Positions 1 through 64,000 of a stretch of DNA of 64,000 nt are shown one piece after another. Within the stretch, counting starts at the first letter, position 1; the number at the start of each line of letters is the position of its first letter. The notes under the pieces are model-generated. The model was not told the DNA's origin and ran no database searches. It worked only from the letters and a program-made list of their open reading frames with translations. A program made the position numbers and the translations under genes. Source of the DNA: Rhizobium sp. 9140 (GTDB lineage: Bacteria > Pseudomonadota > Alphaproteobacteria > Rhizobiales > Rhizobiaceae); the NCBI RefSeq assembly GCF_900067135.1, contig NZ_FJUR01000001.1:2173501-2237500 (forward strand), written 5' to 3'.

Positions 1-3
1 GCA

Positions 4-57
4 GCGGACGACCGCGAGATCAAACCAATGCGGGGACGGCCTCGCTCCTCACCGGAG
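4..57 (+). promoter_or_regulatory. Guanidine-II (mini-ykkC) riboswitch
   Basis: Two small hairpins with the diagnostic ACGR loops lie directly before the exporter gene. Hairpin P1 pairs 4-7 (GCGG) with 12-15 (CCGC) around loop ACGA. Hairpin P2 pairs 30-35 with 40-45 (six pairs, one G-U) around loop ACGG. The linker is 14 nt. The SD-like GGAG at 54-57 can pair with CTCC at 45-48, so base 45 is shared between P2 and a possible anti-SD helix, which fits translational control by ligand-stabilised P2. P1 may extend past the window start. Known guanidine-II RNAs control SugE/Gdx-type exporters, as here. Confidence 0.85.
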
Positions 58-65
58 TGATCTCC

Positions 66-380
66 ATGTCTTGGTTTCTGCTTTTTCTCGCCGGACTGTT
101 CGAAATCGGTTGGGCCATCGGCCTTAAGTATACCGAGGGCTTCTCGAAGCCGCTTCCCACCATCCTGACCATTGCCGCCATGGTGGCGAGCATCGCGCTC
201 CTTGGCATGGCGTTGCGCACTTTGCCGCTTGGAACCGCCTATGCGATCTGGACCGGCATCGGCACGGTTGGAACCGTCATTCTCGGTATCGTCCTGTTTG
301 CAGAGCCCGCAACGGCACTTCGGCTCGGCTGTATCGGCCTCATCGTCGCCGGTATCGCCGGTCTGAAGCTGACGGCCTGA
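66..380 (+). CDS. gdx: Guanidinium exporter, SMR family (Gdx/SugE)
   Basis: A 104-residue small multidrug resistance protein with four membrane helices, the normal SMR length. It should export guanidinium ion in exchange for protons across the inner membrane. All residues used to separate Gdx from polyaromatic-drug SMRs are present: G10, E13 (central carboxylate), W16, S42, Y59, W62 and K101. The ATG at 66 is chosen over an in-frame GTG at 57 because GGAG at 54-57 is then an SD eight bases upstream. The two-hairpin guanidine-II riboswitch in front supports the substrate independently. The stop codon lies inside a hairpin shared with the convergent ATP12 gene. Confidence 0.93.
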
Positions 381-392
381 GTCTCAGGCCGT
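372..392. terminator. Hairpin between convergent gene ends
   Basis: A perfect 9-bp stem (372-380 with 384-392) has a 3-nt loop and contains the stop codons of both convergent genes. There is no T-run on either side, so it is either a weak bidirectional terminator or a 3'-end-stabilising hairpin. Confidence 0.5.
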
Positions 393-1175
393 TCGCAGCG
401 AATCGAGCACGGCATTGGCTGCCTGCATGTCGCGCCAGCGAAGTTCGCGGCGCTGGAAGGCTTCGTCGTCCGTCCCCCAATGCTCGATCTGCCAGTCTTC
501 GTCGAGATGGGCGAGCGCCCAGGCCTCATCCACGTTCAGGCGACGCTCGGCAATGGCGAGCGGCAGGATGGCGGAGCCGGTGAGTGTGGTCATGGCGTGG
601 ATGGCGGAGAGCCCGAGCGGCGTCGCATAGGCCCGCAGCGCTTCGGCAAAGGCCGAGATGGCCGCCTGTGGCTGGCGCTGGTGGATGACGCCTTCTGCAA
701 GGATGAAACGAGCGCCGAACGTTTCCGACATCCAGGCGAGGATGGGATCCCATTGCGCCTGCTGGCGGCCCACGAGCCCTTCCGGCTGGTCGGCGCGGTA
801 GCAGAGCATGTCGGTTCCGGCAAAGTTCAAAATGTCCTCGAACACCCCGCGAATGTCCTTCGCCACGCCATCCAGCGCGCTGTTGACCAGACGCGTGACC
901 GGCATAAGACCGGGATCGATATTCTCGACCTGTGCATCCCATTCCGCCACCAGAAGTTCCGCCAGTCCCTCGGTCGGCACGGCCAGTACCTGCTTGGCAG
1001 GCGTCTTAACCGGGCGTCCGTCGAGCAGGATCGCGAAACTGTCGCCCTCGCCGCGGCCGATCGAGACCTCCTTGTAGAAACGCTTCGGCAAAGGCTTCAG
1101 CATCTGGATTTGCGCCCGGCGAACCGGGTCAGGATCGCTGAACGTGTTCGTGAATTCGTCGCGGATATCAGACAT
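384..1175 (-). CDS. ATP12-family F1-ATPase assembly chaperone
   Basis: This 263-residue protein belongs to the ATP12 family, which binds the F1 alpha subunit during ATP synthase assembly in mitochondria and occurs in alphaproteobacteria. Visible family features are the N-terminal KRFYKEVSI beta region, the LLDGRPVKTPAK segment, and the C-terminal TGSAILPLAIAE and HLDEDWQIEHWG motifs. The start at MSDIRDEF gives the usual length; the open frame runs further upstream but into the HAD gene. It overlaps the upstream HAD gene by 8 bp, so the two are probably translated from one message. Confidence 0.88.
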   Translation of the reverse strand: MSDIRDEFTNTFSDPDPVRRAQIQMLKPLPKRFYKEVSIGRGEGDSFAILLDGRPVKTPAKQVLAVPTEGLAELLVAEWDAQVENIDPGLMPVTRLVNSALDGVAKDIRGVFEDILNFAGTDMLCYRADQPEGLVGRQQAQWDPILAWMSETFGARFILAEGVIHQRQPQAAISAFAEALRAYATPLGLSAIHAMTTLTGSAILPLAIAERRLNVDEAWALAHLDEDWQIEHWGTDDEAFQRRELRWRDMQAANAVLDSLRTA

Positions 1176-1827
1176 GCGCAGTCTCCAGCAGGGCAAGAAT
1201 ATCGTCCGGCGTCTGGACGATATGGTCGGCGCCGGCGGCAAGGAGGGCGCTTGTGGGCGCATAGCCCCAGGAAACGCCGATGGCCGTCGCTCCCGCACTC
1301 TTTGCCATTTGCATATCGTAAATTGCATCGCCGATGACAAGCGTGGCGCGGGCATCGAAACCGGCTTCCGCACAGCATTCGCTCACCATGGCGGGATGCG
1401 GCTTGGACGGGCAGTCGTCAGCGGTGCGCGAGACGGTGAAATTGAAGCCATGTGATGTGCGGATGATATCCAGCCCGCGCCGGGATTTGCCTGTGACGGC
1501 ACCGATCACCAGATCGTCGCGTTGCGAGAGCGTTTCCATCATGGTGGCGATGCCTGGGAAGGGAAGCTCGGACATGCCGGAGGCCCGGACGTCCGTATAG
1601 ATGTCCTTGTAATGCGCGGTCATCGCGAGTGCCTGGTCGTTGACATGCGGTTCGCCGGTCAGCCGGGAGATCGCGATATCGAGCGTCAGGCCGATGATCG
1701 ATTTCGTGTCCTCGAGTGCCGGCGGCGTAAGGCCGAAGGCCTCGAATGTTCGCGCCATCGTCGCGTGGATCACGCCGGCGCTATCGACCAGCGTGCCGTC
1801 GCAGTCGAACAGGACGAGTCGCATCAT
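1168..1827 (-). CDS. HAD-superfamily hydrolase (phosphoglycolate-phosphatase-like)
   Basis: A 219-residue HAD phosphatase. Motif I FDCDGTLVDS is at residues 8-17 (nucleophile Asp in DxDGT), motif II is VTGKS, a Lys follows at SKPHP, and the C-terminal GDAIYDMQMAKSAG motif supplies the acidic Mg-binding residues. The alpha-helical cap resembles Gph/PgmB subfamily proteins, but the substrate cannot be read from sequence. The start overlaps the stop of the pseudouridine synthase gene and the end overlaps the ATP12 gene, so it sits in the middle of a tightly coupled minus-strand operon. Confidence 0.85.
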   Translation of the reverse strand: MMRLVLFDCDGTLVDSAGVIHATMARTFEAFGLTPPALEDTKSIIGLTLDIAISRLTGEPHVNDQALAMTAHYKDIYTDVRASGMSELPFPGIATMMETLSQRDDLVIGAVTGKSRRGLDIIRTSHGFNFTVSRTADDCPSKPHPAMVSECCAEAGFDARATLVIGDAIYDMQMAKSAGATAIGVSWGYAPTSALLAAGADHIVQTPDDILALLETAHV

Positions 1828-2810
1828 TCCTCTCCGGCATTGGCCATGTCGAAACCGAAGAGGTTCCAGGTCTGGACCATATGCTGGGGCATCGGCGCCG
1901 TGATCGTCAGACGTCCGCCATCGGGATGGGGAATGTCGATCTTGCGCGCGTGAAGGTGAAGGCGGTTCTGGACGCCGCTGGGGAAATTCCAGCCGGGAGC
2001 GTCGTCGAAGTACTTGGGGTCGCCAATAATGGGATTGCCGATATGGAGGGCGTGGACGCGCAGCTGGTGGGTTCGGCCGGTGTAAGGCTCCATCTCCAGC
2101 CAGGCAAAGTTCTGACCCGCCTGCTCCAGAACCCGGTAGTAGGAAATCGCATGGTCCGCACCGTCGTCGCCATGGCGAGCGATGCGCATCCGGTCGCCAT
2201 CGGGCGTCTGCTCCTTGACGAGCCAGCTGGACACCTTGTCCTCGCGCTTGCGCGGAACGCCCTTGACCAGCGACCAGTAGGTCTTCTTCGTGTCGCGCTC
2301 GCGAAACGCGGCCGTCAGCTTCTGGGCAGCGCCGCGGGTACGGGCAACGACCAGAACACCTGATGTGTCGCGGTCGAGCCTGTGCACGAGCCGCGGCTTT
2401 TCGCCCTTCGGGCTCGTCCAGGCTTCCAGCATCTGGTCGATATGCCGGTTGAGGCCGGAGCCGCCCTGCACGGCGATGCCCGGCGGCTTGTTCAGCACGA
2501 TCACCTTGGCATCTTCATGCAGCAGCATGCGGGAGAGAAGCTCGTGGTCGGACGAATGCTTCAGATCGTGGTTCGGGATCGGTCCCGTCTTGCGGTTTTC
2601 ATCGACATCCATCGGCGGAATGCGGATGGACTGACCCGCTTCCACGCGGAAGTCGGATTTGACACGCCCGCCGTTCACGCGAACCTGACCGGAGCGGAGC
2701 AGCTTCTGTAAAGGCCCGAACCCGAGACCGGGATAATGCACCTTGAACCAGCGATCGAGGCGCATGCCGTTTTCGTCGGCTTCCACCGTCTTGTGCTCGA
2801 TACCCGCCAT
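1824..2810 (-). CDS. RluA-family 23S rRNA pseudouridine synthase (RluC-like)
   Basis: A 328-residue enzyme that isomerises uridine to pseudouridine in rRNA. An N-terminal S4-like RNA-binding domain (about residues 15-75, with QVRVNGGRV) precedes the catalytic domain. The family signature VHRLDRDTSGVLVVAR contains the catalytic Asp. PYTGRTHQLRVH and GDPKYF motifs follow. I chose MAGIEHKTVE as start because it gives the normal RluC/RluD length. RluC and RluD cannot be told apart safely here; the S4 linker and context favour RluC. The stop overlaps the HAD gene start. Confidence 0.88.
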   Translation of the reverse strand: MAGIEHKTVEADENGMRLDRWFKVHYPGLGFGPLQKLLRSGQVRVNGGRVKSDFRVEAGQSIRIPPMDVDENRKTGPIPNHDLKHSSDHELLSRMLLHEDAKVIVLNKPPGIAVQGGSGLNRHIDQMLEAWTSPKGEKPRLVHRLDRDTSGVLVVARTRGAAQKLTAAFRERDTKKTYWSLVKGVPRKREDKVSSWLVKEQTPDGDRMRIARHGDDGADHAISYYRVLEQAGQNFAWLEMEPYTGRTHQLRVHALHIGNPIIGDPKYFDDAPGWNFPSGVQNRLHLHARKIDIPHPDGGRLTITAPMPQHMVQTWNLFGFDMANAGEE

Positions 2811-2875
2811 GTCCCTGGTCTTTCGTCCTCGGCGGCCAAAGGCCTGCCATCCATCATCGTCTTCAAGCGCCCGCT

Positions 2876-3253
2876 TTAGACGATTGCGCGCATCAGGGCC
2901 AGACCTGCAAAGACGCCGAGGCCGGAAAGCACGAGGCTGAGGGCAACATAGAGCACCGCCGAGCCGAAATGACCCTGTTCGGCAAGCATCGCGGCATCGA
3001 GCGAGAAGGCCGAGAAGGTGGTGTAACCGCCGAGAACGCCGGTGACGAGGAAGAGGCGCAACTCCGGCGAGGCACCGAAACGCCGGGCGATGACCTCGGA
3101 AAGAACGCCGATGAGGAACGACCCGGTGATGTTGACGAACAGCGTGCCCCAAGGAAAGCCGGCACCCATCAGCCGGACGCTGGCGACGCCGCAGAGATAA
3201 CGGAGGACGGAGCCGAGAGCTCCGCCCACTGCGACGAGGAGAACGTTCAGCAT
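2876..3253 (-). CDS. crcB: Fluoride channel CrcB/Fluc
   Basis: A 125-residue, four-helix inner-membrane protein of the dual-topology Fluc family, which lets fluoride leave the cell. Characteristic elements are the GGALGSVLRY segment near residue 10, the NITGSFLIG motif with the conserved pore Asn, and GVLGGYTTFSAFSLD, which carries the central Na-binding and phenylalanine-box residues. It lies 65 bp ahead of the pseudouridine synthase and 61 bp behind the S-formylglutathione hydrolase on the same strand, so it may belong to a longer transcript. I could not fit a fluoride riboswitch to the 61-bp gap. Confidence 0.92.
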   Translation of the reverse strand: MLNVLLVAVGGALGSVLRYLCGVASVRLMGAGFPWGTLFVNITGSFLIGVLSEVIARRFGASPELRLFLVTGVLGGYTTFSAFSLDAAMLAEQGHFGSAVLYVALSLVLSGLGVFAGLALMRAIV

Positions 3254-3314
3254 CGCCCGGATCCTCCGGGCTGATGGACCGACGCGGGAGAGAGGACTGC
3301 CGTCGTCCCCGGCA

Positions 3315-4148
3315 TCAGGCCAGCCGCTCCGCATGCCACCGCAGGTGATCGTCCATGAAGGTCGAGATGAAGTAATAGGAGTGGTCGTAACGCTCCTGCA
3401 TACGCAGCGTCAGAGCAATGCCTGTGCCTTCGATCACGGTTTCGAACAACCAGGGACGCAGGCCGCTTTCGAGAAACCCGTCGGCCGTACCCTGGTCGAT
3501 CAGGAATTCGGGGAAGCGCGCGCCGTCTTCGACCAGCGCGCAGGCATCGTAGGCGCGCCACGCGGCCTTGTCGGCGCCGAGATATTTCTCGAAAGCACCG
3601 ACGGACCAATCGGCTGTGGAGGGCTGGACGATGGGGGCGAAGGCCGAGCAGCTGCGGAAGCGATCCGGGTTTTTGAGAGCGATCGTCATCGCACCATGCC
3701 CGCCCATGGAGTGGCCAAAGATCGCCTGTCGGTTCATGTCGGCGCGAAACTGCGAGGCGATCAGCGCCGGCAGTTCCTGCGTGATATAGGTTTCCATGCG
3801 ATAGTGGCGCGCCCAGGGTTCCTGCGTCGCATCGAGATAGAAGCCGGCGCCCTTGCCCATCTGCCAGTTCGCCGCTTCGTCCGCGACGTCGTCGCCACGC
3901 GGGCTGGTGTCCGGGCAGACGATGATGAGGCCGAGTTCGGCCGCCAGTCGCCGGTACTCGCCCTTATCCATCACGTTGGCATGGCTGCAGGTCAGGCCGG
4001 AGAGGTACCAGACGACCGGGCAGGGCTGGCTGACCGCCTGCGGCGGTACGAAGACGGCAAAGGTCATATCGCAGTCGCAGGCTTCCGAGCGATGCGAATA
4101 GACGCCTTGCATGCCACCGAAGGCGACGTTCTGGGACAGGACTTTCAT
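3315..4148 (-). CDS. fghA: S-formylglutathione hydrolase
   Basis: This 277-residue esterase hydrolyses S-formylglutathione to formate and glutathione, the second step of glutathione-dependent formaldehyde oxidation. The nucleophile is S147 in GHSMGG. The other triad members are probably D223 (in IDQGTADGF) and H256 (in YDHSYYF). YLSGLTCSHANVMDKGE is a family hallmark. Length matches FrmB/FghA/esterase D. The enzyme for the first step, class III alcohol dehydrogenase, is encoded about 1.6 kb upstream on the same strand with three small genes between. Confidence 0.95.
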   Translation of the reverse strand: MKVLSQNVAFGGMQGVYSHRSEACDCDMTFAVFVPPQAVSQPCPVVWYLSGLTCSHANVMDKGEYRRLAAELGLIIVCPDTSPRGDDVADEAANWQMGKGAGFYLDATQEPWARHYRMETYITQELPALIASQFRADMNRQAIFGHSMGGHGAMTIALKNPDRFRSCSAFAPIVQPSTADWSVGAFEKYLGADKAAWRAYDACALVEDGARFPEFLIDQGTADGFLESGLRPWLFETVIEGTGIALTLRMQERYDHSYYFISTFMDDHLRWHAERLA

Positions 4149-4181
4149 GGGAGACTCCCTTGGGGCAAACCGGAAGATGCG

Positions 4182-4847
4182 TCAAAGCAGGGCGACCGCG
4201 GCATTGACCGCTACGGCGATGAGCACGGTGTTGAAGAAGTAGGAGACGATGGCGTGCAGCAGGTTGATCTTGCGCATCGCCGTCGTGTTGATCGCGACAT
4301 CGGACGTCTGCGCCGTCATGCCGATGACAAAGGAGAAATAGAGGAAATCGAAAATCCCCGGCATGTCCGTGCCCGGAAAATCGAGCCCGCGACAATCGCC
4401 GTCCTCCCCTGCACTGACATCGGAAAGCTCCGGGCTCCAGTAGCGGTGCGCATAATGAATGGCCGCCATCGTATGCACCGTCATCCAGCCGAGCGCCACC
4501 GAGGCGAAGGCGAGGATCTGCTCGGGAAGGGGCGCCCCGTCCTTCTCGTTCAACGCCTGAAACAGGGAGACGAGGCAGATGACGACGGCGGCGAGCGTGA
4601 CGCCGAGGATGACGATCTCCGGCTCGTCCGTGCCGGCAGCGTTCTCCTTGAGATAGGCGCCGCTGAGCTTGGGAATACGGATTGCGATCATCACGAGGTA
4701 GACGAGAAAGAAGAGAACGGCGGCAAGTTCTATCGCGAATCGCTCGCTCTCGATGAAGCCGACCGGCAGCGACAGGGCGGCGACGACTGCGCCCAGCGCG
4801 AAGGGCAGGTGCCGCCGGGGAACGAGACCGCTGTCTGCGCGCGCCAT
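4182..4847 (-). CDS. DUF1345 inner-membrane protein
   Basis: A 221-residue integral membrane protein with about five hydrophobic segments. The HYAHRYW motif and the C-terminal FLYFSFVIGMTAQTSDV segment are the DUF1345 signature. No function is established for the family. The gene ends 33 bp before fghA and starts 4 bp from the end of the DUF188 gene, so it is probably co-transcribed with the formaldehyde-oxidation genes. I chose the start MARADSG because upstream residues overlap the neighbouring gene. Confidence 0.8.
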   Translation of the reverse strand: MARADSGLVPRRHLPFALGAVVAALSLPVGFIESERFAIELAAVLFFLVYLVMIAIRIPKLSGAYLKENAAGTDEPEIVILGVTLAAVVICLVSLFQALNEKDGAPLPEQILAFASVALGWMTVHTMAAIHYAHRYWSPELSDVSAGEDGDCRGLDFPGTDMPGIFDFLYFSFVIGMTAQTSDVAINTTAMRKINLLHAIVSYFFNTVLIAVAVNAAVALL

Positions 4848-4851
4848 CACC

Positions 4852-5295
4852 TCAGACCTGCTTTGCCCGCCGGCAGAGCCGGTCGAGCGTTTCGAGAAAG
4901 GCCGAGCGGTCTCGCGCCGTGAAGGCGGCATTGAAGCCGCGGCTCTCGCCGGTCTCGCGAAGATGCGCGCCGAGATCCCGCATGGCGGTTGCCATGCCGA
5001 TATTCGCGACATCGAAGACGCGGCCCGTCGGCCCGGTCACCAGCGCGCCCTTGGCAACGCAGCGCCCGGCCAGCGGTACGTCGGCCGTGATGACGACATC
5101 GCCCGGGCCTGCGCGTTCCGCGATCCAGTCGTCGGCCGCGTCGAAGCCGGACGACACGATGACATGCGTCACCATCGGATCGCGCGATGGCCGCAGCCCG
5201 GAATTGGCGACCAGCGTAACCGGCAGGGCGTGCCGCTCGGCGACCTTGAGGATCTCGGGCTTGACGGGGCAGGCATCGGCATCGACGTAGATCAT
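4852..5295 (-). CDS. YaiI/YqxD family protein (DUF188, UPF0178)
   Basis: A 147-residue protein of the conserved YaiI/YqxD family. The N-terminal MIYVDADACPVK motif is the family signature and contains clustered Asp residues like those of PIN/NYN-type nucleases. A further conserved ITADVPLA motif is present. No biochemical role is established. It overlaps the following GNAT gene by 4 bp (5292-5295), so the two are translationally coupled. Confidence 0.88.
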   Translation of the reverse strand: MIYVDADACPVKPEILKVAERHALPVTLVANSGLRPSRDPMVTHVIVSSGFDAADDWIAERAGPGDVVITADVPLAGRCVAKGALVTGPTGRVFDVANIGMATAMRDLGAHLRETGESRGFNAAFTARDRSAFLETLDRLCRRAKQV

Positions 5296-5773
5296 GAGAT
5301 GTCCGTGGATCGGTGTGAGGCGGGCCGCAGCATATCCACATGCGGAATGCCGTCTTCAAGATATTCGTCGGATGTTACGACGAAGCCGAAACCGGTGTAG
5401 AACGCGTGCAGATGACTCTGCGCCGAAAGCGCGATTGGCACGCCCGGAAATACGCGCTCGCAGGCAGACACCGCTTCGCGCATCAAGGCGTCTCCGAGCC
5501 GCTTCCCGCGATGCTCCGGCGACACGACGACGCGGCCGATGCGGGCCGGATCGCCCGGCTGCCTAGGCTTGACGAGCCGGGCGGACGCGACGAGCGCGTC
5601 GCCCTCGATCAGCCGCAGGTGCAAAGCGGCCGGATCCTTGCCGTCGAGTTCCGGGTAGGGGCATTCCTGCTCCACGACGAACACATCGACGCGCATCTTC
5701 AGCAGGGCGTAAAGGTCGGCTGCGGACAAGGCATCCATCGTCCGCAGATCGACCCTGTAGGCGGGCTTTGACA

Positions 5774-5774
<1 letters not shown>
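5292..5774 (-). CDS. GNAT N-acetyltransferase (ElaA-like)
   Basis: A 160-residue acetyltransferase with the ElaA arrangement: an N-terminal LYALLKMRVDVFVVEQ segment, the acetyl-CoA pyrophosphate-binding loop VSPEHRGKRLGDALM, and the C-terminal LHAFYTGFGF segment. The acceptor substrate is unknown. The start codon shares one base with the stop of the alcohol dehydrogenase gene (TGATG, 5772-5776), which shows coupling to formaldehyde oxidation by position but does not define a role in it. Confidence 0.85.
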
Positions 5775-6901
<1,127 letters not shown>

Positions 6902-6979
6902 GAAATGTCTCCTGGATTTGAAGGTCTTGGTTGGTCGTGGCGTCACGCGGACCAAAGTCCACGATTCGGGGCTTGCGAT

Positions 6980-7375
6980 TCAGATACCCTTTAGGACGCG
7001 GCGAAGCGAGGTCTCAAGCACGTCTATCGCCTTGCCGGTCTGCGCATGCAACGCCTTGGCGGTGGCCAACTCATCGAGCAGGGACTGCGCGACCGATGGT
7101 GAAAGCATGACGCCGGAGGGTTCGGCGATACCGGCAATCAGCCATTTCGGTGTGACGCCCAGCAGGTCGGCGAGCAGCGCCAGCTTTTCGCCCTCCGGCT
7201 CGCTCCGGTCACGTTCCCAGTCCGAAACCATATCGGGCGAAACGACAAGGCGTTCCGCGAGATCGGCAAGGCTGAGGTTGAGCGCGCCGCGTGCGCGGAA
7301 GAGCCGCCCACCGGGCGTATCCGTGTCGCGGGGCTGCCGCAGCATTGTCATCATGGCTTCCGTCGATACGCGCAT
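6980..7375 (-). CDS. XRE-family helix-turn-helix regulator
   Basis: A 131-residue protein with a Cro/C1-type HTH at about residues 28-78 (LSLADLAERLVVSPDMVSDW followed by ERDRSEPEGEKLALLADLLG). The C-terminal 50 residues are helical and may dimerise. It sits 78 bp upstream of the alcohol dehydrogenase gene on the same strand, so it could control that operon, itself, or neither. An imperfect inverted repeat at 7420-7453, just upstream of its start, is a candidate operator. Confidence 0.8.
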   Translation of the reverse strand: MRVSTEAMMTMLRQPRDTDTPGGRLFRARGALNLSLADLAERLVVSPDMVSDWERDRSEPEGEKLALLADLLGVTPKWLIAGIAEPSGVMLSPSVAQSLLDELATAKALHAQTGKAIDVLETSLRRVLKGI

Positions 7376-7419
7376 GGCGTTCTCCCTGATCGTGCTCCGG
7401 CACCGCGCCGACTACCTTG

Positions 7420-7453
7420 GAACGACGCGTTGAGCCCGTTGAAACGCGTTCCT
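7420..7453. promoter_or_regulatory. Imperfect inverted repeat upstream of XRE gene
   Basis: Right arm AACGCGTTCC (7444-7453) is the reverse complement of GGAACGCGTT; the left arm at 7420-7432 reads the same with AC inserted after GGAACG. It lies 45-78 bp upstream of the XRE start and about 165 bp before the DMT gene start. A role as operator is inference. Confidence 0.35.
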
Positions 7454-7615
7454 GACCGCGAATGCACGGAGCCTTCCTTATGCCTGAGCCTACAGCCGCG
7501 ACAGGGAAAGAAAAGAGCCTGCAGCGTCAATTATCTGTCGAGACACGCCTTGCGGAAAGCCGTGCAAGGGCATTGCCATAAGCACGTCCGACACCGGACC
7601 TGGAGCCTGATTCGC

Positions 7616-8554
7616 ATGACACATCCATCTCCGTCCGCTCGACCCACAATGGTCCTGCCGGCCACGGTCATGCAGGGGGTCCTCCTGCTGCTCGCCGCCA
7701 TGATGATCCTGCCCTGCATGGATGCCATCGCCAAATATATGGCCGTCGAACTCGGCATGTCGCCGGCGCAGGTGACGTTCTACCGCTTCTTCTTCCAGCT
7801 CGTCGCGACCCTGCCGATGCTGCTTCGGCTCGGCGGCCCAAAGGCCCTCGTGCCGCAGAGGCCGTGGTACAACATGCTGCGCGGCCTTCTGCTCGCGGCC
7901 GCGTCGCTGTTCTTCTTTGTGTCGGTCAAATACATGCCGCTTGCCGACGTCTTCGCGATCTATTTCGTCGAGCCGTTCATCCTCACCTGCCTGTCGGCGC
8001 TGGTCCTTGGCGAAAAGGTCGGCTGGCGACGATGGGTGGCGATCGGCATCGGCTTTTTCGGCGCAATGATCGTCATCCAACCGAGCTTTCAGGTGTTTGG
8101 TCTCACCGCGCTGATGCCGGTCGCCTGCGCCTTTCTCTTCGCCTGCTATCTCCTGATGAACCGTGCCTCCGGCGCTGCCGACAGTCCGCTCGCCATGCAG
8201 ACCTTCGCCGGTGTCGGCGGCACATTGTTCATGATAGCGACGATTGCCATCGGCCATGGCATGGGGGCTGCGGATTTCGTGCCGTCGCTGCCACACACGC
8301 CGCTCGGCTGGGTGCTCGTCATCGCGCTCGGCGCGATCTCGGGCTACGGGCACCTTATGGTGGTCAAGGCGTTCCAGGCCGCGCCTGCCTCAGTGCTGGC
8401 GCCGCTGCATTATTTCGAGATCATCGCGGCAACGGCGCTCGGCTATCTCGTCTTCGGCGAGTTCCCGACGGCTTCCAAATGGCTGGGCGTCGCCATCATC
8501 GTCGGGTCCGGCCTCTTCATGATCTGGCGGGAGCGTCGCCAGCCGGCGCACTGA
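7616..8554 (+). CDS. EamA/DMT-superfamily transporter
   Basis: A 312-residue inner-membrane protein with ten predicted helices arranged as two EamA repeats (about residues 20-150 and 160-300). Typical repeat ends are [20 protein letters not shown] and [19 protein letters not shown]. Members export metabolites such as amino acids or purines; substrate cannot be assigned. I chose the ATG at 7616 because the longer open frame from 7430 adds a charged segment unlike an EamA N-terminus. Its last 38 bp overlap lipB tail to tail. Confidence 0.85.
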
Positions 8555-9272
8555 CAGCCGCATCCGCAACCGTCGGCCCGAAGACCGCTTCGAACGCATC
8601 CCGAAGCCGCATGTCGGCGTCCTCCATCATCACCGGCAGGCCGAGATCGACAAGACTGGTCACACCATGGCCGCGGATGCCGCAGGGTACGATCCCGCCG
8701 AAATGGTCGAGGTCGGGATCCACATTCAGCGACAGGCCGTGAAAGCTCACCCAGCGGCGCAGCCGGATGCCGATCGCCGCGATCTTGTCCTCAGCGGGCG
8801 TGCCATCGGGCAGGGGCACCTTTTCCGGCCGGCGCACCCAGACGCCGACGCGATCCTCGCGCCGCTCGCCGGTGACGTTCATGCTGGAGAGCGTGCGGAT
8901 GACGAGATCCTCAAGCGCCGCCACGAAGGCCCGTACGTCCTGCCGCCGCCGCTTGAGGTCGAGCATGACATAGACCACGCGCTGCCCTGGGCCATGATAG
9001 GTGTACTCGCCGCCGCGCCCGGTCGCGTAGACGGGGAAGCGATCTGGCATCACCAGATCGACCGCATCCGCGCTGGTGCCGGCGGTGTAGAGCGGCGGAT
9101 GTTCGACCAGCCAGACGAGCTCGTCGGCTTCGCCGGAGGCAATGGCCGCTACCTCGCGCTCCATGGTCTCCACGGCCGCCTCATAGGGCACCAGGCCCTC
9201 CGCGATCCGCCACCGAACCGGAGGACAGTCGCCCCCGGCAAGAAAACGACTGTCGAGAGCGTCGCGCTGCAT
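8517..9272 (-). CDS. lipB: Octanoyl-[ACP]-protein N-octanoyltransferase (lipoyl(octanoyl) transferase)
   Basis: This 251-residue enzyme moves octanoate from acyl carrier protein to lipoyl domains of PDH, OGDH and GcvH, before LipA inserts sulfur. The catalytic dyad is visible as K163 (DKIAAIGIR) and C197 (GIVPCGI). The [21 protein letters not shown] and FHGLSLNV motifs are all typical. Length is slightly above E. coli LipB because of a C-terminal extension that overlaps the convergent DMT gene by 38 bp. lipA and the PDH genes lie 45-52 kb further on in this window. Confidence 0.95.
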
Positions 9273-9555
9273 GGTCTGTCCTGAATATGCTGCGGTCGGC
9301 GCGAAGCGATCTCATGCCGTGCAGGCTCATTGGAGTGAAAATCAGCGACGGCTCTTGCGAAAAGCGATCCGGCTAACCGATCAGCCCTGTAGATGGGGCG
9401 TGTTCACCAAGGGTTAAAGGCGCATTTCCGGGCTCTGTCCACAGACCTCGGAAATAGTTTTCACCGCCGCCAACTTTTCCGCATTACGCCCTTGTGCCCC
9501 CGAAATCCTTTTGCTAAACGCACCCCTGCCGGAGCAATTCGGCATCTACCACGAT

Positions 9556-9640
9556 GCGGTCGTGGCGGAATTGGTAGACGCGCAGCGTTGAGGTCGCTGT
9601 GGGGCAACCCGTGGAAGTTCGAGTCTTCTCGACCGCACCA
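9556..9640 (+). tRNA. tRNA-Leu (anticodon GAG)
   Basis: The acceptor stem pairs GCGGTCG (9556-9562) with CGACCGC (9630-9636), followed by discriminator A and encoded CCA (9637-9640). The anticodon loop TTGAGGT within stem CAGCG/CGCTG gives GAG, for CUC/CUU leucine codons. A long variable arm is present, as expected for tRNA-Leu, and the T-arm contains GTTCGAGTC. A rho-independent terminator follows. Confidence 0.95.
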
Positions 9641-9645
9641 AAAAG

Positions 9646-9669
9646 AAACCGGCTTGCGCCGGTTTTTTT
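9646..9669 (+). terminator. Rho-independent terminator of tRNA-Leu
   Basis: Stem CCGGC (9649-9653) pairs with GCCGG (9658-9662) around TTGC, extended by A-T pairs, followed by a run of seven T. Confidence 0.88.
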
Positions 9670-9719
9670 GTGTCTTGTCATTGGGTTAGACCCAATCATG
9701 CCATTGGCTGGTACCTCCG

Positions 9720-10220
9720 TCATCCTATCTTCAAAGCCTTCTCATAGCGCTTCACCAGCCTCTCCCGCTTCAGTCGCGACAGGCGCTGCAGCCAGAAGAG
9801 GCCGTTGAGCTGGTCGATTTCGTGCTGCAGGCAGACGGAGAGCAGACCTTGCGCTTCCTCCTCGCGCCGGACGCCCTCAAGTGTTTGATAACGCACGATC
9901 ACGGTTGTGGGCCGCTCCACCTCGTCGGTGAAGCCCGGCATGGAGACGCTGCCTTCCATGTGGCGCGTCGTCGCCGTGGAGGCGCTGACGATCTCCGGAT
10001 TGATGAAGATCCGTGGACCCGTCTTCTCATCTGTCTCGATGACGGTGATTGCCTTGAGGATGCCGATATGCGGGCCGGTGATGCCGATGCCGGGGGCGGC
10101 GCGCATGGTGTCGAGCAGATCTGCGGCGAGCGCGGCGAGGTCGCTGTCGAAGGTGGTGACAGGCTCTGCCGCCGTCTTCAGTCGGGTGTCGGGGTAGGGG
10201 ATGATCGGTCTGATCGTCAT
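9720..10220 (-). CDS. Peptide-deformylase-like protein lacking metal ligands
   Basis: A 166-residue protein with the PDF fold order but altered active-site motifs. Motif 1 (usual GxGLAAxQ) reads GIGITGPHIG at 44-53. Motif 2 (usual EGCLS) reads EGSVS at 89-93, so the metal-binding Cys is Ser91. Motif 3 (usual HExDH) reads HEIDQ at 133-137, so the second metal His is Gln137, while H133 and the catalytic Glu134 remain. It is unlikely to bind Fe/Zn normally and is probably not the cell's deformylase. The start MTIRPI gives the PDF length. It could be a binding protein or have a different activity. Confidence 0.8.
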   Translation of the reverse strand: MTIRPIIPYPDTRLKTAAEPVTTFDSDLAALAADLLDTMRAAPGIGITGPHIGILKAITVIETDEKTGPRIFINPEIVSASTATTRHMEGSVSMPGFTDEVERPTTVIVRYQTLEGVRREEEAQGLLSVCLQHEIDQLNGLFWLQRLSRLKRERLVKRYEKALKIG

Positions 10221-10560
10221 GCGAAGGCTCCGGAGTCGTGAGGATACGGCACGTGTGCCGGCTTCCACTCGTCCCTATATCACCGGGGTGCCCGGTGCGT
10301 ATCGACATCCTCGCCCTGTGAAGACGCGAAGGCAAATTCGGAGGTGATTTGTGAGGTCTTGCAACAGCTTGAACAAATCTGTCCGATATGGCGCGCATGC
10401 GCGTCATCTTCGGTAGACCCACGCCTTTTCATGGTCTAGCAGGGAGTGCGGCCGGCCCTGGTTTCCGGTCTGTAACCATCGACACACTGGCAGAGCCTTC
10501 CCTCAAGCCCCGGGCATCGCTCCGGCGCCCGGAACGGCTGAACGATCGCGAGGCGGGCAG
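10221..10560. other. Divergent intergenic region before mgtE
   Basis: No gene is supported in these 340 bp. They hold a 20-bp near-palindrome at 10388-10407 (ATG-GCGCGCA then TGCGCGT-CAT, one mismatch) and a short GC hairpin (10510-10515 with 10527-10532) shortly before the mgtE start. It must contain promoters for mgtE and the deformylase-like gene, but no clear -35/-10 pair or M-box (ykoK) riboswitch was seen. Confidence 0.5.
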
Positions 10561-11988
10561 ATGAGCAACACCGGCGACGACATGGACACGCGCGTTCTCG
10601 AGGCGGACGATGCCTATGATGGGGCCGACATCTATGCCGAGGACGGATCGGTCCGCTCCGATTACCTGATGCATGTCGGCGCCGCGATCGCCGACCGCGA
10701 TGTGCTGTATCTTCGCCAGCACGTGGCGCGTCTGCACGCGTCCGAAATGGGCGACCTTCTCGAAGCCATCAATCCCGAACAGCGCCGCGCCATGGTCTCG
10801 CTGCTGGGCGACGATTTCGATCTCTCGGCCCTGACGGAGGTGGACGAGGCGATCCGTATGGATATCGTCGAGCACCTGCCGAACGAACAGATCGCCGCGG
10901 CGCTCGGCGAGATGGATTCGGACGACGCCGTCTACATTCTCGAGGACATGGACCAGGAGGATCAGGAAGCGATCCTCGCAAAGCTGCCCTTTACGGAACG
11001 CGTGCGTCTGCGCCGCTCGCTCGATTATCCCGAATCGACCGCCGGCCGGCGCATGCAGACGGAATTCGTCGCGGTGCCGCCGTTCTGGACGGTCGGTCAG
11101 ACGATCGACTACATGCGCGAGGACACGGAGCTTCCCGAAAGCTTCACCCAGATCTTTGTGATCGACCCGACCTTTCGCCTGCTCGGTACCATCGACCTGG
11201 ACCGCATCCTGCGCACCAAGCGCTCGGTGAAGATCGAATCGATCATGCGCGAAACCAACCACCCGGTGCCGGCCGAGATGGACCAGGAAGAGGCGGCGCA
11301 GGTTTTCGAGCAGTACAACCTGCTTTCGGCCGCCGTCGTCGATGAGAATCAGCGCCTCGTCGGCGTGCTGACCATCGACGACGTCGTCGACGTCATCCAG
11401 GAAGAGGCCGAGGAGGACATCATGCGCCTCGGCGGCGTCGGTGACGAAGAACTGTCCGACACGGTCCTGGATACGTCGCGCTCGCGCGTCGTCTGGCTGA
11501 TGGTCAACCTGTTCACGGCCATGCTGGCCGCCTCCGTCATCGGTCTCTTCGACAAGGCGATCGAGCATATCGTCGCGCTCGCCGTTCTCATGCCCATCGT
11601 CGCCGGCATGGGTGGCAATGCGGGTTCGCAGACGATGACGGTGACGGTGCGTGCGCTCGCGACACGCGATCTCGACATCCACAACGCCTTCCGCGTCATC
11701 CGGCGCGAGGCAGGCGTCGGCCTCATCAACGGCGCTCTGTTCGGCCTCCTCATCGGTCTTGCCGCGGGCACATGGTTCCAAAGCCCCGAGATCGGCGGGA
11801 TCATCGCCACAGCCATGCTGATCAACATGATCGCCGCAGCGCTGGCCGGGATCTTCATTCCCCTGCTGCTTGACAAGTTCGGCGCGGACCCTGCCGTGTC
11901 CTCGGCCGTCTTCGTGACGACCGTGACGGATGTCACCGGCTTCTTCGCGTTCCTCGGCCTCGCCTCATGGTGGTTCGGTATTCACTAG
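10561..11988 (+). CDS. mgtE: Magnesium transporter MgtE
   Basis: A 475-residue magnesium channel/transporter. An acidic MgtE N-domain (about 35-140, helical repeats such as LLEAINPEQR) is followed by two CBS domains (about 145-270) that sense cytosolic Mg, a plug helix, and five C-terminal membrane helices. The pore motif PIVAGMGGNAGSQTMTV and the AAGTW and FVTTVTDVTGF motifs are visible. An in-frame ATG eight codons in is an alternative start. It is not obviously in an operon; a MerR-type gene begins about 110 bp downstream. Confidence 0.93.
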   Translation: MSNTGDDMDTRVLEADDAYDGADIYAEDGSVRSDYLMHVGAAIADRDVLYLRQHVARLHASEMGDLLEAINPEQRRAMVSLLGDDFDLSALTEVDEAIRMDIVEHLPNEQIAAALGEMDSDDAVYILEDMDQEDQEAILAKLPFTERVRLRRSLDYPESTAGRRMQTEFVAVPPFWTVGQTIDYMREDTELPESFTQIFVIDPTFRLLGTIDLDRILRTKRSVKIESIMRETNHPVPAEMDQEEAAQVFEQYNLLSAAVVDENQRLVGVLTIDDVVDVIQEEAEEDIMRLGGVGDEELSDTVLDTSRSRVVWLMVNLFTAMLAASVIGLFDKAIEHIVALAVLMPIVAGMGGNAGSQTMTVTVRALATRDLDIHNAFRVIRREAGVGLINGALFGLLIGLAAGTWFQSPEIGGIIATAMLINMIAAALAGIFIPLLLDKFGADPAVSSAVFVTTVTDVTGFFAFLGLASWWFGIH

Positions 11989-12042
11989 ATTGAGGCATGA
12001 CGCGGCGGTTCTCGCAGATACATGTCGATCTGTTCGTGCGCA

Positions 12043-12071
12043 TTGACTTTTACGTAAATGTCGCTCAAGAT
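12043..12071 (+). promoter_or_regulatory. Candidate MerR/LiuR-type operator and promoter
   Basis: TTGACTTTTACGTAAA (12043-12058) is an imperfect inverted repeat containing the perfect palindrome TTTACGTAAA. TTGACT (12043-12048) can serve as -35 and CAAGAT (12066-12071) as a weak -10 with an 18-bp spacer, the usual placement of a MerR operator. From memory the repeat resembles LiuR sites of proteobacteria. It overlaps the first in-frame ATG of the regulator, which argues for a later start. Confidence 0.55.
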
Positions 12072-12096
12072 TTCCATCTGGCAGATGAGGCATGGT

Positions 12097-12483
12097 TTGG
12101 ACAAGTATTATACCATTACGGAACTGACACGGGAATTCGGTGTCTCGACACGCACGCTTCGTTTTTATGAGGACGAAGGGCTGATCCATCCCGAGCGGCG
12201 CGGTCGAACGCGCTTTTTCCGCTCGACGGACCGGCATCTGATCAAGGAGATTTTGCGCGGACGGCGGATCGGCTTCAGCATTGCGGAGATCCGGGAAATC
12301 ATACAGATCTACAAGGAGCCGCCGGGCGAGGCCGGGCAACTCCGCTTGATGATGAAGCGGCTTGAGGACAAGCGCACAGAACTCATCCAGAAGCGCCGCG
12401 ACATCGAGGAAACGCTCGAGGAAATGAGCAATGTCGAGGAAGCCTGCCTGACACGGCTGGCTGAAATCGGCGTCGGCACCTGA
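12097..12483 (+). CDS. MerR-family regulator (LiuR-like)
   Basis: A MerR HTH protein of 128 residues from the TTG at 12097, or 141 from the ATG at 12058. The winged HTH reads YTITELTREFGVSTRTLRFY then EDEGLIHPERRGRTRFF. A coiled-coil dimerisation helix (about 80-120) follows, without the Cys pattern of metal sensors. I prefer TTG because GAGG at 12087-12090 is a suitable SD and because the ATG at 12058 lies inside the probable operator with no SD. Related LiuR proteins repress branched-chain amino-acid and fatty-acid degradation. No such target genes are adjacent, so targets must be elsewhere. Confidence 0.82.
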   Translation: MDKYYTITELTREFGVSTRTLRFYEDEGLIHPERRGRTRFFRSTDRHLIKEILRGRRIGFSIAEIREIIQIYKEPPGEAGQLRLMMKRLEDKRTELIQKRRDIEETLEEMSNVEEACLTRLAEIGVGT

Positions 12484-12510
12484 TCCCGCCCAATATCGTT
12501 ACATGACTTT

Positions 12511-12540
12511 CGCCGCGACAGACGTCTGTCGCGGCGTTTT
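12511..12540 (+). terminator. Rho-independent terminator after MerR gene
   Basis: A perfect 26-nt palindrome (12511-12523 with 12524-12536) folds to a long GC hairpin and is followed by TTTT, 28 bp after the MerR stop codon. Confidence 0.85.
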
Positions 12541-12551
12541 CGTTTGCGATG

Positions 12552-13550
12552 CTATTCCTGGGCCTTCATCGTGCATTGCCCCGCAATGTCGGCGACCCGC
12601 GCATCCGTGCGCCCATCGATCAGACCCCGGTCCAGTGGGTCGAGCAGGTTCTGTTCCACCAGCCTGTCGAGCGTGCAGCCGCAGAAGCGCGTGCAGAAAG
12701 CCTGCGTCTGATCGCCGGTGCAGGTTGCCATACAGCTGGACTGGAAGGCCGGTCGCGGATCGGGCCGGGGTGCCGGATAGACCATGGCGACGAGGGCGAC
12801 CAGCGAGAACAGCAGCGGTTGATGGATGAGGTAGATCGGTAGGCTGTGCCGGCCGGCGAAGGCAAGGCCGTGTGCGAGTCTGTTGGGCTGACCTTCTGGA
12901 GGTGCAGCCCGGTCGAGCCATTTCGAGGCGAGCGCGATGCGGCCGAGTGCGATGCCGGTCAGGAACGGGGCAAGCCAGGGGAGGAGCGGGACGTAATCGT
13001 TCGACCGTGGCAGCGTTTCCGATAGCCCGACCCACCAGAGCGCCGGCGTATCGAAGAAAGCCGAGCGGAGGTAGAGCGGCGCGACGAATGCGGCGACGGC
13101 CGCCACGAGCGTGACCGCGACCGGGAGGCGGAGAAACAGGAGACCGATGAGGCTGGCTGCGGCGATCGAATGAAGTATTCCGAAGAAGATGAAGCCTGAG
13201 GGAAAGGCGAACCACGTGGCGATGCTGATCACGGCGGCGGCAGCGATAATCTTTCCAAAGCGGATCAGGAACGGTCGGCCCCGAAAGCGGGGGAAATGGC
13301 CGAGCACGAGGCTGAAGCCGGCAAGCAGCAGGAAGCTGCTGGCAATGCCCCGCGCATAATACTTGAACAGCCCGGTGCCGACGGTTCCCGGCGCAAGATA
13401 GCCGAAATATTCCAGATCCCAAGAGAAATGATAGCTCGCCATGGCGAGAATAGCGATGCCGCGAACGACATCCAGCCAGCCGAGACGACGGCGCGCGGGA
13501 CGCGTTTCTGCCGGTGGCAACGAGGAGGTTTTGGGCGAGGTCTGCGACAT
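12552..13550 (-). CDS. DUF1624 acyltransferase-like membrane protein with Cys-rich tail
   Basis: A 332-residue inner-membrane protein. The N-terminal RRLGWLDVVRGIAILAM motif and the following SYHFSWDLEYFG carry the conserved Asp and His of the DUF1624 / heparan-alpha-glucosaminide N-acetyltransferase-like family, and about eight hydrophobic helices follow, ending with GRHSLPIYLIHQPLLF. The last 60 residues are soluble and contain six Cys in a CxxxC...CxxxCxC...C pattern. The substrate is unknown; an envelope-glycan acetylation role is family inference. The gene converges on the MerR terminator. Confidence 0.8.
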   Translation of the reverse strand: MSQTSPKTSSLPPAETRPARRRLGWLDVVRGIAILAMASYHFSWDLEYFGYLAPGTVGTGLFKYYARGIASSFLLLAGFSLVLGHFPRFRGRPFLIRFGKIIAAAAVISIATWFAFPSGFIFFGILHSIAAASLIGLLFLRLPVAVTLVAAVAAFVAPLYLRSAFFDTPALWWVGLSETLPRSNDYVPLLPWLAPFLTGIALGRIALASKWLDRAAPPEGQPNRLAHGLAFAGRHSLPIYLIHQPLLFSLVALVAMVYPAPRPDPRPAFQSSCMATCTGDQTQAFCTRFCGCTLDRLVEQNLLDPLDRGLIDGRTDARVADIAGQCTMKAQE

Positions 13551-13601
13551 GGAGCATTCTCGAAAGTCGGGGAAAAGACGTGTGGATTTTACCCTATAAC
13601 A

Positions 13602-14285
13602 TCAGGGCTCCAGCAGCGCCTCCCGCGCCTCGGAAAAGAACTGGCGGCGGAAAAGGACGACGATGACGACGCAGGTGGCGCCCATCAGGATGTAAGGGCT
13701 GACAAACCAGCCGAGATAACCGATGGACAGGAAAATGCTGCGCAGTCCCGCATTGAAGTGCTTGGCGGCCACCACGTTCATCCGGATTGCCCGCTCGGCC
13801 GCGCGTTCCGCAAACGCCCGGTCCATCTTCGTTTCCGACAGCATGGGAATGCCGCCGATCAGGATCGAGCAATAGTTGAACAGCCGGTAGGACCAACCGA
13901 ACTTGAAGAAGGCATAGCCGAAGATGCAGGTGAGACCGCCGACCTTAAGCTCGAAGGCCGTGCGGCCACCCTGGAAGACATAGGGAAGGTCGTTGAAGAT
14001 TGCCTGCGCCTCCATCGCCCGGCCGAGCAGGGCGAAGCAGCCGCCGAGCGCGAAGATGCAGGTGGATGCGAAGAAGGCGGTGCCGGCTTGCAGGCCGGCG
14101 ATGATCTGGGTGTCGATCATCTTCAGGTCGCGATTGAGCGAATTGAGGATCCAGCGGCGCCGGCGTTCGATCATCAGCCGCGACAGGCTCGTCCGGCCGA
14201 AGACGGTGCGTCGGTCCGTCACCCAGACATAGCCGCCCCATAGAGCCGCGAACACGATAAGCGCGATATAATCGACCAGAACCAT
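13602..14285 (-). CDS. DUF599 membrane protein
   Basis: A 227-residue membrane protein of the DUF599 family. It has an N-terminal membrane helix followed by the RRRRWILNSLNRDLKMIDTQ loop, then helices around GTAFFASTCIFALGG, FGYAFFKFGWSYRLFNYCSI and the C-terminal pair. The family is widespread in alphaproteobacteria without known function. The start MVLVDYIAL immediately precedes a hydrophobic stretch. It diverges from sdaA, with 169 bp between the starts. Confidence 0.8.
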   Translation of the reverse strand: MVLVDYIALIVFAALWGGYVWVTDRRTVFGRTSLSRLMIERRRRWILNSLNRDLKMIDTQIIAGLQAGTAFFASTCIFALGGCFALLGRAMEAQAIFNDLPYVFQGGRTAFELKVGGLTCIFGYAFFKFGWSYRLFNYCSILIGGIPMLSETKMDRAFAERAAERAIRMNVVAAKHFNAGLRSIFLSIGYLGWFVSPYILMGATCVVIVVLFRRQFFSEAREALLEP

Positions 14286-14454
14286 GCGGCTCTTGTGGCA
14301 TGCTCGCCCGAAAAAGCAATATGCTGCAAAGCAGGGCGGATCTGCATGTCGCGCGCGCCTCACCGGATGTCGGTCGATCACCGCCCGAAGAGGCCGGCAA
14401 TGGCCTATGGTCGGCCATGAGGAATGCGCAGATCCGGCGCAGATCGGGGTTTCG

Positions 14455-15855
14455 ATGTTTCTTTCGGTTTTCGACGTCTTCAAGATCGGCATCGGACCGT
14501 CGAGCTCCCACACAATGGGGCCGATGTCAGCGGCCAACCGCTTTCTGGAGCTGATCCTGTCCCCGGACTGGCCACGTCCGGCCGGTGCCGCTGTGGCCTC
14601 CATCACCGCAAGCCTGCACGGCTCGCTCGCCTATACCGGTATCGGCCACGGTTCGGGCAGGGCGGTCGTCCTGGGTTTGATGGGCGAGCGTCCCGACAGG
14701 GTGGATCCCGACCGCATGGACGCGATCATCGACGCCGTCGAGCGGACGGGAGAGATCACGCCGCCGGGTCATCCGACCTACCGGTTCCAGCCGAGGATCG
14801 ATCTGGTCTTCGACAAGAAAGTGCCGCTTCCCGGCCATGCCAACGGCATGTCCTTCTCGGCTTTCGACAAGGACGGTCGCCTGCTGCTGAAGCGGATATA
14901 CTATTCCATCGGCGGCGGCTTCGTCGTGACGGACACGGAACTCGAAGCCATCCGCGCTTCCAAGACCAAGCCGGGCGGCGTCAAGGTGCCCTATCCCTTC
15001 GCCAATGCGAAGCAGATGCTGGAGATGGCGGCGCGGTCGGGTCTCTCGATCGCGCAGATGAAGCGCGCGAACGAGGAATGTTCCATGTCGCGCGAGGAGC
15101 TGGATGCGGGCCTCGACCGGATCTGGGCCGCGATGAAGAGCTGTATCGAGCGAGGGCTCGCGCAGGAAGGTATTTTGCCGGGCGGGCTGAAGGTTCGCCG
15201 CCGCGCGGGAATGATCCATGACAAGCTGGAGCAGGAGTGGCGCTCCAACAAGGTCAATCCGCTGCTGGCCAACGATTGGCTGAGCGTCTACGCCATGGCC
15301 GTCAACGAAGAGAATGCGGCCGGTGGCCGGGTGGTGACCTCGCCCACCAACGGCGCGGCCGGCGTCGTGCCAGCGACCATTCGTTACTACCTGCATTTTC
15401 ACGAGGATGCGGATGATCACGGCATTCGCGACTATCTCCTGACGGCTGCCGCTATCGGTGGCATCATCAAGTTCAACGCCTCGATCTCGGGTGCCGAAGT
15501 CGGCTGTCAGGGGGAGGTGGGCTCCGCCTCGGCCATGGCTGCCGCTGGCCTTGCCGCCGTCATGGGCGCGACACCGGAGCAGATCGAAAACGCGGCCGAA
15601 ATTGCGCTGGAGCATCATCTGGGAATGACCTGCGATCCGGTCGGAGGGCTGGTGCAGGTGCCCTGCATCGAGCGCAACGCGCTCGGTGCCGTCAAGGCGG
15701 TGACAGCGGCGTCGCTCGCCCTGAAAGGCGACGGCAGCCATTTCGTGCCGCTGGATGCCTGCATCGAAACCATGCGCCAGACCGGCGTCGATATGCACGA
15801 CAAGTACAAGGAGACCTCGACCGGCGGTCTCGCGGTCAACGTGGTCGAGTGCTGA
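14455..15855 (+). CDS. sdaA: L-serine ammonia-lyase (single-chain type)
   Basis: This 466-residue Fe-S enzyme deaminates L-serine to pyruvate and ammonia. The N-terminal beta domain begins at [20 protein letters not shown], the family hallmark. The alpha domain contains [12 protein letters not shown], the Cys-bearing [13 protein letters not shown], and [20 protein letters not shown], which supply the cluster-binding cysteines. Length matches the fused alpha-beta form. The ATG at 14455 is used because upstream residues do not match the family. The DUF1489 gene begins 50 bp downstream. Confidence 0.95.
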
Positions 15856-15905
15856 GGACGCACGCCTCTTGACGGGGCGGCGCCAAGGGTGTTGAACGCG
15901 GCATC

Positions 15906-16334
15906 ATGGCCTTGCATCTTCTCAAGCTTTGCGTCGGCGCGACGTCGATCGACGATCTGCGCGAATGGGTCGCCCACCGGGCGCTGAACGCGATGTCCGC
16001 CGGCCACGCGCCGCACTCCTTCCACACCACCCGCATGGTGCCGAAGCGGATGGAGGAACTGCTGGACGGCGGCTCCCTCTATTGGGTTATCAAGGGCCAG
16101 GTGCAGGCCCGCCAGCGCCTGCTCGACATCACCACCTTCACGGACGGCGAAGGCATCGGGCGCTGCAATCTCATCCTCGGGCCTGAGGTCATCGATACGG
16201 ATTTCCAGCCAAGGCGTCCCTTTCAGGGCTGGCGCTACCTGACCGAAGCCGACGCGCCGCGCGATCTCGCTTCCGAGACGGCAGATATGCCGAGCGAGCT
16301 GCGCCGCGAACTGACCGAACTCGGCCTTCTCTGA
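15906..16334 (+). CDS. DUF1489 family protein
   Basis: A 142-residue soluble protein of the alphaproteobacterial DUF1489 family. Characteristic segments are the N-terminal LHLLKLCVGA, HTTRMVPKR, and GWRYLTEADAPRDL near the C-terminus. Function is unknown. It follows sdaA by 50 bp on the same strand and is followed by a strong terminator, so sdaA and this gene probably form one transcript. Confidence 0.85.
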   Translation: MALHLLKLCVGATSIDDLREWVAHRALNAMSAGHAPHSFHTTRMVPKRMEELLDGGSLYWVIKGQVQARQRLLDITTFTDGEGIGRCNLILGPEVIDTDFQPRRPFQGWRYLTEADAPRDLASETADMPSELRRELTELGLL

Positions 16335-16352
16335 ACAACATCACCTGAACGA

Positions 16353-16392
16353 AAACGCCCGCCGGCGGAAACCACGCGGCGGGCGTTTCTTG
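16353..16392. terminator. Strong terminator hairpin, probably bidirectional
   Basis: A 12-bp stem (16353-16364 with 16377-16388) with A-rich left and T-rich right flanks ends the sdaA-DUF1489 unit and could also stop transcription arriving from the small minus-strand gene at 16411. Confidence 0.85.
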
Positions 16393-16410
16393 TTGGCTTC
16401 TGACCGGATG

Positions 16411-16680
16411 CTACTTGATCCGAAGTCTTACCGGGCGGCGTGAGGAGGGCGCCGTGACGTGGAGGTGGATCGAAACATCCGGCTGCGTCGAGCGCCAGGC
16501 CCGGGCGCCATGGGTAAGAAGCATTCCCACCAGATCCTTGGTTTTCGATCGGGGCTTGGCCCCGAGTTCTGCAATCCGCATCGCCGCCTCGTGGAGCGGA
16601 TGAAGTCCCCGGCGCGGCGCGCGGCGGACCTTGTTGTCGGGAACCAGAGGTGCTCCCGAGCCATTCTCATTCATCGACAT
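16411..16680 (-). CDS. Hypothetical small basic protein
   Basis: An 89-residue open frame between two well-supported genes on the minus strand. The product is basic (many Arg/Lys), with a helical centre (HPLHEAAMRIAELGAK) and a short DLVGMLLTHGARAWRS stretch. It has no recognised family, signal peptide or membrane helix. The SD ahead of MSMNENG is weak. Overlapping frames on both strands are also open in this GC-rich stretch, so it could be spurious; its position before a bidirectional terminator favours a gene. Confidence 0.45.
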   Translation of the reverse strand: MSMNENGSGAPLVPDNKVRRAPRRGLHPLHEAAMRIAELGAKPRSKTKDLVGMLLTHGARAWRSTQPDVSIHLHVTAPSSRRPVRLRIK

Positions 16681-16798
16681 GACTGACCCCGTTTACGCAA
16701 AACAAATCCGAGGAGGAGACCGGCAAAACTGGGACGTGCCGGTGCTCGAAAGACGGGGAAGGTCGGCGTCAACGCCGGCCTGCCCTTGAGCGATAGGT

Positions 16799-18268
16799 TT
16801 ACTGAGCGGCAGCCCAGCAGGCGAAGCCTTTCTTCTTCAGGGCGGAGCAGGCATTGATGGCCTTGTCCTGGCTGGAGAAGCCGCCGAAGCGAGCGCGGTA
16901 AAGCTGGCTGCTGCCGCTGGAGACGGCGACGGTGAAGGGCTTTGCGGCAGACAGTGCCTTGCCGCCCTTTTCCTTGGCATTGCCGAGAAGGGTCACGGCC
17001 TGGCCCTTGTCCGGTGTTGCGCCGATCTGGATGATCCAGCCGGAAGACGGTGCAACGACCTCGTCTTCGGTGACGGGCTCGGAGACCTTTTTGGCAACGG
17101 AATTGGTGACCTGACGGTCGATCGGGGCGTTGGTGCCGAGGGAGGCGAGCTTCTGGCTCTGGGCTTCCAGCGTGTTCGGCTTGGCGGCGAGAACCGGGTT
17201 GGCGCTGACCTTGGGTTCGGCGGCGTAGGCGACTTCGACGCTACGGGTCGTTTCTTCGCTGTAGCGTGCGCCAGGCAGAGGACCGCTGTTGGGCAGGTTA
17301 AAGCTGCCGCCGGTGACAGCTGCCGTCGAGACGGCGCGCTGTTCGGTTTCCGAAAGGGTCGGCGCATCCTGCGTCTCCGCAACGAGATTGCCGCTGCCGC
17401 TGCGCGAGGCTGCCGGCATGTACTTGGCAACGAGAGCCCGCATCTGGGCGTCGCGGGCACCGCCCGATTTGCCGCCGAGCACGACGCCGACGATGCTGCG
17501 GCCATCGGCCTGGGCCGAGGTTACGAGGTTGAAGCCGGCGGCACGGGTATAACCCGTCTTGATGCCGTCGACGCCGCGGACATTGCCGAGAAGCCGATTG
17601 TGATTGCCGATGACCTGCTTGCCGAAGCGGAAGCTGCGGGTCGAGAAATAGCTGTAATACTGTGGAAAATGCTGGCGAAGTGCCATGCCGAGGCGTGCCT
17701 GGTCGCGGGCCGTCGTCATCTGTCGGTCGTTGGGCAGGCCGTTGGCATTGCCATAGGTGGTGCGCGTCATGCCGAGCGCCCGGGCCTTGCTGGTCATGAT
17801 CCGGGCGAAGCGGTCTTCCGAGCCGCCGAGAAGCTCGCCGAGTGCCGTGGCAGCGTCGTTGGCGGAGCGCGTGACCAGCGCCTGGATGGCCTGCTCGACA
17901 GTGATCGTCTGGCCGGCGCGCACGCCGAGCTTGGACGGTGGTTCGGCGGAGGCCTTCTTGGAGAAGGGAACAGGCGTGTCCTTGCGGACCTTACCGGCTT
18001 CCAGCGCTTCGAAGGTGAGGTAGAGGGTCATCATCTTCGTCAGCGAAGCAGGATAGCGCAGGCTATCGGCATCCTCGCTGTAGAGCACCTTGCCGGTCTT
18101 CGCATCGACGACGATGCCGGCGTAATTGGCAGCCAGGGCGGGTGCTGCGAAAACACAGACCGCCACGACGGAGGCAACGATCATACGTGAAGCCGCTTTG
18201 AAGAATGGGGTCGGCTGACGCTCGGTGGAACCGTTCAATGTTGGCATGGACACTACGCTTCTCTTCAT
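16799..18268 (-). CDS. D-alanyl-D-alanine carboxypeptidase with SPOR domain
   Basis: A 489-residue periplasmic penicillin-binding protein (peptidase S11, DacA/DacC type) that trims the terminal D-Ala of peptidoglycan stem peptides. A signal sequence ends near ALAANYA (residue 46). Active-site motifs are S75-LTK, SAN at 135-137 and KTG at 237-239. A disordered Ala/Thr/Pro linker leads to a C-terminal SPOR domain (about 410-489, GWIIQIGATPD to GFACWAAAQ), which binds denuded septal glycan and suggests action at the division site. It is monocistronic as far as visible. Confidence 0.95.
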   Translation of the reverse strand: MKRSVVSMPTLNGSTERQPTPFFKAASRMIVASVVAVCVFAAPALAANYAGIVVDAKTGKVLYSEDADSLRYPASLTKMMTLYLTFEALEAGKVRKDTPVPFSKKASAEPPSKLGVRAGQTITVEQAIQALVTRSANDAATALGELLGGSEDRFARIMTSKARALGMTRTTYGNANGLPNDRQMTTARDQARLGMALRQHFPQYYSYFSTRSFRFGKQVIGNHNRLLGNVRGVDGIKTGYTRAAGFNLVTSAQADGRSIVGVVLGGKSGGARDAQMRALVAKYMPAASRSGSGNLVAETQDAPTLSETEQRAVSTAAVTGGSFNLPNSGPLPGARYSEETTRSVEVAYAAEPKVSANPVLAAKPNTLEAQSQKLASLGTNAPIDRQVTNSVAKKVSEPVTEDEVVAPSSGWIIQIGATPDKGQAVTLLGNAKEKGGKALSAAKPFTVAVSSGSSQLYRARFGGFSSQDKAINACSALKKKGFACWAAAQ

Positions 18269-18414
18269 TCTCAGATCAAAAATTGTCGTCCGGGCATCGC
18301 CCCCCTACGGACGACCGTTCCCCAGACATTATCCTCACAGCGTTACCAATCGGTTTATGATGAAGGATTGGTTTCGAAATCGGCACAGATGCTGCGATGC
18401 TGCGCCGATGACCG

Positions 18415-19170
18415 TCAGCGAACCAGCTTCGCCTCGACGAAACGGAGAACGGCCTCGTCGATGGCGCGCCATTGTGGCAGCAATTGGCTGGAGAACCGGT
18501 AAAGCACAACAAGGTCCTGGCCGGCGTGAACGTCGCGCTGGCAGTCCGCGCTGGTCGCAAGCTCCGCACGTTCCGGCAGGATGCAGCGAACACCGTAATC
18601 TCCAGACGTACCCGGAGCGCCGGAAGGTCCGGTAAAGAAGATTTCCGCGCCGTAGCCTGATCCGGCCTTCATGCGGTGCGCCGTCAGCCCCGCAGGCCCT
18701 GCAGACGGGTTTCCCTCGAACAGATGGCTGTAGATCGGCCCGATCCGGCCCGACATATCGCGCGACATGGTGCTCTGGGAGATCTGCAGGAAGATCAGGC
18801 CGTCCGTGCGTGTGACATCGTTGAAACGGCTCCGCGTCGCGTCGCTATAGCCCTGCATCTCCGGCCACGTCGCATAGATGTCGACACGCTCGGCAGCGCC
18901 TGTCTGGCGTTGCTCGGCAAAGCGGATGTGATTGGATGGCAGGCGCAAGTGATCCGTTCCGATCACGATATTGTGGTCGTCCGTAGTGGTGGTGTTGCCG
19001 CCGAGCGCAAGCGTCGTGCCGATGCGCTCCCCACCGACGCAGATCGCCACCGTGAGGCAAGCAAGCAGACCGAGCATCAGGCCGGCGCGCAGGAGAAGGC
19101 GCGAGCCCGGATTCCCGAGGGCAGAGCCGGATACTCCGGATGGTGCAGCGAGCTCTGATGAAGTGGTCAT
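18415..19170 (-). CDS. Conserved membrane-anchored envelope protein, function unknown
   Basis: A 251-residue protein with one N-terminal membrane helix (about 27-45, LLLRAGLMLGLLACLTVAIC) and a soluble C-terminal domain that should be periplasmic. No catalytic motif is recognised. Visible landmarks are RVDIYATWPEMQGYS, GPIYSHLFEG and a two-Cys region (RCILPERAELATSADCQ). Codon use matches neighbours. The TTTTACGTAAAT element at 19292-19303 lies 122 bp upstream of its start, so it may share a regulator with the MerR gene at 12.1 kb. Confidence 0.7.
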   Translation of the reverse strand: MTTSSELAAPSGVSGSALGNPGSRLLLRAGLMLGLLACLTVAICVGGERIGTTLALGGNTTTTDDHNIVIGTDHLRLPSNHIRFAEQRQTGAAERVDIYATWPEMQGYSDATRSRFNDVTRTDGLIFLQISQSTMSRDMSGRIGPIYSHLFEGNPSAGPAGLTAHRMKAGSGYGAEIFFTGPSGAPGTSGDYGVRCILPERAELATSADCQRDVHAGQDLVVLYRFSSQLLPQWRAIDEAVLRFVEAKLVR

Positions 19171-19291
19171 CCGATCGTCCCAGCATCCCTCCCGGCGCGG
19201 CGCGCGCCTGTGTCATGTCGACACAGGATCGATGGGCACGGATGAACGAACCACAAATCGATACCGGATCAGGCTGGGGCAAGAAGGTTAA

Positions 19292-19303
19292 TTTTACGTA
19301 AAT
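19292..19303. promoter_or_regulatory. Second copy of TTTTACGTAAAT
   Basis: This 12-mer is identical to 12048-12059 in front of the MerR gene and contains the palindrome TTTACGTAAA. It lies between the BTLCP terminator and the membrane-anchored protein gene. Confidence 0.4.
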
Positions 19304-19315
19304 CCGATGCGCCGC

Positions 19316-19366
19316 AGACCGGACATGAAAGCAGACCGGGCATGAAAGGAGACCGGGCATGAAAAA
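19316..19366. repeat. Three tandem 17-nt repeats
   Basis: Units begin at 19316, 19333 and 19350 and read AGACCGGRCATGAAA plus two variable bases. They directly abut the terminator hairpin of the BTLCP gene. Three copies are too few and too short for CRISPR. Confidence 0.85.
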
Positions 19367-19395
19367 GGCCGGCTCCGGGGACAGCGGAGCCGGCC
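19362..19395 (-). terminator. Terminator of the BTLCP gene
   Basis: A perfect 11-bp GC stem (19367-19377 with 19385-19395) and 7-nt loop is followed on the minus strand by five T, 75 bp after the BTLCP stop codon. Confidence 0.85.
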
Positions 19396-19469
19396 GAGAG
19401 GGCCGCGGGTGACGGGGATCACCATGCAGACCCAAACTCAGGGTCGTAGAAGTAAGCGTGGTCGAGGTC

Positions 19470-20081
19470 CTACTGGGTCTGGACGCTGCCGACAGCGACG
19501 GCGCGGCCGTCCTGAAGCTTCACCCACCGGCCGGCATTGTCCACCGCCTGGCGCTTCAGGTAGGTGTACTCGGTATCCGACCAGATCAGCACCTTGCTGC
19601 GCATGTTGTCGAGAATGAAGTCGCCACGGTCCGTGCGCACGGTCAGCACGGCATGGCCATCGCCATTCGGCTGGAGCACGACGGTGATCAGGAGGTTGCC
19701 CGGCGCGATGCCCGCCTGCATCAGTTCGCGACGCTTCAGAAGAACATAATCCTCGCAGTCGCCGACGGTATCCGGGTAGGCCCAGTGCTCTTCGACACCG
19801 TAGATTTCCTTGTCCGTCATCGGAGTGATCTGTTCGTTCACGTCGTAATTGACCTCGAGAATGGTCTTCCAGGTCTCGCGCGTCAGCGCCAGCGGCGCGG
19901 CCTTGGTCGGATTGGCACGGCATTCGTCCGGTGCCGTGCGGCAGAATTCATAATGGCCGACAGGCGGGTTGGTCGGACCCTCGGTCTCCATGTTGGCTGG
20001 GAATGCGAATGCGGAGGTCGCCAAGGCGAGAAATCCGAGTGCGCCGAAGATGCCTGCCTTGAAGCTTTTTGTTTTTGTCAT
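19470..20081 (-). CDS. Periplasmic BTLCP transglutaminase-like cysteine protease
   Basis: A 203-residue secreted protein of the bacterial transglutaminase-like cysteine proteinase family (DUF920). The signal peptide runs to about residue 26 (ATSAFAFPA). The triad is C109 (GDCEDYV), H143 (DGHAVLTV) and D158 (FILDNM). The start MTKTKSFK gives a clean signal peptide; an ATG eight codons earlier is an alternative. BTLCP relatives include LapG, which cleaves surface adhesins, but no LapD partner is adjacent, so that role is not assigned. Its upstream region contains a perfect inverted repeat. Confidence 0.85.
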   Translation of the reverse strand: MTKTKSFKAGIFGALGFLALATSAFAFPANMETEGPTNPPVGHYEFCRTAPDECRANPTKAAPLALTRETWKTILEVNYDVNEQITPMTDKEIYGVEEHWAYPDTVGDCEDYVLLKRRELMQAGIAPGNLLITVVLQPNGDGHAVLTVRTDRGDFILDNMRSKVLIWSDTEYTYLKRQAVDNAGRWVKLQDGRAVAVGSVQTQ

Positions 20082-20159
20082 TGTCTGTGTCCCCGTTACA
20101 GGCACAGAATGACATGGACATTTTGACCTCAGCCAAAAATGCGAAGTAAAACAAAGTAC

Positions 20160-20209
20160 AAATACAGATCAACTAAATATAAAATACGCAGAAAATTTGA
20201 TCTGTATTT
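20160..20209. repeat. Perfect 13-bp inverted repeat in AT-rich promoter region
   Basis: Arms AAATACAGATCAA (20160-20172) and TTGATCTGTATTT (20197-20209) are exact reverse complements, 24 nt apart, about 80-130 bp upstream of the BTLCP start. A 12-mer GAAAATTTGATC occurs at 20191-20202 and again at 20235-20246. The stretch is far more AT-rich than its surroundings. It could be an operator pair or a promoter array. Confidence 0.8.
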
Positions 20210-20574
20210 GAGCGGTATTTGAAGCGATTTTTTCGAAAATTTGATCCATCCAGGTAAGCGGGAGCCTGCGGCATTTAGGTAAGTCACTGATACGATGATG
20301 GAAAATGGTAAATGCCGAAGGGCCTATGTCCGCCGTCCGTCCGAGGCCGTGCTACGGAAGTGCGTACTTTCTAAAGAAAGCTCACGTCCAGTCATGGGAA
20401 ACAGGCCGCGTTTTTGTTCATGATCTGGTTAGGATAAACTGGAAAGGCCATTTTCTGCCTTTTCACGGACGCATCGTCCGCACCGATGAGATATACCCGC
20501 AAAGGCGCGTCAGATCCCTATCGGTCGACAGGCGGTCCCGGTCGCACAGCGCGTGGTTCGAACGCGCGCGATAC

Positions 20575-20594
20575 AAAGACGGATGATATCCGTC
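20575..20594 (-). terminator. Possible terminator of PilZ gene
   Basis: A 7-bp stem (20578-20584 with 20588-20594) and 3-nt loop is followed on the minus strand by TTTGT, 20 bp past the PilZ stop. It is weak. Confidence 0.4.
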
Positions 20595-20613
20595 GGATGT
20601 CGATAAGAGAGTT

Positions 20614-21222
20614 TTAGAGAAATTCGCGCAGCGTATCGCGGGACTGGACGCCCAGGAACTCGATGGCGACGCCTTCCTGGAAGTGACGCACGATGCGTCC
20701 GCGCATGTTGCCGAGCAGCATGGGCGTGCCGAGTTCGAAACGGAATTCCGTATCGACGGCGGCACCGGAAAGCGAAAGGTCGATGATGCGGCAGGCGTAA
20801 CGCGTGCCGTCTTCGAGTGTGATATCCGTATGGGTCTTGCGCGGCGCCAGTCGGTCGTGGCGTCGGTCTTCCGGCAGACCGAGTTCGTGCTTGTTGGCAA
20901 TCCAGGTGAGCTGGGCCGCAAGCTTGTCGCGCTTGCGCTCGGTCGCGTTGATGCGGACCGTGAAGAAGCCGTCGGCCAGCCGTGATACCAGACCTTCGAT
21001 GCGGCCAACGTGATCGACATAGGCGATCACGCGTTCGCCGATCCGCGGACGCGCGGTGGTGGCGAGGAAAACGTCGCCGGGCGACATTTCCGTAGCAACA
21101 CAATCATATTCATCGTGACTGGCCAGCATCAGGCGGCCGCTGAGGTTCACGGTGACGCGCTGAAACGCGCCTTCATCATGCGGCTTTGACGTCGCGGCTT
21201 GAGATTGATTGAAATTGAACAT
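20614..21222 (-). CDS. PilZ-domain protein (c-di-GMP effector)
   Basis: A 202-residue cytoplasmic protein with a C-terminal PilZ domain. The c-di-GMP-binding motifs are the arginine-rich RRHDR at 120-124 and DLSLSG at 148-153. The N-terminal half (about 20-95) looks like a second, degenerate PilZ-like barrel (RVTVNLSGRLML, EMSPGDVFL). Proteins of this type transmit c-di-GMP to motility or polysaccharide machinery; the partner is not evident. The start MFNFNQSQ is the first ATG. The gene is single, with the PAS-protein gene 71 bp upstream on the same strand. Confidence 0.85.
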   Translation of the reverse strand: MFNFNQSQAATSKPHDEGAFQRVTVNLSGRLMLASHDEYDCVATEMSPGDVFLATTARPRIGERVIAYVDHVGRIEGLVSRLADGFFTVRINATERKRDKLAAQLTWIANKHELGLPEDRRHDRLAPRKTHTDITLEDGTRYACRIIDLSLSGAAVDTEFRFELGTPMLLGNMRGRIVRHFQEGVAIEFLGVQSRDTLREFL

Positions 21223-21293
21223 CGCGACGCGCCCATGGACCTTGCGTCATAACGAATACTAGACACGGGTTAATAGAGTCTTCGAATGCAACC

Positions 21294-21935
21294 TTATCGA
21301 CCCTTGCCGCCGTCCATAACCGAGAGGTGCATGACCCGGGCGATCACTTGCCGAAGCGCCGAATCGCGCGTCTGTGACGCGAAGCTGCGCGCCACCGTTG
21401 CACGTGCCGCGACCTCGGCCACGGGCGCGTTCCGATCCGGATAGTTGATGTGATCGAGCGAGAGGAAAGGCAGAGGGCGAGCGCCGATCCAGACCGGTCG
21501 CGAGAGGGGGGTCAGCGAGCCGAAGATCCGGTCGGTCCGGCCATCGCGTGACCGGAGCGGCAGAAGGACAAGTTCCATATTCAGTTGCTCGCCCTGCGTC
21601 GTTGTGCCGGATGCGGTGATCACGGCGGGTTCACCTGCGATCATGACCCGACGCGTGACGGCGGACAGCTCTTCCATATCAGAGGCAGACCAGAGGCTGT
21701 CGAGCCGTGCGCCGCGCAGTTCGCGCACGAACAGGGAGCAGAGGCGCGTACCCGCCAGACGGAATCGGGGAGAATTGACGCGGCCATGCGTAGCCTCGGC
21801 GTCCTCGAGGATGAAGACATCCGGCAGGGCGTGGCGGATCGCGCCGGGATCGAGCTGATCGCGGCACGGAATGCGGCCGTTGTTGCGAAGGCTTTGCCAG
21901 TACCGGAAAATGTCGGCGGATGTGCGCGTCTTCAT
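21294..21935 (-). CDS. PAS-domain protein (PAS_5 type)
   Basis: A 213-residue soluble protein of the alphaproteobacterial PAS_5 (formerly DUF1489-independent 'PAS domain-containing') group. Landmarks are IFRYWQSLRNNGRIPCRDQL, DVFILEDAE, RFRLAGTRLCSLFVREL and the closing LLPLRSRDGRTDRIFGSL. No output domain is present, so it is a stand-alone sensor or adaptor. I start at MKTRTSADIF; the much longer open frame upstream runs antisense to the rhomboid gene and is a GC artefact. It diverges from the rhomboid gene with 279 bp between starts. Confidence 0.8.
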   Translation of the reverse strand: MKTRTSADIFRYWQSLRNNGRIPCRDQLDPGAIRHALPDVFILEDAEATHGRVNSPRFRLAGTRLCSLFVRELRGARLDSLWSASDMEELSAVTRRVMIAGEPAVITASGTTTQGEQLNMELVLLPLRSRDGRTDRIFGSLTPLSRPVWIGARPLPFLSLDHINYPDRNAPVAEVAARATVARSFASQTRDSALRQVIARVMHLSVMDGGKGR

Positions 21936-22214
21936 ATGGATCGTCCCGCTTTGGTGCACAACCGTCCCGAATCGGAGCGATGGGGGACGTATTGGCGCTC
22001 TGCAGCTGTAGCCTCGCAAGTCCCGTGCCACAGGGCTGTTAAGGATAACGAAGCGGTCAAGCGAGGGGCGGTGCGGGAGTTGGCCGAGAGACCCATTGCC
22101 TCGGGAAAGGTCGTCTTCCGCACGGGCGTGTCCACGCGAGAGAGCAGTGCTTGCCAGCCGCAGCCGGGCAGGAGATAACCGCCGCTCGCATCCGACGATC
22201 GAAAGCATATTGCC

Positions 22215-23117
22215 ATGACCGACCAAGACAACGTGCCACCGCCCGGCACGCCGCGACATCCCGGAGTTCACACGAGTGACGGACGCGCAATCGCGGGAGG
22301 AGACACGCCGCAGCCGCACCTGAAAGATAAGAGCGCTCCGGACGGGCAGGCCCGCGAGGCGGCTGACCGTGCGAGCGAAGCCGGATATGATTCGGCACCA
22401 CCCGCGCTTGAAACAGCGGCTCGAGAGCCAGCCTTCAACCTGCCATCGAGCCTCGCCTGGATACTGACGGTTCTCGTTGTCATCCATGCTGTGCGCATGT
22501 ATCTTCTCTCGGTCGAGATCGATGACGAGCTGATCTTCAACTTCGCCTTCCTGCCCGCCCGTTACGATCATGCGCTCACGGAGCAGGGGCTTGCATGGCT
22601 CTGGACGCCGATCACCTATTCCTTCCTGCACGGATCCTGGGAACACCTCATCTTCAACGCCTTCTGGATGCTCGCTTTCGGCGCGCCGGTCGTTCGCCGG
22701 ATTGGCGCCGGCAGACTGGCGATTTTTTGGTGTCTTTCCGCCATCGCGGCTGTCGGGCTGCACCTCGCGCTTCACTGGGGCGACATGACGGTCGTCATCG
22801 GCGCTTCCGGCGTCGTCGCCGGCCTGATGGGGGCGGCCGCTCGTTTCGTCTTCTCGCCAAGCGGCCGCATCAGCCGCCAGTTCGCTCATCGCAACCCGCG
22901 CCTCAGCATAAGGGAGGCTCTGTCCAATCGATCAGTCCTCTTCTTTGCAGGCGTCTGGTTTGCCACGAACCTTCTCATCGGGCTTGGCTTGTTCACTCTG
23001 GATGGTGGTGCCGGCATTGCCTGGGAAGCGCATATCGGTGGCTTCCTCTTCGGCTTCCTGTTCTTCGGTCTGATCGACCCACCGACCGGATATAACGAGC
23101 GCGAGCAGCAGGACTGA
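22215..23117 (+). CDS. Rhomboid-family intramembrane serine protease
   Basis: A 300-residue protein with about 75 N-terminal residues of charged, low-complexity sequence and then six or seven membrane helices. The rhomboid core is complete: HGSWEHLIFNAFWM at 139-152 (conserved His and Asn), catalytic S198 in GASG, and catalytic H273 in AHIGGFLFG. It should cleave membrane proteins within the bilayer; substrates are unknown. The CBS-domain gene begins 107 bp downstream on the same strand and could be co-transcribed. Confidence 0.9.
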   Translation: MTDQDNVPPPGTPRHPGVHTSDGRAIAGGDTPQPHLKDKSAPDGQAREAADRASEAGYDSAPPALETAAREPAFNLPSSLAWILTVLVVIHAVRMYLLSVEIDDELIFNFAFLPARYDHALTEQGLAWLWTPITYSFLHGSWEHLIFNAFWMLAFGAPVVRRIGAGRLAIFWCLSAIAAVGLHLALHWGDMTVVIGASGVVAGLMGAAARFVFSPSGRISRQFAHRNPRLSIREALSNRSVLFFAGVWFATNLLIGLGLFTLDGGAGIAWEAHIGGFLFGFLFFGLIDPPTGYNEREQQD

Positions 23118-23224
23118 AAGCCCGACCTGAATTTCGGTCGCCCGCGTTTCCGTTTTCACGACGGATGGAGTATTCTCCATATGCGTCAAACTGTCTCAGG
23201 CGCGTCGGAAACGGGAGGTTTCGA

Positions 23225-23653
23225 ATGACGGTGAAGAGGATACTGGACGAGAAGGGCCGCAAGGTCGTGACCATCGCACCGGACATGGCGGTGCGGGAAG
23301 CCGTCGCGCTTCTTGCCGAAAACCGGATCGGGGCCATCGTGGTGCTCGATGATGCGCAAGCGATTACGGGTCTGCTGGCAGAGCGCGACGTGGTCGCCGC
23401 CGTCGCGCGGTATGGCGCCGAATGCCTTGACCGGACCGTGGCAGAGGTCATGTGCCGGGATGTCCACACCTGCGAAGAGGAGATGGAGATCGAGGCTGTA
23501 ATGGAGATCATGAACAGTCGCCGCGCCCGCCACTTGCCTGTCGCCCGTAACGGCCGCCTCGTCGGCATCGTCTCGATCGGGGATGCGGTTCGCAGCCATA
23601 TCCGCGCGATCGAGCATGAGACTCGCGAGATCAAGGCCTACATCGCCGGCTGA
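23225..23653 (+). CDS. Two-CBS-domain protein
   Basis: A 142-residue protein that consists of a tandem CBS pair (about 8-65 and 75-130; each ends with LLAERDVV or VGIVSIGDAV). Such stand-alone Bateman modules bind adenosine nucleotides and regulate partner enzymes or channels. The SD-like AGGTTTCGAATG before the start supports ATG at 23225. No partner gene is obvious nearby; the downstream patatin gene is convergent. Confidence 0.9.
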   Translation: MTVKRILDEKGRKVVTIAPDMAVREAVALLAENRIGAIVVLDDAQAITGLLAERDVVAAVARYGAECLDRTVAEVMCRDVHTCEEEMEIEAVMEIMNSRRARHLPVARNGRLVGIVSIGDAVRSHIRAIEHETREIKAYIAG

Positions 23654-23682
23654 CTGGAGAAAGGGGAGGCCGTGGCACGCGA

Positions 23683-24669
23683 TCAGCGCAGCACGGTCTC
23701 CTGCAGGCGCTTGAGTTCGGTCAGGCGGTTCTTGGTCTCGACATAGCCGCGATCGATAGCCTCGCCGGCACGGTGGAATTCCGACAGTCCGATATCGCTC
23801 AGCTTCGGATGCAGCGACAGGTCCGGCGGATCGCCGGCGAGCTTCGCGCGCGAGATGCGATCCTGGATGACGTTGAAGGCCTGGACCATGACGCTGGTCA
23901 TGCCAAGGCGCGCGACGGGCGTCGCCGTCTGCTGGGGTTCGGGATGCGCGACGGGATCGCCGGCCCGCAGCTTGATGACCGCCGAACGACCATAAAGATC
24001 ATACTGCAGATTGACGGCCACCACGAGCGGCTGCTCGTAGGCGCGGCACACCGACACCGGAACCGGATTGACCAGTGCGCCATCGACCAGCATGCGGCCG
24101 TTGCAGCGGATCGGCTCGAAAATGCCGGGCAAAGCGTAGGATGCCCGCAAGGCTGTGATCAGCGACCCTTCAGTGAGCCAGACTTCGTGTCCGGACTTGA
24201 TGTCGGTGGCGATGGCGACGAAAGGGCGCCCGAGATTTTCGATCAGCACATCGTCCAGATGCTCCTGCATCCGCCTGGTCAGCCGCAGCCCGCCGAACAA
24301 CCCGCCGCCGCCTATGGCTAGGTCCAGCAGGCCGGCGATGCGCCGCATCGTCAGAGATCGGGCGAAGGCCTCCAGCTCATCCAGCTTGCCCGCGAGATAG
24401 CAGCCGCCGACGAGGGCGCCGATGGAGGTACCCGCGATCATGCCGACGGGAATACCTTCCTCGTCCAGCGCGCGCAGCACGCCGATATGCGCCCACCCGC
24501 GGGCAGCGCCACCGCCCAGCGCAAGCGCGATCCGTGTTTTTTCCGGAGCGACGGTCAAGGCCTGGCCGGTTCCTTCCTGCTTGTGGCGGACAGGCGCGCT
24601 GCCCATACCGTCATGCGGTGCCGGATTTTCCGCACCCGTTCCATGTCGAGAGAATGTCCAGTTCAGCAT
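23683..24669 (-). CDS. Patatin-like phospholipase (RssA/NTE type)
   Basis: A 328-residue lipid acyl hydrolase. The oxyanion-hole motif GGGAARG is at 52-58, nucleophile S82 lies in GTSIG, and the dyad Asp is D196 in DGALVNPVPV. The N-terminal 40 residues are not conserved-looking, and translation could start later. Bacterial members hydrolyse phospholipids or lysophospholipids at the inner face of the membrane. It converges on the CBS gene; hisI lies about 130 bp upstream on the same strand. Confidence 0.9.
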   Translation of the reverse strand: MLNWTFSRHGTGAENPAPHDGMGSAPVRHKQEGTGQALTVAPEKTRIALALGGGAARGWAHIGVLRALDEEGIPVGMIAGTSIGALVGGCYLAGKLDELEAFARSLTMRRIAGLLDLAIGGGGLFGGLRLTRRMQEHLDDVLIENLGRPFVAIATDIKSGHEVWLTEGSLITALRASYALPGIFEPIRCNGRMLVDGALVNPVPVSVCRAYEQPLVVAVNLQYDLYGRSAVIKLRAGDPVAHPEPQQTATPVARLGMTSVMVQAFNVIQDRISRAKLAGDPPDLSLHPKLSDIGLSEFHRAGEAIDRGYVETKNRLTELKRLQETVLR

Positions 24670-24796
24670 GGGGCACCTGTCCACCAAAACGGCCCAGCCT
24701 AACCGAAGACATTGACCTATCCTGATTCATTACAGCGCCAACTGCGTTGAAACTTCGTTTAAAGCCGCAAGAACTGTCTTAAATAAAAGCAGATGC

Positions 24797-25249
24797 TCAT
24801 TTCTTGTCGTAGATTGTATCGGGATCGAAGTGCCTGATATCGTCGCGGACGGTGAGCGTCACCGCACCATCGGCAATATCAACGGAGCGGTAGAAGCACG
24901 AGCGCCGTCCGGTGTGGCACGTCGCATCGTGGCCTGCGACCTTGACCCTCAGCCACACGGCATCCTGATCACAGTCCGTCCTCAGTTCGACCACCGTCTG
25001 AAGATTACCCGACGTTTCGCCCTTCTTCCACAGCGTCTTGCGGGAGCGGCTATAGTAATGCGCAATGCCGGTCTCGACGGTGAGCGCCAGCGCTTCCGCG
25101 TTCATGTGCGCCACCATCAGCAGCATCCCGTCTTCCGCATCCGTCACGACAGCCGTCATCAGCCCGTGCGAATCGAACCGGGGCGTAAAGGCGAGCCCTT
25201 CTTCAACCTTGTTATGATCGGACGACGGCTGGGCAAAAACGAGAGGCAT
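24797..25249 (-). CDS. hisI: Phosphoribosyl-AMP cyclohydrolase
   Basis: This 150-residue enzyme opens the purine ring of phosphoribosyl-AMP, the third step of histidine biosynthesis. The signatures are [30 protein letters not shown] with the metal-binding SxNxQ region, the DCDQDAVW Asp cluster that binds Mg, and [11 protein letters not shown] with the Zn-binding cysteines. It is monofunctional (no HisE domain), as usual in alphaproteobacteria. The start [10 protein letters not shown] is chosen for length; other his genes are not nearby. Confidence 0.95.
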
Positions 25250-25370
25250 GACGGAAACTCCGGCTGAATCGAACAAGCGCGCTGTGCGGATGCGCGTCAT
25301 TCGAGGATTTTACAGCCTGCCAGCGAGCGCGACAATGGCGCTCGACAAGGATGCGACCAAACATGAAGAC

Positions 25371-25396
25371 GGCCGGCACGCAGTGCGTTGCCGGCC
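25371..25396 (-). terminator. Possible terminator of folE
   Basis: Stem 25371-25378 (GGCCGGCA) pairs with 25389-25396, with imperfect inner pairing, 28 bp past the folE stop. On the minus strand it is followed by a weak T-rich tract. Confidence 0.45.
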
Positions 25397-25423
25397 CTGT
25401 CTCCACTCTGCGTCTATGCTGAA

Positions 25424-26041
25424 TCAGCGAAACCCGCGCACCATCGACAGGAAGCGTGCCTGCTCCGCTGCATCCGTCTTAAAGGCCCCCGTGAACGTGG
25501 TCGTCAGTGTGGTCGAACCCTGTTTCAGCACACCGCGCATGGCCATGCACATGTGCTCGGCCTCGATCATCACGGCGACGCCACGCGGGCGCAGTGTTTC
25601 GTTGATCGCACTGGCGATCTGCGCCGTCATGGTTTCCTGCGTCTGCAGCCGGCGACCGAAGATATCGACGACGCGGGCGATTTTTGAGAGGCCGAGAACG
25701 CGACCTTCCGGCAGGTAGGCGACATGCGCGTGACCGACGACCGGCAGCATGTGATGCTCGCAATGCGAATGGAAGGGGATGTCCTTCACCAGCACGATAT
25801 CATCGAAGCCGGCGACTTCCTCAAAGGTGCGGCCGAGCACGTCCTCGGCAGCGAGATCGTAGCCGGAGAAGAGTTCCTTATAGGCTTTCACCACGCGCTT
25901 CGGCGTGTCGAGCAGGCCTTCGCGCTGCGGATCGTCGCCGGCCCAACGCAGGAGAACGCGAACGGCGTCCTCGGCTTCCTCCTGCGACGGCCGACCGTCC
26001 ACGTCCGTTTGCGACGGAAAATTCTTCACGATGGCATCCAT
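25424..26041 (-). CDS. folE: GTP cyclohydrolase I
   Basis: This 205-residue enzyme converts GTP to dihydroneopterin triphosphate, the first step of folate synthesis (and queuosine in bacteria). Zn-binding and catalytic motifs are [22 protein letters not shown] and [12 protein letters not shown], together with [12 protein letters not shown] and [12 protein letters not shown]. Full-length type IA enzyme; the ATG at 26041 precedes [10 protein letters not shown]. It diverges from the IscU-like gene with 373 bp between the starts. Confidence 0.96.
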
Positions 26042-26414
26042 GATGGCCTCTGCTGCGTGGCGCGTAGCTTGACGTTGATCTTTACGGACAACTCGCCACT
26101 CACCGGTCGCCTGTTGCCAAGCTTCGGCTGCCGTTGGCGGGCTCCGGGGCTTTGCAGAAAGAGAGGTCAAAGCTCTCTCCCGTTCGGCACGGTTCCCCAA
26201 ACAACAGGCGACAGCAGCGGCTCTGCCCTGTCGCCTTTTCCGTCGCTACCATATAATATAAGCCAAGGTGTGTAAAAGAGCCGGACGCGACGCCCTGGTT
26301 CTTTTTTCCGCTATGGTGGAGAAAATCCTCCGCCTGCTTCTTATATCCACGCGAAATCATATCGATTGCGCCCGTTCGACCTGCGGACGGACCTGCCAGC
26401 GGGATGGCCGTATC
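26042..26414. other. Divergent region between folE and IscU-like gene
   Basis: No gene is supported in these 373 bp. A perfect TATAAT occurs at 26252-26257 in a short AT-rich patch, but no good -35 lies at the right distance, so I do not call a promoter with confidence. Nothing else notable was seen. Confidence 0.4.
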
Positions 26415-26876
26415 ATGGATGACATTTACAACAGCCGCATTCTCGAATTTGCCGGAAACATTCCTCGCAGCGGACGGCTCGATCCCGCCGACGCGGAGGC
26501 CTCCGCGCATTCCAAACTGTGCGGTTCCAAGGTCAAGGTGACCATCCGGATGGTCGATGGGCACATCACGGATTTCGCCCACGATGTCAAAGCCTGTGCG
26601 CTGGGCCAGGCCTCGTCATCGATTATGGCGCGCAACATCGTCGGCGCCAGCGTGGAGGAGGTGCGGGCGGCGCGCGACGCGATGCTCGCCATGCTGAAGG
26701 CAGACGGCGAGGGGCCGGACGGACGGTTCGCCGACATGCGCATTCTGCGACCCGTCAAAGACTACAAGGCCCGGCACGCATCGACCATGCTGACCTTCGA
26801 CGCGGTCGTGGACGCCATCGGCCAGGTGGAAGCCGCCCGATCCGAGACGTCCGAAATGGATAAGGCGACCGCCTGA
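26415..26876 (+). CDS. IscU/NifU-like iron-sulfur scaffold protein, third Cys missing
   Basis: A 153-residue protein with the NifU N-terminal (IscU) fold. It begins MDDIYNSRILEFAGNIP, and two of three scaffold cysteines are present: C36 (KLCGSK) and C61 (KACALGQASSS). The region expected to hold the third Cys reads ARHASTMLTFDAV, with His near that place. The EEVRAARDAMLAML helix matches the family. It may be a variant scaffold or carrier. The stop is 2 bp before the yidD start, so the genes are co-translated. Confidence 0.82.
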   Translation: MDDIYNSRILEFAGNIPRSGRLDPADAEASAHSKLCGSKVKVTIRMVDGHITDFAHDVKACALGQASSSIMARNIVGASVEEVRAARDAMLAMLKADGEGPDGRFADMRILRPVKDYKARHASTMLTFDAVVDAIGQVEAARSETSEMDKATA

Positions 26877-26878
26877 CC

Positions 26879-27232
26879 ATGTGCGACGGCAAAGCCGACT
26901 GCCGGCATGATGCCGGGCAACGAGGCCCCTATCGCGGCCGCAACTGGCGGGGTCCGTTCCCACGCACGCCGGGACGCCTTGCCGGCATGGCTCTGATCCG
27001 CCTCTATCAGCTAACCCTGTCGAGCTTCATCGGCAACGGCTGCCGCCATATCCCGACCTGTTCGGAGTACGGCTATGAGGCGATTGCCCGCCACGGCCTC
27101 TGGCCCGGCAGCTGGATGACGCTCTACCGGATCGCCCGTTGCGGCCCCGGCGGCAAGGGGGGGCTCGATCCGGTGCCGCCACAGCTTGTCGGCAAACTTC
27201 GGTGGCTGGCACCCTGGCGCCGCCGATCCTGA
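26879..27232 (+). CDS. yidD: Membrane protein insertion efficiency factor YidD
   Basis: A 117-residue protein of the YidD family (about 70-residue core), which assists YidC-dependent insertion of inner-membrane proteins. Core motifs are [20 protein letters not shown] then [11 protein letters not shown] with the conserved cysteines, and [17 protein letters not shown]. It carries an N-terminal extension of about 35 basic residues, and an internal start before MALIRLYQ is possible. It is usually found beside rnpA/yidC, but here follows an Fe-S scaffold-like gene and precedes thrS by 160 bp. Confidence 0.93.
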
Positions 27233-27392
27233 GGTCTGCGGCAATCCCAGCCTCTTTCCACTTTCGGCAAATGCCTTTATACCGCGCGCGTTCGTAGAGA
27301 AGAACCGCTTGCACCCGCATACCGGCCGCAAGCGGTCCCATTCATTGCATACCCACCCGCATTCGTTGGCGGGACTGGATAGGAGAAACAGC

Positions 27393-29384
27393 ATGTCCGT
27401 TGCCCTCACATTCCCCGATGGCTCCATTCGCGAATTTGCGCCCGGCACGACCGGCCGGGAGGTCGCTGAGTCGATTTCCAAATCGCTTGCCAAGAAGGCC
27501 GTCGCCATCGCGCTCGACGGTACGTTGCGCGATCTGTCCGATCCGGTCGAAAACGGCCGCCTCGAGATCGTCACCCGCGAAGACCCGCGCGCGCTGGAAC
27601 TGATCCGTCACGATGCCGCCCACGTCATGGCGGAAGCCGTGCAGGAGCTTTGGCCCGGCACGCAGGTGACGATCGGACCTGTCATCGAGAACGGTTTTTA
27701 TTACGACTTCGCCAAGGCCGAGCCCTTCACGCCCGACGATCTGCCGAAGATCGAAAAGCGGATGAAGGAGATCATTCAGCGCAACAAGCCTTTCACCAAG
27801 GAAGTCTGGCCGCGCGACAAAGCCCGTCAAGTGTTTGCCGATAAGGGTGAGGCATACAAGGTCGAACTGGTCGATGCGATCGCCGAGGGACAGGACCTCA
27901 AGATCTACTATCAGGGCGACTGGTTCGATCTCTGCCGCGGGCCGCATATGGCATCCACGGGCCAGATTGGCACGGCCTTCAAGCTGATGAAGGTCGCCGG
28001 CGCTTACTGGCGCGGCGACAGCAACAACCCGATGCTGACCCGCATCTACGGCACGGCCTGGCATACCCAGGAAGACCTCGACCGCTATCTGAATGTTTTG
28101 GCAGAAGCCGAAAAGCGCGATCACCGCAAGCTCGGCCGCGAAATGGATCTGTTCCATTTCCAGGAAGAGGGACCGGGCGTTGTCTTCTGGCATGGCAAGG
28201 GCTGGCGCATCTTCCAGACGCTCGTCGCCTACATGCGTCGTCGCCTCGCCGGCACCTATCAGGAGGTCAACGCACCGCAGGTTCTGGACAAGTCGCTGTG
28301 GGAAACGTCCGGTCACTGGGGCTGGTACCGCGACAACATGTTCAAGGTGACGGTCGCGGGCGACGATACGGATGACGATCGCGTCTTCGCGCTGAAGCCA
28401 ATGAACTGCCCGGGCCATGTGCAGATCTTCAAGCACGGCCTGAAGTCTTACCGCGAACTGCCCATCCGGCTTGCGGAATTTGGCAATGTTCACCGCTACG
28501 AACCGTCCGGCGCCCTGCATGGATTGATGCGCGTGCGCGGCTTTACGCAGGACGATGCGCATGTGTTCTGCACCGACGAGCAGATGGCTGCCGAATGCCT
28601 GCGCATCAATGACCTCATCCTCTCGGTCTATGAGGATTTCGGCTTCGACGAGGTCGTGGTCAAGCTTTCCACACGCCCGGAAAAGCGCGTTGGTTCCGAC
28701 GAACTCTGGGATCGCGCCGAGAGCGTGATGATGGAGGTGCTGAAGACCATCGAGGCGCAGTCGGAAGGCCGCATCAAGACCGGCATCCTGCCGGGCGAGG
28801 GCGCTTTTTACGGCCCGAAGTTCGAATATACGCTCAAGGACGCCATCGGCCGCGAATGGCAGTGCGGCACGACGCAGGTCGACTTCAACCTGCCAGAGCG
28901 CTTCGGTGCCTTCTACATCGACAGCAACTCGGAGAAGACGAAGCCCGTCATGATCCACCGCGCCATCTGTGGTTCGATGGAGCGGTTCCTCGGCATTCTC
29001 ATCGAGAACTTCGCCGGCCACATGCCGCTCTGGGTCTCGCCGCTGCAGATCGTCGTCGCCACCATCACCTCCGAGGCCGATGCCTACGGCGAGGAAGTGG
29101 CCGAACTCCTGCGCGAGGCAGGTCTCACGGTCGAGACCGACTTCCGCAATGAGAAGATCAACTACAAGGTCCGCGAACACTCCGTCACCAAGGTGCCCGT
29201 CATCATCGTCTGCGGGAAGCGGGAAGCGGAAGAACGCACGGTCAACATCCGCCGTCTGGGCTCGCAGGCTCAGACGCCGATGACGCTCGATGAAGCGATC
29301 GCAAGCCTCGTGGAAGAAGCGACACCGCCAGACCTTCGCCGCAAAGCCGAAGCGAGGAAAGCACGCGCCGCAGCAGCGGTCTGA
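27393..29384 (+). CDS. thrS: Threonyl-tRNA synthetase
   Basis: A 663-residue class II synthetase charging tRNA-Thr. Domains in order: TGS (1-62), the editing domain (about 65-225, with the [12 protein letters not shown] motif), catalytic core (about 245-535) and anticodon-binding domain (about 545-650). [14 protein letters not shown] holds the Zn-ligand Cys, and motif 3 is the [20 protein letters not shown] stretch. The start [10 protein letters not shown] has an AGGAG SD (27381-27386). No T-box or autoregulatory operator is apparent upstream. A terminator follows. Confidence 0.97.
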
Positions 29385-29411
29385 GTGCTCGAACAGATAA
29401 TGAGATGAAGG

Positions 29412-29441
29412 AAAAGCCGGGCCGGGAGGTCCGGCTTTTCA
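29412..29441 (+). terminator. Rho-independent terminator of thrS
   Basis: Stem AAAAGCCGG (29412-29420) pairs with CCGGCTTTT (29431-29439) around a 10-nt loop, ending in a T-run 28 bp after the stop. Confidence 0.88.
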
Positions 29442-29505
29442 CATCAGATAGCGCGTGGGGGAGGTTGCGGGGAAAATGGGGTAGGTCGCGGGCGACGTAC
29501 GCCAC

Positions 29506-30561
29506 TCAGTCCTGAGCGTTGCCCGGTGCGACGGCTGCGGACTGGGCGCCCGGTTGCGCCGCCGTGTTTGATAGCAGCACCTCGACATCGGCATTCACGC
29601 CCGCCGTCACGGTGAAGTCGCGCTGGTAGATTTTCTCATTGTTGCGCGCCACGGCGCTGTAGTCGCCTTCGGCGAGCACCAGCGTCGGAAAGGCGCCGAC
29701 GCTTTCGCTGACCACGTCGCCGGATGCCGTTAGGATTGACCAGGCTGTGTCGGCGATCGCCTCACCGCCCGGTTCAGCGACCAGTTTCAAGGTCAGTTTT
29801 GCCGCCCGGTGCTGGATCGTCGCTTCGGTCAGCTTGCCCGCTTCCACCTGGATATCGGCGCGGATAACCGCGTTCACGGACCCGTAATTCGACACGACGT
29901 GATAGGTGCCGGTGTTCAGCCGCACGACGGTGCTGGGCTTCACATCCGCCACCACCAGCGCCCGCTCGCCGTCCTCCTTCACATCGGAAGAGAAGATCGA
30001 GAAGGAAAGCTCGCCCTGCGGGATACGCACGTCCGCGCCGGAGACGGCGTTGAGCGTGACGCCGCCTGCGTCGAGCACCAGCACCTGTCGCTCGAAGCTG
30101 CCGGTTTCCGCAACGCGAATCTTGCGTGTGGCGCCGGCGCGCCCGAAGGCGACGTTGACGAAATACTCGCCCGGCACCAGTTGGAATGCGGCCGAGCCGC
30201 CCTGCGACGTCGCCACCAGCGGCAGCTTTCCGTCGGACCCGGGGATGGGGCTGAACACGCGCCACGTCAGTCCCTGCTCCACGGCGCCGCCCTTGTCCTT
30301 CAGCAGTGCCTCCAGCCGCACGTCGCGGGTGGTCGGTCCGTGCGCGGCTTCGCTCGGAATAACCGGGCTGAAACTGTTTAGCTTGGGCATCTTTGGCTGA
30401 GCGGAGATCGAGGGGAAGCTCTTGAAGGGATCGTCCTGCACGTCCTGCGCCCATGCGCTGCCAGCCATGCCACCAGCCGCGCCGAAAACAATCATGGCAG
30501 CAAGGGCAAGGCCCGGACGAGGGGCCGAGGGCAGGCAGGTAAGAAGAGCCGGGTAACGCAT
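29506..30561 (-). CDS. Secreted repeat protein of unknown function
   Basis: A 351-residue exported protein with a signal peptide of about 39 residues (ending SAWAQ). After a linker it appears to contain three beta-sandwich-like repeats (about 75-160, 165-255, 260-335), each with a strand pattern such as GEYFVNVAFG, GTYHVVSNYG and GDYSAVARNN. This G-[ED/T]-Y spacing suggests carboxypeptidase-regulatory-like or PEGA-like modules. No catalytic residues are recognised. The start MRYPALLT is preceded by AGGAAG, but 12 bp away. Probably periplasmic. Confidence 0.72.
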   Translation of the reverse strand: MRYPALLTCLPSAPRPGLALAAMIVFGAAGGMAGSAWAQDVQDDPFKSFPSISAQPKMPKLNSFSPVIPSEAAHGPTTRDVRLEALLKDKGGAVEQGLTWRVFSPIPGSDGKLPLVATSQGGSAAFQLVPGEYFVNVAFGRAGATRKIRVAETGSFERQVLVLDAGGVTLNAVSGADVRIPQGELSFSIFSSDVKEDGERALVVADVKPSTVVRLNTGTYHVVSNYGSVNAVIRADIQVEAGKLTEATIQHRAAKLTLKLVAEPGGEAIADTAWSILTASGDVVSESVGAFPTLVLAEGDYSAVARNNEKIYQRDFTVTAGVNADVEVLLSNTAAQPGAQSAAVAPGNAQD

Positions 30562-30844
30562 GATACGGTTGACTTCCTGACGAGGTAGCTCCACTTGAGA
30601 CGCCGGTATGGCGAATTCGTGGCTGCCGGCAATGGACATCATCTGCGGCAACCTACTGCATAATGTGCAGGACCGGTACAGGGTTGCGCAAGGTTAAAGC
30701 ACTTCCGTTGTGCATATCGGTAGGCGGCGCCACGCTCGGGCCTTCGTGCCAAGCCATTCCGGCCGGCGGATAACGTCGGCAGCAGACGATATTCCGGCAT
30801 GCGACGGCCTCCGTCGCAGGACCGCTTCCGTGAAAGTGACCGAC

Positions 30845-31429
30845 ATGACGACGGCTCCCGGCCTCAAGGACTACCTCGCAACGCGCCGCTCCATCCCCGC
30901 CTTTCAGATGTGCGAACCCGGACCTGGGCAGGCGGAGATCGAGGAGATGCTGACGCTCGCCTCGCGCGTTCCCGATCACGGCAAGCTCGCGCCGTGGCGC
31001 TTCATCGTTTATCGCGGCGAAGAACGTGGCCGTATCAGTGCGGATCTTGCCCGCTTGGCGCTGGAGGCGAAACCGGATCTTTCCGAGGAGATGATCAAGG
31101 TCGAAAACACGCGATTGACCCGCGCGCCGGTCGTCGTCGCCGTCGTCAGCACGGCCGCGCCGCATGCCAAGGTGCCAGAGTGGGAACAGATCATGTCGGC
31201 CGGCGCCGTCTGCCTCAACCTGTTGATGGCTGCCAATGCGCTCGGCTATTGCTCGAACTGGCTGAGCGAGTGGTTCGCATTCGATCAGCGCGCCTTTCCG
31301 GTTCTCGGCATTCGGGACAATGAGAAGGTTGCCGGCTTCATCCATGTCGGCTCGCCGCAGGTGCCGCCGACGGAGCGTCCGCGTCCGGCACTCTCCGACA
31401 TCGTCACCTGGGTCGGCAGCGACGCGTAA
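30845..31429 (+). CDS. Nitroreductase-family flavoprotein (YdjA-like)
   Basis: A 194-residue FMN-dependent reductase of the small nitroreductase subgroup. FMN-binding elements are the N-terminal TRRSIPAF (arginines), the [15 protein letters not shown] segment, and [39 protein letters not shown] closes the domain. Substrate unknown. The ATG at 30845 matches the YdjA start. It is followed after 7 bp by a flavin-reductase-like gene, so the two probably share a message. Confidence 0.88.
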
Positions 31430-31436
31430 GGGCTCT

Positions 31437-32042
31437 ATGATGTTTTATCCCACCGAAACCAACGCCCACGGCCTGCCGCACGATCCGTTCAAGGCCATTG
31501 TCTCGCCGCGGCCGATCGGCTGGATCGGCACGCGGGCAGAGGACGGCAGCCTCAATCTCGCGCCCTACTCCTTCTTCAACGCCATCTGCGATAAGCCGAA
31601 GATGGTGATGTTCTCGTCCTCCGGCTGGAAGGACTCGGTCCGCAATATCGAGGAGACCGGCGTCTTCACCGCAAGCTTCGTCAGCCGCGACCTCATCGAC
31701 CCGATGAACCGCTCCTCGGCCCCGTTGCCGCACGGGGAAAGCGAGTTCGCCGCCGCCGGCCTGACGCCGGTCGATGGAAACCTCGTCCAGGCGCCGTTCG
31801 TCGGCGAGGCCTATGCTGCGCTCGAATGCCGGATGACGGAGATGTTCCGGCCGAAGACCTTGTCCGGCGAGCCCGCCGAAAACCATGTGGTCATCGGGCA
31901 GGTGGTCGGCATCCACATCCGCGAGGAAGCCTTGCGAGACGGTCGCTTCGACATGGCGAAGGCGCGTCCGGTCGGTCGGCTCGGCTACATGGATTATGCC
32001 GACGCCGGCGATGTCTTCGAACTGTTTCGCCCGAAGCGCTGA
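31437..32042 (+). CDS. Flavin reductase-like FMN-binding protein
   Basis: A 201-residue protein of the flavin reductase-like split-barrel family. The ISR-type segment VSPRPIGWIGTRAEDGSLNL is followed by NLAPYSFFNAICDKPKMVMF, which forms the FMN site, and ENHVVIGQVVGIHI near the C-terminus. It could supply reduced flavin or act directly as a reductase. Two adjacent ATG codons (31437, 31440) are possible starts. It directly follows a nitroreductase gene. Confidence 0.88.
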   Translation: MMFYPTETNAHGLPHDPFKAIVSPRPIGWIGTRAEDGSLNLAPYSFFNAICDKPKMVMFSSSGWKDSVRNIEETGVFTASFVSRDLIDPMNRSSAPLPHGESEFAAAGLTPVDGNLVQAPFVGEAYAALECRMTEMFRPKTLSGEPAENHVVIGQVVGIHIREEALRDGRFDMAKARPVGRLGYMDYADAGDVFELFRPKR

Positions 32043-32074
32043 GCTGTAGGAGTTGGACGCCCCGCTCGAAAATA

Positions 32075-32737
32075 TCAGTCCGCGCGGCTGTCTTGCCCCA
32101 GCGTTACCCATTGCGCCGCCGTCCGCAAAAGCACGTTCCGGAATCCGTGATCCAGCGCGGAATCGCGCAGGCGCTCCAGCGCATACCCATCGGTTTCTCC
32201 CGAGGGCAGGGACCAGAAACAGGGTACGCGGGCGCTCACAGCCTGCAGAATCATGTAGCCACGCGCCATGATGACGGCCGGGGATGTGGACCGAGCCGCC
32301 TTTCCCGGCAGGCCGAGGGCATCGGCAAGTGCGTCCTCGTCCAGCACCAGCGCGATCAGGCGCGCCGACGCGCCGGACAGGCGTTCGGTACCGAGGAAAC
32401 TTGCCGGTGACGTGCCGAAGACAGCAAGGATCGAAAGACTGCCGGCCCCAAGGCCCGCTTCGGCCTCGATCACGCCGAGCGCGATGTCCGCCGCCTGCAG
32501 ATCGGCGCGTCCCCGACAGTCTGGCAGCAAGATCCCATCCGGGCGGAGCGTTTCGAAAACGGCTATGGTATCGTCTCGCTCAACCGCATCGAGGCTAACC
32601 TCGAGGAGCAGACGCTGCGGGCGCGGTGTCGGAACAGGGTCTTCCAACCCGATCACGACGGCAAAAGCTGCGTCAGCTGGCGTATCGCCCGGGGTCAGCC
32701 GCACGATCGGACCGGTTTCGCTGGCGTTAATCGACAT
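32075..32737 (-). CDS. Diverged HpcH/HpaI (CitE-like) family protein
   Basis: A 220-residue protein that resembles the citrate-lyase beta/HpcH TIM-barrel family in pattern (RPDGILLPDCRG, LGVIEAEAGLGAGSLSILAVFGT, SPAVIMARGYMILQA) but lacks the clear metal-binding Glu/Asp set and the Arg pocket of active CoA-ester lyases. It is shorter than CitE (about 280-300). I therefore treat it as a degenerate or repurposed homolog with moderate confidence. It diverges from the DUF2336 gene. Confidence 0.55.
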   Translation of the reverse strand: MSINASETGPIVRLTPGDTPADAAFAVVIGLEDPVPTPRPQRLLLEVSLDAVERDDTIAVFETLRPDGILLPDCRGRADLQAADIALGVIEAEAGLGAGSLSILAVFGTSPASFLGTERLSGASARLIALVLDEDALADALGLPGKAARSTSPAVIMARGYMILQAVSARVPCFWSLPSGETDGYALERLRDSALDHGFRNVLLRTAAQWVTLGQDSRAD

Positions 32738-32812
32738 GGTGAACCAATCTTAAACGTTTCGCATTTAACGTGACGACATCAGCATTTGTTCGTTTTGCGT
32801 AGTGGGGCGTCG

Positions 32813-33940
32813 GTGATCATACAAGCATTTCTCCGCTGGGTCGAAACCGCAAAGGCAACGGACCGCGCCCGCGCTGCCAGCGCCCTGGCGCGCGCCTATT
32901 GTGCGAAGGATGGCAACCGGATCGACCGGCATGCAGCCGATATGGCGATGACCTTTCTTCTGGACGATCCCTCACCAAAGGTGCGTCTGGCCCTTGCCGA
33001 AGCGCTGGCGTCGGCGAGGGACGCCCCACGTCCAATCATTCTGTCGCTGGCCGAAGACCAGCCGGAGATCGCCTTCGCCGTCGCCACCCGCTCCCCCGTT
33101 CTCTCCGATGACGATCTGATCGATCTTGCGGCGCGCGGAACGCCCGAGCTGCGCGCCTTCATCGCCTCCCGGAAAACGGTATCTCGCACTGTGGCGGCTG
33201 CCATCGGCGAAATCGGCGGTGTGCCGGAGGTCGTGATCCTCCTCGAAAATTCCTCGGCCGACATTTCGCGCCGAACCCTGAAGCGTCTCGCGGATCGTCA
33301 TGGAGATGTTTGCACCGTGCGCAACATGCTTCTGGAGCGCGAGGATCTGCCGGCAGATGCGCGGCAGGTTCTGGTCGAGCATGTGGGCACCGCGCTGAAC
33401 GGCGTGGCTTTCCTCCAAGCCGTGGTCGGGACCGAACGCCTACAGCGTGTAGCTCGGCAGGCCTGCGAAACCGCCGCCATCGACATGGCGGGCGAGGTCG
33501 CGGACGTGGATATCAAAGCCTTGATCGCGGAACTCCGCACGACCGGACGCCTGACGCCTGCCTTGCTGGTCAACGCACTTTGCCATGGCCGCATCGACTT
33601 CTTCGCAGCCGCCATCGTGGACTTGACCCATGTTGGCGAAAAGCGGGTGCGCTCCATTCTCTCGGACGGACGGACGCAAGCGCTCCAGGCTCTGTTCGAA
33701 TCGGGCGGTCTTGGTCGCGAGATCGGTGCGCTTTTCGCAGAAGCCATCCTGATCTGGCGGAGAGAGCGACGACAGGGCAGCCATCTCCCCGCAGCGTCCA
33801 TCGCCGCAGTCCTCGTCCATCGCCTGCGCCAGACGCCGGATAGCTCCGGCTTGTCGGAATGTGTGGAAAAGCTCGCCATCGCCGAGCAGCGGCGCTTCGC
33901 CCGCGATTACGCGCAACTGGCTGCACGACAGGCGGCCTGA
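32813..33940 (+). CDS. DUF2336 helical-repeat protein
   Basis: A 375-residue alpha-helical protein. HEAT-like helical repeats are visible (DPSPKVRLALAEALASA, DQPEIAFAVATRSP, GTPELRAFIASRKTVS), which is the DUF2336 pattern in alphaproteobacteria; no enzyme motif is present. A GTG at 32813 is the likely start since GGGGCG is a suitable SD and no ATG is near. Related proteins occur beside signalling or cell-cycle genes, but the function is unknown. Confidence 0.75.
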   Translation: MIIQAFLRWVETAKATDRARAASALARAYCAKDGNRIDRHAADMAMTFLLDDPSPKVRLALAEALASARDAPRPIILSLAEDQPEIAFAVATRSPVLSDDDLIDLAARGTPELRAFIASRKTVSRTVAAAIGEIGGVPEVVILLENSSADISRRTLKRLADRHGDVCTVRNMLLEREDLPADARQVLVEHVGTALNGVAFLQAVVGTERLQRVARQACETAAIDMAGEVADVDIKALIAELRTTGRLTPALLVNALCHGRIDFFAAAIVDLTHVGEKRVRSILSDGRTQALQALFESGGLGREIGALFAEAILIWRRERRQGSHLPAASIAAVLVHRLRQTPDSSGLSECVEKLAIAEQRRFARDYAQLAARQAA

Positions 33941-34084
33941 CACAGGCGCGCGTCGTCCCATCGGCTCGAGTACGCCGCATGTCGGAAGGCTTTCGTCCGG
34001 CAACGAATTCCGATTGCTGACGGGATACTGTAAGGCATGGGTGACGCCGGAAATGGCGAAGATTATTGCACAAGGAGAAGCTCC

Positions 34085-35107
34085 ATGTCCGAAGCGAATC
34101 GGCGAGCCGTCGTCACCGGTGCGGGTGGGTTTCTTGGCCGCCATCTGACGCTGTCCCTCTTGCGGCAGGACTATGCTGTCTGCGGAACCTTTCGCTCGGC
34201 CGTTCGCGGCAAGCAGGCAAGGATGGCTCTTGAAGAGATGCACGGACAGCCCGCCGACAATCTCACTGTCGCCCTCGCGGATCTGGAATCCAATGACGGT
34301 TGGTCGGCGGCGCTGAACGGTGCCGATGCTCTGTTCCACACAGCATCGCCTTTTCCGGCCAAGACGCCGGACGATCCGCAGGACGTGATTCGGCCGGCTG
34401 TCGAGGGCACCCGGCGCGTCTTAAGGGCAGCGGCCGACGCCGGTATTCGCCGCGTCGTGCTGACCTCATCGATTGCCGCCGTCATGTATGGCGATGGCGT
34501 GGCCCCCTATGACGAGCGCAACTGGACGGACGCGGACGGCAAGTTCGCCACCGTCTACTACGCGTCGAAGACGCTCGCCGAGCGCGCCGCCTGGGCCGAG
34601 GCCGAAGCGCTGGGTCTCGACCTGACGGTGCTCTGCCCGGGCATGATCCTCGGTCCGATGATCGGAAAGACGGTGGCGACCTCGGTCGGGACCGTGCGCA
34701 ATCTGCTGAACGGCCGCTATCCCGCCATGCCCAAGTTTTCCGTGCCCATCGTCGATGTCCGCGATGTCGCGACGGCGCATGTCTTGGCGCTCCAGACCGA
34801 GGCCGCGATCGGCGAGCGGTTCATCATCGCCGGGCAGTCGCTGAGCATCGCGGACATCGTCGCCATTCTCCGCGAGGCGGTTCCCGAGAGAGGGGGGAAG
34901 TTGCCCGGGATGACCGTTCCGAACTGGACGGCCAAGGCTGCAGCCTCCATGCATCCCGGCCTTGCCATGATCGTGAAGGAGCTTGGACGCGACAACCGCG
35001 TGAACAGCGAAAAGGCACGACGCCTGCTCGGCTGGACGACGCGCCCGGAGCGCGAGACCATCGCGGGAACCGCCACAAGCCTGATTGCTGCCGGCTTGAT
35101 CATCTGA
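34085..35107 (+). CDS. NAD(P)-dependent extended SDR (dihydroflavonol-reductase-like)
   Basis: A 340-residue extended short-chain dehydrogenase. The nucleotide-binding motif TGAGGFLG is at 11-18, the catalytic YxxxK is YYASK, and TSSIAAVMYG supplies the catalytic Ser/Thr. PIVDVRDVATAHVLAL is typical of the dihydroflavonol-4-reductase/aldehyde-reductase group, which reduces aldehydes or ketones with NADPH. Substrate not assignable. AAGGAG at 34073-34078 is the SD for the ATG at 34085. It stands alone between two unrelated genes. Confidence 0.88.
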   Translation: MSEANRRAVVTGAGGFLGRHLTLSLLRQDYAVCGTFRSAVRGKQARMALEEMHGQPADNLTVALADLESNDGWSAALNGADALFHTASPFPAKTPDDPQDVIRPAVEGTRRVLRAAADAGIRRVVLTSSIAAVMYGDGVAPYDERNWTDADGKFATVYYASKTLAERAAWAEAEALGLDLTVLCPGMILGPMIGKTVATSVGTVRNLLNGRYPAMPKFSVPIVDVRDVATAHVLALQTEAAIGERFIIAGQSLSIADIVAILREAVPERGGKLPGMTVPNWTAKAAASMHPGLAMIVKELGRDNRVNSEKARRLLGWTTRPERETIAGTATSLIAAGLII

Positions 35108-35141
35108 CCGCAGGCACGTCGAGGGCGCCGTTCGCCGGACG

Positions 35142-35624
35142 TCAACGGGCGATTCGCGTTGCAACCCAGGAATAGCCGTCACCCAGATAGTGAACGGGAA
35201 CGGACATCGCATGGCGGATCTTCTGCGTGTCCGGCAACACGCCGCGGATCATTGCGTAAGCCCGCTGGGGTAGCGGCTGACGCTCTCCAGAGGCGGCATC
35301 GGCCGGATGTGGAGCGGGTGGTGCGTTCGCAGATGCTGCTGTCGGGAGGGATGCCGGCGAGGGCGTGGAGGCGAGCGGGGGTGTGGAAGGAGCGACGGTG
35401 TCGTTTTCCGCTGCCGTTGCAATCGATGCGTCCACGGTCTTCTCGCACATGGCGACGATCACCGGATAACTGGCATTCGAATAGGCGGGGAGCTTTCGCT
35501 GGGATTGGTCGTCGCAGGCGGCCACCGTTTCCCATGAGCCCTTTACCGTATCGACGTAATGGCACTGGCTGACGCTGTCGTCACATCCGAGAATCGTCAT
35601 CACGACAAGCGCTGCAGTCACCAT
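35142..35624 (-). CDS. Putative lipoprotein, Pro/Ala-rich
   Basis: A 160-residue protein with a short hydrophobic N-terminus ending in a lipobox-like MTILGC (Cys14), so it is probably lipidated. A Cys-rich head (CDDSVSQCHYVD, VAACDDQSQRK) is followed by a long disordered Pro/Ser/Ala linker (about 75-115) and a C-terminal YAMIRGVLPDTQKIRHAM segment. No family is recognised. It converges on the SDR gene with 34 bp between ends. Confidence 0.65.
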   Translation of the reverse strand: MVTAALVVMTILGCDDSVSQCHYVDTVKGSWETVAACDDQSQRKLPAYSNASYPVIVAMCEKTVDASIATAAENDTVAPSTPPLASTPSPASLPTAASANAPPAPHPADAASGERQPLPQRAYAMIRGVLPDTQKIRHAMSVPVHYLGDGYSWVATRIAR

Positions 35625-35847
35625 GATCTGTTCTCTCTCCTGTTTCGAAGACGATGGTAAACAAATCGTAGCTCGGAATTATGGCGCGAACATCCCAGCG
35701 GTCATCGATTTCGTTTTGGCTTCACCGCAGCACGCACAAGCCGTCATCGTACCCTCTGGATCGCTGTCAGAATCGGTATAGAAACAGCTGAAGCAGCTTT
35801 TGCTGCTCTTCACCTTGCAGATTCTCTTTCTCAGGAAACGAAGCCAA

Positions 35848-36306
35848 GTGACTCTGGACATTCGAAAAGAACCCCCGCGTCAACCTGACGTCATCGATCT
35901 TCTCAACCAGTCGGACGCCTACGCCCAGTCGCTTTACCCGGCGGAGAGCAACCATCTGGTCGATCTTGAGACGCTGGAAAAGCCGGAAGTCTCGTTTCTC
36001 GTCGCGCGGCATGACGGCGCCATCATCGGCTGCTGCGCGCTGGTGGCGGCCGGTGATGGCAGCGGCGAGATCAAGCGGATGTTCGTCGACCCGAAGGCGC
36101 GTGGCATGCGCGCAGGACGGTCTCTCCTGGACGCGATCGAGCAGACCGCGCGGGACACCGGACTGACGACGGTCCGGCTCGAAACCGGGATCTACCAGCC
36201 GGAAGCCATCAGTCTTTACCGCAAGGCGGGCTACCGCGACATCGAGCCGTTCGGAAGCTACAAGCCCGATCCGCTCAGCCTTTTCATGGAAAAGATCGTC
36301 GCCTGA
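35848..36306 (+). CDS. GNAT N-acetyltransferase
   Basis: A 152-residue acetyltransferase with the standard GNAT motif A (IKRMFVDPKARGMRAGRSLL) and motif B (LYRKAGYRDIEPFG). ETGIYQPEAISLYRKAG resembles amino-acid and small-molecule acetyltransferases of the PanZ/ArgA-like or MnaT types, but the substrate is open. GTG at 35848 is the likely start with AGGAAA upstream. The parE gene converges from the other side, 28 bp away. Confidence 0.85.
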   Translation: MTLDIRKEPPRQPDVIDLLNQSDAYAQSLYPAESNHLVDLETLEKPEVSFLVARHDGAIIGCCALVAAGDGSGEIKRMFVDPKARGMRAGRSLLDAIEQTARDTGLTTVRLETGIYQPEAISLYRKAGYRDIEPFGSYKPDPLSLFMEKIVA

Positions 36307-36334
36307 TCAAAAGGGACGGACACAACGTTGCCGA

Positions 36335-38455
36335 TCAGATGTCGAGGTTTTCGGCGAAGACAGCCCGTTCCTGGATGAAGCGGAAGCGGGCTTCCGGTTT
36401 GGTTCCCATGAGATTGTCCACAGCGTCGCGCGTTCCCTCGAAATCGACATCATCGATGGAGACCTTGAGGAGCGTGCGCTTTGCCGGATCCATCGTCGTT
36501 TCTTTCAACTGCGCCGGCATCATCTCGCCAAGGCCCTTGAAGCGTCCGATCTCGACCTTGCCGCGGCCGGTAAATTCCTTCTCCATCAGCTCGACCCGGT
36601 GGATGTCGTCACGCGCATAGAGCGTCCTCGTCCCCTGCGTCATGCGATAAAGCGGGGGCACCGCGAGATAGAGATGACCGCCGCGAATCAGTTCCGGCAT
36701 TTCCTGATAGAAGAAGGTGATCAGCAGCGAGGCGATATGCGCTCCGTCCACGTCGGCATCGGTCATCACGATGACGCGGTCGTAGCGCAGGTCTTCCTGA
36801 CGATATTTCGACCGCGTGCCGCAACCGAGCGCCTGCACGAGATCGGAGATCTGCTGGTTTGCGCCCAGCTTTTCGCGACCGGCGCTGGCGACGTTGAGGA
36901 TCTTGCCGCGCAGCGGCAGGATCGCCTGGTTGGAGCGGTTGCGCGCCTGCTTGGCCGAGCCACCGGCCGAATCGCCTTCGACGATGAACAGTTCGGCACC
37001 CAGTGCCGAGTTCTGCGAGCAATCGGCAAGCTTGCCCGGCAGGCGCAGCTTGCGCACCGCGCTCTTGCGGGTCACTTCCTTTTCCTTGCGGCGTCGGACG
37101 CGCTCGTCTGCGCGCTCGATCACCCACTCCAGAAGCTTTGCCGCTTCCTGCGGATTGCCGGCGAGGAAATGGTCGAACGGATCGCGGATCGCGTTCTCGA
37201 CGATGCGCTGCGCCTCGACCGTCGCGAGCTTGTCCTTGGTCTGACCGACGAACTCCGGCTCGCGGATGAACACGGACAGCATGCCGGCGGCGGAAATCAT
37301 CACGTCGTCCGTGGTGACGATCGCCGCGCGCTTGTTCTGCGTCAGCTCCGCATAGGCCTTGAGACCCTTGGTCAGCGCGATGCGCAGGCCCGCTTCATGC
37401 GTCCCGCCCTCGGGCGTCGGAATGGTGTTGCAATAGGAGTGGACGACCGAATCGCCGCCATACCACGTCACGGCCCATTCGAGCGCGCCATGGCCGCCGG
37501 TCTTTTCCGTCTTGCCGGAGAAGATCTCGCGCGTCACCGTGAACTCGGAACCCATCGTCGCCTTGAGGTAATCCTTCAAGCCGCCGGGAAAGTGAAAGAC
37601 CGCCTTGTCAGGCGTGTCCGTTCCCTCGACCAGCGCCGGATCGCACGACCAGCGGATCTCGACGCCACCGAAGAGATAGGCCTTGGAGCGGGCCATGCGG
37701 AAGAGCCGTGCCGGTTCGAACTTGGCGTGGGGGCCGAAGATTTCCGGGTCGGGATGGAAACGCACGCGGGTGCCGCGCCGGTTCTGTACGTCGCCCAGTT
37801 CCTCAAGGCCGCCCTGCGGGATGCCGCGAGAGAAACGCTGGCGATAGAGCCGCCGGTTGCGCGCGACTTCCACTTCCAGCACATCGGACAGTGCGTTGAC
37901 GACCGACACGCCGACGCCATGCAGACCGCCGGATGTCTCGTAGACCTTGCTGTCGAATTTTCCGCCGGCATGGAGCACGGTCATGATCACTTCGAGCGTC
38001 GACTTGCCCGGAAATTTCGGATGGTTCTCGACCGGGATGCCGCGACCATTGTCGGTCACCGCGAGGCACCCTTCGGCGTCGAGATGGACGTCGATAAAAT
38101 TGGCGTGGCCCGCCACGGCTTCGTCCATCGAGTTGTCGATGACTTCGGCGAACAGATGGTGCAACGCCTTCTCGTCCGTGCCACCGATATACATGCCGGG
38201 GCGACGGCGGACCGGCTCGAGGCCTTCAAGAACTTCGATAGCAGACGCGTTGTAATCGCCCGTGTCGGCCTTCAGCTGAGAGGCGGGGGTTCCCGGAGCA
38301 CGCGTGGCTGCTTTCGGTTCCTCTGCCTTCGCCGGGGCGCCGGGTTTTGCATCCGCTGCCTTACCGGCAGACGACGTCGGGTCGAGCGTCTTCGGCTCGG
38401 AGGGCTTCCGGGGAGCGGGCGGTGTGTTCGCGAAAAGGTCGTTGCTGTCCGTCAT
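36335..38455 (-). CDS. parE: DNA topoisomerase IV subunit B
   Basis: A 706-residue type IIA topoisomerase ATPase subunit; with ParC it decatenates sister chromosomes. After a disordered Pro/Ala N-terminus (1-60) come the GHKL ATPase domain (about 75-270, EVIDNSMDEAVAG with the catalytic Glu and Asn, and GGLHGVGVSVVNAL), the transducer, the TOPRIM domain with EGDSAGGSAKQARNR and MTDADVDGAHI, and the C-terminal PAQLKETTMDP. The length is closer to ParE than GyrB (about 800), and the YIGGTDEKALHHLFAE segment is ParE-like. The ATG at 38455 is preferred to a TTG at 38467. Confidence 0.95.
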   Translation of the reverse strand: MTDSNDLFANTPPAPRKPSEPKTLDPTSSAGKAADAKPGAPAKAEEPKAATRAPGTPASQLKADTGDYNASAIEVLEGLEPVRRRPGMYIGGTDEKALHHLFAEVIDNSMDEAVAGHANFIDVHLDAEGCLAVTDNGRGIPVENHPKFPGKSTLEVIMTVLHAGGKFDSKVYETSGGLHGVGVSVVNALSDVLEVEVARNRRLYRQRFSRGIPQGGLEELGDVQNRRGTRVRFHPDPEIFGPHAKFEPARLFRMARSKAYLFGGVEIRWSCDPALVEGTDTPDKAVFHFPGGLKDYLKATMGSEFTVTREIFSGKTEKTGGHGALEWAVTWYGGDSVVHSYCNTIPTPEGGTHEAGLRIALTKGLKAYAELTQNKRAAIVTTDDVMISAAGMLSVFIREPEFVGQTKDKLATVEAQRIVENAIRDPFDHFLAGNPQEAAKLLEWVIERADERVRRRKEKEVTRKSAVRKLRLPGKLADCSQNSALGAELFIVEGDSAGGSAKQARNRSNQAILPLRGKILNVASAGREKLGANQQISDLVQALGCGTRSKYRQEDLRYDRVIVMTDADVDGAHIASLLITFFYQEMPELIRGGHLYLAVPPLYRMTQGTRTLYARDDIHRVELMEKEFTGRGKVEIGRFKGLGEMMPAQLKETTMDPAKRTLLKVSIDDVDFEGTRDAVDNLMGTKPEARFRFIQERAVFAENLDI

Positions 38456-38600
38456 CTGGTGCGTCAAACGTCTTTCGATGTGTCGGCTGATCCTGTAGGT
38501 CGGGCATCGCCTGTCCGTCGTCTGCCCGCCTCTTCATACAAGGGCCGGCCGTCCGGCGAAAGAGCCAAGCGCGCCAAAGAGATCAAAAAGGGAACAAGAC

Positions 38601-39497
38601 ATGGCCCGGTCCACACTTTCTTTGAAACGCATCGCCGCATCGCGCGCTCTTGCCCTGGTTTTTGCCCTTGCCATGGGCTTCACCGAGGCGGGCGCTGCGA
38701 CGTTGAAGCCGTTCAAGGACGACCTTTTCGGATATGGTCGCATTCTGGAATCACGCGACGACGGAAACTGGCTGACGGTAGACTACGACGAGATGCGTGA
38801 CATCAATGGCCGGGACGAGATCCCCGAACGACGCGTCAAGCGGCCCTATGTCTCTCTGGGAATCAAGCGCGTGCAGGCGAACGAGACCGTCGATATTGGC
38901 GGGCGCGGGCTCGATGTGTTCCGGGTGGGCGCACCGGAGAATGCCGCCTTCACGGTGATCTTCATTCACGGTCGCGGCGGCGACCGGCGGCTGGGCGCAA
39001 ACGACTACTCCTTTGGCGGCAACTTCAATCGGCTAAAGAACCTCGCCGTGGAAAACGGCGGCGCCTATTACGCGCCAAGTGCCCGCTCTTTCGATACGGA
39101 TGGCGCTGCGGATATTGCCGGGCTGATCGATGCGCTGGCGCGTCGTTCTCCCGGTCGCCCGATCATCCTGTCCTGCGCGTCGATGGGCAGCTTCCTCTGC
39201 TGGGGCGTCACGCGAAATGCCGCGGCGGTCAAGCAACTCTCGGGGATGATGATCATGGGCGGGGCGACCGATCCCGACTTCGGCAAGAGCGCGGCCTTCG
39301 CTCGCAAGATGCCCATGTTCTTCAGCCATGGCAGCGCGGATGGCACGTACAAAGCGGAGGATCAGGCTGCACTCTACGGGCGTCTGAGGAAGGGCGGCTA
39401 CCCCACGCGCTTCGTCCTGTTCCAGACAGGCACGCACGGAACGCCGGTGAGGATGACAGACTGGCGGGATGCCATCAATTGGATCCTTTCGCGATAG
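38601..39497 (+). CDS. Secreted alpha/beta-hydrolase
   Basis: A 298-residue exported protein with a signal peptide (about 1-32, ending TEAGAA) and an alpha/beta-hydrolase fold. The oxyanion motif HGRGGD is at about 123-128, nucleophile S194 sits in a CASMG elbow (variant of GxSxG), a later Asp (DGTYKAEDQ) and H near GTHGTPV complete a plausible triad. The substrate is unknown. It precedes the UbiA/DprE1 cassette by 128 bp on the same strand, but a separate promoter is likely. Confidence 0.8.
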   Translation: MARSTLSLKRIAASRALALVFALAMGFTEAGAATLKPFKDDLFGYGRILESRDDGNWLTVDYDEMRDINGRDEIPERRVKRPYVSLGIKRVQANETVDIGGRGLDVFRVGAPENAAFTVIFIHGRGGDRRLGANDYSFGGNFNRLKNLAVENGGAYYAPSARSFDTDGAADIAGLIDALARRSPGRPIILSCASMGSFLCWGVTRNAAAVKQLSGMMIMGGATDPDFGKSAAFARKMPMFFSHGSADGTYKAEDQAALYGRLRKGGYPTRFVLFQTGTHGTPVRMTDWRDAINWILSR

Positions 39498-39625
39498 ATG
39501 CAACCTGAGCGATTTTCCCTTCATTAACCACCGATTGAAGTCCCAACCCTTTTGCAGGTCGTGTTCGTCTTTCGGAAAGCACGGCGTGACAGTCTCCCGG
39601 CAGTTGAAAAAACCGGGGTGCAATC

Positions 39626-41068
39626 ATGGATGCGCGAACCGACACACGGCTTGTTCCGCTTTGCGTCGATTTGGATGGTACGCTTGTCGCAGCCGATACG
39701 CTGTGGGAAGGCGTCGCCGTCGTCCTGTTTCGCAATCCGCTGATGCTGTTCGCGCTCGTCGTCTGGGCGTTGCGGGGCAAAGCGCATCTCAAACACGAGG
39801 TCGCAGCCCGATCCGGACGCACGGGTGGCGACTGGCCCTATCGCCCCGAGGTGATGGAGCGGCTGCAGCGGGAGCGGGCGAGCGGCCGCGACATCGTCCT
39901 CGTCACCGGCGCCGCCGAACGGGTGGCGCTGGATGTCGCAGCCCATGCAGGCATCTTCACCGGCGTGCTGCATTCCTCATCCACCCACAACCTCACAAGC
40001 CATCGCAAGCGCGAGGAACTGGTCGCACGCTATGGCGAGGCCGGGTTCGACTACATGGGCAACAGCCGGGATGACGTGGCCGTGTTCGATGCCGCCCGCA
40101 CGGCCATCGTCGTCGCACCGGATCGCGCAGCGGAAACATGGCGCCGCCGACATGGTGCCGAGCGTCTTGAGACCGGCACGATCGGTATCAAGGACACGCT
40201 GAAGTCCATTCGTATCCATCAATGGGCGAAGAATATTCTGATCGCCGTGCCGATGGCGCTGGATCATGACATCCTCCAGCAAGAAGCGCTGATCAACACG
40301 ATCCTCGCCTTCTTTGCCTTCAGCTTCCTCGCCTCTGCGGTCTATGTCATCAACGACATCTCGGACCTGACGAATGACCGCCGCCATCCGAAGAAGCGGT
40401 TCCGGCCGCTGGCGAGCGGGCGCATGTCCGTCCCGACCGGCCTGGCACTCGCTGCAAGTCTCCTCATCGCCTCCGGCGCGCTGACGATGACGATGCCAGG
40501 AAACTTCATTCTGACACTTGGAATTTACCTCGCAATTACCACGGCGTACACATTTTTCCTAAAGCGGAAACTGCTGGTAGACGTCTTCACGCTGGCGGGC
40601 CTTTACACGATCCGCATCGTCGCAGGTGCGACGGCGACGGGAACGGAGCTTTCCTTCTGGCTTCTCGCCTTCTCGATCTTCTTCTTCCTCAGCCTTGCGC
40701 TGGTGAAACGCTATGTCGAGCTGGACGAGCATGGCGGCGAAGCCGGTGCGCAGGTTCCGGGGCGCGGCTATATGCAGGTCGATTTCGAGATGGTCGGCCA
40801 GGCCGGCGTTTCCTCGGCCTTCGCCTCCGCGCTCGTTCTCGCGCTCTACATCCACAGCGTCGAGATGCAGCAGATGTACAGCATGCCCGCCGCGCTCTGG
40901 CCGCTCTGCCCCATGGTCCTCTACATGCTGCTGCGCATCTGGATGCTCGCCCGACGTGGCGCGCTGCATGAGGATCCGGTCGTTTTCATCATGCGCGACT
41001 GGCGCAGCATCGCCACCATGGCCGCAGGCGGTGTGCTGGTGATGATCGGCGCGGTCGGTATTCAATGA
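39626..41068 (+). CDS. HAD phosphatase-UbiA prenyltransferase fusion (DPPR-synthase-like)
   Basis: A 480-residue fusion. Residues 1-180 are a HAD domain (motif I VDLDGTL with D15 and D17; TGAAERVALDVAAH; the acidic YMGNSRDDVAVFDAA motif). Residues 190-480 are a UbiA-family polytopic membrane domain starting RIHQWAKNILIAVPMALDHD. Its two Asp-rich motifs are NDISDLTNDRRHPKKRFRPL and DVFTLAGLYTIRIVAGA, matching decaprenyl-phosphate 5-phosphoribosyltransferase (Rv3806c, NoeC). It should attach phosphoribose from PRPP to polyprenyl phosphate, and the HAD part could remove the 5-phosphate. The stop overlaps the next start (ATGA). Confidence 0.82.
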   Translation: MDARTDTRLVPLCVDLDGTLVAADTLWEGVAVVLFRNPLMLFALVVWALRGKAHLKHEVAARSGRTGGDWPYRPEVMERLQRERASGRDIVLVTGAAERVALDVAAHAGIFTGVLHSSSTHNLTSHRKREELVARYGEAGFDYMGNSRDDVAVFDAARTAIVVAPDRAAETWRRRHGAERLETGTIGIKDTLKSIRIHQWAKNILIAVPMALDHDILQQEALINTILAFFAFSFLASAVYVINDISDLTNDRRHPKKRFRPLASGRMSVPTGLALAASLLIASGALTMTMPGNFILTLGIYLAITTAYTFFLKRKLLVDVFTLAGLYTIRIVAGATATGTELSFWLLAFSIFFFLSLALVKRYVELDEHGGEAGAQVPGRGYMQVDFEMVGQAGVSSAFASALVLALYIHSVEMQQMYSMPAALWPLCPMVLYMLLRIWMLARRGALHEDPVVFIMRDWRSIATMAAGGVLVMIGAVGIQ

Positions 41069-42402
41069 CGGGCGCGACGAAAACACCGATGGCCGTGAAT
41101 TTCGACAGCTGGGGCCGCCTCGACACGCGCGGGCGCCATACCATCAGCCCGGATGCCTTCGAGGACGATATCCATACGGCCGCACCGGGCGGATATCTGC
41201 CTTTTGGCAACGGCCGCTCCTATGGCGATAGCTGCCATAATGATCGGGGCCTCCTGATCGACAACCGCAAGCGCGGTCGCATCCACGCCTTCGACCCGGG
41301 TACCGGCATTCTCTCCGCCGAAGCCGGCGTCACTCTGTCGGCCATTCTCGCGCGCGCCGTGCCGCATCGCTTCTTCCTGCCGGTCACCCCCGGCACGGCC
41401 CATGTCACGCTTGGCGGCGCGATCGCCAACGATGTACATGGCAAGAACCACCACGCCCGCGGGACCTTCGGAAACCATATCCGGCGGCTGACGCTGCTGC
41501 GCTCCGACGGTGGCACTCTCACATGCTCGGAGACCGAGAACCCGGAGATGTTCAGCGCCACGATCGGCGGCATGGGCCTGACCGGCCTTATCCTTGATGT
41601 CGACCTCCAGATGATGAAGGTGCCCTCAGCCCACATCCAGCAGCACGCCATCCGCTTCGACAGCCTCGAAGACTATTTCGGCATGATCGACCGCGTCGAT
41701 GCCGAGCATGAATATTCCGTCGCCTGGATCGATCAACTGGCCACGGGCCGCAAGGCGGGCAGGGGCATACTCCTGGCCGGCGACCATGCCGACGCCTCCT
41801 GCGAATTCCCCGATCTGCCGCGCGGACGCACGCTCGCGGTCCCGGTCACGCCGCCCTTCAGCCTTCTCAACCGCTTGACCCTTACGGCCTTCAATGCCGC
41901 CTATATCCGCAAGGCGAAACCCGGCGAGACGGTCGAGACGGTGAAATGGTCCGGCTATTTCTATCCTCTCGATGCGATCAGGAACTGGAACCGTCTTTAC
42001 GGGCCGAAGGGCCTATACCAGCACCAGAGCGTTTATCCCGCCGATGTCGCACCTGCGGTCACCGCGCGGCTGATGGAAGCGGCCCGAGACGCCGGACATG
42101 GCTCCTTCCTGACGGTTCTGAAACGCTTTGGCGAGCACCGTTCGCGCGGCCTGTTTTCCTTCCCGCGCCCCGGTTTCACGCTCACCCTCGATTTCGCCAA
42201 CCAGGGCGAGGGCACCCTGAAGCTCCTCGATAGGCTCGACCGGATCGTTGTGTCTGCTGGCGGTGCGGTCAACCCCTACAAGGATGCGCGTATGAGCCCG
42301 CAGACCTTCGAGGCGTCTTTCCCGGAATGGCGAAAGCTCGAGTCGATGCGGGATCCCGCGATGATGTCGGACTTCTGGCGGCGCACCGCTATGGCTGTCT
42401 AA
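41065..42402 (+). CDS. DprE1-like decaprenylphosphoryl-ribose 2'-oxidase homolog
   Basis: A 445-residue FAD-binding oxidase (FAD_binding_4, VAO fold). FAD-site motifs are PFGNGRSYGDS at 46-56, GTAHVTLGGAIANDVHGKNHH at 110-130 including the HGKNHH block shared with mycobacterial DprE1, and GNH at 136-138. YPLDAIRNWNRLYGPKGLY and the C-terminal NPYKDAR (K406, counterpart of catalytic Lys418) are also DprE1-like. The benzothiazinone-reactive Cys387 is replaced by Thr (T374). In mycobacteria DprE1 oxidises polyprenyl-phosphoryl-ribose at C2'. It is translationally coupled to the UbiA fusion. Confidence 0.88.
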   Translation: MTGATKTPMAVNFDSWGRLDTRGRHTISPDAFEDDIHTAAPGGYLPFGNGRSYGDSCHNDRGLLIDNRKRGRIHAFDPGTGILSAEAGVTLSAILARAVPHRFFLPVTPGTAHVTLGGAIANDVHGKNHHARGTFGNHIRRLTLLRSDGGTLTCSETENPEMFSATIGGMGLTGLILDVDLQMMKVPSAHIQQHAIRFDSLEDYFGMIDRVDAEHEYSVAWIDQLATGRKAGRGILLAGDHADASCEFPDLPRGRTLAVPVTPPFSLLNRLTLTAFNAAYIRKAKPGETVETVKWSGYFYPLDAIRNWNRLYGPKGLYQHQSVYPADVAPAVTARLMEAARDAGHGSFLTVLKRFGEHRSRGLFSFPRPGFTLTLDFANQGEGTLKLLDRLDRIVVSAGGAVNPYKDARMSPQTFEASFPEWRKLESMRDPAMMSDFWRRTAMAV

Positions 42403-42528
42403 AGCACGGGATACGATCAATTTTAATAAAAGAAATCAGCAAGTTTCACCGAATAGTGGATTCTCTTCCGTAAGGTGAAATCCAGCCAAGAACGAGCCCG
42501 GACAGGGTGCCCGAAAAGGGAATACGAC
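42403..42528. promoter_or_regulatory. AT-rich spacer inside the pentose-lipid cassette
   Basis: A 126-bp gap between the DprE1-like and small-transporter genes. It is AT-rich (TTTTAATAAAAG at 42421-42432) and contains an inverted repeat, TTTCACC at 42444-42450 with GGTGAAA at 42474-42480. It may hold an internal promoter for the last three genes, or a processing hairpin. Confidence 0.4.
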
Positions 42529-42969
42529 ATGAAATATTTGGCCTTCATATTGTTTACCGTGCTGACCAATGCGGCGGCACAGCTGATGCTGAAGCAGGGC
42601 ATGCTGAGCCTCGGTCCTTTGACGTTCACGCCCGATACCGCGATCGCGCGGTTCTTTCAGATCCTGTTCAACCCCTGGGTCTTTGCCGGGCTTGCCACCT
42701 TCGCCATCTCGATGGTGTCGCATCTCTACGTGCTGTCGAAGGTCGAGTTGTCCTTCGCCTACCCCTTCCTCAGTCTTGCCTATGTGGCCGTCGCCGTTTT
42801 CGCCTACTTCATCTTCCGCGAGGACCTGAATGCCTGGCGCATCGCCGGTATCGGCTTCATCTGCGTGGGAACCGTCCTCATCGCACAGTCCGGCCGCACG
42901 ACGCCCGCGGAAGCCGCAGCGATCGATACCCCGGCCACAAAATCCATCCATATTGGGAGCCCGACATGA
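42529..42969 (+). CDS. Small EamA/ArnE-ArnF-like membrane transporter
   Basis: A 146-residue four-helix membrane protein, one EamA/SMR-like unit. The N-terminal MKYLAFILFTVLTNAAAQLM and the FAYPFLSLAYVAVAVFAYFI segment resemble ArnE/ArnF, the heterodimer proposed to flip undecaprenyl-phosphate-aminoarabinose. A polar tail of 20 residues follows. The AAAAGGG SD (42514-42520) supports ATG 42529. Its stop overlaps the next start by 4 bp (ATGA). Position in a lipid-linked-sugar cassette suggests it moves the lipid-linked product across the membrane; this is inference. Confidence 0.75.
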   Translation: MKYLAFILFTVLTNAAAQLMLKQGMLSLGPLTFTPDTAIARFFQILFNPWVFAGLATFAISMVSHLYVLSKVELSFAYPFLSLAYVAVAVFAYFIFREDLNAWRIAGIGFICVGTVLIAQSGRTTPAEAAAIDTPATKSIHIGSPT

Positions 42970-43982
42970 AACACGTCATTTTCGGAGGCGACGGCTTCGT
43001 CGGTCGCCATCTCGCCGAGCGCCTCGTCAACGAAGGCGAACAGGTTCTGATTGCCGACATCGTCAAGTCCGACCTGCCGCATTACGCCCATGGCCGTGTC
43101 CGCTTCGTCCATTGCGACGTGACGGATCTCGATCAGGTGATGAAGGTCGATATCGGCCCCGACGATATGGTCTACAACATGGCGGCCAAGATGCTGTCGC
43201 CGCTGCAGGTGCGCGCCAAACGCTGGAAGTTCTTCTGGCCGGTCAACTATTACGGTGCCGAAAATATCATGAAGGCGACGGCGGCTTCGGGCGCCAATCG
43301 TCTCGTCCAGTTCACGACCGACATGATCTACGGCCACACGGTGCAATCGCCGCAGGCGGAGGACCATCCGGTCAAGCCGCTCGGCGAGTACGGCAAGTCG
43401 AAGTGGGCGACGGAGCAACTCTGCCACGCCTATCGCGAGAAGGGCATGCGGATCTCGATCTTCCGTCCGCGTCTGATCATCGGTCCGGGCCGCCTCGGCA
43501 TCCTGGAAAAGCTGTTCAAGCTGATCGACGCCAACCTGCCGGTGCCGATGATCGGCTCGGGCAAGGCGCCTTACCAGTTCATCTCCGTGTTCGATTGCGC
43601 CGAAGCCGCGCGTCTCGCCTGGAAGGGCGGCGTGCCGAACGAAGCCTATAATCTCGGCTCCGACAATCCGCCCTCCGTGCGCCAGCTTCTGGGCGGTCTG
43701 ATCCAGCATGCCGGCTCCAAATCCATCCTGATTCCCACGCCAGGCTTTGCCGTCAAGGCAACGCTTGCTGCCTTCGATGCGATCAACCTGCCGATCATGG
43801 ACCCGGAACAGTACCTGATCGCCGACGAGATGTGCGTTCGCGAGACCGGCAAGTTGAAGCAGGAACTCGGCTGGAAGGCCCAGTTCAACGACGGCGCCAT
43901 GCTGATCGCCGCCTATGACGAATATCGCGCGAAGAAATCCAAAGGCACCGTCGGCACGCCCGCCGCCCTGCCGGCCGAATAA
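42966..43982 (+). CDS. NAD-dependent epimerase/dehydratase-family protein (extended SDR)
   Basis: A 338-residue extended SDR. The Rossmann motif GGDGFVG is at 7-13, the catalytic Thr lies in FTTDMIYG (117-119 region) and the YxxxK pair is Y142/K146 (EYGKSKWATE). RPRLIIGPGRLGILEKLF is typical of NDP-sugar or lipid-associated SDRs such as HpnA. It could be the reductase (DprE2 role) or an epimerase acting on the lipid-linked sugar, but it is not the short SDR class of mycobacterial DprE2. It overlaps the transporter gene, and the aminotransferase starts 15 bp after its stop. Confidence 0.8.
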   Translation: MKHVIFGGDGFVGRHLAERLVNEGEQVLIADIVKSDLPHYAHGRVRFVHCDVTDLDQVMKVDIGPDDMVYNMAAKMLSPLQVRAKRWKFFWPVNYYGAENIMKATAASGANRLVQFTTDMIYGHTVQSPQAEDHPVKPLGEYGKSKWATEQLCHAYREKGMRISIFRPRLIIGPGRLGILEKLFKLIDANLPVPMIGSGKAPYQFISVFDCAEAARLAWKGGVPNEAYNLGSDNPPSVRQLLGGLIQHAGSKSILIPTPGFAVKATLAAFDAINLPIMDPEQYLIADEMCVRETGKLKQELGWKAQFNDGAMLIAAYDEYRAKKSKGTVGTPAALPAE

Positions 43983-43997
43983 GAGGGAACGATCAAG

Positions 43998-45467
43998 ATG
44001 CTCGATACGCCCGCCCGTGTCCTCGTTGACTCCACCGCCATCGACGCCCCCCAGCCCGTGCGCAAACCGGTTGCCAAGCCCGATCTCCTGACGGTCGAGG
44101 ACGCCAAGGCCCTGACCGTTCCGGAAATGACGACCCTCTTCAAGGATCACGTCAATCCCGGCCAGCTCCACTTCATGAAGCTGCTAGGCTTCCACAAGGT
44201 GAAGATCGAGAGCGCCGAGGGGATGTATTACACCGACCAGAACGGCCGGAAGATCCTCGATTTCTTCGGCGGTTTCGGCTCGCTCGCCTTCGGTCACAAC
44301 CATCCGCGTCTGCTCGAAGCCCGCAAGCGTTTTCAGGATGAGAACCGCCACGAGATCGCCATTGCCTTCATGTCGCAATACGCGGCGGCCTTTGCGAAGA
44401 ATCTCGCGACCGTATCGCCCGGCGAACTCGACATGGTCTTCCTCGGTTCGTCCGGTTCCGAGGTCATGGAAGCCGCCGTCAAGCTTGCCGAACGCGCAGC
44501 CGGCCCGAAGCGGCCGAAGGTGGTCTATGCCGAGAATTCGTTCCACGGCAAGACGAAGGGCGTGCTGAACATCACCGACGGCGCGCTCTACCGCGCCGAT
44601 TTCGCGGTCTCCGGGAATACTGTCCGCGTACCCTTCGGCAATATCCAGGCAATCGAGAACGCCTTCCGCGCCGATCCCCAGATCGGAGCGATCGTTCTGG
44701 AAACCATCCAGGGCGGCGGTGGCATCATACGCGCACCCGATGGTTTCTGGACGGAACTCCGCGCGCTCTGCGACCGCTACGGCGTCATCTGGGTCGCGGA
44801 CGAGGTCCAGTGCGGTTACGGCCGTTCGGGCCGGTTCTTCGCCTTCGAGCATGAGAATGTGGTGCCGGACATCACCGCGCTCGCCAAGTCGCTCGGCGGC
44901 GGTAAGGCGGCCGTGGGCGCCATGATCGCCCGGCGCGAGATCTATATGAAAGCCTATGGCACGCCGAAGACGGCGATGATCCACGCGATGGCGACCTTCG
45001 GCGGTATGGGCGAGGCCTGCGTCACCGCCATCGAAGCGCTGAACATTCTGTATGACGACGGCTTGATCGACAATGCGGCGGAGCAGGGCGCCTACCTGCT
45101 GGCCCGGCTCGACGCACTGCGCGAGAAATATCCAAAGATCATCAAGGAGGTCCGGGGGCAGGGCCTCATGGTCGGGCTCGAGTTCCAGGACTTCAGCCAG
45201 ACGATGCCGCTAGTGCTGCGACCCGTCATCGGCATGCTCGACGACAAGCTCAAGGGCTCGCTCTCCGGTTTCATCGGCGCGCTGCTCCTGCGGGACTACG
45301 ACACGCTCGTCGCCTTCACCGAATACAACCGCAACGTTATCCGCCTGGAGCCGCCGCTGATCTGCGAGCGCGCCCATGTCGATCAGTTCGTCGATGCGCT
45401 CGACGATCTCCTCGGCCGCGGCATCATTCGGATCGTCAAGGATTTCGTCGGCAGTCAGATGGGCTGA
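43998..45467 (+). CDS. Class III PLP-dependent aminotransferase
   Basis: A 489-residue aminotransferase of fold type I, class III. Visible are the N-terminal FFGGFGSLAFGHNHP, GSSGSEVMEAAVKLA (PLP phosphate site), SFHGKTKG, the DEVQCGYGR motif with D268, and the internal-aldimine Lys K297 in ITALAKSLGGG. It differs from the DegT/DnrJ sugar aminotransferases usually found with nucleotide sugars. Some class III enzymes (for example HpnO) act on lipid-linked aldehydes, so a membrane lipid substrate is plausible. It is the last gene of the coupled cassette; tpiA follows after 140 bp. Confidence 0.82.
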   Translation: MLDTPARVLVDSTAIDAPQPVRKPVAKPDLLTVEDAKALTVPEMTTLFKDHVNPGQLHFMKLLGFHKVKIESAEGMYYTDQNGRKILDFFGGFGSLAFGHNHPRLLEARKRFQDENRHEIAIAFMSQYAAAFAKNLATVSPGELDMVFLGSSGSEVMEAAVKLAERAAGPKRPKVVYAENSFHGKTKGVLNITDGALYRADFAVSGNTVRVPFGNIQAIENAFRADPQIGAIVLETIQGGGGIIRAPDGFWTELRALCDRYGVIWVADEVQCGYGRSGRFFAFEHENVVPDITALAKSLGGGKAAVGAMIARREIYMKAYGTPKTAMIHAMATFGGMGEACVTAIEALNILYDDGLIDNAAEQGAYLLARLDALREKYPKIIKEVRGQGLMVGLEFQDFSQTMPLVLRPVIGMLDDKLKGSLSGFIGALLLRDYDTLVAFTEYNRNVIRLEPPLICERAHVDQFVDALDDLLGRGIIRIVKDFVGSQMG

Positions 45468-45607
45468 GGCCAAGACTGAGAATATGGCGCGCGGGCGGGG
45501 AACCGCCCGCGTTTCTGATTCCGATGTTCCATGCGTGATGAATGCTTTCCACGACCGGGCGGATTTGCTACGGCCGATCCATCGTCGGAAAACGGGAGAG
45601 AAGCCGA

Positions 45608-46378
45608 ATGACACCTGATGTGCGTCCGCTTGTTGCGGGGAACTGGAAGATGAACGGGCTGCGCGCCTCTCTCGACCAGATCAAGGCGATGGCCGAGGGG
45701 GTCACAGGCCCGCTGTCCGAAAAGGTCGAGGCGCTCATCTGCCCGCCGGCAACACTGCTCTACGTTGCCACGGCGCTTTGCACGGATAGCCCGCTCGCCA
45801 TCGGCGCGCAGGATTGCCACGTCGCCGTGTCCGGCGTGCATACGGGCGATATCTCTGCCGAAATGATCGCCGACTGCTTCGGCACCTACGTCATCGTCGG
45901 CCATTCCGAGCGCCGCACCGATCATGCCGAGACGGATGCAATTGTGCTCGCGAAGACGCAAGCCGTTCTGGCAGCCGGCCTTACCGCCATCGTCTGCATC
46001 GGTGAAACCGGTGATGAGCGCAAGGCAGGCCAGACGTTGGATGTCCTCAAGCGCCAGCTCGACGGCTCGCTGCCGGATGGCATCACGGCTGACAATACCG
46101 TCATCGCCTACGAGCCCGTCTGGGCGATTGGGACCGGCCTGACACCGACCGTGACCGACATCGAGGAGGCTCATGCCTTCATGCGTAGCGAGCTCAAGGC
46201 CCGGTTCGGCGACGAAGGCGCGGCGATGCGCATCCTCTACGGCGGCTCGGTCAAGCCCGGCAATGCCGTCGAGCTGATGGGTATCGCAAATGTCGACGGC
46301 GCGCTGATCGGCGGCGCGAGCTTGAAGGCGCAGGACTTCCTCGCCATCTATGGTGCGTACGAGCAGTTGCTTGGCTGA
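45608..46378 (+). CDS. tpiA: Triosephosphate isomerase
   Basis: A 256-residue TIM-barrel enzyme interconverting DHAP and glyceraldehyde-3-phosphate. Active-site segments are GNWKMNG with the catalytic Lys, IVGHSERR with the electrophilic His, and [11 protein letters not shown] with the catalytic Glu; the phosphate loop [12 protein letters not shown] follows. The start [11 protein letters not shown] has a GAGAAG SD. It opens the conserved tpiA-secG-pyrG block. Confidence 0.96.
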
Positions 46379-46576
46379 TCATCGGGGCTTGGAATAGCGG
46401 GCTGCTTGGTATATTGAGCCCACGAAACCGAAATTCGCTGCGAGGACGCGGCCGGGAACACGCGGCCGTTCCGTGCCCGGCTTTTCGTGAAGATTTGCGG
46501 CAAAAGAGACGTCAAGCGCGGGTGACGAACGGCGACATCGCCGGGTCCGGCGCGCTTCAAGCCAGGACTGGACGAA

Positions 46577-48951
<2,375 letters not shown>

Positions 48952-48960
48952 ACATTGATG

Positions 48961-48992
48961 CGTCGGCCTGTCGTTTTTCCGGCAGGCCGACG
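48961..48992 (+). terminator. Hairpin after pyrG
   Basis: A perfect 10-bp stem (48961-48970 with 48983-48992) and 12-nt loop begins 9 bp after the pyrG stop. There is no T-run after it, so its termination strength is uncertain. Confidence 0.55.
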
Positions 48993-49058
48993 ATCATTGC
49001 GCACGATGGCGAGATATCTTAGCTTGGGTTCATTCAGGGCTTAAGGAGAGGTGTGCTT

Positions 49059-49334
49059 ATGGGCTCTATGACGGTCAATCTTCCAGACGACATCGTCGCA
49101 CTGGTCGAAGCAAAGGTCGCATCCGGAGAGTACCTGAACGAGAGCGACGTCGTCCGAGACGGTCTGCTAACGCTTGCCGCAGAGGATGAAGCGCTCGATT
49201 GCTGGCTGAGAGATGACGTTGTTCCGACCGCTCATGAGGTGAAGGCCAATCCCGAAAAGTCCGTATCTCTCGAAGAAGCCTTCGATGGCTTCCGTCGGCA
49301 TGTACATGAAACGGCAGCCCGCCTAAAAGTATGA
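49059..49334 (+). CDS. parD: ParD-family antitoxin (ribbon-helix-helix)
   Basis: A 91-residue antitoxin of type II ParD/CopG class. The ribbon-helix-helix DNA-binding part is MTVNLPDDIVALVEAKVAS then GEYLNESDVVRDGLLTLAAE. The C-terminal part should wrap the toxin. AAGGAG at 49043-49048 is the SD. ATG codons at 49059 and 49068 are both possible. Its stop overlaps the toxin start (ATGA). The pair lies between pyrG and the SLT gene, inside otherwise conserved synteny. Confidence 0.88.
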   Translation: MGSMTVNLPDDIVALVEAKVASGEYLNESDVVRDGLLTLAAEDEALDCWLRDDVVPTAHEVKANPEKSVSLEEAFDGFRRHVHETAARLKV

Positions 49335-49648
49335 CGTATCGCGTTCGCTTCAGTGACGATGCGCGACGCGATCTTGAAGACCTTCTTGACCATATCTTGA
49401 TAGCAGCCGGTGAGCGCATCGCCTTTGCATATATTGATCGCCTTGAGCGGTTTTGTTTTGGTTTCGAAACGTTTCCGAAGCGTGGCACCGCTCGGCGCCG
49501 ATACGGCATTTACCTCAGAACGGTCGGTTTTGAAAAAAGCGCAACGGTGGCTTTTTCCGTATTGGGTGAAGACGTCATGATTTTGCGGATCCTATACAGA
49601 GGTCGCAGTTTTGCTTCCCAGCAAGACGATGACCAGCCGGATAGCTGA
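49331..49648 (+). CDS. ParE/RelE-superfamily toxin
   Basis: A 105-residue toxin of the RelE/ParE fold, beginning MTYRVRFSDDARRDLEDLLD with the helical hairpin expected, then LERFCFGFETFPKRGTAR, FEKSATVAFSV and ILRILYRGR. ParE members inhibit DNA gyrase and RelE members cut mRNA; the sequence and the ParD partner favour ParE. The 4-bp overlap with the antitoxin gene is typical. Codon use resembles the region, so the pair is not a very recent arrival. Confidence 0.85.
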   Translation: MTYRVRFSDDARRDLEDLLDHILIAAGERIAFAYIDRLERFCFGFETFPKRGTARRRYGIYLRTVGFEKSATVAFSVLGEDVMILRILYRGRSFASQQDDDQPDS

Positions 49649-49733
49649 CTGCTGGCGTCCTATCCGATTAGATCAAAACCTTCTTTTAACATTTACCTGT
49701 CATTCATCTCTTTCGAACCTTGGATCGAGAGCG

Positions 49734-50306
49734 ATGCGTGTATTGATTTTCGTCGCCCTGATGGCGCTTGCCGGTTGTGCAACGGCGCCCAAGAACACCC
49801 GGAACGCCTGCGCGATCTTCGAGCAGCGCGACGGATTGTTCAACAATTGGCAACGAGCCGCACGGCACGCCGAGAAGCAGTATGGCGTACCCGTGCCCAT
49901 CCTGATGGCAACGATCCAGACCGAGTCAAATTTTCGCCCGCATGCCAAGCCGCCGCGCACGAAGCTCCTGGGCTTTATCCCGTGGAAGCGGGTCTCCAGC
50001 GCATATGGCTATTCGCAGGCGCTCGATGGCACATGGAACGAGTACCGCGCCTCGACGGGACGCTGGATGGCCAAGCGCTCCAACTTCTCCGATGCCATCC
50101 ACTTCGTGGGTTGGTATCACGCCCGCAATCACCGCAAGAACGGCATCGGCCTGAACGATGCCTACAATCTCTACCTCGCCTATTATTCGGGTGACGCAGG
50201 ATATGCACGCGGCTCCTGGCGCGGCAATGCCGGCCTGCAGGCAACGGCGCGACGTTCGGCAGCGCTTGCCTCCTCCTATGCCAGCCAGTTGCGAAACTGC
50301 AATTAG
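49734..50306 (+). CDS. SLT-type lytic transglycosylase lipoprotein
   Basis: A 190-residue lipoprotein with a signal peptide and lipobox LAGC (Cys15). The SLT (lysozyme-like) domain includes IQTESNFRP with the catalytic Glu64, the AYGYSQALDGTWNEYRAST motif, and NDAYNLYLAYYSGDAGYARG. It should cleave peptidoglycan glycan strands while anchored to the outer membrane or inner-membrane outer face. Lone gene between the toxin-antitoxin pair and the VOC gene. Confidence 0.9.
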   Translation: MRVLIFVALMALAGCATAPKNTRNACAIFEQRDGLFNNWQRAARHAEKQYGVPVPILMATIQTESNFRPHAKPPRTKLLGFIPWKRVSSAYGYSQALDGTWNEYRASTGRWMAKRSNFSDAIHFVGWYHARNHRKNGIGLNDAYNLYLAYYSGDAGYARGSWRGNAGLQATARRSAALASSYASQLRNCN

Positions 50307-50422
50307 GCTCGAAGCATCAGGTCAGTCCTGCCGCACCAACTCCAGCCTTGAATTGTCGGCCCGAAGATGCCAAGCACCGGTGAACGTTGGGTTCCTGCCG
50401 GCGTGACGAGGAGAAGCGGACG

Positions 50423-51328
50423 ATGAGAGACGACCGACCGGCAATCGCAGGCCATGTCCGCCGCCGTCTCGATCATCTCGTCCTTCCAGTCGGTGCGCTT
50501 GCCACCGCACGCGAGCGCTTGTCCGGTCTTGGTTTCACCGTCGCCGGAGACGCGCTGCACCCGTTCGGTACCGAGAATGCCTGCGTCTTCCTAGCCGACA
50601 AGACCTATCTGGAACCGCTTGCCATTGCGCAGCGGGAAGACTGCGAAGCCGCGGCCATTCAGGGCAATGCCTTCGTCGCGCGAGACCTCGCCTATCGCTT
50701 TCGCCGTGGCCAGGATGGTTTCTCCGCGCTCGTCTTTTCCACAGACGATGCTGTCGCTGATCATGCCCGGTTTCAGGACCATGGTCTGTCCGGCGGCGAC
50801 ATGCTCGAATTCGCCCGGCCGATGAAACGGCCGGACGGAGAGGAGGCGATCGGAAAGTTTCGTCTGGCCTTTGCGAGCGACCTGCGCGCGCCGGATCTGT
50901 TCTGCTTCACCTGCCAGCGCGTCCTGCCACTGCCGTCCGACCGCACGGCGCTCGAAACGCACGCAAATGGCGTGACCGGCATCCGGCAGGTGATCCTGTC
51001 GGAGCCTAACCCGACCGACTTCCAGTATTTTCTTCAACAGGTCGTCGATGAACGCGAAACGGAGGCGCATTCGTTCGGCATGGACATTCAGGCCGCCAAT
51101 GCCCACATCTCCGTTCTGAACGAGGCGGGAATGCGCGGTTTCCTCGGTGTCGATGCGCCTCTGGAGGAGCGGGGGCTGCAAGCCCGCGCCATCGTCTTCA
51201 CCGTCGGCGATGTCGCTGCCGCCGAAACCCTGCTGGCCGGCAACCGCATCGACCATGTCAAACGGGACGGCCGCCTGATCGTGCCTCCGGCACCCGGACA
51301 GGGCGCCATCTTCGTATTTGGAGAATGA
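50423..51328 (+). CDS. VOC-family protein (glyoxalase-like domain)
   Basis: A 301-residue protein with a glyoxalase/bleomycin-resistance/dioxygenase (VOC) fold, seen as [18 protein letters not shown] and two beta-alpha-beta modules. The metal-binding set is not clear enough to assign a reaction. The stop overlaps the kdsA region (TGA at 51326-51328, kdsA ATG at 51331), so the two are co-translated. A role linked to KDO or lipid A is not shown. Confidence 0.75.
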
Positions 51329-51330
51329 CC

Positions 51331-52170
51331 ATGAAAACCAATGAATCCGTCATCGTCGGCGAGGGCGCTCGCGCAGTGACCTTTTCGCAAGGCTCGAAGC
51401 TGTCGCTTATCGCCGGCCCCTGCCAGATGGAGAGCCGCGACCACGCCTTCATGATCGCCGGCCGCATGGTCGAACTCTGCGACAAGCTCGGCCTCGGCCT
51501 CGTTTACAAGTCGTCCTTCGACAAGGCCAACCGGACGTCGCTGTCCGGCAAGCGCGGAATCGGGCTCGAAAAGGCAATGGAGATCTTCGCCGATCTGAAG
51601 GCGGAATACGGCTTTCCCGTTCTCACCGACATCCATACCGAAGAGCATTGCGCGCTCGTCGCGCCGACGGTCGATATTCTCCAGATCCCGGCCTTTCTCT
51701 GCCGCCAGACGGACCTGCTGGTTGCCGCCGCAAAGACTGGTCGCACGATCAACGTGAAGAAGGGCCAGTTCCTTGCGCCTTGGGACATGAAGAACGTGCT
51801 CTCGAAATTCACCGAGAGCGGAAATCCGAACGTTCTTCTCTGCGAACGCGGCGCCTCCTTCGGCTATAATACGCTCGTTTCCGACATGCGCTCGCTGCCG
51901 ATCATGGCAGGGCTCGGTGCGCCCGTGGTATTCGATGCGACGCATTCCGTGCAGCAGCCGGGCGGGCAGGGTACATCCTCAGGCGGTCAGCGCGAGTTTG
52001 TGGAGACACTGGCGCGGGCTGCCGTTGCGGTCGGCGTCGCCGGTGTCTTCATCGAAACCCATGAGGATCCCGACAATGCGCCATCGGATGGGCCGAACAT
52101 GGTCAATATCGACGCCATGCCGCGTCTTCTCGAAACGCTGCTCGCCTTCGATTCTATCGCGAAGCGCTAA
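51331..52170 (+). CDS. kdsA: 3-deoxy-D-manno-octulosonate 8-phosphate synthase
   Basis: A 279-residue TIM-barrel enzyme that condenses PEP with arabinose-5-phosphate to KDO-8-phosphate, the first step of KDO synthesis for lipopolysaccharide. Motifs: [44 protein letters not shown] and [15 protein letters not shown]. The ATG at 51331 fits the SD GGAGA (51320-51324); ATG 51325 would be almost on the SD. Followed by eno after 86 bp. Confidence 0.96.
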
Positions 52171-52196
52171 ACAGCCGATCGACGCTGCCATTGTAA

Positions 52197-53531
<1,335 letters not shown>

Positions 53532-53554
53532 TCCTTCACACGCCGTTCTTTTGC

Positions 53555-53590
53555 AAGCCCGGGCTTCCGCAAGGATGCCCGGGCTTTTTC
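53555..53590 (+). terminator. Rho-independent terminator of eno
   Basis: Stem 53555-53564 (AAGCCCGGGC) pairs with 53577-53586 around a 12-nt loop and runs into TTT, 24 bp after the stop. Confidence 0.88.
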
Positions 53591-53689
53591 CGTTTCGGCC
53601 GGGGAACGTTCCAATGTTCGTTATGGTCAACGCTCGATTAACACATGCCTGTTAGCTTGATGGCCAGTAGCGTAGCAGGGCGTCAGCGT

Positions 53690-53998
53690 ATGTGGACCAA
53701 GCATCATCGGAAGCGGAAACTCGGGCGGTTTGCCATGCCGCTCATCACAGTCGCCTTCCTTTCCTATTTCTCTTACCATTCGATTCACGGCGACTTCGGG
53801 CTGCGGGCAACGGAGGTCTTCGACCGTCAGCGCGTGGAGCGACAGGCGACATTGAAAGAGCTGACGGAGAAGCGTCAAATCCTTGAAAAGGAAGTTGCTT
53901 TGCTCAGCGACGGCTCGATGGAGCGGGATATGCTGGACGAAAAAGCGCGTTTCGGGCTGAATATGTCCCGCGCTGACGAGATCGTCATCTTCCACTGA
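53690..53998 (+). CDS. FtsB/DivIC-family division protein
   Basis: A 102-residue single-pass inner-membrane protein. A membrane helix (about 16-34, FAMPLITVAFLSYFSYHSI) is followed by a coiled coil (about 50-85, RQRVERQATLKELTEKRQIL then EKEVALLSDGS) in the periplasm. This layout and its place between eno and pdhA match the FtsB/DivIC septum-formation family. The start MWTKHHRKRKLG is preferred over the ATG at 53645 because the product then starts with a basic patch just before the membrane helix, as in relatives. Confidence 0.85.
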   Translation: MWTKHHRKRKLGRFAMPLITVAFLSYFSYHSIHGDFGLRATEVFDRQRVERQATLKELTEKRQILEKEVALLSDGSMERDMLDEKARFGLNMSRADEIVIFH

Positions 53999-54147
53999 GG
54001 TTGCGTGTTAACCGAAAAGACGTTAATCAGGATTTGTACAGTTTTTTCAGCTGCTTGTGCCGAATATAAGCCATGCAAATATAGCATTGCTGTTGTCACA
54101 GTCTTTCCCTATGGTAGCCGCAAAACGCAAACCAAAGGGAGGATCGC

Positions 54148-55197
54148 ATGGCTCCGCGTCAGAACGCGTCCGTATCCAGCCGCGGCAAGTCAGCCGGCAA
54201 GTCCGCAGGCAAGGATTTCGCCAACGGCACGATCGTAGAATTCGACCGCGAACAGGACCTGAAGGCCTATCGCGAAATGCTCCTCATCCGCCGTTTCGAG
54301 GAAAAGGCCGGCCAGCTTTACGGCATGGGCTTCATCGGCGGCTTCTGTCATCTCTATATCGGCCAGGAAGCTGTCGTCGTCGGCATGCAGATGGCGCTGA
54401 AGCAGGGTGATCAGGTCATCACCGGTTACCGCGATCACGGCCACATGCTCGCAACGGGCATGAGCGCGCGCGGCGTGATGGCCGAGCTTACGGGGCGCCA
54501 GGGCGGCTACTCCAGGGGCAAGGGCGGCTCCATGCACATGTTCTCGAAGGAAAAGAACTTCTACGGCGGCCACGGCATCGTCGGCGCGCAGGTGTCGCTC
54601 GGCACCGGTCTGGCCTTCGCCAACAGCTATCGCGGCAATGATAACGTCTCGCTCGCCTATTTCGGCGACGGCGCAGCCAACCAGGGCCAGGTTTACGAGA
54701 GCTTCAACATGGCGGCCCTCTGGAAGCTGCCCTGCATCTACATCATCGAGAACAACCGTTACGCCATGGGCACTTCGGTCGCCCGCGCATCCGCCGGCGT
54801 CGATTTCTCTCAGCGCGGCGCCGCCATCGGTATTCCCGGCTATCAGGTCGACGGCATGGACGTTCGTGCGGTCCTGGCGGCCGGTGAGGAAGCCGTTGCC
54901 CATTGCCGCGAAGGCAAGGGTCCGGTCATTCTCGAAATGCAGACGTACCGCTACCGCGGCCACTCCATGTCCGACCCGGCGAAGTATCGCTCCAAGGACG
55001 AAGTTCAGAAGATGCGGTCCGAGCACGACCCGATCGAGCAGGTGAAGGCTCGCCTGCTGGAGAAGGGCTGGGCCACCGAGGACGAGCTGAAGGCGATCGA
55101 TAAAGACGTCCGCGACATCGTGGCCGACAGTGCCGATTTCGCCCAGAACGATCCGGAGCCGGATGTAACCGAGCTCTACACCGATATTCTTCTGTGA
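54148..55197 (+). CDS. pdhA: Pyruvate dehydrogenase E1 alpha subunit
   Basis: A 349-residue TPP-binding subunit of the alpha2-beta2 E1 component. The TPP/Mg motif GDGAANQGQVYESFNMAALW is at about 170-190, followed by IIENNRYAMGTSV, and RYRGHSMSDPAKYRSKDEV carries the conserved phosphorylation-loop region. The N-terminal 25 residues are basic and low complexity. GGGAGG at 54138-54143 is the SD. It heads the pdhA-pdhB-pdhC operon; gaps to pdhB and on to pdhC are 21 and 13 bp. Confidence 0.97.
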   Translation: MAPRQNASVSSRGKSAGKSAGKDFANGTIVEFDREQDLKAYREMLLIRRFEEKAGQLYGMGFIGGFCHLYIGQEAVVVGMQMALKQGDQVITGYRDHGHMLATGMSARGVMAELTGRQGGYSRGKGGSMHMFSKEKNFYGGHGIVGAQVSLGTGLAFANSYRGNDNVSLAYFGDGAANQGQVYESFNMAALWKLPCIYIIENNRYAMGTSVARASAGVDFSQRGAAIGIPGYQVDGMDVRAVLAAGEEAVAHCREGKGPVILEMQTYRYRGHSMSDPAKYRSKDEVQKMRSEHDPIEQVKARLLEKGWATEDELKAIDKDVRDIVADSADFAQNDPEPDVTELYTDILL

Positions 55198-55218
55198 TCC
55201 GGGACGAGGGATTGATCC

Positions 55219-56640
55219 ATGCCTATTGAAATTCTGATGCCCGCCCTTTCCCCGACCATGGAAGAAGGCACGCTCTCCAAATGGTTGAAGAAGGAAGGCG
55301 ATACCGTCGCTTCCGGCGACGTGATCGCTGAAATCGAAACTGACAAGGCGACCATGGAAGTGGAAGCCGTCGATGAAGGCACGATCGGCAAGATCCTGAT
55401 CGAAGCCGGCACTGAAAACGTCAAGGTCAACACGGCCATTGCCGTCCTGTTGCAGGAAGGCGAAAGCGCTGATTCGGCTGCGGACGCCAAGCCTGCTGCG
55501 CCGAAGGCCGATGCCGACACGCCGACCGCAACCGGAAACGATGCCGGCGGCAAGGCTCGCGAATCGAGCGACGAGCCGACGTCGAAAGCCGACAGCAAGG
55601 TTCCGGCAGCACCGAAGGTCGATGTCGCCGCGGACCCGGACGTCCCGGCCGGCACGGAAATGGTCTCCACGACGGTGCGCGAAGCGCTGCGCGACGCCAT
55701 GGCCGAGGAAATGCGCCGCGACGGCGACGTCTTCATCATGGGTGAAGAGGTTGCCGAATATCAGGGCGCCTACAAGATCACGCAGGGGCTTCTTCAGGAA
55801 TTCGGCGCGCGTCGCGTGGTCGATACCCCGATCACCGAGCACGGCTTTGCCGGCGTCGGCGTCGGTGCGGCCATGGCCGGCCTCAAGCCGATCGTCGAGT
55901 TCATGACGTTCAACTTCGCCATGCAGGCGATCGACCAGATCATCAACTCGGCCGCCAAGACGCTGTACATGTCGGGCGGCCAGATGGGTGCCCCGATCGT
56001 CTTCCGCGGCCCGAACGGTGCCGCTGCTCGCGTCGGCGCTCAGCACAGCCAGGATTACGCAGCCTGGTACAGCCACATCCCGGGCCTCAAGGTCATCGCG
56101 CCGTACTCCGCTGCCGATGCCAAGGGTCTTCTGAAGGCCGCGATCCGCGATCCGAACCCGATCATCTTCCTCGAAAACGAGATCCTCTATGGTCAGTCCT
56201 TCGACGTGCCGAAGATGGATGATTTCGTTCTGCCGATCGGCAAGGCGCGCATCCACAAGACCGGCAAGGACGTCACCATCGTGTCGTTCGGCATCGGCAT
56301 GACCTACTCGCTGAAGGCGATTGCCGAACTTGAGAAGGACGGCATCGATGTCGAACTGATCGACCTGCGCACGATCCGCCCGATGGATCTGCCGACGATC
56401 ATCGAATCGGTCAAGAAGACCGGCCGTCTAGTCACCGTAGAGGAAGGCTATCCGCAGTCCTCCGTCGGCACCGAGATCGCGACCCGCGTCATGCAGCAGG
56501 CGTTCGATTATCTCGACGCGCCGATCCTGACGATCGCCGGCAAGGACGTTCCGATGCCTTATGCGGCGAACCTCGAAAAGCTGGCTCTGCCGAATGTCGG
56601 TGAAGTCATCGAGGCGGTGAAGACCGTCTGCTACAAGTAA
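55219..56640 (+). CDS. pdhB: Pyruvate dehydrogenase E1 beta subunit with N-terminal lipoyl domain
   Basis: A 473-residue E1 beta subunit fused to an N-terminal lipoyl domain. Residues 1-80 form the lipoyl domain with lipoylated Lys43 in [12 protein letters not shown]; a Pro/Ala linker (80-140) leads to the transketolase-like catalytic domain (about 145-470). It holds [32 protein letters not shown], and the C-terminal [10 protein letters not shown]. Most bacteria have lipoyl domains on E2 only; alphaproteobacteria such as rhizobia and Zymomonas also carry one on E1 beta. LipB and LipA in this window supply the modification. Confidence 0.97.
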
Positions 56641-56653
56641 GGGAAGCGGGATC

Positions 56654-58012
56654 ATGCCGATCAACATCACCATGCCCGCGCTGTCTCCGACAATGGAGGA
56701 AGGCAACCTTGCAAAATGGCTCGTGAAAGAAGGCGACACCGTCAAGTCCGGCGACGTCATTGCTGAAATCGAGACCGACAAGGCAACGATGGAAGTCGAG
56801 GCCGTCGATGAAGGCGTCGTCGCCAAGCTCGTCGTTCCCGCCGGTACCGAAGGCGTCAAGGTCAACGCTCTGATCGCCATTCTCGCCGTTGATGGCGAAG
56901 ATGTCGGCGCTGCGGCTTCGGGTGGCGGCGCCTCCGCGCCGAAGGCCGAGCCCCAGCCTGCAAAGGCCGATTCCGAGCCGGCAACGGCGCAAGCGCCTGC
57001 CGCCGGGAAGACGGCATCCGCAACGCAGGCACAGGCTCCGGCTGCTGCGAAAACGGATGGCGACAACCGCGTCTTCTCGTCTCCGCTTGCCCGACGCCTC
57101 GCCAAGGAAGCCGGCCTCGACCTCTCCGCCGTCACCGGCACGGGGCCGAAGGGCCGCGTGATCAAGAGCGACGTCGAAAAGGCGGTCGCCGGCGGCACTG
57201 GCAAGGCGGCGTCCGCGCCATCCGCAGCACCGGCAACGGCGACTGCTCCGGCCACGACCGCAGCACCGAAGGGCATGTCCGACGAGCAGGTTCTGAAGAA
57301 CTTCGCCGAGGGCTCCTACGATCTCGTGCCGCATGACGGCATGCGCAAGACGATTGCCAAGCGCCTGCAAGAGTCCAAGCAGACCATTCCGCATTTCTAC
57401 GTTTCCGTGGATTGCGAACTGGATGCCCTGCTGTCGCTGCGCGCGCAGCTGAACGCCGCTGCTCCTGAAAGGGACGGCAAGCCGGCCTACAAGCTGTCCG
57501 TGAACGACATGGTCATCAAGGCGCTGGCGCTCGCCCTTCGCGACGTGCCGGATGCGAACGTTTCGTGGACCGAGACCAGTATGGTCAAGCACAAGCATGC
57601 CGATGTCGGCGTGGCCGTGTCGATCCCCGGCGGTCTCATCACGCCGATCGTCCGTTCCGCCGAGTTGAAGAGCCTGTCGGCCATCTCCAACGAGATGAAG
57701 GACCTCGGCGCCCGCGCCAAGGGTCGCAAGCTGAAGCCCGAGGAATATCAGGGCGGCACCACGGCGGTCTCCAACATGGGTATGATGGGCGTCAAGAACT
57801 TCGCCGCCGTCGTCAACCCGCCGCATGCGACGATCCTTGCAATCGGTGCAGGCGAGGAGCGTGTCGTCGTGAAGAAGGGCGAGATGAAGGTTGCGACCGT
57901 CATGACCGTCACCCTTTCCACCGACCACCGCGCGGTGGACGGTGCGCTGGGCGCCGAACTGCTGGGGGCTTTCAAACGCTACATCGAGAACCCGATGGGC
58001 ATGTTGGTGTAA
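56654..58012 (+). CDS. pdhC: Pyruvate dehydrogenase E2, dihydrolipoamide acetyltransferase
   Basis: A 452-residue E2 core. One lipoyl domain (1-80; Lys43 in [12 protein letters not shown]), an Ala/Pro linker, the peripheral-subunit-binding domain (about 137-175, [19 protein letters not shown]), a second Ala/Thr linker, and the catalytic domain (about 220-452) with [30 protein letters not shown] and the active-site [14 protein letters not shown]. Only one lipoyl domain is on E2, complemented by that on PdhB. A hairpin follows the stop. Confidence 0.97.
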
Positions 58013-58023
58013 TCCATGCGTCT

Positions 58024-58050
58024 GGTCCTCCCTTCAGGGGGAGGACCTTC
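58024..58050 (+). terminator. Hairpin after pdhC
   Basis: A 9-bp stem (58024-58032 with 58039-58047) and 6-nt loop lies 11 bp after the pdhC stop and is followed by a weak TTC-rich stretch. Transcription may be only partly stopped before the downstream genes. Confidence 0.5.
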
Positions 58051-58145
58051 TCACCTGTTTCGTCGTGCATCCCCGTGACATTTGGCTATGGCCTCGCCAT
58101 ATCAGAGCATGCTGGTACAATGGATGGGTGTGAAGGAGATCGTCG

Positions 58146-58400
58146 ATGGCGAATGAACCGGAAAGCATGATCATACCTCTGCTGCATGAGATGCGTGGGG
58201 AGATTCGCGAACAATTCGGTCAGGTGCATGAGCGTCTGGAGAATGTGGAGAAACATCTGGACAAGCTTGAGAGTGGCCAGAAAACCATTCGGCAGGCTCT
58301 GACCGCCGATACGATGATGTCGAAATTCGTGACCGGTGATTTCGAGGAGCGGATTTTCGAGCTGGAACGCAAGGTCGAGAAACTGACAAACGGCCAATAG
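58146..58400 (+). CDS. Small coiled-coil protein of unknown function
   Basis: An 84-residue, charged, almost entirely helical protein. Heptad patterns are visible through IREQFGQVHERLENVEKHLD and ERIFELERKVEKLTNGQ, so it probably forms a coiled coil. It has no membrane segment or known family. GGAG upstream (58133-58136) with start at 58146 is acceptable. It sits between pdhC and an SGNH hydrolase gene in the PDH region; any link with PDH is positional only. Confidence 0.65.
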   Translation: MANEPESMIIPLLHEMRGEIREQFGQVHERLENVEKHLDKLESGQKTIRQALTADTMMSKFVTGDFEERIFELERKVEKLTNGQ

Positions 58401-58468
58401 GGAGCCGCGGCGGGCATATCTGCCGCTCAGGCTCGACAGGCCATCTGGCGGTGCAGGAATGACGGACG

Positions 58469-59116
58469 ATGAGTAACACCAGAACAGTTCTCTGCTACGG
58501 CGACAGCCTCACTTGGGGTTACGATGCGGCAGCACCCGGGCGGCATGCGCTTGCGGATCGCTGGCCAACGGTGCTCGGCAATGCGCTGGGCGAGGGCGTT
58601 CATGTCATCGCTGAAGGTTTGAATGGTCGGACGACCGCCTACGACGATCATCTGGCGGATGCAGACCGGAATGGCGCGCGCATCCTGCCGACCGTGCTGC
58701 ACAGTCATGATCCGATCGATCTCGTGATCATCCTGCTCGGCACAAACGACATGAAGCCTGTCGTACACGGCACGGCCTTCGGCGCAGTACAGGGTGTCGA
58801 GCGGCTGATCGAACTCGTCCGGCACCACGCATGGTCGTTTAAGGCCGAGGCGCCGGAGATTTTGATCGTCGCGCCTCCAGCGGCTTGCGAAACAGCAAAT
58901 GCAGCGTTCGCGGCGATGTTTGCCGGCGCACGCGAACAGTCGGCCATGCTCGCCTCGCTTTATGCGGACCTCGCCGATGAAACGGGCTGCGGATTTTTCG
59001 ATGCCGGATCGGTGGCGAAGACGACGCCGATAGACGGCATCCATCTCGATGCGGAAAACACAAGAGCGATCGGACGCGGCCTTGAGCCGATCGTCCGTGT
59101 GATGCTCGGCCTTTAA
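58469..59116 (+). CDS. SGNH/GDSL-family hydrolase (esterase)
   Basis: A 215-residue esterase of the SGNH fold. Block I CYGDSLTWG holds the nucleophile Ser at about residue 13, block III is ILLGTNDMK with the oxyanion Asn, and block V is the C-terminal DGIHLDAENT with the Asp and His. This type includes arylesterases and acyl-carbohydrate esterases; there is no signal peptide, so it is cytoplasmic. Lies 107 bp upstream of lpd on the same strand. Confidence 0.9.
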   Translation: MSNTRTVLCYGDSLTWGYDAAAPGRHALADRWPTVLGNALGEGVHVIAEGLNGRTTAYDDHLADADRNGARILPTVLHSHDPIDLVIILLGTNDMKPVVHGTAFGAVQGVERLIELVRHHAWSFKAEAPEILIVAPPAACETANAAFAAMFAGAREQSAMLASLYADLADETGCGFFDAGSVAKTTPIDGIHLDAENTRAIGRGLEPIVRVMLGL

Positions 59117-59222
59117 AGCATGGCCAGGCGAAGCCTCTTTGCTTCGCTGCGGGACAATGCGGTCGTAGAAGACATAGAACGGCAGCGCCCAAGGCGCGCC
59201 TTGAAAACAGGAAACGCAAGGC

Positions 59223-60668
59223 ATGGCTCAGAACTACGACGTCATCATCATCGGCTCCGGTCCGGGCGGCTACATCGCGGCGATCCGCGCAGCGCAGCTG
59301 GGCTTGAAGGTGGCCGTCGTCGAGCGCGAACATCTGGCCGGCATCTGCTCCAACTGGGGTTGTATTCCTACCAAGGCTCTGTTGCGTTCGGCCGATGTGC
59401 TGCACAGCGCTCAGCATGCCAAGAACTACGGCTTGACGCTCGAAGGCACGATCTCGCCGGATATCAAGGCTATCGTCGCCCGCTCGCGCGGCATCGCCGA
59501 GCGCATGAACGGCGGCGTCGGCTTCCTGTTCAAGAAGAACAAGGTCGACATCATCTGGGGTGAGGCCAAGCTGACGAAGCCTGGTGAAATCGTCGTCGGA
59601 CCGATCACGAAGCCGATCGTTCAGCCGCAGGGTCCGATCCCGAAGAACACGCTGGGCGAGGGTACCTATACCGCCAAGCATATCATCGTCGCCACCGGCG
59701 CCCGTCCGCGCGCTCTGCCCGGCATCGAGCCGGACGGCAATCTCATCTGGACCTATTTCGAGGCGATGAAGCCCGAGCGGATGCCAAAGTCGCTGCTGGT
59801 CATGGGCTCCGGCGCCATCGGTATCGAGTTTGCCTCCTTCTATCGCACCATGGGCGTCGATGTGACGGTGGTCGAGGTGCTCGGCCAGGTCATGCCGGTC
59901 GAGGATGCCGAGATCTCGGCCTTCGCCAAGAAGCAGTTCGACAAGCAGGGCATGAAGATCCTGCTCGAAGCCAAGGTCTCCAAGGTGGAGAAGGGCGCCG
60001 ACAGCATCACCGCGCATGTCGAGAAGAAGGATGGCACGATCGAGAAGATCACGGCCGATCGGATGATCTCGGCCGTCGGCGTCGTCGGGAATATCGAGAA
60101 CCTCGGCCTGGAAGCGCTGGGCGTGAAGACCGACCGCGGCTGTATCGTCATCGACGGCTACGGCAAGACCAACATACCCGGCCTCTACGCCATCGGCGAC
60201 GTTGCCGGTCCGCCGATGCTTGCGCACAAGGCCGAGCATGAAGCGGTCATCTGCATCGAGAAGATTGCGGGCCTGCCGAATGTACACCCGATGGACAAGC
60301 TGAAGATCCCGGGCTGCACCTACTGCAACCCGCAGGTCGCCTCCGTCGGTCTGACCGAAGCTAGGGCGAAGGCGGAAGGCCGCGAGATCCGCGTCGGCCG
60401 CTTCCCCTTCGTCGCCAACGGCAAGGCGATCGCTCTCGGTGAAGACCAAGGCATGGTCAAGACCATTTTCGACAAGAAGACGGGCGAACTGATCGGCGCG
60501 CATCTGGTTGGCGCCGAAGTGACCGAACTCATTCAGGGCTTCGTCGTCGCCATGAACCTCGAAACGACCGAGGAAGACCTGATGCACACCATCTTCCCGC
60601 ATCCGACCATTTCGGAAACGATGAAGGAAAGTGTGCTCGATGCCTATGGTCGCGCCCTCAACGCGTGA
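59223..60668 (+). CDS. lpd: Dihydrolipoamide dehydrogenase (PDH E3)
   Basis: A 481-residue flavoprotein that reoxidises the lipoyl groups with NAD. FAD-binding GSGPGGYIAAIRAA is at 11-24, the redox disulfide C42/C47 lies in ICSNWGCIPTKAL, the NAD Rossmann motif is GSGAIGIEFASFY, and the C-terminal HPTISETMKES contains the active-site His-Glu pair. The redox motif differs from E. coli's GGTCLNVGCIPSKAL but keeps the spacing. Located downstream of pdhABC and upstream of lipA. Confidence 0.97.
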   Translation: MAQNYDVIIIGSGPGGYIAAIRAAQLGLKVAVVEREHLAGICSNWGCIPTKALLRSADVLHSAQHAKNYGLTLEGTISPDIKAIVARSRGIAERMNGGVGFLFKKNKVDIIWGEAKLTKPGEIVVGPITKPIVQPQGPIPKNTLGEGTYTAKHIIVATGARPRALPGIEPDGNLIWTYFEAMKPERMPKSLLVMGSGAIGIEFASFYRTMGVDVTVVEVLGQVMPVEDAEISAFAKKQFDKQGMKILLEAKVSKVEKGADSITAHVEKKDGTIEKITADRMISAVGVVGNIENLGLEALGVKTDRGCIVIDGYGKTNIPGLYAIGDVAGPPMLAHKAEHEAVICIEKIAGLPNVHPMDKLKIPGCTYCNPQVASVGLTEARAKAEGREIRVGRFPFVANGKAIALGEDQGMVKTIFDKKTGELIGAHLVGAEVTELIQGFVVAMNLETTEEDLMHTIFPHPTISETMKESVLDAYGRALNA

Positions 60669-60884
60669 TCGTGACTTGACGTCGGATGCGCGCAGTCGCA
60701 TCTGAGGTTGGACGCATGAACGGTCCGCTTTTGGCGGACCGGCAGACAGCAGGAGCGGGCGGTGTCGCCGGCTCGAACGTCTTTGCGGGCAGGCGGGAAG
60801 CTTGTGGACGGGAAGACGAGCACGAGAAGCTGATGGCTTGTCCGGCCCCACGGACGGGCGGAAGCGGGAAGAAAGATCGGACCT

Positions 60885-61862
60885 ATGGTCACCATTCTCG
60901 ACCGGACCCAGAACGCGAATGAAGCGCCGCGCGTGCGCCATCCCGAAAAGGCCCACAAGCCCGACACGGAGATGCTGCGCAAGCCGGAATGGATTCGCGT
61001 GAAAGCCCCGACCTCCAAGGGCTATCACGAAACGCGCGATCTCGTGCGCTCGCACAAGCTGGTGACGGTCTGTGAGGAAGCGGGCTGCCCGAACATCGGC
61101 GAGTGCTGGGAGAAGAAGCACGCGACCTTCATGATCATGGGCGAGATCTGTACCCGCGCCTGTGCCTTTTGCAATGTCGCGACCGGCAAGCCGAATGCGC
61201 TCGACATGGCGGAGCCCGAGAATGTTGCACTGGCGGTGCGGCAGATGGGCCTGTCGCACGTGGTCATCACCTCAGTCGATCGCGACGACCTGCCGGATGG
61301 TGGCGCCGAGCACTTCGAGAAAGTTATCTGGGCGATCCGTGCGGCCTCACCGGAAACGACCATCGAGATCCTGACACCGGACTTCCTGAAGAAGCCCGGC
61401 GCGCTGGAGCGCGTCGTCGCGGCCAAGCCCGATGTCTTCAATCACAACATGGAAACCGTGCCGGGCAATTACCTGACCGTCCGTCCCGGCGCCCGTTACT
61501 TCCACTCCGTCCGCCTGCTTCAGCGCGTGAAAGAGCTGGACCCCACCATGTTCACCAAGTCCGGCATCATGGTCGGCCTTGGCGAAGAGCGAAACGAAGT
61601 CCTGCAATTGATGGACGACCTGCGCACGGCTGATGTCGATTTCCTGACCATCGGTCAGTACCTGCAGCCGACCCGCAAGCACCACAAAGTCGAGGCCTTC
61701 GTCACGCCCGAAGAGTTCAAGTCCTACGAGACCGTCGCCTATACCAAGGGCTTCCTCATGGTGGCCTCAAGCCCGCTGACGCGCTCCTCACACCATGCGG
61801 GCGACGATTTCGCCCGCCTGCGGGCCGCACGCGAAAAGAAGGTCCTGCTCGCCGCGGAGTAG
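60885..61862 (+). CDS. lipA: Lipoyl synthase
   Basis: A 325-residue radical-SAM enzyme that inserts two sulfurs into octanoyl-lysine. Auxiliary 4Fe-4S ligands: C63, C68 and C74 in [13 protein letters not shown]. Radical-SAM cluster: C89, C93 and C96 in CTRACAFC. The C-terminal [15 protein letters not shown] motif includes the Ser that ligates the auxiliary cluster. The start [10 protein letters not shown] is a family-typical N-terminus. It follows lpd by 216 bp with no gene between; a dioxygenase-like gene follows. Confidence 0.96.
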
Positions 61863-61974
61863 AGGTCGCGTCGGCAGAGATGCCGTTTGGCACGAGCCTT
61901 CATTCGTCCATTTCCCTGCTGACATTGTTCGTGTAGGCTTACGCGGTAAGCGTTTGAGGCACGGAGTCAGTCAG

Positions 61975-63057
61975 ATGGACATGTCGGTTAAGGGAAAGCC
62001 GGGGACCAGCGGAATGCGGAGTCTTGGCCAGCGCCTGGGCGGCATGGCACTGGCGCCGCTCCACACGCTTCAGATCGTCACCGGTCGCAAGGACTTCAAG
62101 AACGACGTCCTCGGCAGCGAACGCCTGAACCGCAAAGGCTTGCATGTCTGGCGGGTGAAGGCTGCAGCGCGGGTCACGGAGTGGCGGCGTAAGCGGCTGG
62201 CCCACCTCGTGACGCCAATGGAGCGGGATTTCTTCGCGGAGAATGGCTACATCGAGCGCCGCAATCTACTGGATGACAGCCAGTTCCGGACCCTGGTGGC
62301 TGAGGTCGAGGCTTTGCAGGCACCAGCGCGCGAGATGCGGGAAGGCGGCGCGATAACACGGCGCATTCCCCTGACGCCCGATGTTCTCGAGCACGCGCCC
62401 ACCCTTGCTGCCTTCCTCAAAGACGAGCGCTGGACCGGTCCTATCCGCTATGTCGGCGGTTTCGACGTCGAACCCGTTCTCAGCATCCAGACGATCTTCG
62501 GCGAACCCTCCGTCTCCAAGGGCGGCAAGGATCCGCAGACCGATCTTCACATGGACACGTTTCACTCGACAGCCAAGGCCTGGTACTTCCTCTACGATGT
62601 GCCGGAGGACGAGGGTCCTTTCACCTATGTCGCCGGCTCGCATAAGCTGACGCCGCGTCGTCTCGCCTGGCACAAGCGGCAGAGCGTGCTGGCAGCGGAG
62701 CGTCGGGGAGGTGGGGCTTTTCGTATTCCCCTCGCTGCCCTGAAGTGGCTCCGCCTGCCGCAGCCGACGCGGTTTGCGGTGCCTGCCAATACGCTGGTGG
62801 TGGGCGATACCTTCGGCTTTCACGCACGCGGCCATTCTGCACGCCGTTCCATTCGGGTCGAACTCTATGCCTCGCAGCGACCCAATCCCTTTTTGCCCTT
62901 CATCGGCCTCGACAGCGCGAAGCTTCCCTATGTCAGCGGTCGCAAAGAGGTCATCTCCTGGTATTTCGAGGACTGGCTGGTTAAACTAAAACTTCAGCGG
63001 CTGATCTGGCGCCCTGTCGGTGCCGTCAAGGCCCGGGAGAGACCGCCCGGCAGTTGA
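61975..63057 (+). CDS. Phytanoyl-CoA dioxygenase-family protein
   Basis: A 360-residue protein of the Fe(II)/2-oxoglutarate-dependent dioxygenase family. The metal triad candidates are H192 and D194 (DLHMDTFH) plus a distal His at 283 or 287 (GFHARGHS), followed by the Arg-rich RRSIRVELY that would bind 2-oxoglutarate. The C-terminal jelly roll extends to about 320, and the N-terminal 80 residues are basic and lack a known domain. Substrate unknown. It is on the same strand as lipA but separated by 112 bp. Confidence 0.78.
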   Translation: MDMSVKGKPGTSGMRSLGQRLGGMALAPLHTLQIVTGRKDFKNDVLGSERLNRKGLHVWRVKAAARVTEWRRKRLAHLVTPMERDFFAENGYIERRNLLDDSQFRTLVAEVEALQAPAREMREGGAITRRIPLTPDVLEHAPTLAAFLKDERWTGPIRYVGGFDVEPVLSIQTIFGEPSVSKGGKDPQTDLHMDTFHSTAKAWYFLYDVPEDEGPFTYVAGSHKLTPRRLAWHKRQSVLAAERRGGGAFRIPLAALKWLRLPQPTRFAVPANTLVVGDTFGFHARGHSARRSIRVELYASQRPNPFLPFIGLDSAKLPYVSGRKEVISWYFEDWLVKLKLQRLIWRPVGAVKARERPPGS

Positions 63058-63109
63058 CACCCGTCACGTTGCGAGAGGCGAGGCCGGGAGACAGGGCCGG
63101 AGACAGGAA

Positions 63110-63682
63110 ATGCCGCATGACCTCAAGACCGTTGCGGAAGCCGCAGCGGCCGTCTCCCGTGCAAACCGCATCTGCGTCATCGGCTGTTCGGGAGGTGGCA
63201 AGACGACGCTTGCGCGCTCGCTCGGCCAGCGGCTCGATCTGCCTCATATCTCGATGGACAGGGTTTTCTTCTGGCTTCCGGGCTGGAAGAAACGTGACAG
63301 GGTCGAGGAACGCGCCCTCATACAGAAGGCTGTCACGGCCGAGCGCTGGATCATGGACGGCACGGGATCGTCGAGCTTCGACCTGCGCATGCCGCGCACC
63401 GAGGTCGTGCTCTGGCTGCGCCTTCCGCGCTGGCTCTGCCTGCTGAGCGTCTTTCGCCGCGTTCTCAAGAGCTTCGGCCGCGTTCGCCCCGATCTGGCGC
63501 CGGGTTGCCGCGAGCAGTGGCCCGACCGCGAATTTCTTGCCTATATCTGGAACTTCGAGAGCCGTGTCGCTCCGCACATCGAGCGCGAGATAGCGCTGCA
63601 TGGGCAGCACGTGGCGATTTTCACGCTGAAAAGGCGCAGCGACGTCGCGCGCCTCCTTGATCTTGCGTCCGCCGCCGACTAA
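63110..63682 (+). CDS. P-loop kinase-like (adenylate-kinase/topology-modulation-like) protein
   Basis: A 190-residue protein with Walker A GCSGGGKT at 25-32, followed by LARSLGQRLDLPHISMDRVF, and the pattern WIMDGTGSSSFDLRMPRTEVVLWLRLPRW, a beta-strand with acidic residue typical of shikimate-kinase/adenylate-kinase-like enzymes and of proteins annotated as DNA topology modulation (FlaR-like). The substrate is not identifiable. ACAGGA lies 5 bp before the start. The COQ10/RatA gene begins 9 bp after its stop. Confidence 0.8.
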   Translation: MPHDLKTVAEAAAAVSRANRICVIGCSGGGKTTLARSLGQRLDLPHISMDRVFFWLPGWKKRDRVEERALIQKAVTAERWIMDGTGSSSFDLRMPRTEVVLWLRLPRWLCLLSVFRRVLKSFGRVRPDLAPGCREQWPDREFLAYIWNFESRVAPHIEREIALHGQHVAIFTLKRRSDVARLLDLASAAD

Positions 63683-63691
63683 CTGCGTCTC

Positions 63692-64000
63692 ATGCCGAAG
63701 TTCGAAACCAGACGCTTGGTGAAGCACTCTCCCGACCAGATGTTCGACCTTGTTGCCGACGTCGAGTCCTACCCGCAATTTCTGCCGCTCTGCGAGGCGC
63801 TCACCGTGCGGACGCGCAAGGAGCGTGATGGCAAGGAGCTGCTTCTGGCCGACATGACGGTCGGTTACAAGGCGATCCGCGAGACCTTCACGACGCAGGT
63901 GCTTCTGAACCAGGCGGAGCATCGAATCGAGGTCAAGTATATCGACGGCCCCTTCCGCTACCTCGACAATCGATGGACGTTCGAGCCAGCGCCGGACGGC
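63692..64000 (+). CDS. COQ10/RatA-family protein (partial, continues past window)
   Basis: An open frame of 103 codons runs to the window end without stop, so only the N-terminal two-thirds is seen. It begins MPKFETRRLVKHSPDQMFDL and reads through VADVESYPQFLPLCEALTV, the START/polyketide-cyclase signature of COQ10-like ubiquinone-binding proteins, and FRYLDNRWTF. In alphaproteobacteria the gene regularly follows lipA. E. coli RatA is its distant relative, but a toxin role is doubtful here. Ubiquinone binding is family inference. Confidence 0.88.
   Translation, partial: MPKFETRRLVKHSPDQMFDLVADVESYPQFLPLCEALTVRTRKERDGKELLLADMTVGYKAIRETFTTQVLLNQAEHRIEVKYIDGPFRYLDNRWTFEPAPDG

Follow-up and report, generated by a model that had tools for sequence, protein, structure and literature searches.

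The window analysed here, a 64,000-nucleotide stretch of the genome of Rhizobium sp. 9140, carries five neighbouring genes at 39626..45467:

39626..41068, plus strand, HAD-UbiA fusion protein, 480 aa, predicted polyprenyl-phosphate phosphoribosyltransferase with fused 5'-phosphatase (PF01040, PF12710)
41065..42402, plus strand, DprE1-type FAD oxidase, 445 aa, predicted to oxidise the lipid-linked pentose at C2' (PF01565)
42529..42969, plus strand, ArnE/ArnF-like small membrane transporter of the EamA/SMR type, 146 aa, candidate flippase (PF00892)
42966..43982, plus strand, extended SDR, 338 aa, predicted to epimerise or reduce the lipid-linked pentose (PF01370)
43998..45467, plus strand, class III PLP aminotransferase (AT3), 489 aa, with the ketone product of DprE1 as predicted substrate for amination (PF00202)

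The domains of all five proteins score above the Pfam cut-offs. At the DNA level the HAD-UbiA and DprE1 genes share an ATGA overlap (41065-41068), as do the transporter and SDR genes (42966-42969), and 15 bases separate the SDR gene from the aminotransferase gene. The gap from DprE1 to the ATG of the transporter is 126 bases, a GTG at 42475 being a possible alternative start to the ATG at 42529. The sequence-only reading had described five consecutive plus-strand genes, three of them joined by ATGA overlaps or a 15-bp gap, placed between core genes; DNA and reading frames confirm both points, the flanks being a DNA gyrase B/ParE-type topoisomerase upstream and triosephosphate isomerase, SecG and CTP synthase downstream. 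Across many genera the genes mostly keep this order, so the cluster is not a chance arrangement. In Mesorhizobium-type loci the upstream flank families are a sarcosine-oxidase-type protein and a mechanosensitive channel, which places them outside the pathway. A PADLOC search for anti-phage defence gave no match for any of the five proteins.

The HAD-UbiA protein scores 80.7 bits for PF01040, 31.1 bits for PF12710 and 584.5 bits for the NCBIfam model NF006088 (cut-off 351), and matches the M. tuberculosis DPPR synthase structure 8j8j with an E value of 3.7e-30 in a structure-sequence comparison. The NDxxDxxxD and RxxE residues of the UbiA-type phosphoribosyltransferases (PMC11127046), which characterise the three-component pentofuranose systems, are present in the window protein, and N243, D244, D247, D251, R362 and E365 are kept in all 118 aligned homologues. 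The phosphoribose phosphatase of these systems is also represented, with PF12710 over its cut-off and a nucleophile aspartate, D15, found in 114/118 homologues (gaps in the other four); D17 is found in 111/118, with four gaps. The DprE1-type protein is homologous to the M. tuberculosis DprE1 structures across most of its length (best E value 2.5e-69) and stays below the cut-off of the equivalog model NF053785 (344.1 versus 500 bits). It retains the equivalents of M. tuberculosis Y60, H132, K134, W230, Y314, Q334, Q336, K367 and K418, and has Thr at the equivalents of both C387 and N385. On the basis of these domain, motif and structure-sequence matches, together with the published biochemistry of a HAD-UbiA fusion (PMC11127046), the UbiA domain would transfer phosphoribose to polyprenyl phosphate, the fused HAD domain would remove the phosphate from the lipid-linked phosphoribose and DprE1 would oxidise C2' to a ketone. 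The lipid-linked pentose pathway proposed from the sequence, with its phosphoribosyl transfer, dephosphorylation and C2' oxidation, is thus borne out by homology.

The same proposal had named a small transporter, an SDR and an aminotransferase as partners, and these too hold up. The transporter passes the Pfam cut-off of PF00892 (31.1 versus 28.2 bits) and falls below the NCBIfam cut-offs for ArnF (56.7 versus 99 bits) and ArnE (40.5 versus 92 bits); before removal of duplicates it was present in 100/102 AT3 loci. The SDR (PF01370, 125.4 bits) has the YxxxK pair Y142 and K146 in 101/101 homologues and the nucleotide-binding glycines in 100/101, the motif being GGxGxxG, with Gly for the first Thr of the TGxxGxxG expected in an ORF13-type epimerase. 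It accompanies AT3 in 98/102 loci before and 94/98 after removal of duplicates, and its absence from some of them means that it is not indispensable to the association. AT3 combines an Aminotran_3 domain (PF00202, 280.9 bits versus 30.5) with the PLP lysine K297, which is conserved with D268, S154, F182, H183 and T333 in 102/102 homologues; distant members are 62-76% identical. The best-scoring NCBIfam aminotransferase model, PigE NF053554, is not reached (348.5 bits, cut-off 850), and the 120 best relatives in a protein search carry generic public names such as aspartate aminotransferase family protein, aminotransferase class III or PigE.

AT3 and the mycobacterial reductase DprE2 alternate. 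With kinship taken into account through the DprE1 tree only, 162 distinct DprE1 loci comprise 98 with AT3, 55 with DprE2, none with both and nine with neither. Genome-wide, DprE2 was found at E<=1e-28 in none of 13 AT3 genomes, the window genome included, and in 6/6 DprE2-type controls. The AT3/DprE2 label switches three times on the DprE1 tree. AT3 lies immediately after DprE1 in the independent AT3 loci L111, L181 and L132, whose DprE1 has a pocket with the residues typical of DprE2-type clusters. The SDR is missing at four AT3 loci (L027, L111, L181 and L183), and in two of the genomes concerned, G468 and G487, neither an SDR (E<=1e-60) nor DprE2 (E<=1e-28) was found genome-wide, which leaves AT3 as the sole candidate found for consuming the ketone of DprE1. 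DprE2 seems to be missing and AT3 to stand in its place, which is new here. Independent occurrence of the genes in related genomes had been named in the sequence-only reading as a result that would speak against it. DprE1 accompanies AT3 in 12/12 AT3 genomes of the order sample (249 genomes) and in 2/2 of the class sample (289 genomes), one of the two being the window genome again; this gives 13/13 distinct genomes with the phylum-sample genome G764 left aside, and the split operons of Hoeflea olei and Bosea retain both halves. In the order and class samples AT3 was never seen without DprE1. DprE1 and HAD-UbiA are also found in the absence of AT3, mostly in the company of DprE2. The phylum sample (329 genomes) contained five AT3 genomes, all of one family and four of them already in the other samples; in the fifth, G764, SDR and transporter adjoin AT3 and a DprE1 would lie beyond the fetched flank.

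Among the nine loci with neither enzyme, which count against the replacement, L060 is cut by a contig end with a 95-residue piece of AT3 visible, the contig of L112 ends 0.6 kb past DprE1 in a frame of no known family, L052 has AT3 elsewhere in the same genome, and in L047, L048 and L083 DprE1 has lost the K418 equivalent. The remaining three, L147, L168 and L151, are unexplained; the genome of L151 (G364) has a DprE2-like gene elsewhere. In the main AT3 clade DprE1 has residues of its own at the equivalents of M. tuberculosis C387, Y415 and A417, and the oxidised position might differ there. The signature T374/N403/Y405 was considered as an adaptation to AT3 and rejected: it is absent from the independent AT3 loci L132, L111 and L181 and present in L151, L052 and L060, where no AT3 was scored in the locus, which makes it a mark of the clade and no evidence on chemistry.

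That the cluster makes a polyprenyl-phosphate-linked amino-pentofuranose is, judged from these sequences, rather probable. The best reading is a variant of the three-component pentofuranose systems described in 2024 (PMC11127046) with polyprenyl-phosphate 2-amino-2-deoxypentofuranose as the putative product; we infer product, stereochemistry and acceptor alike. Given the apparent replacement of the DprE2 gene by AT3, the aminotransferase would aminate the C2' ketone at the point where DprE2 would reduce it to arabinose, giving 2-amino-2-deoxypentofuranose on the lipid. Against this step, characterised class III aminotransferases act mostly on aldehydes or linear ketones, and sugar-ring ketones are usually taken by another aminotransferase family. 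The SDR probably alters the configuration at another carbon, tentatively C3', and the ArnE/F-like protein, singly or as a dimer, would move the lipid-linked sugar over the inner membrane. The polyprenyl-phosphate-linked pentose first suggested stands as the kind of product; with AT3 in the place of DprE2, which none of the 13 AT3 genomes searched yielded, plain arabinose is not the first choice and an amino-pentose is likely. The broader proposition, to which we give an even chance, is that AT3 has repeatedly replaced DprE2 and that many Alphaproteobacteria aminate on the lipid carrier, forming polyprenyl-phosphate 2-amino-2-deoxypentofuranose which an ArnT-like transferase passes to an envelope glycan or lipid, a PRPP-based route parallel to Arn. 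If true, this would add an amination branch to the lipid-linked pentofuranose pathways, a family including the tuberculosis drug target DprE1, and would give a function to a widely conserved, generically named aminotransferase. The predicted sugar would escape an arabinose analysis and, speculatively, may serve rhizobia and related bacteria as a cationic sugar on their surface.

A donor pathway for plain arabinofuranose or xylofuranose, with the SDR replacing DprE2 as reductase and the aminotransferase serving another reaction nearby, appears improbable. It would suit the 94 distinct loci where SDR and AT3 occur together, genome G364, which has HAD-UbiA, DprE1, transporter, SDR and GT-C and no AT3 at E<=1e-75, and genome G530, where HAD-UbiA, a transporter and a homologue of the SDR occur in the absence of both DprE1 and AT3, much as in the Xylf system (PMC11127046). 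However, the DprE2-like gene of G364 means that its SDR need not be the reductase, and neither the four SDR-less AT3 loci nor G468 and G487, which lack SDR and DprE2 genome-wide at the thresholds used, agree with such a role. Class III aminotransferases often aminate terminal aldehydes. This favours amination at another carbon, as do the distinct DprE1 residues of the main AT3 clade: C3' or C5' would be oxidised, either by the SDR or by a DprE1 whose pocket is altered, and AT3 would yield a 3- or 5-amino pentofuranose. Such a route is nevertheless unlikely, since AT3 loci without SDR exist and L111, L181 and L132 keep the DprE2-type DprE1 residues, pointing to the usual C2' ketone. It is very unlikely that AT3 and SDR are only co-transcribed with the cluster and have the glycan acceptor or an unrelated nucleotide sugar as substrate. 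The link between AT3 and DprE1 is a prediction from gene occurrence, but the class and order samples contained no AT3 without DprE1, and AT3 and DprE2 would have to alternate by coincidence.

The predicted 2-amino-2-deoxypentofuranose pathway can be set beside four known systems. The closest characterised one is the three-component pentofuranose system, which likewise has a HAD-UbiA fusion and uses an SDR as epimerase (PMC11127046). In its Citrobacter youngae O1/O2 prototypes the fusion makes und-P-ribofuranose; their pentose-changing SDR (O2), flippase and GT-C transferase have candidate counterparts in the window genome. The prototypes have a MATE-type flippase and GT-C (GT136) inside the locus and rely on neither DprE1 nor an aminotransferase (PMC11127046), whereas the window cluster has an ArnE/F-like transporter, DprE1 and AT3, and its GT-C candidate lies elsewhere in the genome. 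The mycobacterial decaprenylphosphoryl-arabinose pathway (Rv3806c, Rv3807c, DprE1, DprE2) shares the UbiA-type phosphoribosyltransferase and a DprE1 with most catalytic residues. Its phosphatase is separate and unrelated, in contrast to the fused HAD domain of the window, where no DprE2 was found, aminotransferase and extended SDR are added and Thr takes the place of DprE1 Cys387. The Arn pathway, which makes 4-amino-4-deoxy-L-arabinose (ArnB, ArnE/F, ArnT), aminates a nucleotide sugar by a different aminotransferase family. Common to both would be an amino-pentose on polyprenyl phosphate, predicted here, and an ArnE/F-like transporter, while the window cluster is predicted to start from PRPP and to aminate the sugar once it is on the lipid. 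The relation to the noe genes, also raised from the sequence, is upheld (PMC5080398): noeCHOP/noeN represent a rhizobial use of decaprenylphosphoryl-arabinose type chemistry, in an operon on a symbiosis plasmid that serves to arabinosylate Nod factors, whereas the window locus lies between core genes and has an aminotransferase. In the open-licence PMC literature, looked through for DprE1 with aminotransferase and for amino-pentose names, no description of this pathway was found as far as the beginnings of abstracts show, and the accessible part of the Brucella ovis flavoproteome paper (PMC9045290) has nothing on DprE1 function.

A GT-C glycosyltransferase for the pathway is likely encoded outside the window. 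The candidate lies about 203 kb from the cluster in the same genome; its predicted structure (pLDDT 91.7) matches ArnT best, then other GT-C enzymes including AftA. Relatives are found near AT3 in 32/98 distinct loci, in 30 of these 32 convergent with it. Given this neighbourhood and the fold, the ArnT-like enzyme would add the amino sugar to an envelope glycan or lipid. As a universal partner it was rejected, since at E<=1e-20 the family was found in only 2/12 order-sample genomes with AT3, the other ten lacking it; order-sample genome G537 has the family and no AT3 or DprE1 match. Other multi-helix proteins adjoin some AT3 loci lacking GT-C (L176, L180 and L181). The multi-helix neighbours at such loci include five proteins that carry no assignment, besides PMT_2 matches, two above and two under the cut-off.

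The cluster is flanked by core genes, on the upstream side a gyrase B/ParE-type topoisomerase and on the downstream side triosephosphate isomerase, SecG and CTP synthase, and its junctions, read from the DNA, include two ATGA overlaps and one 15-base gap. Its features, with gene families from Pfam and NCBIfam, are the following.

39626-45467, plus strand: five-gene cluster
Gene 1, plus strand: HAD plus UbiA fusion
Gene 2 (41065-42402), plus strand: FAD_binding_4 protein, best NCBIfam model DprE1 with a score below cut-off; residues 374, 403 and 405 equivalent to C387, Y415 and A417 of the mycobacterial reference (Mtb)
Gene 3, plus strand: small membrane protein, EamA-type, nearest to ArnF with a score below cut-off
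Gene 4, plus strand: extended short-chain dehydrogenase (SDR)
Gene 5 (43998-45467), plus strand: class III aminotransferase (AT3)

An alpha/beta-hydrolase-like gene directly 5' of the operon (38601-39497) is kept in the Rhizobium-Ensifer locus type.

The closest Protein Data Bank sequences are mycobacterial DPPR synthase for HAD-UbiA (E 3.7e-30), mycobacterial DprE1 for the second gene (E 2.5e-69), various extended SDRs for the fourth, and PigE-type (entry 4ppm, which we take to be PigE) and putrescine aminotransferases for AT3. The window DprE1 retains the equivalents of Mtb Y60, H132, K134, W230, Y314, Q334, Q336, K367 and K418, the Y314 equivalent being Y, F or H among homologues, and carries Thr in place of N385 and C387; roles and numbering of the Mtb residues rest in part on the alignment of the two proteins. 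The PLP lysine K297 of AT3 and its neighbours are invariant in 102/102 sequences, Y142 and K146 of the SDR are found in 101/101 homologues, and the HAD nucleophile is kept in 114 of 118 HAD-UbiA homologues, the other four having gaps. Invariant across the same 118 are the UbiA residues N243, D244, D247, D251, R362 and E365 (window numbering), which are those known from the Citrobacter enzyme (PMC11127046).

DprE1 of other clusters has DprE2, a classical SDR, as the next gene, and AT3 seems to take the place of DprE2. We scored 166 DprE1 loci, 21 from relatives, 80 from named species genomes (the best 80 of at least 589 related stretches, a set biased to close relatives), 30 from a class sample and 35 from an order sample, with cut-offs of 500 bits for AT3 and of 100 bits, same strand and at most 3 kb from DprE1 for DprE2. 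AT3 was present in 102, DprE2 in 55, neither in 9 and both in none; removal of four duplicates left 162 loci (98, 55, 9 and 0). Pooling the two even samples, class and order, with G046 and G055 scored separately at their loci and the window's own genome (G000) taken from the window, gave 68 distinct DprE1 genomes, of which 13 had AT3, 52 DprE2 and 3 neither. The probability of zero overlap under independence is 1.8e-11, a figure which ignores kinship, relatedness being taken into account through the DprE1 tree alone. Scoring of the few best candidates per genome found AT3 confined to genomes with DprE1 (12/12 among 249 order genomes and 2/2 among 289 class genomes, G000 being counted in both), and a genome-wide search for DprE2 was negative in all 13 AT3 genomes as against 6/6 positive controls.

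Six of the nine loci with neither enzyme have distinguishing features. Contig ends cut L060, where a piece of AT3 is present, and L112, where the open frame belongs to no known family; for L052 AT3 is elsewhere in the genome. L047, L048 and L083 (Sinorhizobium/Ensifer) carry an altered, lone DprE1 between the hydrolase and tpiA, near 9.8-11.3 kb of the locus, with the other four genes absent at the locus, the K418-equivalent lysine changed to S, N or V, and no AT3 found in their genomes at E<=1e-75. The remaining three, L147, L168 and L151, are without explanation: the neighbouring genes checked in L147 and L168 are all of unrelated families, and G364, the genome of L151, is the only genome of the samples in which DprE1 and SDR occur without AT3, and has a DprE2-like gene elsewhere. 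This short-chain dehydrogenase (L186, 5459-6226) adjoins a hydroxyacid dehydrogenase, a position which gives no tie to the pathway.

Of the 61 relatives searched, among which G000 is counted, only 22 had DprE1 at all, and the pathway is thus not universal. Among the best 80 of at least 589 stretches and the 21 relatives with DprE1, all five genes occur, mostly in the same order, in Rhizobium, Ensifer, Mesorhizobium, Aminobacter, Phyllobacterium, Brucella, Jiella, Aureimonas, Fulvimarina and others; beyond the Rhizobium-Ensifer group the flanking genes differ. Bosea-type loci contain two half-operons, and in Hoeflea olei (L052, L192) HAD-UbiA and DprE1 are located elsewhere, and the genes for transporter, SDR and AT3 have kept their place next to those of the parE-like protein and the hydrolase. 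Since split operons retain both halves, this argues for one pathway comprising all five genes.

A DprE1 tree with 101 rows, of which 40 carry AT3, 55 DprE2 and 6 neither, was built by a quick method without bootstrap. It shows three changes of the AT3/DprE2 label if the neither-rows are disregarded; with those rows counted, the AT3 label requires seven changes. AT3 falls in the main rhizobial clade, in the pair L111 (a Methyloprofundus MAG) and L181, whose separation from that clade is moderately supported, and in L132, which sits in a distant, well-supported clade. Transporter, SDR and AT3 of L132 are 67%, 58% and 68% identical, yet its DprE1 only 39%, as if the three had moved in as a set.

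At pocket positions 374/403/405 the DprE1 of L111, L181 and L132 has A, Y and A, as typical of DprE2-type clusters; the main rhizobial clade has T, N and Y, a clade-wide change. The ordinary-looking DprE1 of these independent loci favours the ordinary C2' ketone as the probable substrate of AT3; in the main rhizobial clade the oxidised position may be shifted. G468 and G487, two genomes with AT3, gave no SDR at E<=1e-60 and no DprE2 at E<=1e-28, leaving AT3 as the sole candidate found for consuming the ketone.

The SDR accompanies AT3 in 94 of 98 distinct loci. One locus of G530 (L184) combines HAD-UbiA with a small transporter and a homologue of the SDR (43%); DprE1 and AT3 gave no match in that genome. 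This is the make-up of the Citrobacter O2 (xylofuranose) system, in which the SDR ORF13 converts lipid-linked ribofuranose to xylofuranose (PMC11127046), and by this analogy epimerisation at C3' is the favoured role of the SDR, at low confidence.

As far as the ketone, the window pathway would follow the three-component pentofuranose systems and also the mycobacterial route to the arabinose donor. It is no strict member of the latter, because DprE2 was searched for and not found and DprE1 scores below the equivalog cut-off. The likeness to the Arn pathway lies in the predicted end, an amino-pentose on polyprenyl phosphate with a transporter resembling ArnE/F and a transferase resembling ArnT; where its nitrogen sits, its stereochemistry, its acceptor and its role in physiology are all inferred. 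The noe genes of Nod-factor arabinosylation (PMC5080398) are a cousin of the system, and no description of a DprE1-aminotransferase pathway was found in the open-licence literature. A protein with a lysylphosphatidylglycerol-synthase-type membrane domain, which could be an alternative flippase, occurs together with UbiA and DprE1 in seven loci, identified by Pfam in L111 and L113 and by BLAST matches in L112, L134, L139, L140 and L144.
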